NCBI RefSeq assembly: GCF_004115745.1
Contig: NZ_QXIL01000007.1
Coordinates: forward strand, 62,001 to 126,000
Reading direction: 5' to 3'
DNA length: 64,000 nucleotides
DNA from: Levilactobacillus suantsaii
Lineage (GTDB): Bacteria; Bacillota; Bacilli; Lactobacillales; Lactobacillaceae
Shown here piece by piece: positions 1 through 64,000 of the stretch. The first letter of the stretch is position 1; each line of letters starts with the position of its first letter. The notes below the pieces were generated by a model, which was not told the DNA's origin, did no database searches, and saw nothing but the letters and a program-made list of their open reading frames with translations. Both the position numbers and the translations under genes were made by a program.

Positions 1-757
1 GGACACGGCTTCGGGCCGGTCGGCTGATACGGATACGACCATCGTGAAGGAAATGCGCGCAGACAACATCACGTTCAAATCTCCCAGTAAAAAGAGTGGC
101 GAGGGTTATTACATTTCCACCAAGGATAATGCCGCCCAGATCAAGGCCAGCCTGACTAGTCTGACTGACCAAACCGTTCGGTACGATGATGGGTTGATTA
201 CCTCGACGTTCAAGACCCCAATCGATAACGTGGATACTCAGCATCCTAACCGGACCTTGGCCGACGTGGTCAGCAATACGTCCTTGATTTTAAACGGGGA
301 TGATTACCGCTATAATCAAAACCTGTCGAGTCGAAATACCGTGGTGTACACCCAGCGGGTTACCGACGGGCAGATTTATTCTCGTTACGGGCAGTTGCGG
401 TTTAGCCTGACCAATGATGGGACCATCACCGGCTACACCCAAGGTTACCTGTCAGACGTCACGACTTTGCGGGAAAAAACGGGGATGATTTCGGAGCGGA
501 AGGCATTAATCAGCCTGTACCAATATAATCAATTACAAAATAATACGAAGATCATGTGGACTAAGTTGGCTTATACACGGTACTTCACTTTGAAGAACAG
601 CAGTGTGTATATCCCGACGTGGGTCATTGCGGTCAAGACCTCCAGCGGTAATAATGCGGGGATCGTACAATTGAAACACGTGAACGCCTTTACGGGAACC
701 ATCCTTACTTCAGATAGTAACGTGAAGACGGTCAGCGGGACGACGACCACCAATTAA
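1..757 (+). CDS. yycI: YycI/WalI-family regulator of the WalRK two-component system, 5' end outside window
   Basis: The frame is open from the second base of the window, so the gene begins further left; 251 codons of its C-terminal part are present and end at a TAA. YycI proteins are roughly 270-280 residues, so most of the extracytoplasmic domain is here and the N-terminal membrane anchor is missing; no membrane segment is visible in this part. In the family, YycI works with YycH outside the membrane to tune the sensor kinase WalK, which controls cell-wall metabolism. The identification rests on residue pattern plus the conserved order yycI, walJ, htrA, rlmH seen in lactobacilli. Confidence 0.85.
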   Translation, partial: DTASGRSADTDTTIVKEMRADNITFKSPSKKSGEGYYISTKDNAAQIKASLTSLTDQTVRYDDGLITSTFKTPIDNVDTQHPNRTLADVVSNTSLILNGDDYRYNQNLSSRNTVVYTQRVTDGQIYSRYGQLRFSLTNDGTITGYTQGYLSDVTTLREKTGMISERKALISLYQYNQLQNNTKIMWTKLAYTRYFTLKNSSVYIPTWVIAVKTSSGNNAGIVQLKHVNAFTGTILTSDSNVKTVSGTTTTN

Positions 758-786
758 CGTGGTGGCACCGCAAATACATGTGAGCG

Positions 787-812
787 AAAAGCGACGATGA
801 TCGTCGCTTTTT
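787..812 (+). terminator. Intrinsic terminator after yycI
   Basis: Seven-base-pair arms GCGACGA (791-797) and TCGTCGC (801-807) around a TGA loop are followed by a T run. It separates yycI from walJ, so walJ may partly depend on its own promoter in 813-900. Confidence 0.75.
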
Positions 813-912
813 GTTTCGCAGTGATTTATGAGATACCAACCAAGTAATCAGGTTACAAGTTTAGTCGAATGCGGTATGATAACGGTGATAGGTCAAGAGA
901 GGGTTAGATAAA

Positions 913-1725
913 GTGAGTACGCAAGGAGACGACTTACGCATCAGCATTCTGTCCAGTGGCAGTACGGGCAACGTGTGCTATGTGGAAAGTCCAAACGAAC
1001 GCCTGCTGATTGATGCGGGCTTGAGTGGTAAGAAAATTGAACATTTGATGGGGACCATCGACCGGAGCTTGACCGACGTCAATGCGTTACTGGTAACCCA
1101 TGAGCATACCGACCACCGCAAGGCCGTGGGGATTCTGGCGCGACGCTACCCCCAAATCGGGGTCTACGCGAACCGGGGAACCTGGGACGCGATGGCTTCG
1201 CGCATCGGCAAGGTCTCCTTGGACCAGAAGCACCTGTTCGCACCAGATACGGTCCAGACCTTTGGCGACATTGACGTCGAGAGCTTTTCGGTCTCCCATG
1301 ATGCCGCGGAACCGCAATTTTACGCGGTCCACTATCATGGCAAGACCTTCGTTATCTTGACGGATACCGGGTACGTGTCCGAACACGTCGAAGGGGTCAT
1401 CAAGGATGCCGACGCCTACTTGTTGGAGTGTAACCACGATGTGGAAATGTTGCGGATGGGAGACTATTCTTGGCCCCTTAAGCAACGCATCCTAAGCGAT
1501 AAGGGACACTTGTCCAACGAGGAAGGGGCCGATACCTTGATGGATGTCCTGGGCAATCGGACCAAGAAGATCTATCTGGGGCACCGCAGTTTGCACAATA
1601 ATATGAAGTCCCTGTGTCATTTAACGGTGGCCTCGATGATGGCCAACAAAGACTTTGGCGTCGGCGAAGACTTCAAGTTACTCGATACCGATCCCGAAGC
1701 TGCGACGCCGCTGGAGGCAATTTAA
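913..1725 (+). CDS. walJ: WalJ/YycJ metallo-beta-lactamase-fold protein
   Basis: This 270-residue protein has the metallo-beta-lactamase metal-binding signature HEHTDH (His63, His65, Asp67, His68) after an N-terminal SSGSTGN strand-loop, as in the YycJ/WalJ family. Family members are cytoplasmic and have been linked to coordination of wall synthesis or DNA metabolism with division; the substrate is not evident from sequence. The start is a GTG at 913 preceded by an AGAGAGGG ribosome site about nine bases upstream. It lies between yycI and htrA in the standard wal gene order. The family assignment is secure; the biochemical role is inferred. Confidence 0.93.
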   Translation: MSTQGDDLRISILSSGSTGNVCYVESPNERLLIDAGLSGKKIEHLMGTIDRSLTDVNALLVTHEHTDHRKAVGILARRYPQIGVYANRGTWDAMASRIGKVSLDQKHLFAPDTVQTFGDIDVESFSVSHDAAEPQFYAVHYHGKTFVILTDTGYVSEHVEGVIKDADAYLLECNHDVEMLRMGDYSWPLKQRILSDKGHLSNEEGADTLMDVLGNRTKKIYLGHRSLHNNMKSLCHLTVASMMANKDFGVGEDFKLLDTDPEAATPLEAI

Positions 1726-1855
1726 AAGTTTAAGGACTTCCGCGCATTTTTATCGCAGAAAATTCACACTCGCCCGCTAAAATGGGGATATTAAGTTAAA
1801 TTGCCCATGGGGCAAGTCGATAATGAGGAGGGTTAGCGCATTTACGCGCGAGACG

Positions 1856-3202
1856 ATGGCTGATAATAATAACAATAATAATCAAAATGATAATGCCCAA
1901 AATCAATTTGAGGATCAACAGCGATCAACGCCGGAGCAAACGCCGCGCCCCAAGAAACCACTGACCTTAACGAAGGTCGCCGTGACGGCAATCATTGCCG
2001 GATTACTTGGTGGTGGGGTCGCCTACGGTGGGGTATCCTATTTCAATAACAGTGGGTTGAACTCGACGGCGGTGCCGGCCGGGTCCAATAAGACGGGGAA
2101 CACCAAGACGTCGAACGTCACGGTCAACGTCAATAGCCAAGCCACTAAGGCCTTCAATCAGGTCAAGGGGGCGATGGTCTCCGTCATCAACCTACAAAAG
2201 GAAAGTAGTAACAGTACCTTAGGGGAGCTCTTCGGTCAGAGTTCATCGAATTCATCTAGCTCGAAATCGTCTTTGGAAGAAGCATCCGAAGGGTCCGGGG
2301 TCGTTTATAAGAAGAGCGGCAACACCGCCTACATCGTCACCAACAATCACGTGGTATCCGGATCTTCGGCACTGCGGGTCGTGACGAGTAGCGGCAAGCA
2401 GCTCCAGGCCAAGGTCGTCGGGAAAGATTCCGTGACTGACCTGGCCGTTTTGAAGGTCAACGGCTCGGCCTTAAAGACCGTGGCTTCATTTGGCAATTCC
2501 GATAAGATCAAGGTCGGCGAGACTGCCTTGGCCATCGGGTCACCATTAGGCAGTCAGTACGCGACGTCGTTAACGCAAGGGATCATCTCCGCTAAGAAGC
2601 GGACGATTGAAACCACGAACTCCGCGGGGACCCAGACAGGGAACGCCACGGTTATCCAAACCGATGCCGCGATCAACCCCGGGAACTCCGGTGGGGCGTT
2701 GATTAACGTCGGCGGTCAAGTCGTCGGGATTACCTCGTCGAAGATTGCCAGTGATACCGAAGGGACCAGCGTCGAAGGGATGGGCTTTGCCATTCCGTCG
2801 AACGAAGTGGTCAAAATCATCAATCAATTAGTCAAGAAGGGCAAGGTTGTGCGGCCTGCGTTAGGGATTACCTACGTGGATCTGACCAACGTCTCGAGTT
2901 CGCAACAAAAGTCCATTTTGAAGCTGCCATCTAGCGTGAATGAAGGGGTCGTCGTCATGAGTGCGTCGTCCGGATCACCAGCAAAGAAAGCTGGCTTGAC
3001 CAAGTACGATGTCATCACGGAATTGGGTGGCCACAAGATTACCAGCCAGTCCACGTTACGGGATATCCTGTACAAGTACAAGATTAACGATACGGTCTCG
3101 ATGACTTATTACCACAATGGTAAGAAGAAGACCACGAATGTCAAATTGACGGAAACCTCTTCACAGTTGAAGAGCACCACGAATTCTACGTCAGAAAGCT
3201 AA
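1856..3202 (+). CDS. htrA: HtrA/DegP-like membrane-anchored serine protease
   Basis: The protein is a surface quality-control protease with an Asn-rich cytoplasmic tail, one transmembrane segment (about residues 37-62), a trypsin-like domain and one C-terminal PDZ domain. The catalytic triad is visible as His165 (NNHVV), Asp195 (VTDLAVL) and Ser278 (GNSGG). It would degrade misfolded secreted proteins and fits its wal-operon position next to walJ and rlmH. The start is uncertain: ATG 1856 gives a typical N-terminus, but the strong AGGAGGG ribosome site is at 1826-1832, 23 bases upstream; an in-frame ATG at 1823 overlaps that site. A strong terminator follows. Confidence 0.95.
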   Translation: MADNNNNNNQNDNAQNQFEDQQRSTPEQTPRPKKPLTLTKVAVTAIIAGLLGGGVAYGGVSYFNNSGLNSTAVPAGSNKTGNTKTSNVTVNVNSQATKAFNQVKGAMVSVINLQKESSNSTLGELFGQSSSNSSSSKSSLEEASEGSGVVYKKSGNTAYIVTNNHVVSGSSALRVVTSSGKQLQAKVVGKDSVTDLAVLKVNGSALKTVASFGNSDKIKVGETALAIGSPLGSQYATSLTQGIISAKKRTIETTNSAGTQTGNATVIQTDAAINPGNSGGALINVGGQVVGITSSKIASDTEGTSVEGMGFAIPSNEVVKIINQLVKKGKVVRPALGITYVDLTNVSSSQQKSILKLPSSVNEGVVVMSASSGSPAKKAGLTKYDVITELGGHKITSQSTLRDILYKYKINDTVSMTYYHNGKKKTTNVKLTETSSQLKSTTNSTSES

Positions 3203-3249
3203 ACACAACGATAAAGGTTGAGGCCACAGCAAGTGGTGTCGATGCTGAA

Positions 3250-3278
3250 GGTCCGGGAGTGAATCCCGGGCCTTTTTT
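3250..3278 (+). terminator. Intrinsic terminator of htrA
   Basis: A nine-base-pair stem (3250-3258 with 3264-3272, one G-T pair) has a GTGAA loop and is followed by six T residues. Confidence 0.9.
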
Positions 3279-3587
3279 GATGGGCAAGGTTAAACTATGC
3301 AGTTCGCATGGCGAAACACGATTGATGAATTCGAGAGGCCAAATGTCTGATTATAAGGTGGCCGGGAAGAAACGTGGTAAAGCTTACTAGGATTTATTGA
3401 AAGTAGCCAGCACAGAGGGTGGTGTGCCGATTACAGAGCGAAGAACGCGTGTTTGGGAGTCATTGGGGGCGTTATAGAAAAGCCGAAAGTTGAAACGGAG
3501 AAAGGACGTCGGAAAACCGTAAGTGGGTGAGAGATGCCGAACGAAAAAAGTGAGGACCGCTAGCGTAATTCAGGTGGCAAAAAAGTC

Positions 3588-3915
3588 TGTGGATAACCTG
3601 TGGATAACTTTTTTCACAAAGTAAAATGGCCGGAGTAAAACGGGGGATAAATAAGCATGGTAGCGGTTATAAAGTTATCCACAGGTTGGCGAAAAAGATG
3701 GGGATAATTTTTAGTGATTGTGAAAAATGGTGCCATAAACGTTGATATGACAATGATTTTAATTGCCGTAACGAACAAACGTTTTTGTGGATAACTGTGG
3801 ATAAGTAAAAAAGGATTGACATTTGGCCAAAAAATAGATGTGGGGGCTAAGATCAAAACGACCCCCAATATCTGCTTACCGGTTGTGGACAACTTGTGGA
3901 TAACTTTGTGAATAA
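3588..3915. promoter_or_regulatory. DnaA-box cluster
   Basis: Six perfect copies of TGTGGATAA or its complement occur at 3588-3596, 3599-3607, 3675-3683 (minus orientation), 3786-3794, 3796-3804 and 3895-3903. Single-mismatch copies are at 3884-3892 (TGTGGACAA) and 3907-3915 (TGTGAATAA). Five of the perfect boxes and both variants point the same way, and pairs are spaced 10-12 bases apart start to start, near one helical turn. Such arrays bind DnaA cooperatively. There is no dnaA gene here, so this is more likely a DnaA-titrating or regulatory cluster than oriC. Confidence 0.85.
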
Positions 3916-4150
3916 ACTCTAAGAGGACCCGTCGTTTTGTCAGGTATCTGAGTAAGGTGTCTAACGGAAAAGTTCACAGATTATTAGCATTAGATTATGT
4001 TTAGACGCCGGTATGACGGGGTTAGACACTATTTCTGAATTGAACAGGGAAGTAGGCTAACGGGCTGCTGATCATATGGGCGGTAGAGGTCACTGGAAAA
4101 CGTCGCCAGAAATTACCGTGGTGGGTAACTGACGGGAACCTGTTGATAAA

Positions 4151-4166
4151 TGTTTCATGTGGAACA
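4151..4166 (+). other. parS: parS-like centromere site, one mismatch
   Basis: TGTTTCATGTGGAACA differs at one position from the ParB/Spo0J site TGTTTCACGTGGAACA that recurs perfectly elsewhere in the window. It is intergenic, between the DnaA-box cluster and rlmH. Confidence 0.65.
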
Positions 4167-4333
4167 TTGCGATAAGTGAGAGAAGCCACAGCTTAAAGCC
4201 TACGTTTCTACCCCCAGGGGTATCTAGAAAACGGGCCGTAGCGGCGATAATCGCTATCTGGTTCTGACGACGAGTTCAGGGTATAATGGGAATTGGTTGT
4301 TATGGAGAAACTAAAAACCACTGGTTATGCACC

Positions 4334-4342
4334 TGTGGATAA
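4334..4342 (+). promoter_or_regulatory. DnaA box just upstream of rlmH
   Basis: A perfect TGTGGATAA ends 20 bases before the rlmH start codon and just upstream of its ribosome site, where DnaA binding could affect rlmH transcription. It is 420 bases from the main cluster. Confidence 0.6.
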
Positions 4343-4361
4343 ATTAATTGAGGAGGCCGTT

Positions 4362-4841
4362 ATGAACATCAAGTTTGTCGTGGTCGGAAAGTTAAAAGAA
4401 AAGTATTTTAAGCAGGGAATCGCAGAGTACGCCAAACGGTTGTCCCGGTTCTGTAAGTTTTCCATTGTTGAGGTGCCAGACGAGAAAGCGCCGGAGAGTC
4501 TCTCGCAAGCGGAGATGGACCAGGTAATGCAAGCGGAAGGTGACCGGATCCTAGCAAAGATTAAGGACCGCGAGTATGTCTTTGCCCTAGCAATTTTGGG
4601 GAAAGAACGCTCCTCAGAGGAGTTTGCGCGGGAAATCAAGGATTTGACCACGTACGGGCACTCAGATTTAACCTTCGTGATTGGGGGGTCGCTGGGCTTG
4701 GCGCCGGAAGTCTTGAAGCGGGCTAACACGCAAATCTCGTTTGGGCGCTTCACCCTACCCCACCAGCTGATGCGGTTAGTTTTAACGGAACAAGTTTATC
4801 GTGCGTTTATGATCAACGAGGGGAGTCCGTATCATAAATAA
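4362..4841 (+). CDS. rlmH: 23S rRNA (pseudouridine-1915-N3)-methyltransferase RlmH
   Basis: This 159-residue SPOUT methyltransferase begins [16 protein letters not shown] and ends with the family's GSPYHK tail; the FVIGGSLG segment belongs to the SAM-binding trefoil knot. RlmH methylates pseudouridine 1915 in helix 69 of 23S rRNA on assembled 70S ribosomes. The ATG at 4362 is chosen because it gives the exact usual family length and has an AGGAGG ribosome site at 4351-4356; an upstream in-frame start at 4293 would add a non-homologous stretch containing the DnaA box. It closes the wal-associated gene block and is followed by a strong terminator. Confidence 0.97.
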
Positions 4842-4902
4842 GGTGCTTCGAGCGACCAAACGGGGTCGTTGGCTGAACCAGTCACGATTAAGCATCACTA
4901 GC

Positions 4903-4941
4903 AAACGTCCTTGAGCAATTGGATACTCAAGGACGTTTTTT
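4903..4941 (+). terminator. Intrinsic terminator downstream of rlmH
   Basis: A 13-base-pair perfect stem (AAACGTCCTTGAG and its complement) has a ten-base loop and a T run. Confidence 0.92.
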
Positions 4942-5127
4942 AGTTAGGTCGATTTTAAACAGGTGGGTGGAGCGGCTAGTTTTTTGACGACTTTCTGTGG
5001 GCTGTGCACTTCACAATATTAGTAAATTAATAACCATATGTATTATTTCTGTAAAGCCCTAGCTTGCTGACTTACCCGGTGGTATTCTAAAATTAGCCAA
5101 CTAGATTGGGAAAGGATGAGTTAGAAA

Positions 5128-5640
5128 ATGCTAAAAGCTAGACTGGGATTAATGTTGGGAATTGGCGCAATCAGTGTGGGGCTAGGGTTGAGTGGCGCGC
5201 AACCGGCTAGTGCGAAGTATCAGGGGCATGCGACCACCCCCACGGAGCTGCGGGGAACGTGGTATCAATACTTTGGCCATCACCGGTGGCAAGCTTTGAA
5301 GATTACGAAGCATGCGGTTAGCATGAATGGCAAGCGATTATACGCTGCCAATAAACACGGGTGGCGTAAACTACATGTTTTACGGTTAAAGAAAGGGCAG
5401 GGAGCTGAATCGGGGTATAAAGGTTACGGCGGGACCAACTATAACTTAAATTCTTTGGCAAAATATGATTATCAAACGCTCGGCAACGTTTGGTTATCAC
5501 ATAAGCGCGTTCACGGGAAGCGAACCCTAGGTATCTACTACAATATGGGCGGCTTTCAGGTCTGGACGAAACAAAAGTTAGCGCACAACTATTCGTATAC
5601 TTATAAGGGCAAGCAGTACTTAAATCGAATTGGACGTTAG
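5128..5640 (+). CDS. Small secreted protein, LRGTWY family
   Basis: The 170-residue product has a clear Sec signal peptide (about residues 1-29, cleavage after PASA) and a basic, aromatic-rich mature part with the motif TELRGTWYQYF. The same motif, right after the signal peptide, occurs in the products at 8492 and 33412 and more weakly at 5803, defining a local paralog family. No catalytic motif is visible and I do not recognise a named domain. It has no Cys or sortase signal, so it is probably released or held by charge. The start has an AAAGGA site. Function unknown. Confidence 0.8.
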   Translation: MLKARLGLMLGIGAISVGLGLSGAQPASAKYQGHATTPTELRGTWYQYFGHHRWQALKITKHAVSMNGKRLYAANKHGWRKLHVLRLKKGQGAESGYKGYGGTNYNLNSLAKYDYQTLGNVWLSHKRVHGKRTLGIYYNMGGFQVWTKQKLAHNYSYTYKGKQYLNRIGR

Positions 5641-5802
5641 CTAAGGACACGGCCCACAAGAATACTAACGGCTGCTGGTGATGAAACGGGATAAAAGTCG
5701 CAACTGGCGGTCGTAATTATAAAAACTTCGATGAGCTTGCCGACCGGTTTCTGGGAGCTCGGCAAGTAAAATGGAATGTACGACAACTAGGGAGGACACA
5801 AC

Positions 5803-6249
5803 ATGAAAAACTGGCAACGTGGCGTGGCACTGGTCCTGACCACCATCAGTCTAGGCGGTATCGTCTCAACGACGGCTAGTGCCGCCAGCTGGCATCGCGG
5901 CGTCCCCAAAGCGATTCGGGGTAAGTATCAAGACCGGCATCAAACCGCGGCGCAAGGGTTTCCGGCGCACTTGATCTTTAAAGCTAAGACCTTCACTTGG
6001 CAAGTTTCCAACATGCCAGAACAACGGCACAGCAAGTTAACCTATAAAAAGCTGAAAGCTCACGTTTATCGGTTGAAGGGGCACGTAGCCAAGCGCGGTC
6101 TGGTGCTAGCCGGTTCCCGGGATTACGTCATTTACAAAAAAGGAAAAAAGTTGAAGCTGACGGACTACGGGAGTTATCGCAAGATGGGATTCCGGGATGC
6201 GACGGTCGCGAAGAAAGTCAGTCATTTTACGAACGACGCTCATCGGTAA
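5803..6249 (+). CDS. Small secreted protein, divergent member of the LRGTWY family
   Basis: The 148-residue product has an N-terminal signal peptide (to about residue 28, TASAAS) followed by GVPKAIRGKYQDR, a weaker version of the motif in its neighbours. The mature part is very basic and rich in Lys, Arg and Tyr. The ATG at 5803 follows a GGGAGGA ribosome site. It is probably its own transcription unit between the genes at 5128 and 6513. No functional domain is recognisable; high charge suggests interaction with the anionic envelope, which is inference only. Confidence 0.75.
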   Translation: MKNWQRGVALVLTTISLGGIVSTTASAASWHRGVPKAIRGKYQDRHQTAAQGFPAHLIFKAKTFTWQVSNMPEQRHSKLTYKKLKAHVYRLKGHVAKRGLVLAGSRDYVIYKKGKKLKLTDYGSYRKMGFRDATVAKKVSHFTNDAHR

Positions 6250-6258
6250 TGCGGCAAG

Positions 6259-6274
6259 TGTTTCACGTGGAACA
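6259..6274 (+). other. parS: parS centromere site, perfect
   Basis: TGTTTCACGTGGAACA is the exact complement of the Bacillus-type ParB site TGTTCCACGTGAAACA. It lies nine bases after the stop of the preceding secreted-protein gene. Confidence 0.92.
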
Positions 6275-6310
6275 TTTCCGAGCGACCGTTAGATTAGCAA
6301 CTTTAGGGCA

Positions 6311-6388
6311 AAAGAAAAACCGCAACGTGGCAACGCTGCGGCTAGATACTAGGCACCTCTCGTATTTTTGGAATGAAGAAATGCCATA
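6311..6388 (-). ncRNA. Candidate small RNA on the minus strand
   Basis: On the minus strand, a -35 TGGACA (6422-6417), a 16-base spacer and a perfect -10 TATAAT (6400-6395) predict a start near 6388. About 48 bases downstream lies a nine-base-pair hairpin (6341-6320) followed by UUUUUCUUUU. No minus-strand reading frame lies between, and no minus-strand gene to the right needs this terminator. The unit therefore looks like a stand-alone RNA of about 78 nt. It matches no RNA family I recognise. Confidence 0.55.
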
Positions 6389-6394
6389 GCTAGA

Positions 6395-6422
6395 ATTATA
6401 CCATACTGACAGTTAATGTCCA
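6395..6422 (-). promoter_or_regulatory. Sigma-70 type promoter of the candidate small RNA
   Basis: TGGACA at 6422-6417 and TATAAT at 6400-6395 on the minus strand, with a 16-base spacer. Confidence 0.6.
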
Positions 6423-6512
6423 CAAGTAGTTGGGATAATTATGTCAGCTAAAGAAACTATTTGGGGATTTACGGGGCTAACTAATCACTAAAATTTAAGG
6501 GGAGCTACATCA

Positions 6513-8318
6513 ATGTTGAGTAAATGGGGAAAGTGGGCCACGATGGTCCTGATTGGGAGTAGTGTGGGCTTAATGACCACCACGGCACAGGCTAAGTCCA
6601 GTTATCGGATTACCAAGACCCAGCGTATCAATTGGACACCTTATCGGCTAAAAAATAGTAAGCAGATACGGTTTACTTGGGACAAGACCCACACCAACCG
6701 GATGTGTATCTTGAACCAATACGGGACGGGCTGGCTCGTTGATGCCAAAGTTACCATGACTCATGGGCATCACTCGGCGACCTACCTCCATATTCGTGAC
6801 TCGAATCGGGAGGTCGGTTATGTTTATGCCAAGGCAATGGTCAAAGGGTACCCCAAGAATTACCAAACGGATACCTCGCTTCGGAGTTACTACCGGTTTA
6901 ATGCAGCCACTAGGGTCGGTTTATCGGGTGGGGGAACGGTGACGTTGCCCAATGGGACCATCGTCCAGGGAACCATCAGTGCCAATCACGGTCAAGCGCT
7001 TCTGAATATCAATGAAGCGCGCCTAAGCTATCACTTGCGGCAACAGATTGGGTTGAAAGATACCCAAACTTTCAAAAAAATCGTGCTCGCTAAGACGGCT
7101 GCTACGGTTATTGACCAACCGAGTTACAGCACTGAGCAACACGCTGATGATGTTAATGCAGTCACGGATGAGGAGCTCTTTGCGGGGGACCCAGCTGCGA
7201 AAAAATTTCCCCAATTACTGCGGACGACCAGTGACGGCTACGTGGAATACTACGACAATGGTAGCGATCAGCGTTGGAATTTATATTTCCCTCAAGGTGA
7301 ACCGGTGAGTCAAAAGATTTTACGGGCCAGTAAATCTCATGGGAGGATCACGATTGCTTATCGTGACCACCTCAAGGGGCTGCGCGATACCCCCACCACG
7401 GTCGCGGGGGCCGCAGGGTATCAGTTGACTATCCAGAATCAACGGCAGATTCAAACGGTCGATGAAGACAGTTATGCCCGTTATCAAGTCGGTAATCAAC
7501 CGTTCTTTACATACCGGGGGGTAACTGATCCGCCCATCACGGCTAAAAAAATGAGTCCGCAAGCATTAGCCAAGCGGGTTCAGGCGGCGCCAAAGATGAC
7601 TTACTATCGCACGACCAGAACGCTACGGCTAAAGGCCCCATTTAATGCGTACACTTTCGGGACGTTACCAAAGACCATTACGTTACCTAAAGGAACGATT
7701 GTTGCTGGCAACTTGAACTATCGCTACCAAAAGGGCAAAAAAATCACCATAATGGAGGTGGCGACGAATCGGTTGAGCACCAAGCGCCTGACCCCCGGTT
7801 ACCGCGCGGGGTTATGGGCCAGTCTAGATACTGCAGAGGTCAAGCAATACTGGTCCTTTGCCCGGGTCGCGCGGCCGGCTTATATGCCCAAAAATAACAG
7901 TACGGGGGACCTGTATGTGGGGCGCTCGCCCTAAGCCATTCTCACGCGAAAGCTCGTCAAACGCAGTGCTAGAATCACTACCGATGGTTATGTGGAAATC
8001 CGGCAAAATACGCCGACCGATTGGTACGTGGAATGGGATGCGCAATATGGTAAGCCTAAGACATCAGTGAAGATTGAACGGACAACCATCAAGGGCCACA
8101 CTCGGTATCTGTATTTGGCCCAAAAGCTGAGCGGGTTCAAGACGCAGAAGGTCCATTACCACGGGAAAACTCAGTATCGGGTAGCTTTGTTCAATCCGCA
8201 AAAGGCCTACGCCGTCCAGTTTAATCTCGATGGGGATGCAGAAGGGCTTAAACCAAACGCTTATGGGGTCTTGGTCTTTGGGGGCCAGGCGGTTTATACG
8301 TCGTATAATCTAAAGTGA
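6513..8318 (+). pseudogene. Large secreted protein paralog A, interrupted by an in-frame TAA
   Basis: The frame opens at ATG 6513 (ribosome site AAGGGGAG) with a signal peptide ending TTTAQA and runs to a TAA at 7932-7934. It then continues in the same frame to 8318 with strong similarity to the C-terminal 120 residues of paralog B (9198-10936). At the stop, paralog B has Lys in a TKPIT context, so a single A-to-T change in a Lys codon explains the break. The intact form would be about 600 residues, with an N-terminal SH3-like secreted module (TWDKTHT, ATYLHIRD) and two TTSDGYVEYY-type segments. A 473-residue truncated product may still be made. Function unknown. Confidence 0.8.
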
Positions 8319-8491
8319 AGCGCCAGTTGTTGTCACTAACTAACAATCTCTTATAAACTGGGTAATATCTAACTTAGAAAATAGGACAAGTCGTCCGGCA
8401 GAAACTACAGTTATGCAGTATAATTGGAAGTATAAAAAGGGAAAAGCCGGGTTGCTTAGCGGGTCGGTAACAGCGAAAAGAGGAGTTGGCG

Positions 8492-8964
8492 ATGAAACTT
8501 AAAGCAGGATTGATAGCGTTGGCTTGTTGTTGCCCGTGGGTGCTCCCACGGCCCACGCAGCCACGCGCACTCAGCAGTTGACCACAATCCCGAAGAAACT
8601 ACGTGGGACCTGGTACCACTACTATGGCAGGAATACGGATGGTTTACGCAAAACGGTGATGACCAAGCATCACTACCGCTCGTATCGGGATGGACACCGC
8701 ATCGCTAATCTCAAGCATGTCGTGGTCCAACGTACCACGACCAAGGGCAAGTGGCAGCATTACACGATAATGAACCGCCAAGATCCGCGGAATAATTACC
8801 AGGAAAGTAGTTTTTCACTCCGCCAGATGAAGTTACGGGGGAAAAAGCAGTGGATCTTGGTCCAATCGCAACACCTTAGCAGTTTAAAACCCGTGGTGTT
8901 GACCCACTTCAAGCCCGGGACGCATCGGTACAGTCTGCCGACGTCGGCCTACCGGTTTATGTAA
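8492..8964 (+). pseudogene. LRGTWY-family small secreted protein, frameshifted in the signal peptide
   Basis: ATG 8492 has a good ribosome site (AGAGGAG) and encodes the start of a signal peptide (MKLKAGLIALA). The hydrophobic core and cleavage region (LLLPVGAPTAHA) followed by the mature protein are in another frame from about 8524. Loss of one T in the run around 8523-8525 would explain this. The mature part carries KKLRGTWYHYY as in the relatives at 5128 and 33412. Without the repair, export of the product is unlikely unless a TTG in the second frame is used, which lacks a ribosome site and the basic signal-peptide start. Confidence 0.75.
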
Positions 8965-8997
8965 CTTGAGATGAATGGAATTTTTGAACAATAAAGT

Positions 8998-9030
8998 AAG
9001 CGTTCAACCGTGATGGTTGGACGCTTTTTT
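8998..9030 (+). terminator. Intrinsic terminator
   Basis: Stem AGCGTTCAACC with GGTTGGACGCT (one mismatch) around a short loop, then a T run. Confidence 0.88.
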
Positions 9031-9129
9031 GGCGGGATTAGGTGCGGCCTGCTGATCGGCTTAATAGCTAAGATTAGAAGCATAAACGTTGATCTAGCCG
9101 TAACTTATCCCCGTTACATTTACCCGATA

Positions 9130-9158
9130 ATACCATTATTAGTCAACAATAGTGGTAT
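9130..9158. promoter_or_regulatory. Operator-like palindrome upstream of paralog B
   Basis: Eleven-base arms ATACCATTATT (9130-9140) and AATAGTGGTAT (9148-9158) pair with one mismatch around seven bases, 40 bases upstream of the start codon. No T run follows, so it is more like a protein-binding site than a terminator. Confidence 0.4.
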
Positions 9159-9197
9159 CCTTAACTAGTAACCAGATTTGAGGAGGGGGTTATTTAG

Positions 9198-10936
9198 ATG
9201 TTAATTAAATGGGGAAGGTTAGCCACCACCGTGGCGTTTATCGGGGGCAGCGTGGGCCTGATGACCACCACGGCGCAGGCTAAGACCAGCTACCACATCA
9301 CCAAGACGCAGAAGATTGCCCGGACAGCTTATCACCTTAAAAATGATAAGCAGACGCGCTTTACTTGGGACAAGACCCACACCAAGCGGTTGTGGATTTT
9401 AAATCAGGTCGACAGCGCCCACCAGAAGATGACCTGGATGGCGGACGCCAAGGTCACCATGAAACATGGCAACAAGTCGGCAACTTATTTACATATTCGG
9501 GATGACTACGGCGGTGATGACGGGTACGTATACGCGAAGCCGATGGTCAAGGGGTACTCCAAAGGCTATCAAACGCGAAGGGGACCGTCATTCAAGGGAC
9601 CACCAGTGTCAGCAAGGGCCGGGAAACTTTGGCCATCAACGCCACGGCGTTGAGCTATCACCTGCGGCACCAACTGGGGATTGGCGACAAACAGACCTTT
9701 AAAGATGTCGCAGTACGTACGCTTAAGGCGACGCCCGTTGACCAACCGGCATACAGTACCGTGATGCACGATGACTTTGCGGATCTCACCGCGGCTAATC
9801 TGTTTAAGGGCACGTCGGCGCAGGAAAAACGCACGCAATTGTTCCGGACCACGAGTGACGGGTACGTCGAATACTACGACACGGGCACCAGTCAGAGGAA
9901 CGATACGGACTTACCGCAAGGGAAACCGGTGAGTCAGAAGATTTTGCGGACTAGTCAGGCACACGGCGTGGTCACAATGGCCTACCGGCACCACCTGAAG
10001 GGTTTGAAAGATACGCCCACCACGGTAAAGGGGGCTGCGGGGTACCAGTTGACTCTGCAGAAGCAAAAGCAGACGACCACCATCGGTTATGGCGTCTATG
10101 CCAACTACCGCGTCGGGGGCCAGTCGTTCTATGCGTACCAAGGACAAACGACGGGGTCGCCGGTTACAGCCAAGAAGCTCAGCGCTAAGGCGTTGGCCAA
10201 ACAGGTCAAGACTTCGCCCAAGATGACCTATTACCGCACCACCAAAAAGGTTCGCGTACGGGCACCGTTTGACGCGTACGTTTCCGGGACGCTAAAGAAG
10301 ACCATCACCTTACCGAAGGGGACCGTGGTGGCTGGCCAGGTAGTCAGCCAACGGCAACGAGGCAAGACGGTGAAGAGCATGCAAGTGGTCACGAATCGGT
10401 TGAGTACCAAGCGCCTCGCACCGGGGTACAAAAAGGGCTTATGGGCCGGTCAAGATGCCGCAACGACTAAGCATTACCAATCCTTTGCCCGGGTTAAGCG
10501 CCCCGCCTACATGCCGAAAAATGGGAGTGCGGGGGACCTGTATTTGGGAAGCTCGACCAAACCCATCACGGCGGGGAAACTGGCCAAACGGAGCGTGGTG
10601 ATCACCACCGATGGGTACGTGGAAGTCCACCACAACGATCCGGCTGGTCGTAAGACGGAATACCGGGCCAAGCCTAAGACGTCCGTGAAAATCAAGCGGA
10701 CCACCATCAAGGGCCACACACGCTACTTGTATCTGGCCAAGAAGTTGAGTGGTTTCAAGACCAAGAAGGTCCACTACCACGGGAAAGCCCAGTACCGTTT
10801 GGCACTGTTCAATCCGCAAAAGACCTACGCCGTCAATTTCGATCCCGATGGGGATGAAGACGGCAGTACGCCGGAGGACTTTGGCTTCTTGGTCTTCGGG
10901 GGCCAGTCGGTTTACACACCGTATGAGTTGGATTAA
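9198..10936 (+). pseudogene. Large secreted protein paralog B, frameshifted by an internal deletion
   Basis: ATG 9198 (ribosome site GAGGAGGGGG) begins a signal peptide and N-terminal module closely matching paralog A (TWDKTHTKR, ATYLHIRDD). After GYQT at about 9575 the frame changes. Homology resumes in the plus-two frame with AKGTVIQG, matching PNGTIVQG of paralog A. About 27 codons present in paralog A between these points are missing, so a deletion of roughly 80 bases that is not a multiple of three caused the frameshift. The downstream frame is open to 10936 and contains the complete C-terminus. The two paralogs were broken by different events. Confidence 0.8.
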
Positions 10937-10953
10937 TAAAGACAATTAAAAAC

Positions 10954-10990
10954 GCCTAACCTGGTTAAACTTCCAGGTTAGGCATTTTGG
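10954..10990. terminator. Bidirectional terminator between paralog B and the XrtG operon
   Basis: An 11-base-pair perfect stem GCCTAACCTGG/CCAGGTTAGGC lies between convergent genes, with T-rich flank on the right and A-rich flank on the left. Confidence 0.85.
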
Positions 10991-11001
10991 GTTGCGGTTA
11001 A

Positions 11002-12339
11002 TCATTTACGCGCCGACTTGCGGTGCAATCTCACGGCGCGCCAATCGTGGGCGACGACAGTCTTGATGCGGCGCCACTCGGCTCGAAATGGCGTCGAGTT
11101 CCAGCCGACCGTGGTGGTCATGCTGTTGAGGACGCCCACTAGCCGAATGAAAGCACAGACCAGACTATACACGGGCAGGGTGGTCGCGACCCACCATTGC
11201 CGGCGGTAAAAGCGGCGCTCCTCCGGGAAGGCGACCAGTAATTGCAAGACGCAGAGGTAGTTGAAGAGGCTCACCAGGATATAGAGCAGGTAGATGATAA
11301 CGTACGACATGCCCATCATAATTGGGGAGTAGCGAAAGAAGAGCAGCACGACGCTGGCGCAGAGCCAAATCATGCGGGGAAAAAGGAATGTGTGGTCCAA
11401 CAAGAGCCGGCGGACCATGAAGTTTGTGAAGAAGTCGCGCACGCTCAGACGGTGCGTGTACTGTTGAACGACCTCCATTTCCCCCCGTTGCCAGCGCTGA
11501 CGTTGGGTATAGAGTTGGCCCAAATTAGCGATTGGTTCGATATAGAAGATGGCGTCGGGACACAGCTCGACGCGCTGGTTGAGGCGGTCTCTGATTTGAA
11601 ACGTCATATCGGTGTCTTCCCCGATGGTGTCGGCATCGTAAAGAAAGGTATTGAGCACGACCTCCTTGCGAAAGGCGGAAAAGTCTCCCGACATGGTGAA
11701 CAGTTGGTTATGGTGTGATTCCATGACTCGACCGGAAAGGAAGGCCTGAGCGTACTCAAAGTACTCGTTATATTGCAAGACGTGCCCATGCTGTTTCAGC
11801 CGGTCTTTTTGGGTCAAAATGGTGCCGGTCAACGCGGCGACGTGGTCGTCGTTTTCGAATTGCAGGATCATATTGGTGAGGGCGTGCGGTTCAAGGACAC
11901 CGTCGCTGTCGATATTGATGATGTAGGTTCCGATGGCCACGTACAGGGCGTTGTTTAAGGCCCGCGCCTTTCCCTTCGGTGTGTGGATGATGGATAAGTG
12001 GAGGTCCTGGAAAGTGTTTTGGGCCGCCGCAAAGACAGCGAAGCTATTGTCGGTACTCTGATTATCAGCCACGATGACCTGGATGGCGGCCTTAGGGTAG
12101 GTGGACCGTTCGATCGAGTCGAGGCAGGCAAAGAGGGTGTCCGCGGAGTTGTAGACCGGGACGATGATGGAGATCACAGGCCATTTAGCGGGCGACTCCA
12201 GGTGCCGCGGATGGGCATTGTGGCGTAGGAGACGTAAGCTAGAAATGATGGCGGGGATAATTTCGACCACGATGGGGATCAACGCCCAGGTCAACCAAAA
12301 GCCCATTTTAAATAGCGTCAGGTTCAACCAATAACTCAT
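11002..12339 (-). CDS. XrtG-associated family 2 glycosyltransferase
   Basis: The 445-residue protein has an N-terminal membrane segment, a GT-A domain with ISIIVPVYNSADT at the nucleotide site, the metal-binding IDSDG and acceptor-side GEDTDM, the QRQRWQRG motif of processive family 2 transferases, and C-terminal membrane segments. Its ATG overlaps the xrtG stop in an ATGA at 12336-12339, so the two are translationally coupled. The family is known as the glycosyltransferase of Gram-positive exosortase G loci. The likely role is making or attaching a glycan to the sorted protein; sugar and acceptor are unknown. Confidence 0.88.
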   Translation of the reverse strand: MSYWLNLTLFKMGFWLTWALIPIVVEIIPAIISSLRLLRHNAHPRHLESPAKWPVISIIVPVYNSADTLFACLDSIERSTYPKAAIQVIVADNQSTDNSFAVFAAAQNTFQDLHLSIIHTPKGKARALNNALYVAIGTYIINIDSDGVLEPHALTNMILQFENDDHVAALTGTILTQKDRLKQHGHVLQYNEYFEYAQAFLSGRVMESHHNQLFTMSGDFSAFRKEVVLNTFLYDADTIGEDTDMTFQIRDRLNQRVELCPDAIFYIEPIANLGQLYTQRQRWQRGEMEVVQQYTHRLSVRDFFTNFMVRRLLLDHTFLFPRMIWLCASVVLLFFRYSPIMMGMSYVIIYLLYILVSLFNYLCVLQLLVAFPEERRFYRRQWWVATTLPVYSLVCAFIRLVGVLNSMTTTVGWNSTPFRAEWRRIKTVVAHDWRAVRLHRKSARK

Positions 12340-12965
12340 GACTTTTCTCGCCCCCAGTGAAGGTTAACTTGCCAGCGACGCAGGGTCGCAACGCAGGCCG
12401 CATAAAAATTTCGTGAGATTTGTGAGTAGGTGAAGACGTTGTAGTACAGAACAATGACCAGAATGTAGAAAACAAGGCGGCCCAGGATGGCGTGGGCGAA
12501 AAAGAAAATCTGCCCGCCCGAAAAGTGGACCAACACGATGACAATGGCTAAGCGTAGTACGTTGGCCAGGTAGATCCACAACAAGCCCAGCAAGCCAAAG
12601 AAGACGCGTTCGTGGTGGTTAAAAAGCGGAAAGAAAGCGACCAGGCTAACGAAGGCGGTGGTCTCGATGATGCCGGAACACTCGTAGTCGATGGTCATGG
12701 TCAGCGGGTTAAACGGATTATTGATGCTGACGAGGCCGTAGTGAGACATGATGGTACACATGCCGGTCACGGTCCCCACCCAGCGGACCCCGTTGATGAC
12801 GGCGTGAGTAAAGAACCAGACCCAATAAGGATCACTCAACGCTATCAGGATGAAAAAGAGCCCGGCGGACCCCACGATGAAATAGAAAGCGGGAACCTGA
12901 GCACGTTTTAAAACGGAGATAAGATAAAGCCAGATGAGGAACCCCAGGATTAAATAAATGCTCAT
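12336..12965 (-). CDS. xrtG: Exosortase family protein XrtG
   Basis: This 209-residue multi-spanning membrane protein carries the exosortase catalytic arrangement: Cys96 in DYECSGI, Arg138 in NVLRLA and His158 in FFAHAI. Exosortases are membrane transpeptidases that cleave C-terminal sorting signals; the G type is the low-GC Gram-positive form. The ATG at 12965 is chosen because it overlaps the upstream stop as ATGA and has a GAGGT ribosome site; a longer in-frame extension upstream overlaps the preceding gene and looks non-coding. Its natural substrate is the gene directly upstream. All catalytic residues are intact although that substrate gene is frameshifted. Confidence 0.9.
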   Translation of the reverse strand: MSIYLILGFLIWLYLISVLKRAQVPAFYFIVGSAGLFFILIALSDPYWVWFFTHAVINGVRWVGTVTGMCTIMSHYGLVSINNPFNPLTMTIDYECSGIIETTAFVSLVAFFPLFNHHERVFFGLLGLLWIYLANVLRLAIVIVLVHFSGGQIFFFAHAILGRLVFYILVIVLYYNVFTYSQISRNFYAACVATLRRWQVNLHWGREKS

Positions 12966-13716
12966 GATTGGCGGGGACCTCGTTTCTGCGGACGAGTCGA
13001 GAATTGCCACACGCTTCCCACGGCGATTAAAGCGCCGATGCCAGCCAAGACGATGGGTCCGGTACTTCCGCCGGAAACCTTTAAGGATCCGGTCCAGAGA
13101 TTCGGGTTTTTCAGGGAGATGGTTTGGCCACTGGTGCTGGAAATTCCTTGGAGATCCGCTAGTGGAATGGCACATTCGAGGACGTATCCTTTCCCCTTGA
13201 CGGCCGTTCCGTCACCCAACTTTTGGGGGATGATTTGACGAGAGACGTAGGCTTGATGACTCAAGTTCACGTTCGACCCGTCGCTCCCGTAAAGGTTCAT
13301 GGCGACGGCCTGTTTCTCACCGACGTTAAGGGTCACGGTTTGATGATTGTTGAAGGAAAGGTGGAACGTCTTGCCGCCAACCGTCAGGACGTACCCGCTC
13401 GGTTGAAAGTTGGTGTAGCCGCCTTGCAGCTTAGGACTCATCAATATGTAGTAGTAGATGGAGTGGTTATCGGTCAACAACGAGACGTACTTCACGTTGT
13501 CGTCATCGCCGCTGATTGTCATGGCGTGTTTTGGTTTATCAGCCCAGTCGGTAAAATCACCGTCGATAGTGATGCCGAGGTCGCCGCTTGATGATGTAGT
13601 TGTGTCAGAGCCGCGTTACGAGAGGTCGTGGTGGTCGCTGCTTGTGCCGGGCCACCTCCCAGTAATGCAAAACTGATGGTTAAAGTTAAGATGAAAATGG
13701 GTTTATAAATTCCCAT
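12962..13716 (-). pseudogene. Firmicu-CTERM-type XrtG substrate, frameshifted
   Basis: ATG 13716 with a CGGAGGC site encodes a signal peptide (LLGGGPAQA). That frame ends at 13519. The main body, beginning ITIDGDFTDW and ending with a short Gly-Ser segment, a hydrophobic helix and RPQKRGPRQS, is in a second frame that has its own stop at 13618-13616. The shift therefore lies between 13615 and 13522, probably around 13600-13612. The C-terminal hydrophobic-plus-basic tail after GGSTGP is what XrtG substrates carry. The stop overlaps xrtG by ATGA, so one operon made substrate, exosortase and glycosyltransferase. A single-base sequencing error is the main alternative. Confidence 0.72.
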
Positions 13717-13806
13717 GCAATATGCCTCCGAACGTGGTCGGCCATTAGCCGATCACTAATTTTAGTATAGCTTGTGAGTGAAATGTAAGTAAAGCTACTG
13801 AACTAA

Positions 13807-15360
13807 TTAAGTCACCGAGTGATTAACGGTGGGGGCGTGGAGCCAGGCCAAATGACGGTGAAGTAGCTGATGCGTAGCCGGACTATTGAGGGTCGCGAGA
13901 AGCAACAAAACGGGTAAAAATTGAATCAGGTAGCGGCTTCGCCCACCTTCAAAAATCAACAGGAACAAGCACCCACCGACGAAGGCCAACCGGAGTGCTT
14001 GGATGATTTTGCGGTCATCGTGCCAGGCAAAGAAGATGAGACCTAACCAGAGACACCACCAGATTTGGGTCAGAAAACGGAGATCCCCCAAATTCCGGCC
14101 ATAAAGGAACAAGAAGTTCTCGAGGTGACCGGACCAACTAGGCGAGGTTGGAAAGTGACGCCGTTGGGCCAGCAAGGGGTCTTGGGCCCAGCCAAACGAC
14201 CCGTCGCTGGTATTGTGCTGTTGTTTTTGCCAGAGGAAGGCCACGTAACCGGTCAGGCCCAGACGTCGTAATCGGCGCTTGATGGTCGTCACGGAATAGT
14301 TGATGCGGGCTTGTTTATTCAACGTAGTCACCATTTTGTAGGAGTCCTTCGCGTTGTACCCGCCCTGACCCGAGAGGCCCATGTTGATAAAGTGGACCAG
14401 GGGCTTAGCCCGAGCCTGATTGACGCGGATGTAGGTTTGAGTTTGGACGACGTGGTGCCCCACTATGTAGCTGCCGGCAGTGCTACCGGTTAGGAGGAGT
14501 GCCAACAGTCCCAGCCAGAGCCAGTGGTGGGGTTGGGGCTTCAGTAGTGTCAAGCCTTCAATGAGCACAATGGCGATTGCCGGAACAATGGCCGAGGGCT
14601 TGATGAAGAAGGCGGCACTGACCCCCATGCCGAACCCAAGCGCGGCGAGAGCTTTAAGTAGCTTAGGGGCGTTCGAGTAAGCTAGCACGCAATAGCAGAG
14701 GATGTAGAATGACACAGCGGGTAAGACCCAGGTATCAGTATACGGAATGGTGATGGCGGGAAAGAATGCGAGCCACAGGGCGTGTAGATACAAGCCCCAC
14801 GGGACATTGGTGCGGTCGATGACCGCCAAACTCAAGAGGTTCAAAGTCGCTGAGACGTCGACGAAAAGCAACGTCCAGGAATCGAAGAAGAGCCAGGACG
14901 TAGTGTGAAACTGACTGGCTAACCAGTGTTGGATGAGTAAGAGGGGGAGGTTGTTGGGGTTGACGCTAAAATAGCCCACGGTGTTCGGGGCGTTGGGAGT
15001 GAGCAGGGCTTGGTGAATGGCGTCTACATCAGCCCCGCTGGGGAAATGCAATGCCCAGACTAAGCCGATTTGGCCGAGCACCACGAGGCCCAGACACCCG
15101 CTGGCGGTTACCCACCGGTTGGTCACGAACACCTTGTAACCTAGCCGTCGCGCGTGGGGAGAGACGTATAGGGTAAGTGCGATGGCTAAGGCCAGCAATA
15201 GCACCCCGGTCGTCACCCCTGTAGTCCCAACTTTGGTGACGGCATTGTCCCCCAAAATCAGGTTAGGTGAAGTCAGGGCAAAGCCAAAGGTGAGGATGAA
15301 AAAGCCGTAAAAGATGAGTTTTAGGGCTCGGGTATTGAAATGGTAAAATTGTTGCCGCAT
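13807..15360 (-). CDS. XrtG-associated integral membrane protein, putative GT-C type glycosyltransferase
   Basis: The roughly 517-residue protein has about a dozen membrane segments and a large extracellular loop, the layout of lipid-linked-sugar-dependent (GT-C) transferases. An early PSGADVDA motif sits in the first loop, where GT-C enzymes place acidic catalytic residues. It matches the conserved membrane protein that accompanies XrtG loci as I recall that family. ATG 15360 is chosen because GAGGAAT precedes it; a longer start at 15399 has no such site. It lies upstream of the substrate-xrtG-glycosyltransferase operon on the same strand and could share its transcript. Confidence 0.75.
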   Translation of the reverse strand: MRQQFYHFNTRALKLIFYGFFILTFGFALTSPNLILGDNAVTKVGTTGVTTGVLLLALAIALTLYVSPHARRLGYKVFVTNRWVTASGCLGLVVLGQIGLVWALHFPSGADVDAIHQALLTPNAPNTVGYFSVNPNNLPLLLIQHWLASQFHTTSWLFFDSWTLLFVDVSATLNLLSLAVIDRTNVPWGLYLHALWLAFFPAITIPYTDTWVLPAVSFYILCYCVLAYSNAPKLLKALAALGFGMGVSAAFFIKPSAIVPAIAIVLIEGLTLLKPQPHHWLWLGLLALLLTGSTAGSYIVGHHVVQTQTYIRVNQARAKPLVHFINMGLSGQGGYNAKDSYKMVTTLNKQARINYSVTTIKRRLRRLGLTGYVAFLWQKQQHNTSDGSFGWAQDPLLAQRRHFPTSPSWSGHLENFLFLYGRNLGDLRFLTQIWWCLWLGLIFFAWHDDRKIIQALRLAFVGGCLFLLIFEGGRSRYLIQFLPVLLLLATLNSPATHQLLHRHLAWLHAPTVNHSVT

Positions 15361-15507
15361 GTGAATTCCTCGAATCAATTTAGAGTAAGAACTATTCAAA
15401 GCTTACAACTACGGGACGCACGGCGCAACTGGAAGTGGCGCGGATGCAGTTGTCAAGGGGCCAGACTTCGACTAAGATGGCAGTAGTGCCATGCGGGAGG
15501 GAACGAG

Positions 15508-15869
15508 ATGAGTCAACGAACTTATAAAATAAAATCTTATGTTAACGCGAGCCACGCGATTCGATGGGCCGCGGAATCGGGGGAGAAGCATACACATACC
15601 TGGGAAATCGTGTGTGAGTTACATACCACGGATAAAATGGTGGCGTTTTACGATATCGAAACGATCCTACACAAGTCTTAGATGAACTTTCTGGCCAGTT
15701 CTTGAATGATTTACCGGAATTTCAAACGGTGAACCCCACGGTGGAAAACGTCACCGAGTACCTTTTTCAAAAAATTGACCAAGTCTTGCGGGACAATGGG
15801 GCGCAGTTATTGCGAATCGAAGTCAGTGATTCGCCAATCCGAGCCTACTGTATCGATACCCGTAACTAA
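15508..15869 (+). pseudogene. 6-pyruvoyl-tetrahydropterin-synthase-like gene, frameshifted
   Basis: ATG 15508 (site GGGAGGGA) encodes MSQRTYKIKSYVNASHAIRW and the HTHTWEI metal-site segment of the QueD/PTPS fold, then hits TAG at 15679-15681. Homology continues one frame over with VLDELSGQFLNDLPEF and a complete C-terminus to 15869. Adding one base near 15670 restores a protein of about 120 residues. A pterin-synthase-related protein is a recurrent member of Gram-positive XrtG loci, and this gene is divergent from the XrtG-associated membrane protein. Its role there is unknown. It is the second frameshifted member of this locus. Confidence 0.78.
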
Positions 15870-15891
15870 GGACTCAAGGTGGTGATGGGGA

Positions 15892-15907
15892 TGCTTCACG
15901 TGGAACA
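15892..15907 (+). other. parS: parS-like centromere site, one mismatch
   Basis: TGCTTCACGTGGAACA differs at one position (C for T at base 3) from the perfect copies. It is intergenic and in the same orientation as the others. Confidence 0.7.
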
Positions 15908-15915
15908 AAGGTGGC

Positions 15916-15941
15916 TAGGTGGGACCGCGGTGTCCCCTAGG
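15916..15941 (+). other. T-box-like core motif, possible leader remnant
   Basis: AGGTGGGACCGCGG (15917-15930) contains the T-box core TGGNACCGCG exactly and is followed by GTCCCCTAG, as T-box terminator regions often are. A strong terminator ends at 16100. There is no room for a stem I without overlapping the pseudogene upstream, and no aminoacyl-tRNA synthetase or amino-acid gene follows, so this is at best a remnant. Confidence 0.3.
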
Positions 15942-16068
15942 CAACTCCCATCAGCGAGAGTTAAAGACATGGGCCCCAAGCTGGTCACGACTGACTGGTC
16001 GGTCGTCTTTGAAAATGAGTCTATCGGTGCTATCACAGCGACGAACAGGGGTTGAGCACAGACTAAGA

Positions 16069-16100
16069 AATGACTTGCCAATAACGGCAAGTCATTTTTT
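16069..16100 (+). terminator. Intrinsic terminator
   Basis: Perfect 11-base-pair stem AATGACTTGCC/GGCAAGTCATT, six-base loop and T run. It lies just upstream of a truncated acetyltransferase frame. Confidence 0.9.
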
Positions 16101-16115
16101 AGCCCTAACTCCTTA

Positions 16116-16541
16116 GTGGGATTCTTGTTTGTGCGTATCTCCAACACACCTCGGCTGAAGCTCAAGTGGACCCAGCGATGCTACACAACGTTGGGACGAC
16201 ACGTCATTGCGTTAGGCAGCTATGCCGGTGAGTCTAAGCAGTACGATCAAGTCAACCAACAGATGTATCTGGAGTTTGGGGAGTTAGTCCCATCAGCGGA
16301 AATCACACTGTTTGCGGTCGACCCCGCACTGACCGGTCACCATATTGGCTCCCGGCTCTTACACGCGTTTGAACAATATGCGTCTCATGAGTTGATTTAT
16401 CTGTATACCGATTCGGATTGTAACTACCCCTTTTATTTTAAGCGGCAGTTCAACGTGCTTGCGCAACGAAAAATTCACTTAGACGAAAATGACCCGGCTT
16501 CGGCAGCCCTGACTTGTTTCTTATTGTATAAGCAACTGTAG
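16116..16541 (+). pseudogene. GNAT-family N-acetyltransferase, 5'-truncated
   Basis: The frame encodes the central and C-terminal part of a GNAT fold: a beta strand ITLFAVDP, the acetyl-CoA loop region TGHHIGSRLLHAFE, and IYLYTDSDCNYPFYFKR typical of the last strands. GNAT proteins of this type have some 60 further residues before GFLFVRI; here they are replaced by the terminator at 16069-16100, and no ribosome site precedes the first possible start. A fused remnant is the best explanation. It ends in a shared terminator facing the DUF2075 gene. Confidence 0.65.
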
Positions 16542-16565
16542 TCAAACCATCACGGGCATAAAATT

Positions 16566-16616
16566 CAAAAAATCTCGGTCATCCCACTACGGCTGTGGTG
16601 ACCGAGATTTTTTTAG
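16566..16616. terminator. Bidirectional terminator
   Basis: Stem AAAAAATCTCGGTCA with TGACCGAGATTTTTTT lies between convergent genes and supplies T runs in both directions. Confidence 0.9.
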
Positions 16617-16625
16617 ATTGACGAG

Positions 16626-17792
16626 TTAGTTTTGTTGCGCCAGTTCTAACAGGCGTTGCCGTAACGCATCATCGTACGCTGTCAAGTACAGGCCATACTT
16701 GCCACGCTTGATGAGCACGTTTAAGACGTTCGCGATGAAGGCCTGGTACTCCGCACGGGTGAATTTGCGGTCCTTGCGCTTCTTGAAGACCTCTTTATGC
16801 GAGTACTTTTCGGGGATCACGGTCATGCTGTCGGTTTTGGCGTCGTAGCCGAAGGACGGGCCGATGATCATGCCCACGTAATTTAAGTCAAACCCTTGCA
16901 GCGTGTAGATCGTACCGACCTGGGTGATGGAACCTTCCCGCTTGGCCCACGGGGTACGTTGCGGGTCCCATTCGTCCCAGGGGAGGTTGAAGGTGTCCAT
17001 TTCTACGTTGTGCCGACCGTCGATGCGCGGAAAACCGGAAGTCGCGACGACCCGGCTCATACCGTATTCCTTGTTGCGGCGTTTGATGGTTTCAAAAAGG
17101 TCGCCGGCCTTGTCGTAGACTTTGAACTCGAACTTACTGTTGGTCGGGAAAGGCCGCAGCGGTTTTTGAGCCGTCAAGTCGTCCATCCAGGCGACTTGCT
17201 CGTTGCTGGCGACCATCCGGTATTGGAAGTTCATGGAGAAGAGTTGGTGCGGGTGCTGGCCGATGGTCTTCATCAAGAGATCCTTGTCCCAGTACATCTT
17301 GGATTGGAAGACCTGGTCGAAATCGTAAACGACAACCACGACTTTGGCCAGGTTCATCAAATCGGTCAGTTGGTTTTGCCCGCGGTAATGGGCGTAGGGT
17401 TCCGACTTGGAGTATAGCAAATGGGCTTCGTCGACAAAGATGATGTCGTACTGCTTATCGTGTTTTTGAGCATCGTTGATCAACGCGGTTGGCCGTCGAA
17501 TCGATTGGACGTTCAAATGGGGAATGGCCTTCCCCATGTCGCGGTAGGCCTTGTATAACTCGGGGTGGTTGACCACCAGCGCGGTCCGGTACTGCGGGTC
17601 GGTCATGTACTGCCGAACCAGTTCTATCAAAACGACGGATTTCCCGGTTCCGGCGGCGCCTTCGATGATGGCGACCGAAGATGGTTTGCGGGTCAGGCCT
17701 TGAGCAATGTAATCGTTGATTTTGGTGATCATATGCTTCTGGTCGGCGGATAAGTCGTCGACGAAAAACTGTGCTTTTAAGATTTCGTTCAT
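16626..17792 (-). CDS. DUF2075 (Schlafen-like) ATPase/helicase-domain protein
   Basis: The 388-residue protein carries Walker A EGAAGTGKS (about residues 44-52), Walker B IIFVDEAHLL (about 116-125), a sensor segment NFQYRM and a late motif TLQGFDLNYVG, the pattern of the DUF2075 helicase-like family. Members are standalone or joined to nuclease domains; no nuclease domain is present here. Substrate and pathway are unknown, although such ATPases are often found near defence loci and here the gene sits next to a CRISPR array. ATG 17792 is preceded by GGAG. Confidence 0.85.
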   Translation of the reverse strand: MNEILKAQFFVDDLSADQKHMITKINDYIAQGLTRKPSSVAIIEGAAGTGKSVVLIELVRQYMTDPQYRTALVVNHPELYKAYRDMGKAIPHLNVQSIRRPTALINDAQKHDKQYDIIFVDEAHLLYSKSEPYAHYRGQNQLTDLMNLAKVVVVVYDFDQVFQSKMYWDKDLLMKTIGQHPHQLFSMNFQYRMVASNEQVAWMDDLTAQKPLRPFPTNSKFEFKVYDKAGDLFETIKRRNKEYGMSRVVATSGFPRIDGRHNVEMDTFNLPWDEWDPQRTPWAKREGSITQVGTIYTLQGFDLNYVGMIIGPSFGYDAKTDSMTVIPEKYSHKEVFKKRKDRKFTRAEYQAFIANVLNVLIKRGKYGLYLTAYDDALRQRLLELAQQN

Positions 17793-17930
17793 GTTAAACT
17801 CCTAGGTTTTCAATTTAGCGTCACTAAAGGTCAATGGTACCACAAATGGGGTGGAAGTCAGTTCTGGCTAGGATAAATTTGGATTCTGACCAGTGAATTT
17901 GGATTTCACGTCAGGTCATTATTGATAGGG

Positions 17931-18013
17931 TATACTAGGGGAACAAAACCCGAACTAATAAAAAACGGTCTCGGGCGAAAATCAAAACGCCGGTTTGACG
18001 GGATTTCCTTAGT
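17931..18013 (+). promoter_or_regulatory. CRISPR leader 1 with promoter
   Basis: A TATACT -10 (17931-17936) is followed by a 76-base segment (17938-18013) running into the first repeat. That segment is closely similar, over the same length, to the leader of array 2, sharing CGAACTAATAAAAAA and AAAACGCCGGT blocks. This fixes array polarity as plus. Confidence 0.8.
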
Positions 18014-18224
18014 GTATTCCCCACGCATGTGGGGGTGATTCTCAAAGAACATTGCTTGCCTAAAAAGAAATAGGGTATTCCCCACGCATGTGGGGGTGAT
18101 TCTATTTCCCGCCAGATCAGCGATCCGGCTCTTTTGTATTCCCCACGCATGTGGGGGTGATTCCATGCGTTTTAACTGGCCTTTGGTCAACTCCGGGTAT
18201 TCCCCACGCATGTGGGGGTCTAAA
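18014..18224 (+). CRISPR. Type I-E CRISPR array 1, four repeats and three spacers
   Basis: Repeats of 28 bases (start GTATTCCCCACGCATG, end GGGGGTGATTC) are at 18014-18041, 18075-18102 and 18136-18163; a fourth at 18197-18224 loses identity after base 23, as expected for the trailer end. Three spacers of 33 bases each are at 18042-18074, 18103-18135 and 18164-18196. The repeat has the palindromic core of I-E arrays. The array is separated from the cas genes by an MFS and a pyruvate oxidase gene. I found no spacer match in the window with a convincing PAM. Confidence 0.97.
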
Positions 18225-18278
18225 AAAGTGCAGTGGAAGAGTTATTTTCTACTGCACTTTTACTTGATTGAAAAATGA

Positions 18279-18294
18279 TGTTTCACGTGGAACA
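18279..18294 (+). other. parS: parS centromere site, perfect
   Basis: TGTTTCACGTGGAACA between the CRISPR array and the 3' end of the MFS gene. Confidence 0.92.
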
Positions 18295-18299
18295 TGGTT

Positions 18300-19745
18300 C
18301 TATTTCACTGATGCATTTCGTGGGGTCACCATCCACCGGTAAATCGATAAGCCCGTGGCAAGCAAGCACAGGACTAAAGCCAACGTGAAGGCGGTATGCA
18401 ACGCATGAATAAATAAGTCGGGATGGCCAAACGGGTACGTTGAGACCAGGTGCCCTGCTTGATGACTCATCGACGAGAAGAGGACCGTGGTGGCGGTCGC
18501 GATACCAATGACCATGCCGAGTTCTCGGACCAACGCGCTGAGACTGCCGGCGATGCCTAACTCGGTCACGGGGATGGCACTCATCACGATGGTGTTATTG
18601 GGCGCTTGAAAGATGCCGTTGCCCAGGCCACCGGTCGCAATGAAGAGCACCAGGAAAGCAAACGGCAAGCCGACCGTCGTGTTCAGGTAGCCCAACTGGC
18701 TGAGACTGATCAAAGCTAAGCCAATCACGGTAATCAGTTCTGGTCCCACGTGGTCGGTCACTAACCCGGACAACGGGGCAATAACGACTTGGACCAAAGG
18801 GAAGGTCATGAACAGGTAGCCCGCGACGTTAGCCGGAAGATGGCGCGTATTTTCCAAGAAAAAGGGCATAATGACCGAAAAGAACAGGTTGGCCACGAAG
18901 ACCAGAAAGGCCGACAACAAGCTAACGGAGAACTGCGCGTTGGCGAACAAGCGCAAAGCGACCAACGGGTGGGGGCACCGGTACTCCGTGAGTAGGAAGC
19001 TCAAGAAAAAGCAGGGCCCCAAAGCCAAGCCCCAAAGAATAATGGGTTGGGTGAACCCGATCGCTTGGCCGCCGAAAATGCCGCCAAAAGTGGTCGCGAT
19101 GGTGATGAAAAAGAGGCCCGCACCTAACCAATCGATGGCGTCGTCGCTGAAGGTGACATCGTGGGGTAAAATGAAGTGACCATACATCAAGGCAATGATG
19201 CCAATCGGGACGTTCATCCAGAAGATATAGCCCCAGGAGTAGTTGGCGAGAATCAGGCCGCCGATGCCGGGGCCGGCGATGCTCCCCAAAGACACAAAGG
19301 AACCAATCGTACCCAACGCGCGGCCGCGTTCGGTCTTGGGAAAGATTTCCGTGATGATCCCGCTATTGGTGCTCATGGTCATGGCCGCGCCAATTCCTTG
19401 GGTGACCCGGGAAAACAGCAGAAAGGACAGGCCCAGGTTGACGCCGCAAAGAAACGACCCCAGCGTGAACAGCCCCGCGCCCCATTTGAAAATTCGAATC
19501 TTCCCGTAACTGTCACTCATTTTACCGAACAATAGGAGAAACGCGCAGGTCACCAGCAGGTAGATGGACACGACCCACTCGACCTGGTTCATGGGGATGT
19601 GCAATGAGCGCTCCATTACGGGTAAAGCGATATTGACGATGCTGGCGTCTAGCGTAGACATAAACGAAAACAAACAAACGGCCACCAGGATCAACCAGCG
19701 GTGGTGCTGGATTTGCGGGTCGGCCGTAAATGCCAATTGCGCCAC
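18300..19745 (-). CDS. DHA2-family (EmrB/QacA-like) MFS drug exporter
   Basis: The 481-residue membrane protein of about 14 helices has the DHA2 signature LDASIVNIALP in helix 1, the loop GKMSDSYGK between helices 2 and 3, and the antiporter motif region with GPGIGG in helix 5. It would export hydrophobic or cationic drugs using the proton gradient. GTG 19745 is preferred because the AAGGAGG site lies eight bases upstream; the upstream GTG at 19754 is too close to it. It lies between the two CRISPR arrays and reads toward array 1; a pyruvate oxidase gene lies upstream behind its own terminator. Confidence 0.9.
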   Translation of the reverse strand: MAQLAFTADPQIQHHRWLILVAVCLFSFMSTLDASIVNIALPVMERSLHIPMNQVEWVVSIYLLVTCAFLLLFGKMSDSYGKIRIFKWGAGLFTLGSFLCGVNLGLSFLLFSRVTQGIGAAMTMSTNSGIITEIFPKTERGRALGTIGSFVSLGSIAGPGIGGLILANYSWGYIFWMNVPIGIIALMYGHFILPHDVTFSDDAIDWLGAGLFFITIATTFGGIFGGQAIGFTQPIILWGLALGPCFFLSFLLTEYRCPHPLVALRLFANAQFSVSLLSAFLVFVANLFFSVIMPFFLENTRHLPANVAGYLFMTFPLVQVVIAPLSGLVTDHVGPELITVIGLALISLSQLGYLNTTVGLPFAFLVLFIATGGLGNGIFQAPNNTIVMSAIPVTELGIAGSLSALVRELGMVIGIATATTVLFSSMSHQAGHLVSTYPFGHPDLFIHALHTAFTLALVLCLLATGLSIYRWMVTPRNASVK

Positions 19746-19763
19746 GGGACCCACCTCCTTGAG

Positions 19764-19813
19764 GAAAAAAACGAAGATAGCGGACCTGCCACCAACGGGT
19801 GAAGGTCCGCTAT
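19764..19813 (-). terminator. Terminator of the pyruvate oxidase gene
   Basis: On the minus strand an 11-base-pair perfect stem ATAGCGGACCT/AGGTCCGCTAT is followed by a T run. Confidence 0.88.
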
Positions 19814-19842
19814 TTCGCTAACAGTTGCTGACCAGGTTAGAC

Positions 19843-21600
19843 TTAATGGTCGTCGTGGGCCGCTAAGAGTTCACCTAACGAAGGTTGGGCCGTGACGTCG
19901 AGGTGGGAGGCCTTGGCGTAAGCGGCGATCGTAGCGGCATCGTTTTTGGCCGGGTCTAGCGGGACGTTACCGGTGCGAATCGGGTCTTCGCGGTTGATGA
20001 TGGCATTGACCACGATGGGTTTCTGGTTGCCCTGGTCCTGCAGTGTTTCAATCTGGTCGAAGACCTGGGCGACTTCCGCTTTGGTCCTGACGGTAAAGCC
20101 GATGGCGCCCATGGCCTCGGCGACTTTGGCCCAATCGGCGTCGGCAAGTTCTACACCAAAGAGATGCTGCTGGTTTTCAAGCTGTTCTTCGTAAATGACC
20201 CCCAGTCGCGTGTTGGTGAAGACCACGTTGATGGTTGGGAGCTTGTATTTGACGGCGGTGATCAGGTCTTGAACGCCCATCGCAAACCCGCCGTCCCCGG
20301 AAAAGGTCCAGGATTGCGCATCGGGCCGACTCAACGCCCCGGCGATCCCCGCGGGCAACCCGAAGCCCATGGTGGCGTACAGCCCGGAGATAGCGAAACG
20401 CTGGTTCTGGTTGAGTGGTAAGCCGCGTACGGCCCACTCGGACACGTTGCCGGTGTCGACGCCAAACAAATCGTTGGGGCCGACCATTGATGCGACCTGT
20501 TGCATGACGGCCTCGGGGGCTAAGCCGTTGGTCTCATCGTCGGCACGTTCCGCCAGCCAGTTTTCCCAGTTTTGCTTGTTTTGCCGGTTTAAACGTAACC
20601 AGGCCGTTTCTGGCAGGGTTTCCTTAGTCGCAATCATCGCGCGCAAGTAGGTCTTGGCGTCCCCGATAACAGCCTCGTCAATCGGGACCGTTTTGCCGAT
20701 GTCAAAGGCGTTGTTGTTGACCTGGATGATTTTCAGGGTCTTCGGCCACCCGCCAGCAAACGGAAATTCGGACCCCAAGAAGAGAATCAAATCAGCGTTT
20801 TGCACGGCTTCGAACCCCGGTTTGGAGCCTAAACGGCCGGTGGTGCCGATGGCGTTAGCGTGGCGGGTCGGTAAGATTCCGGTCGCCGGGACTGTGTTGA
20901 CGACCGGTAGATTGAACTGCTCACTGAACTGAACCAGTTCGTCGCGGGCGCCCATCAGTCCGCGGCCAGCGTAAATCAGGGGGTGCTTGGCGGCCTTCAA
21001 CAGGTCGAGACTGGTCTGAATCGCCTGCGGGTCAATGATCTGGGTGGTATTCGCGGCCACAACGGTTGGCGTCTTGGTCGGCGTGTACTCGATTTCCGTA
21101 GCGGAGAGGTCGTCCGGTAAGATGACCACGGCGGGACCTTGGAACTGGTACGCGGCTCGAATCGCCTGGTTGATGACGTAAGGAATCTGGGCGGCCGTGG
21201 TGACTTGGTGGTTATAAACGGCCACGTCGTTGAACATTGGTAGTTCGTCCATTTCCTGGAAGAAGTTGGTGTTCATCTGTGCTTGGTCGACCTGGCCGAC
21301 CAGGGCCAACACGGGGATGTGATCCATTTTAGCGTCATACAGGCCATTAAGCAGGTGGATGGCGCCGGGACCGGCTGACCCGAAGGCCGCACTGATGTGA
21401 CCAGTGAATTTCGCGTCGGCCACGGCGGCTAAAGCGCCGACTTCTTCGTGGCGGACCTGGATATACTGCAGGCGGTCCTGTTCTTGGTAGAGGCCCTCAA
21501 TCACGTGGTTAATGGTGCCACCGGGAATCCCATAGATGTGGGTGATGCCCCAGTCTTCGAGCACTTTGACCAAGGCCTGTCCGGCAATCATTTTTGTCAT
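19843..21600 (-). CDS. pox: Pyruvate oxidase (TPP/FAD dependent)
   Basis: This 585-residue enzyme has the three-domain TPP fold: catalytic Glu52/53 in RHEEVGA, a central FAD-type domain, and the C-terminal TPP site GDGGFAMG with the downstream NVVFTNTRLG. It converts pyruvate, phosphate and oxygen to acetyl phosphate, carbon dioxide and hydrogen peroxide, and is cytoplasmic. Length is close to the roughly 600 residues of lactobacillar pyruvate oxidases; a related acetolactate synthase is less likely given the N-terminal IYGIPGGTINHV. ATG 21600 follows AAAGGAAG. It is monocistronic and ends in its own terminator. Confidence 0.9.
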   Translation of the reverse strand: MTKMIAGQALVKVLEDWGITHIYGIPGGTINHVIEGLYQEQDRLQYIQVRHEEVGALAAVADAKFTGHISAAFGSAGPGAIHLLNGLYDAKMDHIPVLALVGQVDQAQMNTNFFQEMDELPMFNDVAVYNHQVTTAAQIPYVINQAIRAAYQFQGPAVVILPDDLSATEIEYTPTKTPTVVAANTTQIIDPQAIQTSLDLLKAAKHPLIYAGRGLMGARDELVQFSEQFNLPVVNTVPATGILPTRHANAIGTTGRLGSKPGFEAVQNADLILFLGSEFPFAGGWPKTLKIIQVNNNAFDIGKTVPIDEAVIGDAKTYLRAMIATKETLPETAWLRLNRQNKQNWENWLAERADDETNGLAPEAVMQQVASMVGPNDLFGVDTGNVSEWAVRGLPLNQNQRFAISGLYATMGFGLPAGIAGALSRPDAQSWTFSGDGGFAMGVQDLITAVKYKLPTINVVFTNTRLGVIYEEQLENQQHLFGVELADADWAKVAEAMGAIGFTVRTKAEVAQVFDQIETLQDQGNQKPIVVNAIINREDPIRTGNVPLDPAKNDAATIAAYAKASHLDVTAQPSLGELLAAHDDH

Positions 21601-21870
21601 GTTCGTTCGCTTCCTTTGGCTAAAAGTCGTCTGTTTAAATAAGACGAGGCTAGCATAGCCGCTAGTGGGGAAGCGGGGGTGGGAAGTGCTGTTGAAAATG
21701 TGACGCGAGCGTTTTATGGGAAAATGAGTGACAAGAAAGCAAGGAGGCGTTGGCTAAGAAACGAGTGGGGCTGGTTCTGGAAATTGATTAACTGGTATTT
21801 GGGTAACGCACGGATTGAAAATCAACCGTGTCTTTTTTGCGTTAAGCACCTGTTGGGTGAGCGATGAAGT

Positions 21871-21954
21871 TATAATTTGGGGAACAAAGGACGAACTAAT
21901 AAAAAATAGCTCTTTGCAAAATTTAAAACGCCGGTCTGACAGGGATTCTTTAGT
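21871..21954 (+). promoter_or_regulatory. CRISPR leader 2 with promoter
   Basis: A TATAAT -10 (21871-21876) precedes a 76-base leader (21879-21954) homologous to leader 1 and of equal length. Confidence 0.8.
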
Positions 21955-22044
21955 GTGTTCCCCACGCATGTGGGGGTGATTCCCACTCTACCCGAATCCG
22001 AAACATAGCGAAGATGTGTTCCCCACGCATGTGGGGGGTGATTT
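21955..22044 (+). CRISPR. Type I-E CRISPR mini-array 2, two repeats and one spacer
   Basis: Repeat 21955-21982 differs from array 1 by A to G at base 3 (GTGTTCCCC). One 33-base spacer is at 21983-22015. The last repeat (22016-22044) has an extra G in its G run and a degenerate end. This array is directly upstream of the cas operon and is the likely original location of the locus leader. Confidence 0.93.
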
Positions 22045-22067
22045 AAAATTTATTTTGGAGGAAAGAC

Positions 22068-22142
22068 ATGTGTGGTGGGCTGTTTTTGATTATGATAGGT
22101 GGATTGCTGCTATGGATAATAATCCAGGTACTTTTGGGGTAA
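22068..22142 (+). CDS. 24-codon hydrophobic micro-ORF between CRISPR array 2 and cas3
   Basis: ATG 22068 is preceded by a strong TTGGAGGAAAG ribosome site ending four bases upstream and encodes 24 residues that begin MCGGLF and are almost entirely hydrophobic, with no charged residue: one membrane helix. It begins 23 bases after the terminal CRISPR repeat and would lie on the leader transcript. Size and character resemble membrane-acting toxins or small membrane regulators. I recognise no homolog. It could be chance, but the ribosome site is better than that of cas3. Confidence 0.45.
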   Translation: MCGGLFLIMIGGLLLWIIIQVLLG

Positions 22143-22171
22143 AGACACAGTTAATCAGAATAAAGTAGTTT

Positions 22172-22207
22172 TATATTCCCCAAATGGCTAACCGAAAGGG
22201 GGTGGTT
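22172..22207 (+). repeat. Degenerate CRISPR-repeat-like palindrome upstream of cas3
   Basis: TATTCCCC at 22174-22181 and GGGGGTGGTT at 22198-22207 reproduce both outer parts of the CRISPR repeat, but the centre is longer and unrelated. It may be a repeat remnant or an independent hairpin in the cas operon leader. Confidence 0.3.
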
Positions 22208-22324
22208 GCAGAATCAAAGTAAAGTGATAGCTCAAAGTAGGAATCGAAGTGACGGCACCTCGAAAAAGAGTTTGAAAAAGTTAGCCACAATTAGCGGAAC
22301 TTACTAGGGGGAGGTGATTGAATC

Positions 22325-25075
22325 ATGGCGTTATCGGCTCAAAGTAGCGCTCTCTGGGCAAAAAAGCGATCGGTGGATGGTCATCACTTATGGTTGCCAT
22401 TGATCACTCATTTAGTGGATGCCCAGAACGTCATTAACTGGTTAATGAATCACTGGTTAGCCGAAGGTCAACGGCAGCTATTGTGTCAATCCTTGTCGGC
22501 GGAAGATTTGCAGAAATTAGTGAAGTTTTTAGGATTTATGCATGACTTGGGGAAGGCCACTGCGGCGTTTCAATTAAAGCCGGCTTACAATGGCGACCAG
22601 GAACTGGATCACGAGTTACGCGACCAGTTGACCTTCAACGGCTTTCAAGGGTTAGATGATGTGGCCTTGGCCCGCAAATCACCCCACGCGCTTGCCGGGG
22701 AAGCCATTTTAGAAAGCTTTGGGGTCCCAGTTGCCATCGGGGCTATCATCGGTGGGCATCATGGGAGGCCGGCCGACCGTCGTCCGCGAAAACAATTACG
22801 GACCTACACCGCGAACTACTGGCAAAGTGATCAGAATGCCGCGCTGCAAGCGCCTTGGCAACAAGTGCAGTTGGAGTTGTTTCACTACGGGTTGTCGTTG
22901 TCTGGTTATCAGCATGTCGCGGAAATTCCGTCAGTGGGACAACCGCAGGCCGTGATTTTGGAAGGCTTGTTGATTATGACAGACTGGCTAGCCTCAAGTG
23001 AATTCTTAGATGATGACACCCAAATGCCGCTGTTCCCGTTAATTGGGGTAGCAGACACATGGCAAGATGTCGATATGACGGCCCGGTTTCAACAGGCGAT
23101 TTTAGCTTGGCGGCGTGAAGATAAGTGGGCGCCCCAAGCTGTTAAAACAAGTTCTGACCCTTATCAAGCCCGGTGGGGGTTTCAACAAAATTCGGTCCAG
23201 AAGGTGATGACAGAAGCAATCAGTCAGACACTTGATCCTGGCATGATGATTGTAGAAGCGCCTATGGGGCTGGGAAAGACGGAGTTAGCGCTGGTCGCCA
23301 CGGAAGAATTGGCTTATAAAACGCAGCGAGATGGGCTCTTCATGGGATTGCCTACGCAGGCAACGACGAATGCTATGTTTGCCCGGGTAAATACCTGGTT
23401 AGCCCAGTTGGCCGACCGCCAAGGTGAAAAGTTACAAATCAAATTGTTACACGGAAAAGCGGAATTCAATGAGTTATACCGGCATTTGCCGCGCGCGACT
23501 AACGTGAATCAAGGACACTCAAATGCTGAAACTGAGCAGGTTGAATCCGTTATGGTGAACGGCTGGTTTTCGGGGAAAAAATAGATTTTAGCGGACTTTA
23601 CAGTTGGAACGATTGATCATCTGCTCTTGATGGGGTTAAAACAAAAGCACCTCTTTTTGCGGCATTTGGGCCTGAGTAACAAAGTTGTCATCATCGATGA
23701 AGTACACGCTTACGATGCCTATATGAATCAGTATTTGTATCAAGCGATTGAGTGGTTGGGTGCGTACCACGTGCCCATCGTGGTACTTTCGGCAACGCTA
23801 CCGAAGGTGAAACGTAACGCGTTACTTCAGGCGTACGCCAAGGGAAAGTATGGCACGAAGCAATTAACGGGGCCGTCGGGGTGGGAAGCGACCCAAGCTT
23901 ACCCGTTACTGAGTCTTTTAGACGGCAAGCAAGTTCGGCAAGTCACTCAATTTGCTGAGGCGGGTCCCCGGCAGGACGTTAAAGTCCAACGATTAACGCT
24001 CGAAGATAATGACTTGATGGCGCATGTGTTGAAACGGTTGAGTGGTGGTGGGGTCGCCGGACTCATCGTTAACACCGTCAAACGAGCGCAGGCGTTAGCT
24101 GATTTGGTTCCAGCTGCTGAAGAGGTCCTGATTCTCCATTCCGCTTTCTTAGCGCCGGACCGTGAAAAACAGGAGCAACGGTTACAAGCGGTCATCGGCA
24201 AACAGGGCAAGCGACCGGCTAAGTTGATTGTGATTGGCACCCAGGTCCTAGAGCAGTCGCTAGACATTGATTTTGATGTTTTGTATACCGATATCGCCCC
24301 CATGGATTTACTGTTACAACGGGCGGGGCGGTTGCATCGGCATCAAATCAAACGGCCACAAGCGCTCCAGACACCACAGCTTTACGTCATGGGGAGTCAA
24401 ACAACGGGTCAGTATGGAGCGGCTAACGAAGCCATTTACGAAAAGTATCTGTTGCTTCGTACGGATTATTTCCTAAATGACACCTTGAAGTTGCCGGCGG
24501 ATATCTCACCGCTAGTTCAGGCTGTTTATGATGAAGCCGCTCCGGTTGAGATACCAGGAATCGAAAAGGCGTTGGAAAATTTTAACCGGCATCGATGTCA
24601 AGAACAAAGGAAGGCCCAGGCGTTTCAAATTGACGAACCAGATTTGGATGCTGATGCGACCATCTTAGGGTGGCTGGAACGGCCACAAGAAGAGGTGGCT
24701 AATGACGATCAAAAGGCGAGTGCTGCGGTACGGGATATCCAAGAAACCTTGGAAGTCATCCTGATTCAACAGACTGCCAAGGGGGATGTTTTACTCGATG
24801 GCCGTCCCTTGAGCCAGGCACCTGATTGGGAAATTGCACAACAGGTTATTCGCTTACCCGCTGCCGTAACACCGGTGTATCAATTAGACCAAACTATTGC
24901 AGATTTGGAAAAACGGACGAGTCGGCATTATGCAGCATGGCGTGAAAGTGTGTGGTTACGAGGAGCGCTAGCGTTGCCGCTCAATGAAACGTTAGAAACG
25001 GATTTGGGAAACTGGCATTTGTCCTACGCAACTACGACAGGATTGCGTTACATAAAGGGGGAGGATTATGGGTGA
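22325..25075 (+). pseudogene. cas3: Cas3 nuclease-helicase, interrupted by an amber codon
   Basis: The reading frame from ATG 22325 encodes the HD nuclease domain (FMHDLGKA, about residues 74-81; GGHHGRP) and Walker A EAPMGLGKTE, then meets TAG at 23582-23584. The same frame continues without shift through ILADFTVGTIDHLL, the DEVH box, LSATLP, GTQVLEQSLDID and QRAGRLHRH to 25075. One substitution (CAG or AAG to TAG) between helicase motifs I and II explains the break. Cas3 would unwind and degrade DNA marked by Cascade. A restart at ATG 23627 would lack the HD domain and Walker A and has no ribosome site. The 3' end overlaps casA by eight bases. Confidence 0.93.
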
Positions 25076-26747
25076 AAAAAGCTTCAATTTAACGACCGAA
25101 CCATGGCTCAAAGTGATTGATCAAGCGGACCACGAGAAAATGGTTTCGCTGATAGAGTTATTTGAAAATGCTCCGGATTACCAACGACTGGCCGGAGATA
25201 TGCAGGCACAGGATTTAGCGGTTTTCCGGTTACTGCTGGCAATTTTGACCACGGTTTATTCACGGGTTGATATGGCGGGAAACGCCTACGATTGGGCTGT
25301 GGCTATTGAACAAGCTGGTTACCAGGCAGAAGCCGAGTTTAGTCGCAAGACGATTCAACGGGGGTTACTGAAAACTTGGCGTGACCTCTACCGAGCCGGA
25401 GCATTTTCAACGGCAGTGACTAAGTACTTACAGCAACAAGCGGACCGGTTTGATTTATTTGGGGAGCGGCCTTTTTACCAGGCAACGACGACTGATTACG
25501 ATGCTTTGGTTCCTACTAAGAAGCGGGTGGCCACGGGAAACGGGCAAGTTGCTATCAAACAGATTAATCGGCAAGTTTCTGAAAGTGGTAGTACACCCGC
25601 CATTTTTGCACCCAAAGCGGGCGATGCTAAGAATACGTTGACCCTGGCCGAATTAACTCGTTGGTTGGTCACCTACCAGAACTTTACGGGAGTGACCGAT
25701 AAAACCAAGATTGAAACGACTGAGAAATTTGCTAATTCGGCGGGGTGGGTCTACCGATTGAGCCCGGTTTTTGCTAACGGAGAAAGTTTGTTTGAAACCT
25801 TGATGTTGAACTTGGTTTTAACGGGGAAACAAGACCCGTACGCCCCACAACTTCCGGTTTGGGAAGAATCAATCGCGGCCCACGTTGCCCGGCGGAAGCA
25901 ACAGGTTCAACCGAATAATTTAGCCGAATTATATACAACTTGGTCACGAATTTTGCATATTGAATGGACGCCGGATGATCATCCCACCATTTTCAGTGCA
26001 GGGTTACCTATTTTTGAAGCCGATAATGCGTTTATCGAACCGATGACGACTTGGCGCCACGATAAAAAAACGCATGCCGACCGACCGGCGGTGAAGGGAC
26101 TCCGGTCGTTAAGCATCGCCATGTGGCGTAATTTTGGGCAGTACGTCAAGGTCAACGAAAGTGCTGCCACGCATGAACCCGGAATCGTGGTGTGGTTGCG
26201 GGATTTAAAGGACCAGAACATGATTCCGGATGACAAGCAATTGGCGCTGATGTCGGTGGGGTTGGTTAGCGACGGAAACGTCACGTCGCAAGCGCCAGCA
26301 GCCGAAATCGTTGACGATATGCGGATTAAAGCAAACGTCTTGTTTGATACTAAGTCGGATATAGGATACTGGCCAGAGCAAATTGAAGATGTCATCTTGA
26401 TGACGCAAACCATCGGTAAAGATTATTATCGGTTCTTGGCCAATGTTGGTCGAATTCGTAACTTAGATGCGACCGCATTTGCAAACAAACTGAGTGTCGG
26501 GTTTTATGACCGCTTGAATGCGCCGTTCAAAGCATGGTTAGCGGGATTAAGTAATCACGATGAACGTAGCGTAAAGGTCAACGAGTGGAAAGAAACGCTG
26601 AGAAAGACTGTGTTCACGGCGGCCACGGACGTTATGCAATCGAGTTCTTCGCGTGATATTACGGGACTTGCGGGGGAAAAGGGACCAGATAATATTTTCA
26701 CCGCTAAAAATTGGTTACAACATAATGTAAAAGTACATCTGAGTTAG
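25068..26747 (+). CDS. casA: Cascade large subunit Cse1/CasA
   Basis: The 559-residue protein begins with the Cse1 signature FNLTTEPWLKV followed by a LIELFENA segment and AVFRLLLAILT, and has the usual family length. Cse1 recognises the PAM and recruits Cas3. The start overlaps the cas3 end by eight bases, indicating translational coupling. No break is visible. In this locus Cse1 would recruit a Cas3 that is broken. Confidence 0.95.
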   Translation: MGEKSFNLTTEPWLKVIDQADHEKMVSLIELFENAPDYQRLAGDMQAQDLAVFRLLLAILTTVYSRVDMAGNAYDWAVAIEQAGYQAEAEFSRKTIQRGLLKTWRDLYRAGAFSTAVTKYLQQQADRFDLFGERPFYQATTTDYDALVPTKKRVATGNGQVAIKQINRQVSESGSTPAIFAPKAGDAKNTLTLAELTRWLVTYQNFTGVTDKTKIETTEKFANSAGWVYRLSPVFANGESLFETLMLNLVLTGKQDPYAPQLPVWEESIAAHVARRKQQVQPNNLAELYTTWSRILHIEWTPDDHPTIFSAGLPIFEADNAFIEPMTTWRHDKKTHADRPAVKGLRSLSIAMWRNFGQYVKVNESAATHEPGIVVWLRDLKDQNMIPDDKQLALMSVGLVSDGNVTSQAPAAEIVDDMRIKANVLFDTKSDIGYWPEQIEDVILMTQTIGKDYYRFLANVGRIRNLDATAFANKLSVGFYDRLNAPFKAWLAGLSNHDERSVKVNEWKETLRKTVFTAATDVMQSSSSRDITGLAGEKGPDNIFTAKNWLQHNVKVHLS

Positions 26748-26764
26748 AGGAGGCGTGAAGCTAA

Positions 26765-27373
26765 ATGGCGACGTATGAAGTTGAAAAAATAACAGCCAAT
26801 ATCATTGGCGAACTCTATAATCATGGCAATCTGAACAAAGGTGTTTTGGCAAGTATCAGGGACTCGGCGACCTTGGTGGGTCCGCGAGCACAGGCGGCTT
26901 GGCCCGTGATGATGATGTATTTGACGCCCCAAATGCTCAGCAAGACGGGACAACCAACACGAGCAGAAACGGCGATCTATACCGCGATGCGACTGTATGC
27001 GATTCATCAGCAAAGTAAAGATCAGTTAGTTTATGGGTCGGCGTTTGATTCAAATAAAGAGCTCAAAGGAAAATCTTTGTTTGTGGCTTTGGCAGAATTA
27101 CGTCAGGATGACGATACCAGAGTTGCGCTTGACCGGCGGGTGCAACAGCTTTTAGGAACGACCAACGTTAACAGTATTATTACCGGGATTACCCACCTTG
27201 TAGGCATGTTGAAAGCTAATAATTGGGCACAGAAAATCGATTATGCGCAGTTGGCCCAAGATTTCCATAGTCTTCAAGCCGGGTACGACCAGGCCAACCG
27301 CGTCCGTTTACGGTGGGGCCAAGCTTATTTTCGACCAGTAGCGACCACTAAATCTGAAGGGAAGAAAAACTAA
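26765..27373 (+). CDS. casB: Cascade small subunit Cse2/CasB
   Basis: This 202-residue, helix-rich protein has the Cse2 pattern: an N-terminal NKGVLASIRDS, central WPVMMMYL and C-terminal basic VRLRWGQAYFRP. Two copies line the belly of Cascade and hold the non-target strand. A GAGGAGG ribosome site ends about eight bases upstream. It overlaps cas7 by one base (TAATG). Confidence 0.92.
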   Translation: MATYEVEKITANIIGELYNHGNLNKGVLASIRDSATLVGPRAQAAWPVMMMYLTPQMLSKTGQPTRAETAIYTAMRLYAIHQQSKDQLVYGSAFDSNKELKGKSLFVALAELRQDDDTRVALDRRVQQLLGTTNVNSIITGITHLVGMLKANNWAQKIDYAQLAQDFHSLQAGYDQANRVRLRWGQAYFRPVATTKSEGKKN

Positions 27374-28443
27374 TGAAAAACTTATACGTAGACTTGAGCG
27401 TTATTCAGACGGTACCATCTTCAAATATCAACCGGGATGATACGGGATCACCTAAAACCGCTTTGTATGGTGGCGTCACTCGCTCCCGCGTCTCGTCACA
27501 GAGCTGGAAACGAGCGACCCGGTCAGCCTTTAGAACGGCAGGAGAAAGCACGGGAACGCGGACCAAGAAGGGGGTTCAATTATTAGCAACGAAACTCTCC
27601 GAATTGGACCCGAGTTTGGATGCGGATGCGGCCTTGGCTAAAGCAACGGAGGTTTTTGCGACAGCCGGAATTAAAATCGACAAGAAGACGGCCGAAACGG
27701 GGGCCCTGCTATTAGTGAGTCCAGGTCAAATTGAAAAATTAGCCCAATATGCCTTAAACAATACCGATTTCGACAAAAAGGAATTGAAGAAGGTCTTGCA
27801 GGGTGACCATTCACTTGATTTAGCCCTCTTTGGTCGGATGGTCGCCGATGCGCCTGAATTGAACGTCGATGCATCGGCGCAGGTGGCCCATGCCATTTCC
27901 ACGCACGAGGTCGTCCCAGAATTTGATTACTACACAGCCTTGGATGATCAGAAAACGGACGATACCAATGGTGCGGCTATGCTGGGAACCATCGAATTCA
28001 ACTCGGCAACTTTGTACCGTTACGCCAACATTAATTTAACCGAATTAAGTCGCAACTTAGGCGCCGCGGATGCCATTCATGGTGTGACCACCTTTATCAA
28101 GAGTTTCTTGCTCTCAATGCCTACGGGAAAGCAAAATACGTTTGCCAACAAGACGACGCCGAGCTATGTCATGCTCACGGTACGGACGGATACGCCAGTC
28201 AACTTGGTGTCGGCCTTTGAAGAACCGGTGGTCTCTAAGGCTGGATATGTAGCAAAGTCGATTGAAAAATTAGAAACCGAGTACCGAAAAGCGTTGGACT
28301 TTGTTGAACATCCAGTAATCAATCTGGTGTTAGGTCACCCGATCTCACAAGTGGGACAACCGGTCGCAAACGTGGCGGAACTTTTAAATCAGGTTACCGA
28401 AACGCTCACCAAGGCGGTGCAACATGCAGACACTAACGATTAA
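27373..28443 (+). CDS. cas7e: Cascade backbone subunit Cas7e/CasC
   Basis: The 356-residue protein begins with YVDLSVIQTVPSSNINRDD and contains TALYGGVTRSRVSSQSWKRA, the hallmark of type I-E Cas7. Six copies form the crRNA-binding filament. It starts within the casB stop codon and overlaps cas5 by 20 bases. Intact. Confidence 0.96.
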   Translation: MKNLYVDLSVIQTVPSSNINRDDTGSPKTALYGGVTRSRVSSQSWKRATRSAFRTAGESTGTRTKKGVQLLATKLSELDPSLDADAALAKATEVFATAGIKIDKKTAETGALLLVSPGQIEKLAQYALNNTDFDKKELKKVLQGDHSLDLALFGRMVADAPELNVDASAQVAHAISTHEVVPEFDYYTALDDQKTDDTNGAAMLGTIEFNSATLYRYANINLTELSRNLGAADAIHGVTTFIKSFLLSMPTGKQNTFANKTTPSYVMLTVRTDTPVNLVSAFEEPVVSKAGYVAKSIEKLETEYRKALDFVEHPVINLVLGHPISQVGQPVANVAELLNQVTETLTKAVQHADTND

Positions 28444-29146
28444 GCTGACGGCCCCGTTACAATCTTATGGAAATCCGGCCTCGTTTTTGCGGCGGACGAC
28501 TGGTGACTATCCGTCGAAAAGTGCCATTGTTGGCCTATTAGCCGCAGCCTTAGGTTACCGGCGAAAGGATCAGCGAACAGTTAGGCTGAATGACTTGGAC
28601 TTTGCGGTGAGAATCGACCAAGTGGGTGTCGCTTTGATGGATTATCAAACGGTAGAGTGGAAGCCCAATACGCGTAAAATTACTTACCGGGATTACTTAC
28701 AGGATGCTTTGTTTGTGGTGGCGTTAGGGAGCAATGACGATGCATTGATTGAGCAATTAGTTGAGGCACTGCGCCATCCTAAATTCCAGCCATTTCTAGG
28801 ACGGCGGGCGAACGTACCGGCGGGGCCGTTACAGGTTCAAACGTTTGCGGATGCATCGCCAATTACGGTTTTAAGTGAAATCTTACCTTGGCAAGCGGCG
28901 GCTTGGTACCAACGACAAATTTGGTATCGGAAACAAACGGCGCAGGTTGCAGTTGACTTAGTGGCGGATGCAGCTTTGTTACCAGATCAGACGCGAGTTA
29001 TGGTTAAAGATCGGATGGTGTCGTTTGACCAACGGCATCGGCAGCATGGTTTTCGTGCAGTTGCTGCAAAGCAACTGCACTTTGACAACCCATATCAGCA
29101 ACGAATGAGTGGCGAAACACAGCAAAATCCATTGGCATACTTATAG
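28424..29146 (+). CDS. cas5e: Cascade subunit Cas5e/CasD
   Basis: The 240-residue RAMP protein has the N-terminal KLTAPLQSYG and the glycine-containing SKSAIVGLLAAALGYRR typical of Cas5e. It caps the 5' handle of the crRNA. Its start lies 20 bases inside cas7. Intact. Confidence 0.95.
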   Translation: MQTLTIKLTAPLQSYGNPASFLRRTTGDYPSKSAIVGLLAAALGYRRKDQRTVRLNDLDFAVRIDQVGVALMDYQTVEWKPNTRKITYRDYLQDALFVVALGSNDDALIEQLVEALRHPKFQPFLGRRANVPAGPLQVQTFADASPITVLSEILPWQAAAWYQRQIWYRKQTAQVAVDLVADAALLPDQTRVMVKDRMVSFDQRHRQHGFRAVAAKQLHFDNPYQQRMSGETQQNPLAYL

Positions 29147-29163
29147 AGGGAAGGGGCACACTT

Positions 29164-29820
29164 ATGTACCTATCACGAGTGGAAGTTGATCGGCAGAACC
29201 GCTATAAAATCAGAGATTTAACGCATCTGGGGGCCTACCACAACTGGGTTGAACAGAGTTTTCCTCGGGAAGTGGCAGCTGGTAAACGACCACGCCACCT
29301 TTGGCGATTGGACCGGTTAGCGGGGAAAGAGTACCTATTACTGGTGAGTGAAGCGGCACCGGACAAGGCAAAATTGGAACGCTATGGGGTTTTAGGAACC
29401 GTTGAAATTAAGTCGTACGATGACTTTTTGCAACAATTACAACCGGGTCAAGTTTTGCAATTCCGACTGACAGCCAATCCAACGCATAAAGTAACTAAGC
29501 CTGGCCAGCGCCAAGGACGGGTCTTACCCCATATCACGGTGATGCAACAACGCAAGTGGTTGGCTGACCGGGCCGAAAAGCACGGCTTTCAACTAATCAT
29601 GCGCGACCAAGATGAGGCTAATTTGGCATTTGATGTGGTGAATCGTGATTGGCCGCAGCTACAGCGTAAAGCGCACTCGGGAGCTCGCCTGAGTCGGGTC
29701 AGCTTTGAAGGCTTTTTGAAAATTACAGATTTGGCCCAGTTCCAGCAAACTTTAACTCGAGGCTTAGGTCGTGAGAAAGCCTTTGGCATGGGGTTGATGA
29801 CGGTGGTCCCAGAGGGCTAG
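29164..29820 (+). CDS. cas6e: crRNA-processing endoribonuclease Cas6e/CasE
   Basis: The 218-residue double-ferredoxin protein has the N-terminal MYLSRVEVD, a conserved His in LGAYHNWVEQSFP that fits the catalytic position, and the C-terminal glycine-rich GLGREKAFGMGLM loop. It cuts the repeat hairpin and stays on the crRNA. An AGGGAAGGGG site precedes the start. It is the last intact gene of the operon and is followed after three bases by the cas1 stub. Confidence 0.94.
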   Translation: MYLSRVEVDRQNRYKIRDLTHLGAYHNWVEQSFPREVAAGKRPRHLWRLDRLAGKEYLLLVSEAAPDKAKLERYGVLGTVEIKSYDDFLQQLQPGQVLQFRLTANPTHKVTKPGQRQGRVLPHITVMQQRKWLADRAEKHGFQLIMRDQDEANLAFDVVNRDWPQLQRKAHSGARLSRVSFEGFLKITDLAQFQQTLTRGLGREKAFGMGLMTVVPEG

Positions 29821-29823
29821 CTG

Positions 29824-29913
29824 ATGGCGAAGAATATGGGCGCCAAGAAACCGAAACGAATCGAGTTAGGACGTGTCCGGGACCAGGCGACCTTTCTTTA
29901 TTGGGCGCCTTAG
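29824..29913 (+). pseudogene. cas1: cas1 remnant (first about 26 codons only)
   Basis: Three bases after cas6e, where cas1 follows in type I-E operons, an ATG opens a 29-codon frame. Its first 26 residues (MAKNMGAKKPKRIEL, then RVRDQATFLY) match the start of I-E Cas1 proteins. After FLY the sequence is unrelated (WAP, stop). No other part of Cas1 and no Cas2 can be found before the next gene at 30299. A deletion with one endpoint inside codon 27 therefore removed the adaptation module. Confidence 0.8.
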
Positions 29914-30298
29914 GAGTGTAGCTTGATAAAATGAAAGAGATTTAAACTAAGTTCAAGGTGTATCACTTGATGGGGCCAGCCGTACACGGCCCTATTTTTA
30001 GTGACTATAAAATCAGATTTATAATTGGTCACTTCTATGTTGAATTACTGATGTAGAATATGATTATGGCCGTATTTTGAAATATGTGTAATTGAAAGAT
30101 TGGGATGATTTTCTTTGGAAGGCTCACTTAAAGAGTTCATATCTAAGCGATTGCTCTTTAAATAGGAATTACGTTCTCGTTAAATGTTTTAATATATTGC
30201 TTATTATGCGTTACGATAGTACAGTAGTGCTAGCAACTGTGATTAAGCATATTAAATGTTAATTTTTTGCTTTATGGTTATAATATAAGGAGATACCA
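29914..30298. other. AT-rich spacer beyond the cas1 deletion point
   Basis: Apart from the terminator I see no gene, repeat or recognisable cas2 remnant. Composition turns clearly AT-rich from about 30000 and stays so into the next gene, suggesting that the deletion junction borders DNA of different origin. A ribosome site AAGGAGA for the following gene is at 30287-30293. Confidence 0.5.
29973..29999 (+). terminator. Probable terminator of the cas operon
   Basis: GGGCC (29973-29977 region) pairs with GGCCC (29988-29992) around a ten-base loop, followed by ATTTTT. Confidence 0.6.
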
Positions 30299-33178
30299 AT
30301 GGAGATAACTAAAAGGAAAAAATTTATAGCATCAACTCGGTGGTTAAGCGTGGTGGCCTTAACGTTAGGAGCTATAGGGACGACTGATAAGATAGCGCAT
30401 GCAGACACAGGGGATATAACTGAGGGTACCCAGATTGAAATAACACAGTCTGAATATAATTCTCCTAATAATGAGATTTTAAAGAAAAAAATAGCAAAGC
30501 AATCGTCTGTGGATTCAATGGAACAGACGAGTACAGGTGAACCAGTAAGTTCAACGAGCACCTCTAAGGCTAGTAGAGCCACGAATCCGACACCTGATAA
30601 AGTAGAAACTACTGCAAGGGTGAAATCAACTGTCCCGAATAAACTAAAAAAAGGGCAAGAAATAACGCCTAATTTGGGAAAATCACCCCAAAAGATAAGT
30701 AAGACCTCAGTCCCGACTGAATCGTTAGTCAGACGAAAATCACTGCCGACGATGCCAGCTAATGGGTATAAAATGGAGCAGATTAAGCCTGTCGCTACCC
30801 CACTTGTTCGGTCGGTACAATCAGTACATACAGTGGGTAGTAGTGCTATATCACGAACGTCTAAAACCGCTAAGAATGATAAAAGATTGCTTATAACACC
30901 AAAGTCTGGGGAGCAAATTCAGAAAATTCAGGATACTACGTTAAAACTTGGCATTGATGAGTTATTACCCGATAAGAATCTCCAGCAATTGGTGCTTTAT
31001 GCATTACAGCAGCAGAAGCTAGCTGTGACAACTCCAACGGATATTACGCAGGATATGCTCAAAAAGTTGACGAAGCTCGACGTTGACGATAAGACGGGTA
31101 GCAATAAACAGAAAAAGGATCAAAACTTTTATAATGCTGTTAATGGGGTGCAATCGCTGGCCGGCTTGAAATACGCTACTAATTTAACCCGGTTAGTTAT
31201 TACACCGGATACACATACTGGATGGGGAAGAGCTAGTGGAAATCTGCAAAATATTTCAGACATACAAGCGTTGTCGAATCTCACGTTTGTGAACTTTGAT
31301 CGCAATAAAATTAAAAATACAAAGGATTTTGCCAACCTTAAGGCATTAACAAATCTTAGTTTGAGCCATAATCAAATCAATGATTTATCAGGAATCGCTA
31401 ATTTAACGAATCTGACCACTATTAATTTTGATGCTAATAAAATTAGCGATATTTCGGCGTTAACCAAGTTGGTCAATTTGCAAGTTATTTCTCTGAGCAA
31501 GAATGACATTACGGACATTTCTGCTTTGAAAGGAATTACGGCTATTCCGAAGAATATGAATTTGGGCTACAACCATATTTATGATATAACACCGGTCTTG
31601 AGCCTGAGCTGGCAACCGTTTTTTGGTCCAGATCCCTACTATGTGATTTCAGCCGGTAATCAGACTTTGGTTTTGGATCAGGCAATTCTAAATCCTACCA
31701 CAAAAACGCTATCGACCTGGTCTTTCGCGTATGATAATTTGACCAATTTTAATGAAGTTATGGACGGTTATCCCAAACGAGACACTCAACCAGCGAACGA
31801 TCTTAGCCACTCAGATGGCCGCTACAACACAATTGGAAATAGTCGTTGGATTACGTGGTATGATTTGACCGGTGGGTCTTTAAACCTCAACTGGCATGTT
31901 GCGAGAGGCGACAGTTATGAACAGCAACAGCTAGCAGCTCCAAATGGCTTGACATTCAATGGCACGATTGAAATTCCTTACACCTTGCGAGATGATATGG
32001 GTTCGGTAACGGTGAACTTTAAGCTTGATGATGGAGTGAATATCGCCCCATTCCAGATTTTAAGTGGCGCGGTGAACAGTCAGTTTGATGTTTTGAATCC
32101 GGCAACGGTTCAGGCGACCATCAGTGAGCTGAACCGGCGGGGATTTATTTATGAATACCCCCGAAAGAGTAGTCTTGACCTATCTACTGTCACTAAAGAG
32201 TCTATGGGAACTTATGGCACAGACAGCCAAAACGTCGCCTTAGTTTTTACCCTGGGCCAGCGGATTCACTTCGTTGACGAACAAGGGACGACTATTCAGG
32301 ATGATGTGGTGAAAACTGGGGCCGCTGGGACCACTTGGACCACGACGATTCCCGAACTTAAAGGGTATACATATGACCGGGTTGAAGGAAGTACGCCTAC
32401 AGCGCAAACGTTGAGCGGGAAGTTTGTTGAATATAGTCCGGATATTAATATTATCTATAAAGCCGACCAGAAACCCGTAGTCCCAGTGAAGCCAGGTCAA
32501 CCGAATCCGCCGGTGACTCCAGAAACGCCATCCACTACGGGTACCGTTACCGTCCACTATCAAACGACGACGGGGCAAGAGTTAGCCAGCCAGATTCTGA
32601 CGGGAACCGTGGGGCAACCCTATGCCACGATGGCGCGGACCTTTACGGGGTATCAACTCGATCGGGTTCCCGCGAATACCTCCGGAACGTACACTGCAAC
32701 TAATCAAAATGTCGTGTACGTTTATACGGTCAATGTGGCGACGCCGAAGCCAGTCCCGGTCCCAACTCCCGAACAACCAGCAGCAAACAATAACGGTGAT
32801 CAAATTGCCACGGACGACTTAGCCCCACAAACTGGGAAGATTACAGCGGTTATAACGGGTGCGGCCGTCCAGTCTACTAATGGACCACAAGTAGCGAGGG
32901 TAGCACCGTCGTCGTCGTTGAAGTACAAAGGCAGCGAGCCAGCGCAACTAACGAAAGCGTCGTTGCAACAAGCAACGATTGGTGGCTCAGAAAATAAAAT
33001 CACTAAGTCAGTGCTACAACGATCTGCAGTCAATGGTTCAAGGAAGGTGGCTGTTAAATCGGGGCTGCTACCACAGACTAATTCACAACCCAAGAAGAGC
33101 TGGTTAGGGTGCTGGTTAGGGTGGCTGTTATTAGTTTTGAGTGGTGGTATCGTTGGTTTGAAGCGGAAACACGACTAG
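30299..33178 (+). CDS. Sortase-anchored LRR/MucBP surface protein (internalin-like)
   Basis: The 959-residue protein has a signal peptide (to about residue 36, AHAD), a 200-residue Ser/Thr/Lys-rich low-complexity stretch, five or so leucine-rich repeats of internalin type (LTNLSLSHNQINDLSGI and relatives, about residues 320-430), an Ig-like region, then two MucBP modules (IHFVDEQGTTIQDD and VTVHYQTTTGQEL). The tail is LLPQTNSQ, a hydrophobic segment and KRKHD, a sortase signal of the LPQTN type. It would be covalently attached to peptidoglycan and mediate binding to host or plant glycans or proteins. AT-rich 5' part suggests transfer. Confidence 0.92.
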   Translation: MEITKRKKFIASTRWLSVVALTLGAIGTTDKIAHADTGDITEGTQIEITQSEYNSPNNEILKKKIAKQSSVDSMEQTSTGEPVSSTSTSKASRATNPTPDKVETTARVKSTVPNKLKKGQEITPNLGKSPQKISKTSVPTESLVRRKSLPTMPANGYKMEQIKPVATPLVRSVQSVHTVGSSAISRTSKTAKNDKRLLITPKSGEQIQKIQDTTLKLGIDELLPDKNLQQLVLYALQQQKLAVTTPTDITQDMLKKLTKLDVDDKTGSNKQKKDQNFYNAVNGVQSLAGLKYATNLTRLVITPDTHTGWGRASGNLQNISDIQALSNLTFVNFDRNKIKNTKDFANLKALTNLSLSHNQINDLSGIANLTNLTTINFDANKISDISALTKLVNLQVISLSKNDITDISALKGITAIPKNMNLGYNHIYDITPVLSLSWQPFFGPDPYYVISAGNQTLVLDQAILNPTTKTLSTWSFAYDNLTNFNEVMDGYPKRDTQPANDLSHSDGRYNTIGNSRWITWYDLTGGSLNLNWHVARGDSYEQQQLAAPNGLTFNGTIEIPYTLRDDMGSVTVNFKLDDGVNIAPFQILSGAVNSQFDVLNPATVQATISELNRRGFIYEYPRKSSLDLSTVTKESMGTYGTDSQNVALVFTLGQRIHFVDEQGTTIQDDVVKTGAAGTTWTTTIPELKGYTYDRVEGSTPTAQTLSGKFVEYSPDINIIYKADQKPVVPVKPGQPNPPVTPETPSTTGTVTVHYQTTTGQELASQILTGTVGQPYATMARTFTGYQLDRVPANTSGTYTATNQNVVYVYTVNVATPKPVPVPTPEQPAANNNGDQIATDDLAPQTGKITAVITGAAVQSTNGPQVARVAPSSSLKYKGSEPAQLTKASLQQATIGGSENKITKSVLQRSAVNGSRKVAVKSGLLPQTNSQPKKSWLGCWLGWLLLVLSGGIVGLKRKHD

Positions 33179-33215
33179 GGAAAAATTAAGTAGTTTGAAA
33201 TGAGTTGATAGTTTC

Positions 33216-33262
33216 TAAGGCGCTCTACGATTGTTGAATCTAACAATTGTGGGGCGTTTTGC
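33216..33262 (+). terminator. Intrinsic terminator after the LRR protein
   Basis: The hairpin ACGATTGTT/AACAATTGT, extended by GCGC and GGGGCG-type pairing, is followed by a TTTTG stretch. Confidence 0.6.
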
Positions 33263-33411
33263 TCGTTGGGCATTATCCACGCACGATTAGCAGGATTCTG
33301 CTGACGTCGTTAATAATCTGCTGAGTCTAATATCCCATTATTTGAGGCTATATCCATTTCAGCTAAACAGGAGTAAAATTAAACCATCTTAAAGGTTTGG
33401 AGGAAATACAT

Positions 33412-33852
33412 ATGAAGATTGGCAAACTAATCTTGGCGGGAGTAACAGGGGTGTTACTCGTTGGTGGGTTGACCACGACGGCTTCTGCTTCGAGTATGAA
33501 AAAGGGTACACCCAAGGTCTTACGCGGAACTTGGTACACTAAATATCATAAAATGAAGCAACCAAAAGGCTATCACCGTTACCAAATCCGGGTTAAAAAG
33601 CATGTGGCCTGGATGTATGATTTAATCTACAATAAGCATAAAAAGATAACCACTAATACGGCCAATTTTGGGATTGATAAGGGATTACACTACAAGAAAG
33701 TGACTAAAAACAAGTATCAGGTTTGGGGGCATGCCTGGAACGATACAACGACAAAACACTATACTTTTACCCTGTCCAAGCACAATAAAAAGGTTAAAGT
33801 CTGGCAAAAAACTGGTCACCACAATAAATATTGGGATACTTTCTATAAATAA
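33412..33852 (+). CDS. Small secreted protein, LRGTWY family
   Basis: The 146-residue product has a signal peptide (about residues 1-26, TTASAS) and then GTPKVLRGTWYTKYHK, the strongest link to the genes at 5128 and 8492 some 25-28 kb away. The mature part is Lys/His/Tyr/Trp-rich and basic. ATG 33412 is preceded by TTGGAGGA. No domain is recognised. The repeated small, basic, aromatic layout suggests a shared extracellular role, for example binding wall polymers, but nothing in the sequence proves it. Confidence 0.82.
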   Translation: MKIGKLILAGVTGVLLVGGLTTTASASSMKKGTPKVLRGTWYTKYHKMKQPKGYHRYQIRVKKHVAWMYDLIYNKHKKITTNTANFGIDKGLHYKKVTKNKYQVWGHAWNDTTTKHYTFTLSKHNKKVKVWQKTGHHNKYWDTFYK

Positions 33853-33881
33853 ACCGGCTGATTTAAGTGGCCAGTAACATT

Positions 33882-33932
33882 TCAGGCTCATCACCCCTAG
33901 ACCATTTCGTCTAGCCGTGATGGGCCTTTTGT
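33882..33932 (+). terminator. Intrinsic terminator
   Basis: GGCTCATCAC pairs with GTGATGGGCC around an inner CTAGAC/GTCTAG hairpin, followed by TTTTG. Confidence 0.85.
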
Positions 33933-34023
33933 CTACTCACAATTAACCCGTCCGTCCAACAACTAACTCCTCACCAACTTGTGCTGGTGAACGTTTTACC
34001 GTGTTAAAGGGTGCAATATCGTG

Positions 34024-34138
34024 TATAATCTGTGCAAACGGGCGTTGTCGCGAGTGGAAAATTGGGGGCTTTCACCAGCGCAACGGTCCGAAATTGTGAC
34101 CGGAAGCCCCGTTTCCGGTTCGAAGGAGGAACTCAGGA
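34024..34138 (+). promoter_or_regulatory. Structured leader of the ABC exporter operon
   Basis: A TATAAT at 34024-34029 starts a leader of about 100 bases. GGGGCTT (34065-34071) can pair with AAGCCCC (34104-34110), whereas ACCGGAA (34099-34105) can pair with TTCCGGT (34113-34119). The two hairpins share bases 34104-34105 and are mutually exclusive. The second ends just before the AAGGAGGA ribosome site (34123-34130). This is the layout of a translational switch or attenuator. I do not recognise a known riboswitch class. Confidence 0.45.
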
Positions 34139-35866
34139 ATGAAAACTTTAATGCCCTACTTTCGACGCTACCACCGCGATGTGTGGGGTGCCATGGTGTC
34201 GTTAGTGGCCCTGGTCTTTGCCACCCTGTGGCAGCCGCGGCTGTTACAGGTGGTCATGGAAGCCATCATTAAAAACGACCAGAACACGATCCTGCAACAG
34301 GGACTCTTCCTATTAGGTCTGGCCGTCATCGGGATCATTGGCGGAATCATCAACACCGTTTATTCAGCGCGGATTGCGCTGGGGGTGGCCACCGACTTAC
34401 GGGCCGACGTCTACCGGCACGTGCAATCCTTTGCCTACGCGGATGTCGAACATTTCTCCGCGTCTAACTTGGTGGTGCGGATGACTAACGACATCAACCA
34501 GGTCCAACAGATTGTTATGGCTGGTTTCCAGCAAATCACGCGGATTCCGCTTCTGTTTATCGGGGCGCTGATCTTAGCACTGGTGACCATGCCGCAGCAA
34601 TGGTGGGTCATTTTGGCCATGATGGTCATTATCCTGATGGTTTCCGGGTTAGCGGTCAAACGCATGACCGTGTACTTCGGCCAGACCCAACAAGATATTG
34701 AAAGCGTTAACACAGTTGCCCGTGAAAACCTAATGGGGATTCGGGTGGTCAAATCATTCGTCCAAGAAGGCGCCGAAATCAACAAGTTTTCCCAACGTTC
34801 CGATGCACTGACTGGTGTGACGGCTAAGATTGGCTACTGGTTCGCCATTTTGATGCCGGCTTTCTTCCTGACGGCTAACTTGGCGGTCGGCGTGGCGGTC
34901 TACATCGTGGGGCAAAACATCAGCACACACCCTGGTTACCTGGCGGCCATCACCAGTTTTATTTCTTATTTGATGCAGATCCTCTTTGCCGTAATCAATG
35001 GTGGCTTTTTAATGACGTTTGCCTCTCGGGCCATTATCTCGTTGGGCCGAATCAGCGAAGTCTTAGAGACCAAGCCTAGCATGACCTACGTCGATGGTTC
35101 CGCCGAACCAGTCGGGGGCGATATCGAGTTCGACCATGTCAGCTTTACTTATCCCGGCGACGACCGGCCGACGCTAAAGGACGTCAGTTTCACCTTGAAG
35201 GCGGGGCAAATGCTCGGCATCGTGGGGGCGACCGGCTCCGGGAAAACGACTTTGGCGCAACTGATTGCCCGGTTATATGACCCGGACAGTGGGGTGGTCA
35301 AAGTTGGCGGTGTCGACGTCCGCCAGTTGCCCGAAAAATCACTGCGGCGCACGGTGGCCTACGTCTTACAACGGTCGACGCTGTTTTCGGGGACCATTTC
35401 CGGGAACCTGCGGCAAGTTCAGCCGGACGCCAGCACCGGGCACATGCAGTGGGCGGCTAACATCGCCCAAGCGTCCGAGTTCATCGAGCGCTTGCCACAG
35501 ACCTACGACGCCCCGGTCGAGGAGCGGTCACAAAACTTTTCTGGGGGCCAGCAACAACGCCTCGCCATTACCCGAGGTGTGATGGCCAACCCGAAGGTCC
35601 TGATTTTAGACGACGCGACGTCCGCCTTGGATGCACGCTCCGAAAAATTGGTCCAGGAAGCCTTGGACCGGGACTTGAAAGCAACAACTACCATCGTGAT
35701 TGCCGAAAAAATCTCCTCGGTGCTGCATGCCGACCAGATCTTAGTGCTGGATAATGGGCGAGTCTCGGGGACCGGGACCCACCAAGACCTGGTCCGCAAT
35801 AATGAGGTGTACCAGACCATCTACCGGACCCAAAAAGCGCGAGAGGAGGGGCCAACTAATGAGTGA
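34139..35866 (+). CDS. Multidrug ABC exporter half-transporter, degenerate-site subunit
   Basis: The 575-residue protein has six membrane helices followed by a nucleotide-binding domain with Walker A GATGSGKTT, canonical signature SGGQQQR, Walker B ILDDATSALD and H-loop region IAEKIS. The catalytic Glu after Walker B is Asp and the switch His is Glu. This is the known asymmetry of heterodimeric exporters of the BmrC/BmrD or LmrC/LmrD kind, where this partner contributes the inactive site. It overlaps the next gene by eight bases. Substrates are likely amphiphilic drugs or lipids. Confidence 0.92.
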   Translation: MKTLMPYFRRYHRDVWGAMVSLVALVFATLWQPRLLQVVMEAIIKNDQNTILQQGLFLLGLAVIGIIGGIINTVYSARIALGVATDLRADVYRHVQSFAYADVEHFSASNLVVRMTNDINQVQQIVMAGFQQITRIPLLFIGALILALVTMPQQWWVILAMMVIILMVSGLAVKRMTVYFGQTQQDIESVNTVARENLMGIRVVKSFVQEGAEINKFSQRSDALTGVTAKIGYWFAILMPAFFLTANLAVGVAVYIVGQNISTHPGYLAAITSFISYLMQILFAVINGGFLMTFASRAIISLGRISEVLETKPSMTYVDGSAEPVGGDIEFDHVSFTYPGDDRPTLKDVSFTLKAGQMLGIVGATGSGKTTLAQLIARLYDPDSGVVKVGGVDVRQLPEKSLRRTVAYVLQRSTLFSGTISGNLRQVQPDASTGHMQWAANIAQASEFIERLPQTYDAPVEERSQNFSGGQQQRLAITRGVMANPKVLILDDATSALDARSEKLVQEALDRDLKATTTIVIAEKISSVLHADQILVLDNGRVSGTGTHQDLVRNNEVYQTIYRTQKAREEGPTNE

Positions 35867-37640
35867 TCTGAAAAACGCCGGTAAGTATTACTGGCACTAT
35901 TTAAAACGCTACTGGCGCGGCTTTATCGTCAGCAGTCTGCTGATTATCTTTTCCACTTGGTGCATCGTGGTGGCGCCGACCTATTTGGGCCGGGCGGTCG
36001 AAGAGCTGACCACCTACCTCCAACAGTGGGGCCAAGCCAGCACCCACGCGCAGGCCAGTTTGACGCCGTTCAACCACACGCTGGTGACCTACATTCTCCT
36101 GTATGTCGGCGACGCCAGCTCGCTGTTTTTAGCCAGTTTGATTTTGGCACGGGTCACCGCGTACTCCACCGGGACCATGCGGGTCGGCTTGTTCCGTAAG
36201 CTTCAGCGCTTGCGCATCAAGTACTTCGATACCCACCGAGATGGCGATATCTTGGCGCGGTTCACCTCGGATTTGGATAATATTTTTAACGCCATGAACC
36301 AAGCCTTACTGGAAATATTTCTGGCCGTGGCCCAATTTGTGGGGCTGTTGATCGTCATGTTCAACCAGAGTGCCACCATGGCCTGGATTACCATGGCGAC
36401 CACGCCGTTGGCCTTGATTGTCGCGGGCATCGTGATGCACAAGGCCGGGGTGGCCGTGAACCAGCAACAAGACGATATCGGGGAATTAAACGGCTACATC
36501 AACGAACAAGTCACCGGCCAAAAGGTCTTGATCACCAACGGTCTGCAAGCCGATTCGTACAAAGGTTTTACGGGCTATAACGATAAAGTCCGCCACTCCG
36601 CCTTACGCGGGCAGATTTGGTCGGGGATTTTGAACCCGTTGATGCAGGGGATGTCCCTGTTGAACGTGGCCATCGTCATCTTCTTTGGCTCCTGGTACGC
36701 CTTGAACGGCAGCATGTCGACCGGGGCCGCTTTGGCGCTCGTTGTCGTGTTCGTGAACTATGCGCAGCAGTATTACCAACCCATCATGTCGTTGACCAGT
36801 CTCTACAGCATGATTCAACTGGCGATTACCGGGGCACGGCGGGTCGACGAAGTCCGTAACCAGCCCGACGAGGTCAATCCCGCTGACGGGCAGGTCATGC
36901 CGCCGATTCAAGCTGGGTTACAGCTAAACGATGTGCACTTCAGTTACGACCCGGGTAAGGAAATCCTGCATGGCATCACCATCAACGTCCACCGCGGCGA
37001 AATGGTGGCGTTGGTCGGGCCTACGGGGTCGGGGAAAACCACCGTCATGAACCTGTTGAACCGTTTCTACGACGTTGATTCCGGCGAGATTACCATCGAC
37101 GGCACCAGTATCCAGCGGTTCGACTTGAATTCTTTGCGCTCAAACGTAGGGATTGTCCTGCAAGAGCCGCAACTCTTTACTGGCACCATCGCGGACAACA
37201 TCCGCTACGGGGATCCGGCAGCGGGGATGGACCGGGTGGTGGACGCCGCCAAACAGGCCAACATTCATGACTTCATCGTCAGTTTACCGGACGGCTACGA
37301 CACCATCGTGTCCGACGAACAGAGCGTCTTCTCGGCGGGGCAAAAACAACTGATGTCGATTGCCAGAACGATTCTGACCAACCCGCGGCTCTTGATTCTG
37401 GACGAAGCCACGTCGAACGTTGACACGGTCACCGAAGCCCGCATCCAGGCCGCCATGGATAACGTCATCCAGGGTCGGACCAGCTTCGTGATCGCCCACC
37501 GGCTGAAAACGATTCTCAATGCCGACAAGATTGTCGTGCTCCGGCACGGGGAGATCATCGAGCAGGGGAACCACGAGACGTTATTGGCCGAAAATGGCTT
37601 TTATGCGGAACTCTACCGTAATCAAATGGTCTTCGATTAA
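35859..37640 (+). CDS. Multidrug ABC exporter half-transporter, catalytic-site subunit
   Basis: The 593-residue partner has six helices and a nucleotide-binding domain with Walker A GPTGSGKTT, Walker B LILDEATSNVD with the catalytic Glu, and switch His in IAHRLK. Its signature is FSAGQKQ, not the canonical SGGQ. It therefore complements the upstream subunit: canonical Walker motifs here meet the canonical signature there. ATG 35859 is chosen for its GAGAGGAGGG site and overlap with the preceding stop. A strong terminator follows at 37650-37691. Confidence 0.92.
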   Translation: MSDLKNAGKYYWHYLKRYWRGFIVSSLLIIFSTWCIVVAPTYLGRAVEELTTYLQQWGQASTHAQASLTPFNHTLVTYILLYVGDASSLFLASLILARVTAYSTGTMRVGLFRKLQRLRIKYFDTHRDGDILARFTSDLDNIFNAMNQALLEIFLAVAQFVGLLIVMFNQSATMAWITMATTPLALIVAGIVMHKAGVAVNQQQDDIGELNGYINEQVTGQKVLITNGLQADSYKGFTGYNDKVRHSALRGQIWSGILNPLMQGMSLLNVAIVIFFGSWYALNGSMSTGAALALVVVFVNYAQQYYQPIMSLTSLYSMIQLAITGARRVDEVRNQPDEVNPADGQVMPPIQAGLQLNDVHFSYDPGKEILHGITINVHRGEMVALVGPTGSGKTTVMNLLNRFYDVDSGEITIDGTSIQRFDLNSLRSNVGIVLQEPQLFTGTIADNIRYGDPAAGMDRVVDAAKQANIHDFIVSLPDGYDTIVSDEQSVFSAGQKQLMSIARTILTNPRLLILDEATSNVDTVTEARIQAAMDNVIQGRTSFVIAHRLKTILNADKIVVLRHGEIIEQGNHETLLAENGFYAELYRNQMVFD

Positions 37641-37649
37641 TCAAAAACA

Positions 37650-37691
37650 ACGAGGCACCCACCATAAAGTTTTCGGTGGGTGCCTCGTTTT
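37650..37691 (+). terminator. Intrinsic terminator of the ABC operon
   Basis: A 14-base-pair stem ACGAGGCACCCACC/GGTGGGTGCCTCGT and a TTTT run. Confidence 0.92.
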
Positions 37692-37701
37692 AGTTAAGCG
37701 A

Positions 37702-37717
37702 TGTTTCACGTGGAACA
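37702..37717 (+). other. parS: parS centromere site, perfect
   Basis: TGTTTCACGTGGAACA between the convergent ABC operon and TetR gene, directly after the terminator. Confidence 0.92.
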
Positions 37718-37724
37718 TTATCCT

Positions 37725-38306
37725 TCAGAGCGGGCGTTTGAACAGGTCATTTTTGGTGAACGGGTAGGCCGCGTAGGCACGTTTGAGAAAGGCGGGGGCC
37801 TGCTGGTACTGCAGGGTCGCTAGGTCGCGTAACGCTACGTTACCGGTGTCCGTCAGCCATTCCGCAAAGAGACCCATGGTCCCGTAAGAGTGGTACTTGA
37901 TACGGAGAATCTGGGCCGCCGTGGCGGGATGGCCCGTGGTCGCTTGAAGGGCGGTCGTTGCCGTTTCAACGTTGAACCGCTGGATATAGCGGTTGATGGC
38001 GTTTTGGGTGTCGACCGTGTAAGCGCGGCGGTACAGGGTCTTGTGTCGGGCGATGCGTTCCAGGTTTTGGGTGATACGGGCTACGGTAAAGGCGGGGTCT
38101 TGGTCGGCGTACACGCTGGCGAAGTCGGTCAAAAAGATCCAGGCGACCAGCGCGTATTTGTCGTGAAAGTGGTAGTAAAAGGTCTGAGGCACGGTTCCGC
38201 AACGCCGACACAGCGTCACGACACGAATCTGCGCCAGCGGGGTGGTTTGGAGCATACGGTTCAATTCTTGGGCGAACTTCAATTTAGTGGTATCCGGGTC
38301 AGACAT
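37725..38306 (-). CDS. TetR/AcrR-family regulator (DhaS-like)
   Basis: The 193-residue protein has an N-terminal TetR DNA-binding domain ending FYYHFHDKYALVAWIF, the characteristic recognition helix region, and an all-helical C-terminal sensor domain. ATG 38306 is preferred because AAGGAAG precedes it; a longer start at 38393 would run through the operator. It is divergent from a frameshifted NmrA-type gene, and a perfect palindrome (38362-38387) lies between them, so it probably represses that gene and itself. Confidence 0.87.
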   Translation of the reverse strand: MSDPDTTKLKFAQELNRMLQTTPLAQIRVVTLCRRCGTVPQTFYYHFHDKYALVAWIFLTDFASVYADQDPAFTVARITQNLERIARHKTLYRRAYTVDTQNAINRYIQRFNVETATTALQATTGHPATAAQILRIKYHSYGTMGLFAEWLTDTGNVALRDLATLQYQQAPAFLKRAYAAYPFTKNDLFKRPL

Positions 38307-38361
38307 GGGGGAACTTCCTTTCAGGCGTTTTGCTTTCAGTATACTCGCTTGGCCGGTTGAT

Positions 38362-38387
38362 TTAGATAAAAGTCGCTTTTTATCTAA
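38362..38387. promoter_or_regulatory. TetR operator candidate
   Basis: TTAGATAAAA and TTTTATCTAA form perfect ten-base arms around six bases in the TetR/NmrA divergent promoter region. Confidence 0.7.
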
Positions 38388-38456
38388 CGTCATACAGTCC
38401 CCACCGTGCTAAGGTAAAAGCAATTCAACGACTCAATGAAAGGATGCGAGAGCACA

Positions 38457-39292
38457 ATGAATATTATGGTAACGGGAGCCGCCGGGGGTTACGGCAGCGC
38501 TGCTTTGACCGTCTTAAAAGACTTGGTGCCAACAGCCACGTTGTACGGGTTAGTCCGCCATCACAATCAAGTCGCGACTTTAGAGGCCATGCCCGGTTAG
38601 GAGATTACGCTGATGCAGGCGCGATGGTCGCCGCGTTTAAGGGCATCGACCGGGTCCTCTTCGTTTCGACGCCCCAGCCGGACATCCAACAAAACGTGGT
38701 CCAGGCGGCTAAAACCAATCACGTCAGTTACATCGCTTATACCAGTATCTACGCGCCGGATTTACCGCAGTTCGGGCTGGAAATCAGTCACCGCCAGACC
38801 GAACAATGGTTGCGCGACTCCGGTTTGCACTACACGATTTTACGCAACGCGTGGTACACCCGGGTCCAACAAGGCTTGATTAATTTGGCGGCGAAAACCC
38901 ACCAACTCCCGTACTTTTCCGGGGATGGCGTGATTTCATCGGCCTTGAGACGCGAATACGCGGAGGCCGGCGCCCGGGTCATCGTGGCCGCTACCGCCAG
39001 CCCCATCGTGACGCTGGCGGGCAAGCCCTACACCTATCCCGAGTTGGGGACCGCTATCGGAACGGCACTGGGCGCACCGGTAACTAGTACCGCGGTCAGT
39101 GAGACCGAGACCAAGGCACAACTGACCCAAGCCGGCGTCGATGCCACCTTAGTGGGGATGGCTGTGGCTTACCAGGACTACACCCGCAAAGGGCAAAACG
39201 GGGAAGCTGCTGCTGACCCGACCGAGTTTGAACGCATTTTAGGCCACCCGTTGACGCCTTTGGCAGCAGCGGTAAAGGAACTCTTGCCTTAA
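38457..39292 (+). pseudogene. NmrA/YtfG-like NAD(P)-binding oxidoreductase, frameshifted
   Basis: ATG 38457 encodes MNIMVTGAAGGYGSAAL with the Rossmann glycine motif, then LYGLVRHHNQVATLEAMPG and a TAG at 38598-38600. The rest of the protein, starting RLGDYADAGAMVAAF with FVSTPQPD and LHYTILRNAWY, is in another frame to 39292. A short indel just before 38598 broke the gene. Intact relatives are about 285-residue quinone or aldehyde sensors and reductases. The divergent TetR and its palindrome are intact. Confidence 0.82.
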
Positions 39293-39310
39293 AGTGACCG
39301 ATAACTACCA

Positions 39311-39351
39311 AACGCCGCCGCTCCGGAAGTTTCCGAAACGGCGGCGTTTTT
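39311..39351. terminator. Terminator between convergent genes
   Basis: AACGCCGCCG pairs with CGGCGGCGTT, followed by TTTTT on the plus strand. Confidence 0.88.
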
Positions 39352-39373
39352 GTTATTAATAATTAAAAAATAA

Positions 39374-40276
39374 CTATTTGGCCACCCGACTATACCCGTT
39401 AGCGTAGTTCAACGTCATGCCAGGTTGTGTGTTCGGCAAATACACATTGTAGCGGATACGGTTCGATCCAATGGACTGTATCTGCATCTTAACCCCGCGG
39501 GCCAGCAGATCGTGGGACTTGAAGACCGGCGTGACGCGGTAGCGAACGTAGTGCTTGGAGCTGGCCTTCAGGTAGGCCGCCACTTTGTTTTCGTAATGCG
39601 TCATCCCCGGATCGTTCAACTCCCGTGTTCCGGTGATCAGGTTGCGCGGATTATTGTTTTGGCCGGTGAATTGGTACCCAATCAAATGGCAACGATTGTA
39701 TAACCAGCCGGTCTTGATGCGCTTGTTGTGCCAAGCCGTGGGGGTGATGTAGAGCGGTTCACGTTTAGCTGTGGGCATCAGCTTACGGTTCAACATCGCG
39801 TTGGCGGCTGTGGCCCGGTTCAAGCTGTCCAGGTGACCGTACTTTTGCCAGGCCCCGTGCTTGAGCGATAACGTCGCACGGCTGAAGTTCGGCCGGTTGT
39901 GGTTCAACGTTTTGACGTGGTAGCTTTGACTCCCGCCGACGTACTTGCCGCGGGGCTTGACCTTAACCGTCCGGTGGCGTTTGACAGTCTTGCGCGCGGT
40001 CCGTTTTTTGATCTGTTTTTTGGTCGTTTTCTGGACCTTTTCGGTCGCCGACAGGGTCAGCCCGCGCTTTTTAGCGGTAGCTAGGGAAATACGGTAGACC
40101 TTTTTGGCCCGAGCCAACCCCCGGTCGTGGCGCTTGTAAAAGTAATGCTTCCCCGTCCGAGTCACGTACACGCTAGTCGCGTGTGCGGCCGTGGGTGGGG
40201 TCGAGATGGTCAACCCGCTCAGGACCAAGATGGTGATAACGACCCATTTGGTCCAGGCGGTGAACTGGTGAGACAT
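39374..40276 (-). CDS. Secreted DNA/RNA non-specific endonuclease (EndA/streptodornase-like)
   Basis: The 300-residue protein has a signal peptide (about residues 1-33), a Lys/Arg-rich stretch (about 80-110) and a beta-beta-alpha-metal nuclease domain with YNRCHLIGYQ holding the catalytic His and PRNLITGTRELN supplying the metal-binding Asn. The usual DRGH is NRCH here, a variant I associate with lactobacillar members. It would degrade extracellular nucleic acids for nutrients or DNA uptake. ATG 40276 follows a GGAGGAG site. Monocistronic, with its own terminator. Confidence 0.88.
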   Translation of the reverse strand: MSHQFTAWTKWVVITILVLSGLTISTPPTAAHATSVYVTRTGKHYFYKRHDRGLARAKKVYRISLATAKKRGLTLSATEKVQKTTKKQIKKRTARKTVKRHRTVKVKPRGKYVGGSQSYHVKTLNHNRPNFSRATLSLKHGAWQKYGHLDSLNRATAANAMLNRKLMPTAKREPLYITPTAWHNKRIKTGWLYNRCHLIGYQFTGQNNNPRNLITGTRELNDPGMTHYENKVAAYLKASSKHYVRYRVTPVFKSHDLLARGVKMQIQSIGSNRIRYNVYLPNTQPGMTLNYANGYSRVAK

Positions 40277-40463
40277 TGGTGATCACTCCTCCTCTGGGAT
40301 CGAGACCGTAACAACTAAACACGCAAAACAACGGTCCCGTCAATTACTTAGTTTATACCAACCAGAAATGAATCACCATCAAAACTACACGGCTACGAAA
40401 AAACTACGTCTGAAAAAGAGGTGTGACGCGCTATTTTTTAGACTACCAGGGATTTCGCAACAA

Positions 40464-40508
40464 AATAACCCCGTTAATCCGTAACTTATGCGGATTAACG
40501 GGGTTATT
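40464..40508. terminator. Terminator of padR
   Basis: Perfect 18-base-pair stem AATAACCCCGTTAATCCG and its complement around nine bases; T-rich on the minus strand. Confidence 0.88.
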
Positions 40509-40516
40509 GAATAAGG

Positions 40517-41092
40517 CTAATGATTAGTTGCTGCTTGCCGTTCGAGCCACGCCACATAATGGGTCTCCCGTTCGATGGCGTGTTCCAAAATCAGGTAATG
40601 CCCGTAGGCCGCCTGAATAGCGTCGTCCGTAGGGAAGACCGTTTGGCGGCGGGCTTGTAAGTGCTCGACCTGGTCGCGGTGAAGCTGTAATTGTTCGGCA
40701 ATCATCGGGGCTAAGCGCGGGTCATCGGCCGACTTGATGAAGTAAAGCTTCAAGATGAAGTCGTCCTTGGTCGCGGTCAGTTCCGGTGAGGGTTCACTGA
40801 TCCAGGCGTTCAGCTTAGTGCGCCCCTGAGGCGTGAGCTCGTACTGCTTTTTAGCGAGCTTTTCGCCGGTGATGAGGTCCTCGTGGGTGATGTCGCCGCC
40901 GGTCTCTAAGCGCTGGAGCAGGGGGTAAATCTGGCTGTGGCTAGCCTGCCAAAACTCTCCAATCTCGTGGTCAAAGGCCCGGGTCAGGTCGTAGCCGGTC
41001 TGGGCGCGCTGGCTGAGCAACCCTAAAATAATGTATTGAAGCCGATTTCGTTGTCCGATGATGACACCTCCTGGTTCGTTTGTCTGTTTCAT
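40517..41092 (-). CDS. padR: PadR-family transcriptional repressor of phenolic acid decarboxylase
   Basis: The protein has an N-terminal winged helix (NRLQYIILGLLSQRAQTGYDLTRAF, HSQIYPLLQRLE) and the long C-terminal dimerisation helix typical of PadR. It is divergent from padC with a PadR operator between. The start is unclear. ATG 41092 has no ribosome site, while a strong AGGAGGTG at 41072-41065 lies inside that reading and points to ATC codons at 41062 and 41059, not to a usual start. The true product may begin just before GQRNRLQ. It should dissociate when phenolic acids such as p-coumaric acid accumulate. Confidence 0.92.
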   Translation of the reverse strand: MKQTNEPGGVIIGQRNRLQYIILGLLSQRAQTGYDLTRAFDHEIGEFWQASHSQIYPLLQRLETGGDITHEDLITGEKLAKKQYELTPQGRTKLNAWISEPSPELTATKDDFILKLYFIKSADDPRLAPMIAEQLQLHRDQVEHLQARRQTVFPTDDAIQAAYGHYLILEHAIERETHYVAWLERQAATNH

Positions 41093-41172
41093 TGAACCAG
41101 TTATCCATAAAAAATTCAAGTTTTGGCTTGACGGGCCGTGGTAGTCTGCGATATAGTGGCACTCGTAAATTA

Positions 41173-41196
41173 AAACATGTAAATATAAACATGTTT
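41173..41196. promoter_or_regulatory. PadR operator
   Basis: Perfect arms AAACATGT (41173-41180) and ACATGTTT (41189-41196) enclose eight bases, giving the ATGT-N8-ACAT pattern recognised by PadR repressors, 20 bases before the padC start. Confidence 0.9.
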
Positions 41197-41216
41197 AAAA
41201 CGAAAGGATGACAAAA

Positions 41217-41756
41217 ATGACAGACAAGCAATTTCAAACGCTCGACGACTTTTTAGGGACCCACTTCATTTATACCTACGACAACGGCTGGGAGTACGAA
41301 TGGTACGCCAAGAACGACCACACCGTGGATTACCGGATTCATGGCGGCATGGTTGCCGGTCGCTGGGTGACCGACCAACCCGCGGAAATCGTGATGTTGA
41401 CGCCCGGCGTCTACAAGGTGACCTGGACGGAACCAACCGGGACCGATGTGGCCTTGGACTCCTTGCCCAACGAACAAAAAATGCACGGAACCATCTTCTT
41501 CCCTAAGTGGGTCCAAGACCATCCCGAAATCACGGTGACGTACCAAAACGAACACATCGACTTAATGGAAGAATCCCGCGAAAAATACGCAACCTATCCG
41601 AAGTTAATCGTGCCCGAATTTGCGAAGATCACTTACATGGGGGACGCGGGTCAAGACAACGATGCTGTCATCAACCAGACGCCATACGCTGGCATGACCG
41701 ATGATATCCGGGCCGGTAAGTTCTACGATGAGCACTACCGTCACACCCAAGCTTAA
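41217..41756 (+). CDS. padC: Phenolic acid decarboxylase
   Basis: The 179-residue enzyme matches the PadC/PadA family closely ([32 protein letters not shown], given here only as a landmark region at residues 10-40). It decarboxylates p-coumaric, ferulic and caffeic acids to vinyl phenols without cofactor, detoxifying plant phenolics. ATG 41217 is chosen because GAAAGGA ends eight bases upstream; the ATG at 41208 overlaps that site. It is induced through the divergent PadR. This is a marker of plant-associated lactobacilli. Confidence 0.96.
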
Positions 41757-41795
41757 TTTTATTTCTAATAAGTTTTAATCCAATCACAGTTATCG

Positions 41796-41829
41796 ACAGG
41801 CCCACAACGCGTTGCGTGGGCCTGTTTTT
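41796..41829 (+). terminator. Intrinsic terminator of padC
   Basis: ACAGGCCCAC/GTGGGCCTGT stem followed by TTTTT. Confidence 0.92.
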
Positions 41830-42041
41830 CTTTGGCCCCGTGACCACTAAGTCACCTAGCCATCCGCGACCTAAAGTTCTTGCTTAACGAACCTGTCCGT
41901 GCGGATTGAACCCAGGACTAGCGGCCTGCTACATTAGGACTATATCCCCCGAGCGCTGGCTTTAAGCGGCGTATTTTGGTGTTCGGTAAAGTCAATAGAC
42001 GTGCGTTTGGTTCCCGAAAGGAAAGGATCTAATGGACGATG

Positions 42042-42899
42042 ATGGAAACAACACAGACGCGACAACTGGCTAATGGTCTGGCCATCCCCAGTATGGGGTT
42101 CGGGACGATTCTCCCGGCTGACCAGGTCACATCGTCCGTGGTCGCGGCGTTTAATGCGGGTTACCGGTTGATCGATACGGCGGAAGCTTACCATAATGAA
42201 GCCGCCGTGGGGGCGGGGATTCGGCAAGCCATCGCTGACGGGACGGTCACCCGCGAGAATATCTTTATCAGTAGTAAAGTCTGGTTCGTGCACCGCAGCT
42301 ACCAGTCGACGTTGGACGCCTTTGACGAGTCGTTGCGGTTGTTGGGGCTGGATTATTTGGACGGTTACTTGGTGCATTGGCCGGCCAACTCGCGCTGGCA
42401 CGCCAATTGGCGGGAATTGAACGCAGAGACCTGGCGAGCCTTTGAAACGCTGTACCAGGCCGGCAAAGTCCGGGCTATCGGCGTGTCGAACTTTTCGGTG
42501 CATCAGTTGGAGGCCCTTATCGCCGACACCAGCATCACGCCGATGCTCAATCAATTGGAGTATCACCCGGACTTTTCCCAACCGGAGAGCGCCCAGTTCG
42601 ACCGGCAGGAAAAAATCGTGACCGAAGCCTGGCGGCCATTGGGCGGTCCCGGTGGTCACGTGTTGGCTAATTCGGTGATTCAGGAGCTGGCCCATAAATA
42701 CGACCGACAACCGACGCAGATTATCTTGCGCTGGTTGACCCAGTTAGGGATTGTGCCACTACCGAAGTCGATTAATCCGGCCCACATGGCGGCTAACTTG
42801 GCGAGTTTTGATTTTAAGTTGAGTCACGCTGATTTGGATTTGATCAGTAATTTACCACAGGGCAGTACCCAGTACGACCCGGAAACGTACCACTCCTAA
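42042..42899 (+). CDS. Aldo/keto reductase
   Basis: The 285-residue TIM-barrel oxidoreductase has MGFGT at the barrel start, the catalytic Asp and Tyr in LIDTAEAYHNE, Lys in SSKVWFVHRS, His in YLVHWP and the cofactor segment IVPLPKSINPAHMAANL. It reduces aldehydes or ketones with NADPH; diketogluconate reductase-like enzymes are the nearest class. The second of two adjacent ATGs (42042) is taken because it is slightly better spaced from AAAGGA. Alone in its transcription unit. Confidence 0.92.
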   Translation: METTQTRQLANGLAIPSMGFGTILPADQVTSSVVAAFNAGYRLIDTAEAYHNEAAVGAGIRQAIADGTVTRENIFISSKVWFVHRSYQSTLDAFDESLRLLGLDYLDGYLVHWPANSRWHANWRELNAETWRAFETLYQAGKVRAIGVSNFSVHQLEALIADTSITPMLNQLEYHPDFSQPESAQFDRQEKIVTEAWRPLGGPGGHVLANSVIQELAHKYDRQPTQIILRWLTQLGIVPLPKSINPAHMAANLASFDFKLSHADLDLISNLPQGSTQYDPETYHS

Positions 42900-42991
42900 G
42901 GTATGCGAAAGTAATTTGTTAACTGGCAAGGGTTGAATTGTCGACCAACGTAATGGACCATCCACCTAACTGCTGCGACCGTCGCGACAGA

Positions 42992-43048
42992 AAACACGAA
43001 TTAAAACCGTCATGGTTCATGCAACCATGACGGTTTTAATTCGTGTTT
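42992..43048. terminator. Bidirectional 26-bp hairpin terminator overlapping parS
   Basis: A perfect 26-base-pair inverted repeat (42992-43017 and 43023-43048) with a five-base loop lies between convergent genes. Its last five bases are the first five of the parS site at 43044. Confidence 0.9.
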
Positions 43049-43059
43049 CACGTGGAACA
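43044..43059 (+). other. parS: parS centromere site, perfect
   Basis: TGTTTCACGTGGAACA overlapping the right arm of a 26-bp hairpin. Confidence 0.92.
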
Positions 43060-43065
43060 TTATGG

Positions 43066-43461
43066 TTAGCAGCCTTCGCCTTTAGCTTTAGTTCCAGTCT
43101 TGAAAGCAGCCAGCACGGTGGCCCCATTGGCAATCTGTACGGCGCTGTCGAGAATATGGGCATTGTCTTTCAACATAATCTGGTGATTGACAACGTCTAA
43201 GACCAAACCAGCGCTAAAGAAATAACTATCATAAGCGGAGGTCCACATGTGGAGATCCTGGGCGTTGACCAATGGTTCATCGTAGTCCGGATCGGCGGTG
43301 TCTAACACGATGAGGGTGAAGGTCGTGCCGATGCTACAGGCACCCCCGCGTAAAGAGTATTTGCCACCCCCATCATCGGCAATCAAGAGTAGTTCTTTTG
43401 TGGTCAGGTTCTTCTGGCGCAGTAACGTCAACAACTGGTCACTTAATTTTATGGTTGGCAT
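43066..43461 (-). CDS. HesB/IscA-like iron-sulfur biosynthesis family protein
   Basis: The 131-residue protein has the all-beta HesB-like pattern with ELLLIADDGGGKYSLRGGACSIG near the middle-left and a C-terminal KGEGC. Lactobacillar members of this family are annotated as iron-sulfur biosynthesis proteins, although the classic three-cysteine set is not complete here (a Cys in GGACS and one at the C-terminus). Its role is uncertain. ATG 43461 follows AAAGGATGG; upstream in-frame codons look non-coding. Confidence 0.75.
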   Translation of the reverse strand: MPTIKLSDQLLTLLRQKNLTTKELLLIADDGGGKYSLRGGACSIGTTFTLIVLDTADPDYDEPLVNAQDLHMWTSAYDSYFFSAGLVLDVVNHQIMLKDNAHILDSAVQIANGATVLAAFKTGTKAKGEGC

Positions 43462-43535
43462 TGCAGTCCATCCTTTCGTGGTCAGACCTAGTTTAGCCTC
43501 TTTACGGCCGTCCTGTCCAAGGATATGCTGGTCCC

Positions 43536-43572
43536 AAAAACGCCCATCTGGGAGAGTTCCCGAATGGGCGTT
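43536..43572 (-). terminator. Terminator of the flavodoxin gene
   Basis: AACGCCCAT/ATGGGCGTT stem, T run on the minus strand. Confidence 0.85.
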
Positions 43573-43588
43573 GTTCAAAACCGTTAGC

Positions 43589-44014
43589 TTATTTAGCGAG
43601 CATCTTTTGCGCGAAATCACGGACTAGCTTGACCTGCTTATCCTTAAGGATTCCGCCGCTTTGGCCTAAGATTTTCATGCCTTTGCCACCCATGACCTGG
43701 TGAAAATGCCCAATCACGGGGATGCCTTTTTCTTCGGCAATCTTGGTGAGTGCCTTATCCGTAACGGCTTCGGGGCCACCGGAAGTGGTGAAGAAGGCAA
43801 TCTGCTTGACCTTGGCGGGGTCGAGGCTCTCCATGAAGGCCGACGCACTCTTGTCGGGGCGCATGAAGTAGGTGCCACCACCAAAGAACAGGGTGTCGGC
43901 CTGGTCAACGGGGGTTTTGACACTTTCTGCCGGAACGCCCGCCATATCCGCAATCTGTTCAGCAAAGGCCTTGATATTGCCATTACGTGTTTGATACCGA
44001 ATCGCTACTGTCAT
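43589..44014 (-). CDS. Flavodoxin-family protein
   Basis: The 141-residue product has a phosphate-binding loop YQTRNGNIKAFAEQI, FFGGGTYFMRPD around the isoalloxazine site and FFTTSGGPEAVTDKAL, all consistent with a small FMN flavodoxin. It would carry electrons or act as a quinone reductase; a partner is not evident. ATG 44014 has GGAGGG upstream. It lies between the HesB-like gene and a LysR gene, all on the minus strand but with a terminator after it. Confidence 0.87.
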   Translation of the reverse strand: MTVAIRYQTRNGNIKAFAEQIADMAGVPAESVKTPVDQADTLFFGGGTYFMRPDKSASAFMESLDPAKVKQIAFFTTSGGPEAVTDKALTKIAEEKGIPVIGHFHQVMGGKGMKILGQSGGILKDKQVKLVRDFAQKMLAK

Positions 44015-44147
44015 CTGAATCCCTCCGTATTAAAAATCATGGTAAAAGTGGGGGTCACTAGCCGGCGTTAACGCCCAAGCGGAACCACCACTAAGGTTAG
44101 TATAGACCACTGTGGAACCGATTACAAAAGTGGTTACTGAGGGGGCG

Positions 44148-45059
44148 TCAGTCCCTTGCTGGGGGCTTAACGGCAGTGGCTAGGTTGGCTTTTAATCGGG
44201 CTAAAAAGAGCGTTGCGGCAGGTGACAGTCGCTGGTAGCGGCGCCAAATGAGGGTGATGGAGTCGCTAAGCGTGGGGGCTAGCGGCCGAAAAGTCAATGG
44301 TGAGAGATCATCCGTGTTGACTAGGTGGTCGAAGGTCACGACCAAACAACTGCCATTTTGAGCGAGCAGGGCCGCGTTAAAGACCAGGTTATAGGTGCCT
44401 ACGATGGTCAATTGGTCGCTCACCGCTTGCCACCAATTGGCGAGATTAGTTTGCTGAAGACCCTGAGCAGAGACCATGAGGGGCCAGCCCACTAAATCAG
44501 CGGGGTGGAGGACTGATTTTTGGGCTAAAGTTGCGTCTTTGCGCAGAACGACGCCCCAGACGTCTCGTTCTGGTAACCGTAATGCGTTGAATTGGTCGAC
44601 ATCAATTCGAGTTTCCCCCATCAGTACCCCAAAGTCTAAGGTCCCGGCATTTAGTCGGTGAACCGTGTCAGCGGCGTTCCCGCTGTGTAAGCGAATGGTG
44701 ATATCCGGATAATCTGATTGAAGCTGGCTGGTCAGGGCCATGAGACGTTGCATGCCATGGCTTTCACCGGCGCCTAAGTCTAAGTTGCCACTGATGACGG
44801 TCTGGTCGGTTTGGAGATTATTGGTGGTTTTATCGACTAAGGCCAGGATTTCTTTAGCCCGGTCGGCCAGATAGATGCCTTTAGCCGTCAGGGTAATCGT
44901 TCTTGGCCCGCGATGAAAGAGGGTGGTCCCGAGCGTCGTTTCCAGCGCTTTGATTTGTTGGGAAAGGGCGGGTTGCGACACGTGTAAATAAGTTGCCGCT
45001 TTGGAGATACTGCCCTGTTGCACAATGGTTAAAAAATAACGTAAGATACGGGTTTCCAC
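44148..45059 (-). CDS. LysR-family transcriptional regulator
   Basis: The 303-residue protein has the LysR winged helix (LRYFLTIVQQGSISKAATYLHVSQPALSQQIKALE) shown here by its landmark residues 5-40, and a periplasmic-binding-like effector domain with LDLGAGESHGMQRLMAL. It is divergent from an SDR gene (45282), the usual target arrangement. It is a paralog of the LysR at 54237, sharing LDLGAGES/LDIGAGES and HLHSG motifs. GGAGGAA precedes ATG 45059. Confidence 0.9.
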   Translation of the reverse strand: METRILRYFLTIVQQGSISKAATYLHVSQPALSQQIKALETTLGTTLFHRGPRTITLTAKGIYLADRAKEILALVDKTTNNLQTDQTVISGNLDLGAGESHGMQRLMALTSQLQSDYPDITIRLHSGNAADTVHRLNAGTLDFGVLMGETRIDVDQFNALRLPERDVWGVVLRKDATLAQKSVLHPADLVGWPLMVSAQGLQQTNLANWWQAVSDQLTIVGTYNLVFNAALLAQNGSCLVVTFDHLVNTDDLSPLTFRPLAPTLSDSITLIWRRYQRLSPAATLFLARLKANLATAVKPPARD

Positions 45060-45281
45060 GAAAATTCCTCCCCATTAAATTTGATGTCCGCTATAACTTT
45101 TACTAATACCTAGCCATTGTATATTGGTCTTTTACATGGGTCAACACTCTTTGTATACTGGGGCCAGTTAATCGCGTCAAGGTTGCGACGGGGCTGGTGA
45201 CGTCTGATAGGGTCACCAGCTCCGTTTTGGCCAAAACTTAAACCAGATATGAGTGACATTTTAACAAGGAGGACTAAATTT

Positions 45282-46013
45282 ATGAGTTTACAAGATAAAG
45301 TAATCGTCATCACGGGCGCTTCCAGCGGCATCGGGTTGGCGACGACCAAGCGCCTGTTGGCAGATGGGGCGAAGCTGGCCGTCGCGGCACGGCACGTTGA
45401 CAGTTTGACGGCTTTGCAGCAGCAACATTCCGACCAATTATTAGTGCAAAAAGTCGATGTGAGTCAGTTCGACCAGGTCAAGGGGTTAATTGACGCCACG
45501 GTCGCTCAATTTGGGCAAGTCGACGCGCTCTTTAACAACGCCGGGGTGATGCCGGTGAGCTACCTGCGTGAAGGGCGGCGGCAGGACTGGCAAGCCATGC
45601 TCGACATTAACATCATGGGAGTCTTAAACGGCATCGATGCCGTTTTGCCCGTGATGGAAAAGCAGGGCCACGGCCACATTTTGACGACCGATTCTACGGC
45701 CGGCCACAAGACCTTTCCAAAGTTTGCGGTTTACAGTGGTACGAAATTTGCCGTCCGAGCAATCATGGAAGGCTTGCGACAAGAAGAACGCGGCAAGAAC
45801 ATCAAGTCGACCCTGATCACGCCGGGAACTACCAAGACTCAACTGTACACTACGATCCCAGATGAAGCGGGTCGCAAGGATGAATTGGCCACGCAAGCCA
45901 ACGCCGCCTTATTGGCGGACGATATGGCGCAAGCCGTTGAATTTACGTTAGACACGCCGGACCGGATGTCAGTCAGTGAAATTCACGTTCGACCGACGAA
46001 CCAAGAACCTTAA
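45282..46013 (+). CDS. Short-chain dehydrogenase/reductase
   Basis: The 243-residue NAD(P)-dependent enzyme has TGASSGIG (residues 10-17), NNAG, and the catalytic Ser and YxxxK in TTDSTAGHKTFPKFAVYSGTK. It is one of three SDR paralogs in the window and most like the one at 55788. Substrate unknown; probably a small carbonyl compound. ATG 45282 follows AAGGAGG. It is divergent from, and likely regulated by, the LysR at 44148. Confidence 0.92.
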   Translation: MSLQDKVIVITGASSGIGLATTKRLLADGAKLAVAARHVDSLTALQQQHSDQLLVQKVDVSQFDQVKGLIDATVAQFGQVDALFNNAGVMPVSYLREGRRQDWQAMLDINIMGVLNGIDAVLPVMEKQGHGHILTTDSTAGHKTFPKFAVYSGTKFAVRAIMEGLRQEERGKNIKSTLITPGTTKTQLYTTIPDEAGRKDELATQANAALLADDMAQAVEFTLDTPDRMSVSEIHVRPTNQEP

Positions 46014-46043
46014 AGGCGCAGAATCAACTTAAACTTAGAACAA

Positions 46044-46100
46044 GCAAACTGGCGTGACTCACATTTAATCGTGAGTCACGCCAGTTTGCGTCCCCTTTTA
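46044..46100 (+). terminator. Intrinsic terminator
   Basis: A 19-base-pair perfect stem (46044-46062 and 46071-46089) ends the SDR transcript; the following T run is interrupted (GTCCCCTTTT). Confidence 0.8.
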
Positions 46101-46150
46101 CCGCTCATATGAGTGCGGTAAACTAGACTAAAAATAAGGAGGTTTTGCGC

Positions 46151-46732
46151 ATGCCAACAGCTGCCGAACTTAAAGTGGCGATTCGAAACGATCCGGAAAA
46201 CGCGGCCTTTACCGCTAAGGGGTGGGACCCATTGTTTCACGTGTTGCCCAGCGCCACGATTTTAGTGATCAGCCAGGCGCCGGGACGGGTCGCCCAGACT
46301 ACGGCGACCTACTTCAACGACGCCAGTGGGGACCGCTTGCGCGACTGGATGGGCGTCAGTCGCGAACAATTTTACGACAGTGACAAGGTGGCCGTCATGC
46401 CGCTGGACTTCTATTATCCGGGTAAAGGCAAAAGTGGCGACTTGCCCCCGCGTAAAGGCTTTGCCGCAAAGTGGCATCAGCCGTTATTGGCTTTGATGCC
46501 CAACGTTCAATTGACCCTACTAGTCGGGCAATACGCCATCAAAGCTTACTTGGGCAAACGCCGCTACAAGACGTTAACGGCCACGGTCCGGCACTACGAT
46601 GAGTATCTCCCGGACTACTTTCCGTTGGTTCACCCGTCACCGTTGAATTACGGCTGGCAGAAGCGCAACCCGTGGTTTCAGACCGATGTGGTGCCGGAGT
46701 TGCAGCAACGGGTCCAACGGGCGTTCCGTTAA
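46151..46732 (+). CDS. Uracil-DNA glycosylase family protein
   Basis: The 193-residue protein shows the UDG fold with the water-activating QAPGR (about residues 39-43) and the minor-groove loop HPSPLN, plus FYYPGKGKSGDLPPR in between. It belongs to the broad UDG-like superfamily found as a second enzyme in lactobacilli, and may excise uracil or act on other damaged bases. ATG 46151 follows AAGGAGG with eight bases spacing. It converges on a lipoprotein gene with three bases between stops. Confidence 0.88.
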   Translation: MPTAAELKVAIRNDPENAAFTAKGWDPLFHVLPSATILVISQAPGRVAQTTATYFNDASGDRLRDWMGVSREQFYDSDKVAVMPLDFYYPGKGKSGDLPPRKGFAAKWHQPLLALMPNVQLTLLVGQYAIKAYLGKRRYKTLTATVRHYDEYLPDYFPLVHPSPLNYGWQKRNPWFQTDVVPELQQRVQRAFR

Positions 46733-46735
46733 TCT

Positions 46736-47245
46736 CTATTCTTTGGTAATCCGAACGTTGACGTGATTGCCCATGGTCTTAACCACGTGGCGGTAATTAG
46801 TGGCGTCGAACTTTCCAATAATATGAATCCCCTCATAGTAGGATTCGGTTCCCCAGTAAAAGACAATTCTGCGCTGGGGCGACCAATAGCCAATGGCGCC
46901 CTGGGTGCCAGCGTGGCCGCTGGGCATCCCTTTGGTCGGCAAGGAATGGTGGAGATTAGCGACTTTTTCGGGCATGTCGGCGTAGTCGCTAAAGCGCAAC
47001 GTGGTAGGAAGTTCCTGAGCAAACGCCCGGGCCGCACTCGAGTTATTTAAATGGGCTTTGAGTCGAGTGCCGTTGATGGTGATGGTGATTTTAGTGGATG
47101 CCTTTTGGTGCGTGGACGACACTTGACTGGTGCGTTCCTGGGGATTTTTAGCCGCTGAACTCGGATGAGCCGCTTTAGGTTGCGCACAACCGGCTAACAG
47201 CGATACAGCGACGAAAGTTAAGGTTAAGCGAGATAAGATTTTCAT
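46736..47245 (-). CDS. Cyclophilin-like-fold lipoprotein
   Basis: The 169-residue protein has a lipoprotein signal (lipobox LLAGC, lipid-modified Cys at about residue 20), a 30-residue Ser/Lys-rich linker, and a cyclophilin-like domain (ITITINGTRLKAHL, LRFSDYADMPEK, GAIGYWSPQRRIVFYWG). It is anchored on the outer membrane face. This domain family is usually of unknown function; isomerase activity is not implied. ATG 47245 is preceded by AGAGGGTGA. Confidence 0.82.
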   Translation of the reverse strand: MKILSRLTLTFVAVSLLAGCAQPKAAHPSSAAKNPQERTSQVSSTHQKASTKITITINGTRLKAHLNNSSAARAFAQELPTTLRFSDYADMPEKVANLHHSLPTKGMPSGHAGTQGAIGYWSPQRRIVFYWGTESYYEGIHIIGKFDATNYRHVVKTMGNHVNVRITKE

Positions 47246-47401
47246 AGTTCACCCTCTAGTTTTGATAGCTCTATGCTAGTGGTAAAGTTAAACTATGTCG
47301 AATGCCTATATCCTATTAACAGCCATAATTAAAAACTATAGTTGTCAGTAATGGGGGCAAACGAGCGCCATAGGTAATCTTTGAACTAGGCTTTATTTCA
47401 G

Positions 47402-47451
47402 CAAAATGCGTTCCGCACCGGCCGCGATGACCGAGACGGAACGCATTTTTA
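47402..47451 (-). terminator. Terminator of the disulfide oxidoreductase gene
   Basis: AAAATGCGTTCCG pairs with CGGAACGCATTTTT, reading toward the lipoprotein gene. Confidence 0.82.
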
Positions 47452-47466
47452 ATGACTTGAGTTGAG

Positions 47467-48804
47467 TTAGGCCCGATGCCAAGCGGCGTAGCCTAAGGTT
47501 GGGAACAACCCTACTAAGCGGTTGACTTGTGCCGGACTGAATTTAAATTCAATGGCAGGCAACAAGGTGTTGATGGCTTCGGGGGCTTGGTCACTGATTT
47601 CGGTGACGCCGACCAGATGTCCATCCTGGTCGTGGATCTGGGTGCTAGCCGCCAGGGGTTCCTTATCGATGCGGTAGTACCAGTAGTGGGCCAAATCGTT
47701 AGTGCTGATGGTCAGGCCCTGTTGTTTGCCATCATCGACCGACATGCCGGCCTGGGCAATCCGCGGTGAGGTGAAGACCACGGACGGAGTGACCGGAAAA
47801 TCGATGGCCGCGGTGGTTTCACCGGAGAAGAGTTGCATGAGATATTTGGATTCAAAGGTGGCCGCAGGCGTCAACTTGGGCTGGGTGCTCTTGATGACGT
47901 CACCCGACGCGTAGATGTTGGTTTCGGTGGTCTGTAAGTGGTCGTTGACCTGGATGCCATGACGGTCGTAGTCGACGTTGACGTTTTCAAGGCCCAGATC
48001 GTCTAAGTTTGGAATCCGGCCGGTAGCGTCTAGAATCCAGTCGGTGGCTAATTGCTGGTGGTCACCGTAGGCTACTTCCAGATGGTCGCCAGTTTTGGCG
48101 AAGCTTTGGACGTTGGCGTTTGCAACGAAGGTCACGCCACGTTGTTTGAGGTCTTCCACCACAGCCTTGACGTAAGGCTGATAGAAGTGCCGCAAAACCG
48201 TGTCGCCGTGCAAGAGGATGGTCACCTTGGCACCGGCCGCATTGGCAATCGTCGCAAATTCCATGCTGATGTAGCCTGAGCCGATAATGGTGATGCGCGC
48301 CGGTAACTTTTGGAGGTTCAAAAAGTCGGTGCTGTCGTGGGCCAAATCGGTGCCGGGGATGTCCAAGCGGTGGGGCTTGAGCCCAGTGGCGATGACGATC
48401 TTGTCGGCCGTCACGGTTTGTTTCCCATCGACTACCACGGTATGGGCGTCTTGGAAACGGGCGTGGCCCCGGATAATGGTGGCCCCGTTACTGGTCAGGC
48501 GCTGTTCGAGTCCGGCCGGTAAGGGGTCAATAATGTCTTGCTTATGGGCCATGTTGCGGCTCCAGTTAATCGTCATCTGGTGGTGGTTTAAAATATCACC
48601 CAAGCGGTTGGATTCGCGGGTGAGCTTTACCGCTTCGTCCAGGGCGATTTTGGCGTTACAGCCGCGGTTGGTACAAGTCCCACCCATTAAACCGCTTTCA
48701 ATCACGCCCACGCGAACACCAGTCCCGGCTAAAGGCGCGGCACCGTCGTGGCTGCCGTGGCCGCCACCAATGTAGAGGACGTCGTAATCAAACTTTGTTG
48801 TCAT
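47467..48804 (-). CDS. Pyridine nucleotide-disulfide oxidoreductase
   Basis: The 445-residue flavoprotein has an FAD site YIGGGHGS, redox cysteines Cys44 and Cys49 in GGTCTNRGCNAK, NAD(P) site IIGSGYISMEF, a second FAD motif IYASGDV and a C-terminal dimer domain. It resembles glutathione or mercuric reductase-like enzymes; the C-terminal catalytic His-Glu pair of true glutathione reductases is not evident. It may reduce a low-molecular thiol or act with the divergent OsmC peroxidase. ATG 48804 follows GGAGGGA. Confidence 0.9.
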   Translation of the reverse strand: MTTKFDYDVLYIGGGHGSHDGAAPLAGTGVRVGVIESGLMGGTCTNRGCNAKIALDEAVKLTRESNRLGDILNHHQMTINWSRNMAHKQDIIDPLPAGLEQRLTSNGATIIRGHARFQDAHTVVVDGKQTVTADKIVIATGLKPHRLDIPGTDLAHDSTDFLNLQKLPARITIIGSGYISMEFATIANAAGAKVTILLHGDTVLRHFYQPYVKAVVEDLKQRGVTFVANANVQSFAKTGDHLEVAYGDHQQLATDWILDATGRIPNLDDLGLENVNVDYDRHGIQVNDHLQTTETNIYASGDVIKSTQPKLTPAATFESKYLMQLFSGETTAAIDFPVTPSVVFTSPRIAQAGMSVDDGKQQGLTISTNDLAHYWYYRIDKEPLAASTQIHDQDGHLVGVTEISDQAPEAINTLLPAIEFKFSPAQVNRLVGLFPTLGYAAWHRA

Positions 48805-49028
48805 CAAATATCCCTCCAGCAATTATTGTCTGGTTTCAACTTAAAGCATTTTGGCACACTTGGCAATAGTTTTGGCCCAAAAAGGTGGGCTGGCGTATCT
48901 AGTTTAAGGGTCGCCCATAGTCCGGATAATTAAGCTAGTGGCCCAACGTGGCCGGAAAGAAGCGCCGTGATATCTCGGAGAAAAGCGACCTGCTACACTG
49001 CGTCTAAGCACACTTAGGAGGGACGATT

Positions 49029-49481
49029 ATGAAGGTTGAAAACTCGCTTTACCACACGTTCGTGCAGAACCATAACGGCTTAAAGGGCACCACGTTTGTC
49101 GAAGGAAACGAAGGCTGGTCACTAGGGGTTTCTAGTTCACTCATCAAGGCACCGGGGACCAATCCCGAACAGCTCTTAGGCTTCGCCATTGCGACCTGCT
49201 TTAACGGCACGTTACGGTTGATTCAGCGCCGTGAGCACACCGCCGAAGATTCGCAGTTGCGAGTTAGAGTCGACATCGTGAAAGACGCAGTCGGGTACAA
49301 GTTCATTATCGATGCGCAGGTGCGGATGCCGAAACACTCGTCGACGGATGCCGAACGCCTGGTATCCACGGCTTTAGCGGAGTGTCCGGTGGCTAAGATC
49401 GTGAAACAGGACGTGGATGTGAATTTCCGGGTCGTCGACCGCTTCGAAGACGACGAGACCGAACCGGCTTACGGGGAATAA
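49029..49481 (+). CDS. OsmC/Ohr-family peroxidase
   Basis: The 150-residue protein carries the two redox cysteines of the family, Cys57 in ATCFNGTL and Cys119 in AECPVAKI, and the family length. Such proteins reduce organic hydroperoxides using a dithiol donor. It is divergent from the disulfide oxidoreductase at 47467, which could supply reducing power. AGGAGGG lies upstream of ATG 49029. Confidence 0.92.
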   Translation: MKVENSLYHTFVQNHNGLKGTTFVEGNEGWSLGVSSSLIKAPGTNPEQLLGFAIATCFNGTLRLIQRREHTAEDSQLRVRVDIVKDAVGYKFIIDAQVRMPKHSSTDAERLVSTALAECPVAKIVKQDVDVNFRVVDRFEDDETEPAYGE

Positions 49482-49502
49482 AACGAGCTACACGAGGCAA
49501 AC

Positions 49503-49552
49503 AAGCGCCCTAACCAGCTTGAAGACTAATCTTCAAACTGGTTAGGGCGCGA
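49503..49552. terminator. Bidirectional terminator
   Basis: GCGCCCTAACCAG/CTGGTTAGGGCGC stem with an inner TTGAAG/CTTCAA extension, between convergent genes. Confidence 0.9.
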
Positions 49553-49573
49553 TTTTATGGTCAAGAGTAGTGG

Positions 49574-50506
49574 TTAATTTTCCTGCAGGTTTTGTTCCCA
49601 CTCACGAATGGTGTCCACACCAAGTTCGGAAGCCGTCCGTTCTAAGGTGTGGATATCTTCAACGCTCAGAGTCGTGTGGGCTACCTGAGCGGCGTCGTTG
49701 ACCTGGGCGACCTTGGTGACACCGATGATGGGTAACGTTCCCTTGGACATGGCCCAGGCCATGGCCGTTTGGGCCGCACTCAAGTCGTATTTCTGCCCGA
49801 TTTGAGTCAGTTGGTCGACCAGGGGGCGAATCATCGGCAGTAGCGGGTTATAAGTCTGGGCCCGTGCCGTGTCTTCAGGGAAGGGGTGCTCGGTGGTATA
49901 GTGCCCGGTCAACGCACCTTGTTCTAAGACCATGTAGGCAAAGAAGGTCAGGTTCTGCTGATGGCAGTAATCCAAGATACCGGCGATTTCAGAAGTCCGG
50001 TCGAGGAGACTAAGGTGGTTTTGAATCGCGCTTAAGTGATATCCAGCCGCACCCAAAATCTCTTGGACCCGTTTGATTTCGTTGAGGTTGTGGTTGGACA
50101 CCCCAACGCGCTTGATTTGACCACGCTTCAGGAGTGGAATCAAAGCTGGCGTCCAACGTTCGACGTCGGCAGCGTTATGGATCCAGTACAAGTCCACGCT
50201 ATCCGTTTGAAGGCGGTCTAAACTCCCGGCCAGCATCGTGGCAACCGGGTCATCGGCAGCGGTGTCCGCGAGTTGCGGCGTGAACTTAGTCGAGAGTTGC
50301 AGCTTGTCGCGCGATGTGGCTTGTGTCAGATTGCCCAAAATCTTTTCGGAGGCGCCAGCACCATACGCGTAAGCCGTGTCCCAAAGGGTTAAGCCTTGGG
50401 CGATAGCGGCCTGGTAGACGTCTTTGAAGTGGGCTTCGTCGTAATGGTTCCCGAAATAACTGTCCCCCCAGGCCCAAGTGCCCATGGTAATTTTAGGAAA
50501 AGTCAT
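49574..50506 (-). CDS. Aldo/keto reductase
   Basis: The 310-residue TIM-barrel reductase has MGTWAWGD, catalytic Asp and Tyr in LWDTAYAYGAGASE, Lys in LSTKFTP and His in YWIHNAADV, and a cofactor segment LPIIGVTKVAQVNDA. It belongs to a different AKR branch from the gene at 42042. An SD-like GGGAGGTG lies upstream of ATG 50506. It follows the oxidoreductase gene at 50598 on the same strand and may be co-transcribed. Confidence 0.9.
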   Translation of the reverse strand: MTFPKITMGTWAWGDSYFGNHYDEAHFKDVYQAAIAQGLTLWDTAYAYGAGASEKILGNLTQATSRDKLQLSTKFTPQLADTAADDPVATMLAGSLDRLQTDSVDLYWIHNAADVERWTPALIPLLKRGQIKRVGVSNHNLNEIKRVQEILGAAGYHLSAIQNHLSLLDRTSEIAGILDYCHQQNLTFFAYMVLEQGALTGHYTTEHPFPEDTARAQTYNPLLPMIRPLVDQLTQIGQKYDLSAAQTAMAWAMSKGTLPIIGVTKVAQVNDAAQVAHTTLSVEDIHTLERTASELGVDTIREWEQNLQEN

Positions 50507-50597
50507 TTTAATTCACCTCCCTTAGGCGATTGGAGGCGTCTTGGGCAACGATAAACTTAACTGTAACCATTAATCAAAGTCCCCTAACGTTGGTAAT

Positions 50598-51107
50598 TCA
50601 GAAGTCAACACCATAGGTCGCGTAACGTTGGGCTTGCTGAGCTAAGGCGTCATCGCTAATCATTGAGGCACCGATCGTCACGAACGGCTTCAAATAGTTC
50701 GTGCCGATCAGCCGACTAGTCGCTTGTAAAGGCCGCAAGAGTTTGGTGATGGTATAGCGAGCGAATTGGTCTTTGCCATAGTTGTCGGCCCCCGGTGAGA
50801 CGGCGATTAGAAGTTCCTTCCCGTGGAGTGCGTTGCCGTTAGTGCCGTACGCCCAGCCATAAGTCAAGACGTCATCTTCCCATTGTTTCAACAGTGCCGG
50901 TGTACTGTACCAGTACATCGGAAATTGGAGGACGATGCGGTCGGTTTGGGCTAATACCTTCTGTTCGGTCGGGACGTCGATTTTAAAATCGGGGTAGAGT
51001 TGATACAGGTTCCGGACCGTGACGGGTTCGTCCAGAGCATCCGCCAACGTGTGGTTGACACGGGATTCCTCGAAGTGGGGGTGAAACAAGAACACAGTCG
51101 TTTGCAC
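50598..51107 (-). CDS. NAD(P)H-dependent quinone/FMN oxidoreductase (flavodoxin-like fold)
   Basis: The 169-residue protein has the MdaB/KefF-type pattern: TVFLFHPHFEESRVNHTL at the FMN loop, IVLQFPMYWYSTPALLKQWEDDVLTYG region, and LLIAVSPGADNYG. It probably reduces quinones with two electrons. GTG 51107 is chosen because AAAGGAAG ends eight bases upstream. It is followed by an aldo/keto reductase on the same strand and faces a broken MerR gene. Confidence 0.87.
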   Translation of the reverse strand: MQTTVFLFHPHFEESRVNHTLADALDEPVTVRNLYQLYPDFKIDVPTEQKVLAQTDRIVLQFPMYWYSTPALLKQWEDDVLTYGWAYGTNGNALHGKELLIAVSPGADNYGKDQFARYTITKLLRPLQATSRLIGTNYLKPFVTIGASMISDDALAQQAQRYATYGVDF

Positions 51108-51290
51108 AGGACATCTTCCTTTCAAAATTAAATCATTGACCAACGCTAGTCTACCCCCTAGTACCGGTTAGAAGGCAACTAGGTTGACTCGAAAAATTCA
51201 GATGGGTGAGTCGTGTGGGGGCGAAATAGTTGGCGGGATTGGTGGGGACCCTTATAATTAAAAGCAAAATTGACTAAGGGGCCTGATAAA

Positions 51291-51653
51291 ATGAGCTATA
51301 GTATCAAAGAAGCGGCCCAACTGGTGGGGGTGTCCACTTATCGGATTCGCTACTACGACCAATAGGGGCTGATTCCCAACCACCAACGCGACGCGCATAA
51401 CAACCGGGCCTTCGACGAGGACTCGCTAGAGTCATTGCGCTTGATCGCGTGTTTTCGGACCACCAACATGTCGTTGGCCGAGATTCGCCGTTACGTCGAC
51501 CTGCTTCAGGACGGCGTTAAAACGCGGCCAAAACGACTGGAGATTATGAAACATCATCAGCAACCGATTCAGGATTTAGCGTCATTATTGCAGAATAATT
51601 TAACCATCGTGAAGCATAAAATTGCGGATATGCAGGCTGGCAAGTACATCTAG
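51291..51653 (+). pseudogene. MerR-family regulator, interrupted by an amber codon
   Basis: From ATG 51291 the frame reads SYSIKEAAQLVGVSTYRIRYYDQ, a standard MerR helix-turn-helix beginning, then TAG at 51363-51365, then GLIPNHQRDAHNNRAF and a complete coiled-coil tail in the same frame. Relatives have YYDxxGLIP, so a single change such as GAG to TAG is enough. The downstream CMD-family gene starts 12 bases after its stop, so the two form one unit. Confidence 0.85.
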
Positions 51654-51664
51654 AGGTGACCATT

Positions 51665-52387
51665 ATGGCAAACAAATTAAATCAACGGTTACAAACTTGG
51701 ATTCCCGACGACCCCGACTTTCTGAACTTAGAAGAGGACTTTATTAGAGCGATTCGTGCCGATACCGTGGCCTTGGACCCGGGCGACACCGAACTGATTC
51801 CCTTAATCGCGATGGTGGTCCAACAGAGTGACACCACGTTGTCCGCTCAGATTGCGGCAACCTTAGCGGCGGGCGTGACTCCCGTCAAGTTGCTAGAAGT
51901 CGTGTACCAATTGGAACCGGTCGTGGGCTTGCCCAAGGTCACGTTGGCCTTGCGCCGGATTCACGCGGTCTTTCGCGATCAAGATCTTACGGTGACGCCG
52001 GCCCCAGCCACGGCGACGTCCGCTGAAGCGGGGGCGGCGATTCAAGCCCAACTGTACGGGACCGAAATCAAGGATTTAATGGCCGACCTGCCGGCGAAGG
52101 CCAATCAATGCCTACCGGAATGGTTAACGGACCATTTCTTCACCCAATATTACCAGCGCCCCAGTTTGACCGTAGCCCAACGGGAGCGCTACGGCTTGAT
52201 GGCATTGATTACCTTGAACGTGGATTTTCAGATTAACGCTCACGCTAAAGGCAGCTTAAAAGCGGGTAACTCCGAAACGATTTTGGTCTGGTCGGCCTTA
52301 CAGCTCTTGCCGTTTATTGGTTTCCCCTTGGTCATCAACAGCGTCCAGAAGATTCACGCCGCGGCCGCGCAATTGGAGCTCGCGTAA
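51665..52387 (+). CDS. Carboxymuconolactone decarboxylase (CMD/AhpD-like) family protein
   Basis: The 240-residue protein is a two-domain member of the CMD fold: DTELIPLIAMVVQQSDTTLSAQIAATLAAGVT in the first half and AQRERYGLMALITLNVDFQINAHAKG in the second. The CxxC peroxidase motif of AhpD is absent, so decarboxylase-like or unknown chemistry is more likely. ATG 51665 follows TAGAGGTG. It forms a unit with the broken MerR gene upstream. Its last 90 bases overlap the 3' end of the convergent MerR gene at 52298. Confidence 0.83.
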   Translation: MANKLNQRLQTWIPDDPDFLNLEEDFIRAIRADTVALDPGDTELIPLIAMVVQQSDTTLSAQIAATLAAGVTPVKLLEVVYQLEPVVGLPKVTLALRRIHAVFRDQDLTVTPAPATATSAEAGAAIQAQLYGTEIKDLMADLPAKANQCLPEWLTDHFFTQYYQRPSLTVAQRERYGLMALITLNVDFQINAHAKGSLKAGNSETILVWSALQLLPFIGFPLVINSVQKIHAAAAQLELA

Positions 52388-52813
52388 TAGTTGCGGGTCT
52401 GGTAAATCGGGGTGTTGGGCCTGAACGTGGGCTTCGGTGCCGTTGTCGACAGCGCGTTGGTGGTAGTCACATTTATAATCGAGGACCGCAAAAGTCTGTT
52501 CGAGTTGCTCGAGTTGGTCGGCCATGCGTTGCCGGGCGTGTTGAAAGAGCGCCAGACGTTGAGATAACGTCGAGTCACCAGCCTGGACGAGTGTCATGAA
52601 TTGCTTAATGTCGCGAATAGACAGGCCGGTCCGCTTCAGGCATTCGACGATGCGTAAAGTATTCAAGTCCTTAGCGGTGAATTGCCGGTAGCCGGCTGCG
52701 TTCTTACTCAGACCGGGGATGAGGCCTTGCTGGTCGTAGTAGCGTAAGGTGGGGACGGACAATTGAAATTGAGTCGCGACTTCGCTGATGGAATAAGTGG
52801 TTTTAGTGGGCAT
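52298..52813 (-). CDS. MerR-family transcriptional regulator
   Basis: The 171-residue protein has the MerR winged helix (YSISEVATQFQLSVPTLRYYDQQGLIPGLSK), a central ECLKRTGLSIRDIKQFM and a coiled-coil dimer helix. Its last 30 or so residues lie inside the 3' end of the convergent CMD-family gene, longer than most relatives, which suggests loss of an earlier stop. The divergent SDR gene at 52917 has an ideal MerR-type promoter with a palindrome in a 19-base spacer, so that operon is its target. Confidence 0.9.
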   Translation of the reverse strand: MPTKTTYSISEVATQFQLSVPTLRYYDQQGLIPGLSKNAAGYRQFTAKDLNTLRIVECLKRTGLSIRDIKQFMTLVQAGDSTLSQRLALFQHARQRMADQLEQLEQTFAVLDYKCDYHQRAVDNGTEAHVQAQHPDLPDPQLLRELQLRGRGVNLLDAVDDQGETNKRQEL

Positions 52814-52848
52814 GAAAGGTCCTCCATTCTAAAATTCAAAAGTTACGC

Positions 52849-52879
52849 TTGCCCTCAAGTCCGCTTGAGGGTTTAGGGT
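52849..52879 (+). promoter_or_regulatory. MerR-type promoter and operator of the SDR-flavodoxin operon
   Basis: The -35-like TTGCCC (52849-52854) and -10-like TAGGGT (52874-52879) are separated by 19 bases that contain the perfect palindrome CCCTCAAG-TCCG-CTTGAGGG (52852-52871). The lengthened spacer with a central dyad is the hallmark of MerR-activated promoters. Confidence 0.75.
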
Positions 52880-52916
52880 GAGTCTAACACAAAATAAAGA
52901 AAGGTGGAATTCTCAC

Positions 52917-53663
52917 ATGGCAATTAAAGATAAAGTTGTGCTGATTACGGGGGCTTCTTCTGGTATCGGTGAAGCCACAGCCAAGCAATTAGCGGCTGAA
53001 GGTGCCAAGGTGGTTTTAGGTTCGCGGCGAGAAACCAAGCTCCAACAGATTGTTAACGACATCGAACAGGCAGGCGGCACAGCGACCTACCGGGTGACCG
53101 ACGTGACGAAACGCGCGGACAGTCAGGCGCTGGTTCAGTTAGCCAAGGACACCTACGGGCAAGTGGACGTGTTGTTCTTGAACGCTGGGTTAATGCCGAA
53201 CTCACCCCTTTCAGCGTTGCACGTGGACGAGTGGGACCAGATGGTCGACGTCAATTTAAAGGGTGTCATGTATGGCATCGCGGCGGTCTTGCCGGACTTC
53301 ACGGCGCAAAAGCACGGTCAAATCATCGCTACTTCGTCCGTTGCTGGGTTGAAGGCTTACCCGGGTGGCGCCATTTATGGGGCGACCAAGTGGGCGGTCA
53401 AGGACTTGATGGAAGTCTTACGGATGGAATCGGCCCAAGAAAAGACCCACATTCGGACCACGACGATTTACCCGGCCGCCATTCAATCAGAATTATTAGA
53501 CACGATTACGGACAACTCAACGGCTCAGGACGCCCAAGACTTGTACGATGCTTACCAAATCAGCCCGCAACGGATCGCTGACGTGGTGGCCTACGCCATC
53601 AACCAGCCGGAAGATACGACCGTTAACGAGATGACGGTGGGCCCTTCGATTCAGAGCTGGTAA
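52917..53663 (+). CDS. Short-chain dehydrogenase/reductase
   Basis: The 248-residue enzyme has TGASSGIG, NAG in LFLNAGLMP, and catalytic Ser and YxxxK in SSVAGLKAYPGGAIYGATK. It is one of three SDR paralogs here. It is first in an operon with a flavodoxin, driven by the MerR-type promoter upstream. ATG 52917 follows AAAGGTGG. Substrate unknown. Confidence 0.92.
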   Translation: MAIKDKVVLITGASSGIGEATAKQLAAEGAKVVLGSRRETKLQQIVNDIEQAGGTATYRVTDVTKRADSQALVQLAKDTYGQVDVLFLNAGLMPNSPLSALHVDEWDQMVDVNLKGVMYGIAAVLPDFTAQKHGQIIATSSVAGLKAYPGGAIYGATKWAVKDLMEVLRMESAQEKTHIRTTTIYPAAIQSELLDTITDNSTAQDAQDLYDAYQISPQRIADVVAYAINQPEDTTVNEMTVGPSIQSW

Positions 53664-53684
53664 ACAAGTAAGGAGTACAGTAAC

Positions 53685-54179
53685 ATGACTGATACATTGA
53701 TTCTAGATTACTCTTGGTCCGGCACCACGCCCAAGTTGGCCCAACAGTTGCAAACGGCGCTGCAGGCCGACCGGCTCGCGGTTACGGTGGCCCCCGACAC
53801 CTTTCCCGCGGACATGACGGCAACCGACAAAGTGGCTAAGCAACAGCTGGCCGCCGGCAAACTGCCGGCGTTGACCACGTCGCTACCCGATTTGAGTGGC
53901 TATCACCGCCTCTTGATTGGCGGCCCGGTCTGGTCCGGAACGGTCTCGACGCCAGTCCGGGAACTCTTGGCGACGTTACCGGCGTTTAGCGGGCAACTGG
54001 TCCCGTTTTACACCGACGCCGGCGTGGCGGGGCAGTATGAAGCTGACTTTGCTAAGCTGGCGGGTGATCACGCAACGTTACCAGGTCTCGAAATGACGGC
54101 CGGGGAGTTGCAAGATACGGCCACGGTGCAGACCAAGATTTTAACCTGGTGGCAGAGTCTGACGACGCCAGAAAACTAA
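53685..54179 (+). CDS. Flavodoxin
   Basis: The 164-residue FMN protein has the phosphate loop YSWSGTTPKLAQQL and GGPVWSGTVSTPVREL around the flavin, with FYTDAGVAGQYEADF after. It starts 21 bases after the SDR stop (AAGGAGTA site), so the pair is co-expressed under MerR control. It may deliver electrons or act as a quinone reductase for stress survival. Confidence 0.9.
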   Translation: MTDTLILDYSWSGTTPKLAQQLQTALQADRLAVTVAPDTFPADMTATDKVAKQQLAAGKLPALTTSLPDLSGYHRLLIGGPVWSGTVSTPVRELLATLPAFSGQLVPFYTDAGVAGQYEADFAKLAGDHATLPGLEMTAGELQDTATVQTKILTWWQSLTTPEN

Positions 54180-54193
54180 GCAGAATAGTGTCA

Positions 54194-54231
54194 AACGGAC
54201 GCCAACGCAGCCTATCGTTGGCGTCCGTTTT
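54194..54231. terminator. Bidirectional terminator
   Basis: A 14-base-pair perfect stem AACGGACGCCAACG/CGTTGGCGTCCGTT with T run, between the flavodoxin and LysR genes. Confidence 0.92.
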
Positions 54232-54236
54232 TTGGT

Positions 54237-55121
54237 TTACGGGGTGGTTAAGTTAGCTTGGAGGCGTTGTAAGAACAGCTGGGCCACGGGTGATAGTGGT
54301 TGGGTCCGCGACCAGATGATTGTGATGGGATCGACCTGTGGCGGGGTCAACGGGCGAAATGTGAGCGGCGAATTAGCGCTGGTATCGCTCAACTGGTCAA
54401 AGCCTAGGGCGTAGCAACTCCCGTTTTGGACCAGTAGGCTGGCGTTAAACAGCAAGTTGTAGGTCCCGTTGATGGTGAGGTCAGTAGCCACGTTGCGCCA
54501 CCAGTCCTGAAAGCGGTGGTGCGTTTGGGCTTGTTCGGAGATCAAGAGCGGGTGACCCACTAAGTCGGTGGGCGCGATGCTAACTTGGCGGGCTAGCGGC
54601 GCCGTTTTGGGCAACAGCACGCCCCACTGATTGGTTTCCGGGAGTTTGAGGGCGTGGAAGTTGGTCAATTGGCGCGACCCCATGATGACCCCGAAGTCGA
54701 GGCGGCCGTTTGTCAGTTGGTCTTCGACTAGCGGGGCGTCCCCACTATGCAAATGGACCGTCACGGCGGGGTAATCTTTTTGGATCCCGGCGATTAAGGC
54801 CATCAGCCGCGCCATGCCCTGGCTTTCGCCGGCGCCGATGTCCAGGCTACCGCTCAAAATGGGTTGTTGAGTTTGAAGATTTTGGGTGGTTTTGTCGACC
54901 AGTGCGATGATGGTCGTGGCCCGGCTCAACAGGTAACGGCCCTGTGCAGTGAGCGTAATTTGGCGCGCGCCCCTAGTGAAGAGCGGCGTGCCGACTTCGG
55001 TCTCGAGGTCGGTCAGTTGCCGTGACAGGGTGGGTTGGGACAAATGTAACGCCCGCGCGGCACCACTGACCGTCTTGGCTTGGGCTAATGCAATAAAGTA
55101 CCGTAAAACACGTAGTTCCAT
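54237..55121 (-). CDS. LysR-family transcriptional regulator
   Basis: The 294-residue protein has a LysR helix-turn-helix (LRVLRYFIALAQAKTV, LHLSQPTLSRQLTDLE) and an effector domain with LDIGAGESQGMARLMAL. It is a paralog of the LysR at 44148. It is divergent from an acetyltransferase-SDR operon (55235-56534), which it probably controls. ATG 55121 follows TAGGAGGAA. Confidence 0.92.
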   Translation of the reverse strand: MELRVLRYFIALAQAKTVSGAARALHLSQPTLSRQLTDLETEVGTPLFTRGARQITLTAQGRYLLSRATTIIALVDKTTQNLQTQQPILSGSLDIGAGESQGMARLMALIAGIQKDYPAVTVHLHSGDAPLVEDQLTNGRLDFGVIMGSRQLTNFHALKLPETNQWGVLLPKTAPLARQVSIAPTDLVGHPLLISEQAQTHHRFQDWWRNVATDLTINGTYNLLFNASLLVQNGSCYALGFDQLSDTSANSPLTFRPLTPPQVDPITIIWSRTQPLSPVAQLFLQRLQANLTTP

Positions 55122-55234
55122 GGCATTTCCTCCTAAGAATGCTTTTTGACTATACTTTAACATGAAATATAGGTATTTGATATGTTTAACGTCCGCTCGT
55201 ATACTAAGTGGTACTTACTCAAGGGGGAAGTCAA

Positions 55235-55765
55235 ATGAAATTAGACTTAGCAACTTTACAAGGGATTCAGGGCGTGGTCGACCAAAACCAGCGCCTGGTT
55301 CAACACCTCAATACGGGACAACATCACCCGGCCGAGATTCGTCAATTAATGGGTGAAATCACGGGCCAATCGATCGATGACTCAGTCGAGATTCGCTTAC
55401 CGTTCTACACAGATTACGGTCGCGGCCTCAAGTTGGGCCACGGGGTCTTTCTCAACAGTGGCGTGATGATTACCGATTTAGGTGGCATCATCTTAGAAGA
55501 TAACGTCCTAATTGGCCCGGGTGCCAGCCTCTTGTCAGTCAACCATCCCTTGGACCCAGCGCACCGACATGAAGTCTTGGCGGACCCGATTCGCATTCAA
55601 AAGAATGCCTGGGTGGGCGCCAACGCCACCATCTTAGCGGGCGTCACGGTGGGTGAAAACGCCGTGGTTGCCGCCGGAGCAGTGGTCACCAAGGACGTCC
55701 CGGCCGCAACGGTCGTGGCGGGCGTCCCCGCAAAAGTGATTAAGAAAATTGAGTCGTCATTTTGA
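55235..55765 (+). CDS. Left-handed beta-helix acyltransferase (maltose/galactoside O-acetyltransferase-like)
   Basis: The 176-residue protein has hexapeptide repeats (GVFLNSGVMITDLGGIILEDNVLIGPGASL and WVGANATILAGVTVGENAVVAAGAVVTKDV regions) ending in VVAGVPAKVIK, the standard form of the NodL/LacA/Maa class, with the catalytic His in SVNHPLD. It would acetylate a sugar or related small molecule. ATG 55235 follows AAGGGGGAAG. First gene of a two-gene operon. Confidence 0.92.
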   Translation: MKLDLATLQGIQGVVDQNQRLVQHLNTGQHHPAEIRQLMGEITGQSIDDSVEIRLPFYTDYGRGLKLGHGVFLNSGVMITDLGGIILEDNVLIGPGASLLSVNHPLDPAHRHEVLADPIRIQKNAWVGANATILAGVTVGENAVVAAGAVVTKDVPAATVVAGVPAKVIKKIESSF

Positions 55766-55787
55766 TTTAAAAAGGAGATTTTTATCA

Positions 55788-56534
55788 ATGAGTGTTGCAG
55801 GAAAAGTTGTTGTGATTACCGGGGCTTCTAGCGGTATCGGGGCCGCCACGGCCAAGTTGTTAGCGGCTAAAGGCGCCAAGGTGGTCTTGGGCGCCCGGCG
55901 GCAAGACCGGTTACAGGCCTTAGCTCAAGAAATTGGTGAAAACGCCAGTTACCAGGTCACGGACGTCACCAAGCGCGACCAGGTCCACGCGCTGTTAGAC
56001 CTGGCCATGAGTCAGTATGGACGGATCGACGTGTTGTACAACAATGCCGGCACCATGCCCCAAGGGAACCTGGCCGACCGGGAATACGACAAGTGGCAGC
56101 TGATGCTAGACGTCAACGTGATGGGCGTCTTGAACGGTATCGGTGAAGTGCTCCCCATCATGCAACAGCAACATGCCGGGTTGATCATCACCACGGATTC
56201 CGTGGCGGGGCACGTGGTCTACCCGGATTCCGCGGTCTACAACGGAACGAAGTACGCCGTGCGGGCCATCATGGAAGACTTACGCCAAGAAGAAAAGGGC
56301 CACGGGATTCGCGCGACCATCGTGTCACCGGGCGCGGTCAAAACGGAATTGGTCAACACGATTGGTAATCCGGAAATTCAGCATAATATCAGTCAGTTGA
56401 TGGCCGCCCAGGAAAGCCAGGGCTTAGCGCTCAATCCCGAAGACGTGGCGAATTCCGTGCTCTTTGCGATTGACCAGCCAGAACACGTGGCCGTGAGTGA
56501 AGTCTTGATTCGGCCAGCTGAACAGGAAGTTTAA
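55788..56534 (+). CDS. Short-chain dehydrogenase/reductase
   Basis: The 248-residue enzyme has TGASSGIG, NNAG, and catalytic Ser and YxxxK in TTDSVAGHVVYPDSAVYNGTK. It shares extended identity with the SDR at 45282 (MGVLNGI, LRQEE, SEVLIRP/SEIHVRP). It starts 22 bases after the acyltransferase stop with AAGGAGA. Substrate unknown. Confidence 0.92.
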   Translation: MSVAGKVVVITGASSGIGAATAKLLAAKGAKVVLGARRQDRLQALAQEIGENASYQVTDVTKRDQVHALLDLAMSQYGRIDVLYNNAGTMPQGNLADREYDKWQLMLDVNVMGVLNGIGEVLPIMQQQHAGLIITTDSVAGHVVYPDSAVYNGTKYAVRAIMEDLRQEEKGHGIRATIVSPGAVKTELVNTIGNPEIQHNISQLMAAQESQGLALNPEDVANSVLFAIDQPEHVAVSEVLIRPAEQEV

Positions 56535-56548
56535 CCGATTAGATTGAA

Positions 56549-56597
56549 TGAAAAAGCTCGCAACGGCGTCCTTTGAGGACAACTGTTGCGAGCTTTT
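56549..56597. terminator. Bidirectional terminator
   Basis: AAAAGCTCGCAAC/GTTGCGAGCTTTT stem between convergent genes, T runs on both strands. Confidence 0.9.
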
Positions 56598-56600
56598 ACG

Positions 56601-57017
56601 TTAGGTCCGCGCGTCGAATTGGTGCCCACATTTGGGACAGGTGATGCGCACGTGGCCGTGGTGCCGAGGAATGCGAATGCGCTGATGACACTGCGCACAG
56701 CGGAAAAATTTGTATTGACGGTGCTGGCTGACCCAGTAACGCGACCGCGTCAGGGGCCGAATCACCGGAAACCATAGGCGTTGAAAACCGCGGTTGATAG
56801 CGACTTGCCGGTAAATCTGCCGGGAAAACAAGCGCCAGTAACTGATGATCAGCAACACGAACGCCACCCAGAACAACCAATGCAGGCTGCGCCAGAAACT
56901 GAGAATCAACAGGATCAGTGAGAGCCCGTTGAGCCAGCGATTCAGGGTATCGTTTTGGCCGTAACGCCCCAGCATGAAGCGTTGAAGTCGTTGAATAAAT
57001 TTAGAGTTGGGTCGCAA
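56601..57017 (-). CDS. Membrane-anchored zinc-ribbon protein
   Basis: The 138-residue protein has two membrane segments (about residues 30-65) and a C-terminal zinc ribbon with CAQC and CPKC pairs (FRCAQC, ITCPKCGHQF). Such proteins are common and uncharacterised in lactobacilli. The start is a TTG at 57017 supported by GGGAGGGA; no ATG fits. It lies alone on the minus strand next to a parS site. Confidence 0.78.
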   Translation of the reverse strand: MRPNSKFIQRLQRFMLGRYGQNDTLNRWLNGLSLILLILSFWRSLHWLFWVAFVLLIISYWRLFSRQIYRQVAINRGFQRLWFPVIRPLTRSRYWVSQHRQYKFFRCAQCHQRIRIPRHHGHVRITCPKCGHQFDART

Positions 57018-57076
57018 GTGAATTTCCCTCCCAGGTAAGCTAATGTCTTATCCTAACATAGTTTGTTGGCGCCCGT

Positions 57077-57092
57077 TGTTTCACGTGGAACA
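57077..57092 (+). other. parS: parS centromere site, perfect
   Basis: TGTTTCACGTGGAACA four bases from the 3' end of the TauE gene. Confidence 0.92.
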
Positions 57093-57095
57093 TCG

Positions 57096-57812
57096 CTAGA
57101 AAAACAGGTAGTAGAGGCCACTCAGCCCGATGAACCCGTAAATCCACTTCTTAAGGGTCTCCCCGTCGATTCGGTTCAGCAGGTGCGCAGCAATCAAAGT
57201 CCCTAACGCGGCGGCAACCATACCGACCAGGATGTAAGGGATATCCTGCGCCACTAAAATACCGTTGGCGACCCGGATGCTAGTGATGTAAACGGCATCG
57301 AGTAAAAAGAACCCTTGAATGGTAGCGATGTATTCGGGCATCGAGCGGGATAAGGACAGAAAGTAAAGGGCCATCAAGGGGCCACCAATCCCGAAGAGGC
57401 CGTTGAAGAACCCCGAAATGATCATGAAAAGTCCGGCAACGTACCACGGGTAGTGGCGCGCCCCGGCATTTTTGACCAGCGTGAAATACAAACACAACGC
57501 GACCAGTAGCCCGCCTAACATCAGTCGTAACAGATGTGCGTCCAAGACGTGGTCCAAGTGGACCGACCAGGTGGCGACTGCCGCATAAACGATGAAGGGA
57601 ATCACGATACGCTTGGACTTGATGTAGCGATGGTAACGTAACGTGAGCCCCAGCACGCTCACGAACATGATAACACCGCCTATCCCGGCGGCTTGGGCCA
57701 TGGGTAGAATCGAAGGGAAGAAAATCATCATGATGATGACCGCCCCGAAACCGGTCAAGCCTTGGACTAAACCGGCGAGTAGGGCGGGGAAAATAATGAA
57801 CGCCCAGGTCAC
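57096..57812 (-). CDS. TauE/SafE-family membrane transporter
   Basis: The 238-residue protein has about eight membrane segments in two repeats, with GLVQGLTGFGAVIIM in the first and GFFNGLFGIGGPLMALYFL in the second, the TauE/SafE signature. The family exports small sulfur or carbon anions such as sulfite or sulfoacetate; the substrate here is unknown. The GTG at 57812 has an AAAGGAGG site. Confidence 0.9.
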   Translation of the reverse strand: MTWAFIIFPALLAGLVQGLTGFGAVIIMMIFFPSILPMAQAAGIGGVIMFVSVLGLTLRYHRYIKSKRIVIPFIVYAAVATWSVHLDHVLDAHLLRLMLGGLLVALCLYFTLVKNAGARHYPWYVAGLFMIISGFFNGLFGIGGPLMALYFLSLSRSMPEYIATIQGFFLLDAVYITSIRVANGILVAQDIPYILVGMVAAALGTLIAAHLLNRIDGETLKKWIYGFIGLSGLYYLFF

Positions 57813-57941
57813 AATGTTGACCTCCTTTAAGTCATTAGTCTTGTTATCCAGTGTGGTGGTTCAACCAGGCGGTGTCAATGGGTATCTCGTAGGTAAAGAA
57901 GCGTATAATGGGGATATTAATCGCCGAAAGAAGGAATTAGG

Positions 57942-58448
57942 ATGATGGAAGAAACGGCCCGCATCCGGGTGCGTCCCTTAGAACTGAGTGACTTAGCCGA
58001 TTACCAACACATTTTGATGGACCCCCGCTTGGCCAGCGCCAGCGGCCAGCCCGCAACGATTGCCCCCAACCTGTTGGCTTACTGGTTCGAGAAGGACCGC
58101 CATAGTCCATACGCTTTTGCGGTGATTGACCGGCGCGAACGGCGCTTCGTGGGGACGATTCTTTACTATCAACATGGGAATCAGGCCAACGTCTATGACT
58201 TGGGGTATTTTTTGACGCCGCATGTTTGGGGCCATGGCATCATGCCCGTGGCAGTGCGGGCCAGTCTGCGGTTGATTACCCGCGAAGGGGGCCAAGTGAC
58301 CCGGTTGTTTGCGGACTGTTTACCGGATAACCACCGTTCCCAGCGGGTTCTGGAAAAATTGGGCTTTACGTTGGTTCCTGGGATCACCGCGGCGCCAAAC
58401 GTGGACCGAGTCAACTGGTATAGCAAGACACTACTGCCGTCGAAATAA
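57942..58448 (+). CDS. GNAT-family N-acetyltransferase (RimJ/RimL type)
   Basis: The 168-residue protein has the RIRVRPLELSD start, VGTILYYQ and LGYFLTPHVWGHGIMPVAVRA around the acetyl-CoA site, and CLPDNHRSQRVLEKLGF, all typical of the RimL branch that acetylates protein or small-molecule amines. Target unknown. Complete, unlike the GNAT fragment at 16116. Confidence 0.9.
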   Translation: MMEETARIRVRPLELSDLADYQHILMDPRLASASGQPATIAPNLLAYWFEKDRHSPYAFAVIDRRERRFVGTILYYQHGNQANVYDLGYFLTPHVWGHGIMPVAVRASLRLITREGGQVTRLFADCLPDNHRSQRVLEKLGFTLVPGITAAPNVDRVNWYSKTLLPSK

Positions 58449-58451
58449 AAA

Positions 58452-58491
58452 TAAACCGGGTCGCGGACATTGGTCCGGACCCGGTTTTGGA
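58452..58491. terminator. Bidirectional terminator
   Basis: AACCGGGTC with GACCCGGTT stem plus an inner GCGGACATTGGTCCG region, between convergent GNAT and SMR genes. Confidence 0.88.
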
Positions 58492-58517
58492 TTGCTGAGC
58501 TTTAGTGCTGAAATTGG

Positions 58518-58835
58518 TTAACCGACGTTGAGGTTTAAAAGAACGGTGCCGGCCACGATAAGGGCAATTCCCGAGATGATGACCGGGTTGATCTGCTCGT
58601 GCCAAATCAAGACGGAAAGCGCCGTGGTAACGACGATCCCAACGCCACCCCACAAGGCATAGGCAATATTTAAATCGATGGTTTTAATGGCCAGTGATAA
58701 GAAATAGAAACAAAGTATATAGGCCAGCAAACTCCCGGCCGTGAAGGGTAACCGTGTAAACCCATCCGAAGCTTTCAATAAGTTGGTGCCCACGAGTTCC
58801 CCCGTGATGGCAATTCCTAAGTATAAGTATCCCAT
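58518..58835 (-). CDS. Small multidrug resistance (SMR) family efflux protein
   Basis: The 105-residue, four-helix protein has the essential membrane Glu in ITGELVGT and WGGVGIVVTTALSVLIWHEQ in helices 3-4. SMR dimers exchange protons for quaternary ammonium or guanidinium compounds. ATG 58835 follows CGGAGGC. A palindrome lies 42 bases upstream in the leader. Confidence 0.92.
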   Translation of the reverse strand: MGYLYLGIAITGELVGTNLLKASDGFTRLPFTAGSLLAYILCFYFLSLAIKTIDLNIAYALWGGVGIVVTTALSVLIWHEQINPVIISGIALIVAGTVLLNLNVG

Positions 58836-58876
58836 GCTTGTGCGCCTCCGCATCTATGATTGTCGTTGCAATGACT

Positions 58877-58900
58877 CGTTACCGCACTTTTTTGGTAACG
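58877..58900. promoter_or_regulatory. Palindrome upstream of the SMR gene
   Basis: CGTTACC (58877-58883) and GGTAACG (58894-58900) are inverted arms, each flanked by GACTC-type sequence. It could be an operator or a leader hairpin. It does not show the ACGR loops of guanidine-II switches. Confidence 0.4.
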
Positions 58901-59053
58901 ACTCATCTTACTTTATTTTCTGAAAATTAGCTATCTTTTTTTATCACGTGGTTTGGAAAACTAGCAAATTTTTAAGTAGTGATTGATTGGCATCGCAAAT
59001 GAAGACCTGGTGGGGCATAACCGGGACCGCTATCACTGATAACAAGCCAACAA

Positions 59054-59113
59054 AAAAACAGTTCGATTTCAATGACCACAATCAAAGTGGCGCTTGAAAC
59101 CGAGCTGTTTTTT
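59054..59113 (-). terminator. Terminator of the adhesin gene
   Basis: On the minus strand AACAGCTCGGTTTCAAGCG pairs imperfectly with a sequence ending CGAACTGTT, followed by a T run. Confidence 0.75.
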
Positions 59114-59134
59114 ATATCATATCCTAATAATTGA

Positions 59135-61717
59135 TTAGTGTTGCTTACGCCGGTCCGTTGCCATGCCGAACGCGCCTAACAAGAGGGCCATGCCCGCCGC
59201 AATGAAACCAGTTGACTTGGTTTCATTGGTTTGGGGTAAGCCAATCGTGGCGGTGTTGGTAGCTTGACCAGTCTTTTGGGTGTTAACCGTGTTTGCCTGA
59301 GTCGTGGTGTGGGCTAACATGGTCGGCTGAGCGGCGTTACTAGTCGTCGTTGCTGGTGTAGCCGTTGCGGTGGCTGTTCCAGTCGGCGTATAAGCGCCCG
59401 TTACTGTCGCGTGACGAGTGGTCGTTGACGTCTCTGTGTTTCCGGTGACGATTTGGTCAGCGTTGCCACCACGCTTCAATTGTGTTGCGCGAGCGTTCTT
59501 AGTTGTGGCTTGGGTCGTTGATTGCGGCGTTGCGAGTTTATCGGACGCGTTTCCCGTGATGATGGTGTCGCCAGCCTCCCCAGTGGAAATGCTTGGCGTA
59601 GTCGAGTCGTCAGTATCGTTTGTGGTGACCGTATCACCAGCGTCACCGGTCGTCACCGTGTCGCCCGCATTGCCAGTCGTTGGGTTGTCACCGGTTGTCG
59701 TTGTATCGTCAGAATTGTTTGTTGACGTCCCAGTATTGTCACCGGTGTTATCTGGCGTGGTAGTCGTGCCACCACCGGTCGTGGTACCTTGGTTAGGATC
59801 CGTGACGTTGATGGTTGCGGTTTCGGCGACGATGTACGGGTCGCCGGTATTATTGTAGTCATCGGCGACTTGGTAAGCGTAGGTGACTTTGAAAGTCCCA
59901 GCCTTAGTTGCTTTGCTATCTTGTAAGATGTTGTCAGGGTCGCTGATGCTGACTTGAACTTGGTCCAAATTCAGTGGGTCGTCGTTATCGTCGAGGCCAG
60001 AAACGAAGTTGTCCGCGGCAGTCCAATCTTGGCCGACTGTTAACGCGGAGTCTTGCGTGGTGATGACCTTGCGTAACGTAATGTAGATGTATGGGGCCAA
60101 TGTACTGCTGGTCCCATCACCGGTAGTGCCAGAGTCACCGTTTACCTGAACGCCAGTTGGTGTCAGACGGTAAGTGTAATCGGTCTGGGGGGTTCCATCT
60201 TTGTTTAACAAGACGGAATACCCATAATCTTTGACCAGGTCATCGATGTTTGCCTTGGTCAGATTGACATCGATTAGCCCACCCGTGTATAGGGTAGAGC
60301 CAGAGTAAGTGTCATCACCAGGCCCGAAATTGTGTAAGGAGATTTGGCCCGCGGCGACTTCCGGCATTAATGCTTGAATAGCGGCCGGCACATCTTGGTA
60401 GGAGATTCCTAATTGAATCGCGGTGACAGCATAGTATTGACCGACAATTTTATCCGGTGCTGGTGCGGCGATGCGGAAATACAAGGCACCAGATGTCCCC
60501 GCCGTGTAGTTCATCAAGTCAATTTGTTCGAGATTGGTGCTGTAGAGTTGCGGATCAGTGATGGTCAATGGGACCTTGGCCACGTAGGCGGCGTTGGCTG
60601 CTAGCGTTCCTTGGAACCGCATTTCTTCGACGTCGGCCAAACTATAGCCCGCCGCTAAGAGATCGGCGTAACTGTAGCTCATCCCACCCCCACGCAACAT
60701 GAAGGTCAAGTTGACACCATCGGGTAAATCGGCTAAGAAGTCGCTGGCTGGGGTGCCATCAGCTAAGGTGACTTGAGCAGCCCGGCTACTTGCAGAGTCC
60801 GCGTAACTCGGCAACATGAACAGGAAGTTGATGTTTTGCGCCTGGTCGGTCGTATTTGTAATGTTGAAAATGGCGCTTAGGTCAGCGGTCCTGGAATCAA
60901 TAATGGAGGCCGCTTGGTCACTCTTTAAGCCGTTGGTTTCGGTCAGTGAGGTCGATGTGTTTCCTTGCGCATCAGTCCCGGTTAACCGGACGTGGACTTG
61001 GACGTCATCATCAGGTTGGACGTCGTGGCCACTAGCGTTGTTCACGATAGCTGGTTCCGTGGTTTCCTGGGTTGGATCATAGGTCGTTTGTGTGGAAGCT
61101 GGGGTGGCCGTTGGGACGACGATGGAGTCTTCAGTTTGGATATTGTGCGTCGTTATCGCGTCATCAGCGGTTTTATCAGTTGCGACATCAGTGGCGTCGT
61201 TATCGTTAGTAGTGCCGTCATTGGCAACATCATTAGTCGTGTTGTTAGCGGTCGTGTCATTGTTAACGTCATTGGCTTTATTAGTGTTGGTCAACGCGTC
61301 ATCGTTAGGCGTTGAACTGCTGCTGGTCCCCACATTAGTAGTGGCCCCACTGTTGGCGGCAGCGTTAGCTGCTGAATTAACATTCAGGTCGGCTTTTTCG
61401 GTAGTGGTAGCGCTTGAATTTTGAACATTTGTTGTGTTAGCGGCACTGTCCTTGGTACTGGTTACCGCGTCACCGTTAGTGGTAACCGGTTTTTCGGTGG
61501 TCGACTTAGTTGCCTTTAACGGGACAACTTTGTTTTGAGTCGCTGAACTTTGATCGCTCACGGCCGTCGTGGCGGCATCAGAACTTGATGAGGTCGAATC
61601 GGCGTTGGCAATCGTGGTTTGGGAGAGACCAATACCTAAGGTGGTCACCCCGATGGCGGCCACGAGCCACTTCTTGCCAGCCTTATAAAGCTTAAAATGT
61701 ACTTTAGTTTCAAACAT
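59135..61717 (-). CDS. KxYKxGKxW-signal, LPQTN sortase-anchored adhesin-like protein
   Basis: The 860-residue protein begins with the KLYKAGKKW form of the KxYKxGKxW signal, has a Ser/Thr/Asn/Asp-rich stem (about 40-230), a large extracellular region with repeated FNITNTTDQAQN and ADLLAAGYSLADVEEM elements, an Ig-like Big_3-type module (LTVGQDWTAADNFVSG and KAGTFKVTYAYQVAD, about 570-650), a Thr/Gly/Asp repeat stalk (GDAGDTVTT units), and LPQTNETK, membrane helix and RRKQH tail. It would be anchored to peptidoglycan as an adhesin. GGAGGATGA precedes ATG 61717. Tandem paralog of the next gene. Confidence 0.93.
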   Translation of the reverse strand: MFETKVHFKLYKAGKKWLVAAIGVTTLGIGLSQTTIANADSTSSSSDAATTAVSDQSSATQNKVVPLKATKSTTEKPVTTNGDAVTSTKDSAANTTNVQNSSATTTEKADLNVNSAANAAANSGATTNVGTSSSSTPNDDALTNTNKANDVNNDTTANNTTNDVANDGTTNDNDATDVATDKTADDAITTHNIQTEDSIVVPTATPASTQTTYDPTQETTEPAIVNNASGHDVQPDDDVQVHVRLTGTDAQGNTSTSLTETNGLKSDQAASIIDSRTADLSAIFNITNTTDQAQNINFLFMLPSYADSASSRAAQVTLADGTPASDFLADLPDGVNLTFMLRGGGMSYSYADLLAAGYSLADVEEMRFQGTLAANAAYVAKVPLTITDPQLYSTNLEQIDLMNYTAGTSGALYFRIAAPAPDKIVGQYYAVTAIQLGISYQDVPAAIQALMPEVAAGQISLHNFGPGDDTYSGSTLYTGGLIDVNLTKANIDDLVKDYGYSVLLNKDGTPQTDYTYRLTPTGVQVNGDSGTTGDGTSSTLAPYIYITLRKVITTQDSALTVGQDWTAADNFVSGLDDNDDPLNLDQVQVSISDPDNILQDSKATKAGTFKVTYAYQVADDYNNTGDPYIVAETATINVTDPNQGTTTGGGTTTTPDNTGDNTGTSTNNSDDTTTTGDNPTTGNAGDTVTTGDAGDTVTTNDTDDSTTPSISTGEAGDTIITGNASDKLATPQSTTQATTKNARATQLKRGGNADQIVTGNTETSTTTRHATVTGAYTPTGTATATATPATTTSNAAQPTMLAHTTTQANTVNTQKTGQATNTATIGLPQTNETKSTGFIAAGMALLLGAFGMATDRRKQH

Positions 61718-62182
61718 AACCGCTCATCCTCCGTTATTTCGTTTAGTATGTATACAAGATTTCCTTTTATTCAGCTATATCTTAATCCCTTTTTTAGATA
61801 ATGCAAGAATTAATTAATCATAATAATTAGTTTATATCAAATGAATTGTGTGTGAGGGAAATAAATAAGGCTTATAAATACCGATAAATCGGCATTCTGA
61901 GCAAACTTAATCGTAGCAAAAAGCAACAAATATTTTTTCGATTTTTAAGTCGCCTAACTAAATTGGCAACAGATTAGATGAATTGTGTAAACTGAAAAAT
62001 AAGTGCTGATATTTCCATATTAAAAAAACTGTAACGGTTGCTTTAATAATTTTTATCCTGGCTAAAAAGAATTAAACGGATTAACGTTCCGACGAACAAA
62101 AACTAGCTTAAACTGCCATCAGTCATTGTGTGACTGTAGTAGTCTAAGCTAGTTTAAATTTGATAGGTTAGCTCGATTGCGA
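61718..62182. other. AT-rich intergenic region between tandem adhesin genes
   Basis: No gene is seen. Next to the 59135 gene it must hold that gene's promoter; at the other end it has the terminator of the upstream paralog (62099-62157). The middle is AT-rich with no recognisable structure. Confidence 0.6.
62099..62157 (-). terminator. Terminator of the second adhesin gene
   Basis: AAACTAGCTTA and TAAGCTAGTTT arms with an inner CAGTC/GACTG-type extension. Confidence 0.7.
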
Positions 62183-64000
62183 TTAATGTTGCTTGCGCCG
62201 ATCCGTTACCAGCCCGAGTGTCCCTAACAGAAGGGCCATCCCCGCCGCAATGAAACCAGTTGGTTTGGTTTCATTAGTTTGCGGTAAGTTAGACGTGGTG
62301 TTGGCACGTTGACCAGGTTGTGAAGGGGTCTTTTGGACGTTAGTCGTGTTTGTATTAGGCGTGGTGTGAACTAATGCGGTCGGTTGGACAGAAGCTGATG
62401 TGTCGGCGTTTCTTGTGACGATTTGGTTCTCGGCGCCACTACGCTTCGATTGCGTCGTGCGGACGTTATGAATTGTGGCTTTGGGTGTTGCGAGTTTATC
62501 GGCCGCGTTTCCCGTGACGATGGTGTCATTTGCATTTCCAGTACTGATAACTGGCGAATCTGCAGTGTCCGTCCCTGGTGTGGTGGTGTCAGTATTGTTA
62601 GGGGCGACCGTATCACCAGCGCCACCGGTCGTCACCGTGTCACCCGCATTGCCCGTCGTTGGGGTGTCACCAGTGGTTGTACCGCCAGAGGTGTCAGTTG
62701 AAGTACCGGTATTGTCCCCAGTAGTGTCGGTGTCGCCGGTATTAGTTGGCGTGGTAGTTGTGTCATTACCGGTCGTAGTACTTTGGTTAGGATCCGCCAC
62801 GGTGATAGTTGCGGTTTCAGCTACGATGTATGGTTCGCCGGTGTTGTAATAATCATCAGCAACTTGGTAAGCATAGGTGACTTTGAACGCCCCAGCCTTA
62901 GTGGCCTGGCCATCTTGTAAAATGTTGTCAGGATCATCGATGCTGATCTGAACTTGGTCCAGACTTAACGGGTTATCGGCATCGTCGAGACCAGAAACGA
63001 AGTTGTCCGCGGCGGTCCAGTCTTGACCGACCGTTAACGCAGAGTCCTGCGTGGTGATGACCTTGCGTAACGTCATGTAGATGTATGGGGCCAAATTAGT
63101 GCTGGTCCCATCACCGGTATCAGCGCCATCGTCCATCTGAACGCCAGTTTGTGTCAGAAGGTAAGTATAGTTGGTTTGTGGAGTCCCGTCTGCGTTTAAC
63201 AAGACGGAGTACCCAACATCTTTGACCAGGTTAGCGATGTTCGCTTTGACCAAGTTGACATCGATGATGCCACCCGTGTAGAGGGTTTGACTAGAGTACG
63301 TGGTATCGCCCGCGCCAAAGTTGTGGACGGTGACTTGTCCCGCTGTAAGTTCCGGCATCAAGGCCTGGATGTCCTCGGGAACGGATTGATAGGAGATGCC
63401 AAGCTTAATGGCGGTTGCAGCGTGATACTGTCCAGCTAAACTTTCGGGCAATGCTTGCGCAATCCGGAACCGTAACACGTCATCGCGATAGGTAGCAGAT
63501 TCGGCGTTGAGCACACCGATTTGTTCAAACATATTATTGGTGTAAACGTCGGGGTTGTTTAAACTCATGGGGAGATTAACGATGTAACTACTGTCGCCAG
63601 CCAACTTGCCCGTGACCTTTAATTTTGCGGTGTCGGCTAACTGATAACCGGCCACCAGAAAGTCATCGTAAGTGTAGTATTGATTATCGCCGTGAGCTTG
63701 AAAGGCAAGGGCCAAAGTGGCTGGCAGATCAGCTAAGAAGGTACTTGCTGGGGTACCATTGCTTAAAATGAGTTGCGTTGGGTTGTTATAGGCTGCATCG
63801 ACCGAATGAGGTAACGAAACGGTCACGTTGACGTTTTGCGTCTGGTCAGTCGTGTTCGTCACGTTAAACAGGGCGTTGATGTTTTGGGCGTCTGAACTAA
63901 TGATGGTCGCCGCCTGGCTCGTCCCGGTGATGGAGTTGTGGTTCGTCAGCGAAGTCGTGGTATTGCCAGCACTATCCGTTGCCGTTAAACGAACGTGTGC
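62183..64000 (-). CDS. LPQTN sortase-anchored adhesin-like protein, N-terminus outside window
   Basis: The frame is open to the right edge (46 further codons beyond the first internal Met at 63862), so the gene starts outside. The visible 605 residues parallel the 59135 protein: AHVRLTATDSAGN, FNVTNTTDQTQN, a Big_3-like module nearly identical to its paralog, a shorter and rearranged Thr/Gly/Asp stalk, and LPQTNETK with membrane anchor and RRKQH. Identity is higher in the module around residues 380-480 of this fragment than in the N-terminal half, so the N-terminal part may bind a different ligand. Confidence 0.92.
   Translation of the reverse strand, partial: AHVRLTATDSAGNTTTSLTNHNSITGTSQAATIISSDAQNINALFNVTNTTDQTQNVNVTVSLPHSVDAAYNNPTQLILSNGTPASTFLADLPATLALAFQAHGDNQYYTYDDFLVAGYQLADTAKLKVTGKLAGDSSYIVNLPMSLNNPDVYTNNMFEQIGVLNAESATYRDDVLRFRIAQALPESLAGQYHAATAIKLGISYQSVPEDIQALMPELTAGQVTVHNFGAGDTTYSSQTLYTGGIIDVNLVKANIANLVKDVGYSVLLNADGTPQTNYTYLLTQTGVQMDDGADTGDGTSTNLAPYIYMTLRKVITTQDSALTVGQDWTAADNFVSGLDDADNPLSLDQVQISIDDPDNILQDGQATKAGAFKVTYAYQVADDYYNTGEPYIVAETATITVADPNQSTTTGNDTTTTPTNTGDTDTTGDNTGTSTDTSGGTTTGDTPTTGNAGDTVTTGGAGDTVAPNNTDTTTPGTDTADSPVISTGNANDTIVTGNAADKLATPKATIHNVRTTQSKRSGAENQIVTRNADTSASVQPTALVHTTPNTNTTNVQKTPSQPGQRANTTSNLPQTNETKPTGFIAAGMALLLGTLGLVTDRRKQH

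Follow-up and report, generated by a model that had tools for sequence, protein, structure and literature searches.

A dense cluster of DnaA boxes lies between htrA and rlmH

The window analysed here is a 64,000-nucleotide stretch of the Levilactobacillus suantsaii draft genome (contig NZ_QXIL01000007.1, positions 62,001 to 126,000 of the forward strand), and coordinates refer to it unless a contig is named. On its forward strand, htrA (1823..3202), an ORF whose product has trypsin-like and PDZ domains (Pfam PF13365 and PF13180), is the upstream neighbour of the interval studied, and rlmH (4362..4841), encoding a SPOUT methyltransferase (PF02590), is the downstream neighbour. The interval opens with the reverse-strand DnaA boxes A (3588..3596) and A' (3599..3607), both TTATCCACA, followed by a weak, poorly conserved box-like TTTTTCACA on the forward strand (3610..3618). 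Box B (TTATCCACA, 3675..3683) is the sole exact box in forward orientation; at +24 from it stands the reverse one-mismatch box C (TTATCCCCA, 3699..3707), and a second weak and poorly conserved TTTTTCACA occupies 3719..3727 on the reverse strand. Boxes D (3786..3794) and D' (3796..3804) are again reverse copies of TTATCCACA, and D is abutted by a candidate LexA/SOS-box-like dyad, CGAACAAACGTTTT, recognised by sequence match on the forward strand (3772..3785). A block that stands out as conserved in the genus alignment follows (3814..3873, +), with a TTGACA at 3816-3821 that might serve as a -35 element and an imperfect dyad, AGATGTGGGGG/CCCCCAATATCT. The cluster closes with three reverse boxes, namely a one-mismatch TTGTCCACA (3884..3892) that the three closest relatives do not share, box E (TTATCCACA, 3895..3903; +220 from B) and box E' (TTATTCACA, 3907..3915; +12 from E). 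One further exact box (4334..4342, -) lies 28 bp upstream of the rlmH ATG. A reverse-strand ORF spanning most of the cluster (3614-3892) was judged spurious by eye.

Exact matches to TTATNCACA start at 3588(-), 3599(-), 3675(+), 3786(-), 3796(-), 3895(-), 3907(-) and 4334(-). These are all eight matches of the 64-kb window, which fall within 3588-4342, seven of them within 3588-3915; 100 shuffles of the whole window gave a mean of 1.88 matches and a largest value of 7. Neither 200 dinucleotide-shuffled versions of the window nor 2000 shuffled versions of the intergenic region ever reached more than two exact boxes in 330 bp, where the real sequence has seven. Across the 70 contigs (2.43 Mb) of the draft genome, TTATNCACA has 58 exact matches, compared with 35 for a reversed-pattern control; eight of the 58 are at the cluster, and the genome-wide match list has no denser group of exact boxes, so that several consensus boxes stand here, outside oriC, beyond chance expectation. 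Allowing one mismatch to TTWTNCACA, the whole window yielded 88 matches against 112 expected; this looser matching shows no window-wide excess, and what stands out is that exact boxes cluster locally.

On recount, the dense cluster described in the original prediction was confirmed, with its six TTATCCACA boxes recovered by exact-match scan and its 10-12 bp start-to-start spacings (3588/3599, 3786/3796 and 3884/3895/3907). One-mismatch boxes are also present as claimed, in a number of three rather than two when scored against TTATCCACA (3699, 3884 and 3907). By eye, the box spacings followed no simple rule of helical phasing. Searches of the window for a hidden RNA gene in Rfam (at gathering score) and for a plasmid origin by megablast against plasmids gave no match. 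Elsewhere in the window, two overlapping ORFs in different frames (9198-10936) jointly resemble, by eye, a paralogue at 6513-7934 and possibly represent a frameshifted copy.

The cluster is origin-proximal and has no dnaA beside it

The absence of a nearby dnaA, noted originally, holds for the window but not for the contig. A domain match places dnaA at C68:27377 and the cluster occupies C68:65588-65915 of the same contig, about 37-39 kb away. The oriC region has four exact boxes upstream of dnaA and two after it. A third small group, of three exact boxes, was seen about 10 kb from dnaA (C68:37900-38157; L004:17900-18157), following three short same-strand ORFs that resemble rpsF-ssb-rpsR. With what we take to be the parS consensus, exact parS-like sites were found in the window at 6259-6274, 18279-18294, 37702-37717, 43044-43059 and 57077-57092, and one-mismatch sites at 15892-15907 and, between the cluster and rlmH, at 4151-4166 (TGTTCCACATGAAACA, -; present as TGTTTCATGTGAAACA in relatives G005, G013 and G014). 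Exact parS-like places number eight on contig C68, on both sides of dnaA, and two on other contigs.

A dense group of boxes could also mark a cryptic second origin or a copied fragment of oriC. Like a bacterial oriC, the cluster combines dense DnaA boxes with a nearby unstable stretch: the least stable 51 bp beside it, starting at 3953, equal oriC in instability. It differs in having no adjacent dnaA and, among the BLAST matches listed, no sequence shared with oriC beyond box-like segments of at most 27 bp. The DnaA C-terminal domain (PF08299) has a single match in the genome, and the second, partial match to PF00308 is on contig C44, far from the cluster. Moreover, most genomes of the genus have E' about 30 bp away from rlmH, so that the unstable stretch at 3953 is not conserved. 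A scan for DnaA-trios found none at the cluster and none at oriC either, and is hence uninformative. We consider a second origin extremely unlikely and rejected a duplicated oriC beside a second dnaA, which the original prediction had named as a counter-reading.

The cluster recurs at rlmH across Lactobacillales and in part of the other Bacilli

A search of 118 genomes including that of L. suantsaii, one of which (G006) had no rlmH match, gave the rlmH neighbourhoods of 116 relatives, which with the window make 117 Lactobacillales loci. The 3 kb upstream of rlmH were scored as carrying a cluster when any 400 bp of them held at least three exact boxes. By this measure, 91 of the 117 loci carry one, including 34/34 in the genus and 61/70 in the family, and 45 of 63 genera do so by their median; many of these genomes are drafts and all are related, which makes the counts non-independent. 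Related genomes lacking boxes at this place, the finding that would have spoken against a positional element, were thus not the rule. Elsewhere in the fetched loci, three boxes per 400 bp were reached in one of 116 (G081). Pairs of boxes matched more than 100 times in the 118 genomes against 6 for the reversed control, many rows being at dnaA or rlmH among the matches listed.

Outside the order, 22 of 60 further loci of the class, selected from 145 rlmH-containing genomes so that families were represented, reached three boxes and 38 stayed below. Another 29 loci of the class, counted from the list, included nine that reached three upstream of rlmH and two (L153 and L173) that did so downstream. 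A Bacillus RlmH query gave 575 candidate loci; among the best 80, a set biased to near relatives of Bacillus, 59 had a cluster. In B. tequilensis, B. mojavensis and B. halotolerans, found with this query, boxes lie at about -354, -320, -140 and -47 from rlmH, the last with one mismatch. Loci with no cluster include those of Brevibacillus (L332), Halobacillus (L326), Thalassobacillus (L314), Oceanobacillus (L328) and Metaclostridioides (L329), and some deeper Bacilli, such as G120 and G176, have rlmH near dnaA and no boxes. Across the other Bacilli sampled, the cluster is common to only a minority. Taken together, the cluster was probably present in the common ancestor of Lactobacillales and Bacillaceae.

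Upstream of rlmH in three genomes (G079, G092 and G106; loci L114, L127 and L141) we saw, by eye, a short YyzF-like CxxC ORF, with box D apparently inside or at the edge of its coding sequence.

Box order and spacing are fixed within the genus

Genomes of the genus share an arrangement with a single forward box, B, between reverse boxes: A on one side and C, D, E and E' on the other. The B-E distance is 218-220 bp in 34/34 genomes (searched over 214-226), A-B is 86-87 bp in 32/34 (searched over 80-92; 87 in the window) and a box-like E' stands at +12 from E in 33/34. Boxes B and E are identical to those of the window in all 33 relatives and A in 32, compared with 7 for D', 3 for D (G005, G013 and G014) and 3 for E', as exact TGTGAATAA; D, D' and E' often appear as one-mismatch forms where they are not identical. 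G005, G013 and G014 are the three nearest relatives and share with the window, unchanged, every one of the seven exact boxes of 3588-3915 as well as box C. Identity of the intergenic region to that of the window is at most 58%, and among the other 33 genomes its median is 67% (49-96%).

The A-B-E pattern was found in 43 of the 118 genomes (33 in the genus) and never with the reversed control; 42 of these matches are at rlmH and one (G097) is near dnaA. Over the whole order, the spacing histogram is modestly above control, the best forward-reverse distance being shared by 11 genera (control maximum, 8) and the best reverse-reverse distance by 18 (control, 12). Because the order-wide signal exceeds its control only modestly, we claim a fixed spacing for the genus and the named genomes, not for every family. 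Constraint on the promoter-like block and the dyads, rather than on DnaA, could also produce such fixed spacing.

The array is kept where it has been separated from rlmH

In B. subtilis as well as the lactobacilli, the gene next to the cluster is rlmH, whose B. subtilis orthologue we take to be yydA. The boxes might form a DnaA-responsive control region for rlmH transcription, conserved through gene regulation. E' begins 29-30 bp upstream of the rlmH start codon in 29 of the 34 genomes of the genus, several other genera and the Bacillaceae also have boxes about 30-50 bp before rlmH, and the TTGACA and dyad block between D and E would place boxes on both sides of a plausible promoter. PMC4447404 likewise refers to the B. 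subtilis site as the promoter region of yydA. Against this, the TTGACA block was not among the hits of our promoter scan, and in several lineages the array is independent of rlmH. In the window and in G005, G013 and G014, E' starts 455-553 bp before the rlmH ATG with the geometry kept, the window array being displaced by about 425 bp relative to most of the genus. Furthermore, six genomes (G076, G110, G096, G103, G074 and G048) have the array between convergent 3' ends. In the first four its neighbours are htrA on one side and a convergent ohr on the other, followed by ohrR and rlmH; these genes were assigned by Pfam for G076 and by eye for the others. G076 keeps spacings of 87, 122, 96 and 13. 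Another convergent gene adjoins the array in G074 (trkA-like, by eye) and in G048. Genes also separate the array from rlmH in G109, where the neighbours are not convergent. The array has remained with rlmH in G065, G067, G044 and G104, where the separation occurred on its other side. As the array survives separation from rlmH, even between convergent 3' ends, it is not merely the rlmH promoter. These displaced and convergent arrays weaken a pure promoter reading, and we regard conservation through control of rlmH as unlikely.

In several genomes, additional matches to the 3' end of rlmH occur near or away from the full gene (L042:391-5199 in G007; also partial matches in G009, G031, G017 and G046). 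Between the two rlmH matches of G007 stands a gene for an Eco57I-type restriction methylase. Staphylococcal SCC elements insert at the 3' end of rlmH, and the extra matches suggest insertion at the same place here.

A LexA-like dyad abuts box D

The candidate dyad beside box D was called with a consensus that we assume to be that of LexA. CGAACAAACGTTTT has the CGAAC-N4-GTT form also found before lexA in the L. suantsaii genome, and the motif recurs at the start of, or just before, addB, a dnaE-like gene and a metallophosphoesterase gene that is presumably sbcD-like. A composite DnaA/LexA switch could be imagined, in which the SOS state would alter DnaA occupancy or nearby transcription through the dyad; joint control by DnaA and LexA is described for E. 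coli uvrB (PMC6015884). In the genus alignment, the half-site columns of the dyad are largely conserved with a variable spacer, and the exact 14-mer occurs in none of the 33 relatives. Among the 96 loci with at least three exact boxes in 3 kb, which are not independent, 62 have, within the span of the cluster, a dyad that matches 8/10 positions or better; about 11 would be expected from the rest of the loci and 8 from shuffles. Not all 62 are next to D. Dyads scoring at least 0.8 were absent from the three B. subtilis-group loci and from 14 of the 22 loci scanned overall; the best dyad scores 7/10 in G013 and G014 and lies elsewhere in G005. Moreover, the genome as a whole shows no enrichment of the motif, which matches 23 times where the reversed control matches 50 times, and most of the other sites are inside ORFs. 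Of ten site-adjacent proteins searched, the remainder were guanylate kinase, an FGGY kinase, MraZ, MraW, a LysM protein and one without a match, which are not SOS genes. We therefore treat the dyad as a lead and not as a result, and such a switch as very unlikely. A broader version places a LexA-like operator, in lactobacilli, within a conserved, spacing-constrained DnaA platform that would predate the divergence of Lactobacillales from Bacillaceae; through this operator, DNA damage would alter the amount of DnaA held and delay replication rounds. This version seems to us quite unlikely.

Separately, a perfect LexA-like palindrome, CGAACAAGTGTTCG, was observed just before mraZ-mraW (site 1501 of L350; C55:66283).

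Clusters are more often absent where rlmH is far from dnaA

Where rlmH is within 110 kb of dnaA, 24 of 29 genera have the cluster, compared with 4 of 11 beyond that distance (Fisher p 0.008; without cluster, 5/29 and 7/11, respectively), with the cut-off chosen post hoc, the genomes related to one another and 23 of the 63 genera left out for want of a distance. Counted by genome, clusters were found in 55/65 within 110 kb and in 5/13 beyond, leaving out the 39 of 117 genomes that have rlmH and dnaA on different contigs. G043 illustrates the trend: its htrA and rlmH are still neighbours, at about 1.09 Mb from dnaA, and boxes are absent. Exceptions run both ways: the cluster is kept far from dnaA in G074 (401 kb), G091 (266 kb), G037, G104 and G109, and G042 and G062 have only one or two exact boxes per 400 bp near dnaA. 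Distance from dnaA is thus an imperfect predictor of cluster presence.

Discussion

The reading that we favour, with moderate confidence, is that 3588-3915 is an origin-proximal nucleoprotein element that sequesters DnaA, the lactobacillar counterpart of the B. subtilis cluster at yydA/rlmH. DnaA would load cooperatively on the ordered array A< B> C< D< E< E'<. Lying about 37 kb from oriC, the array would be duplicated very soon after initiation, and the duplicated array would leave less free DnaA for re-firing. DnaA binding, sequestration and the effect on timing are here extrapolated from work on B. subtilis. There, deletion of six clusters causes early initiation, which is partly relieved by restoring one, and the effect is strong only when the six are removed together (PMC5295017); early initiation after removal of the six is also given in PMC13220808, and both sources cite Okumura et al. 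2012 on B. subtilis DnaA-box clusters (DBCs).

Little is known about how initiation is controlled outside E. coli and B. subtilis. In the papers covered by our literature search, we found no DnaA-box element beside rlmH reported outside B. subtilis. Known before was the B. subtilis site; the conservation of an rlmH-side cluster in Lactobacillales and part of the Bacilli is new. One place across many Bacilli and one geometry across a genus imply that at least this cluster has long been under selection. The 328-bp array offers a small, defined target for studying DnaA sequestration in lactobacilli, with natural variants in which its link to rlmH or to the origin is broken.

Two known systems invite comparison. 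E. coli datA is, similarly, a non-coding locus of DnaA boxes, and it lowers initiation; it differs in acting with IHF and promoting hydrolysis of DnaA-ATP (PMC5295017). The closer parallel is B. subtilis. The original prediction pointed to a DnaA-box cluster beside the rlmH orthologue of that species, and correctly: a strong DnaA-binding region in vitro, number 8, lies upstream of yydA and downstream of yyzF, with seven boxes per 300-bp window (PMC4447404). The two sites share the neighbouring gene, the origin side and several TTATNCACA boxes, and positions near -140 and -45/-32 recur in many of the listed Bacillaceae and in lactobacilli. They differ in box orientation: lactobacilli have B near -262 on the forward strand and D on the reverse, whereas the box near -140 is forward in most Bacillaceae listed. 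A further difference is that the cluster of the window has no yyzF-like CxxC ORF among ORFs of at least 25 aa. Our results support the original view of one positional element shared by B. subtilis and lactobacilli, with titration as its presumed function. Judged by place and box content, the rlmH-side cluster can be assigned to the same kind as the DnaA-box clusters of B. subtilis.
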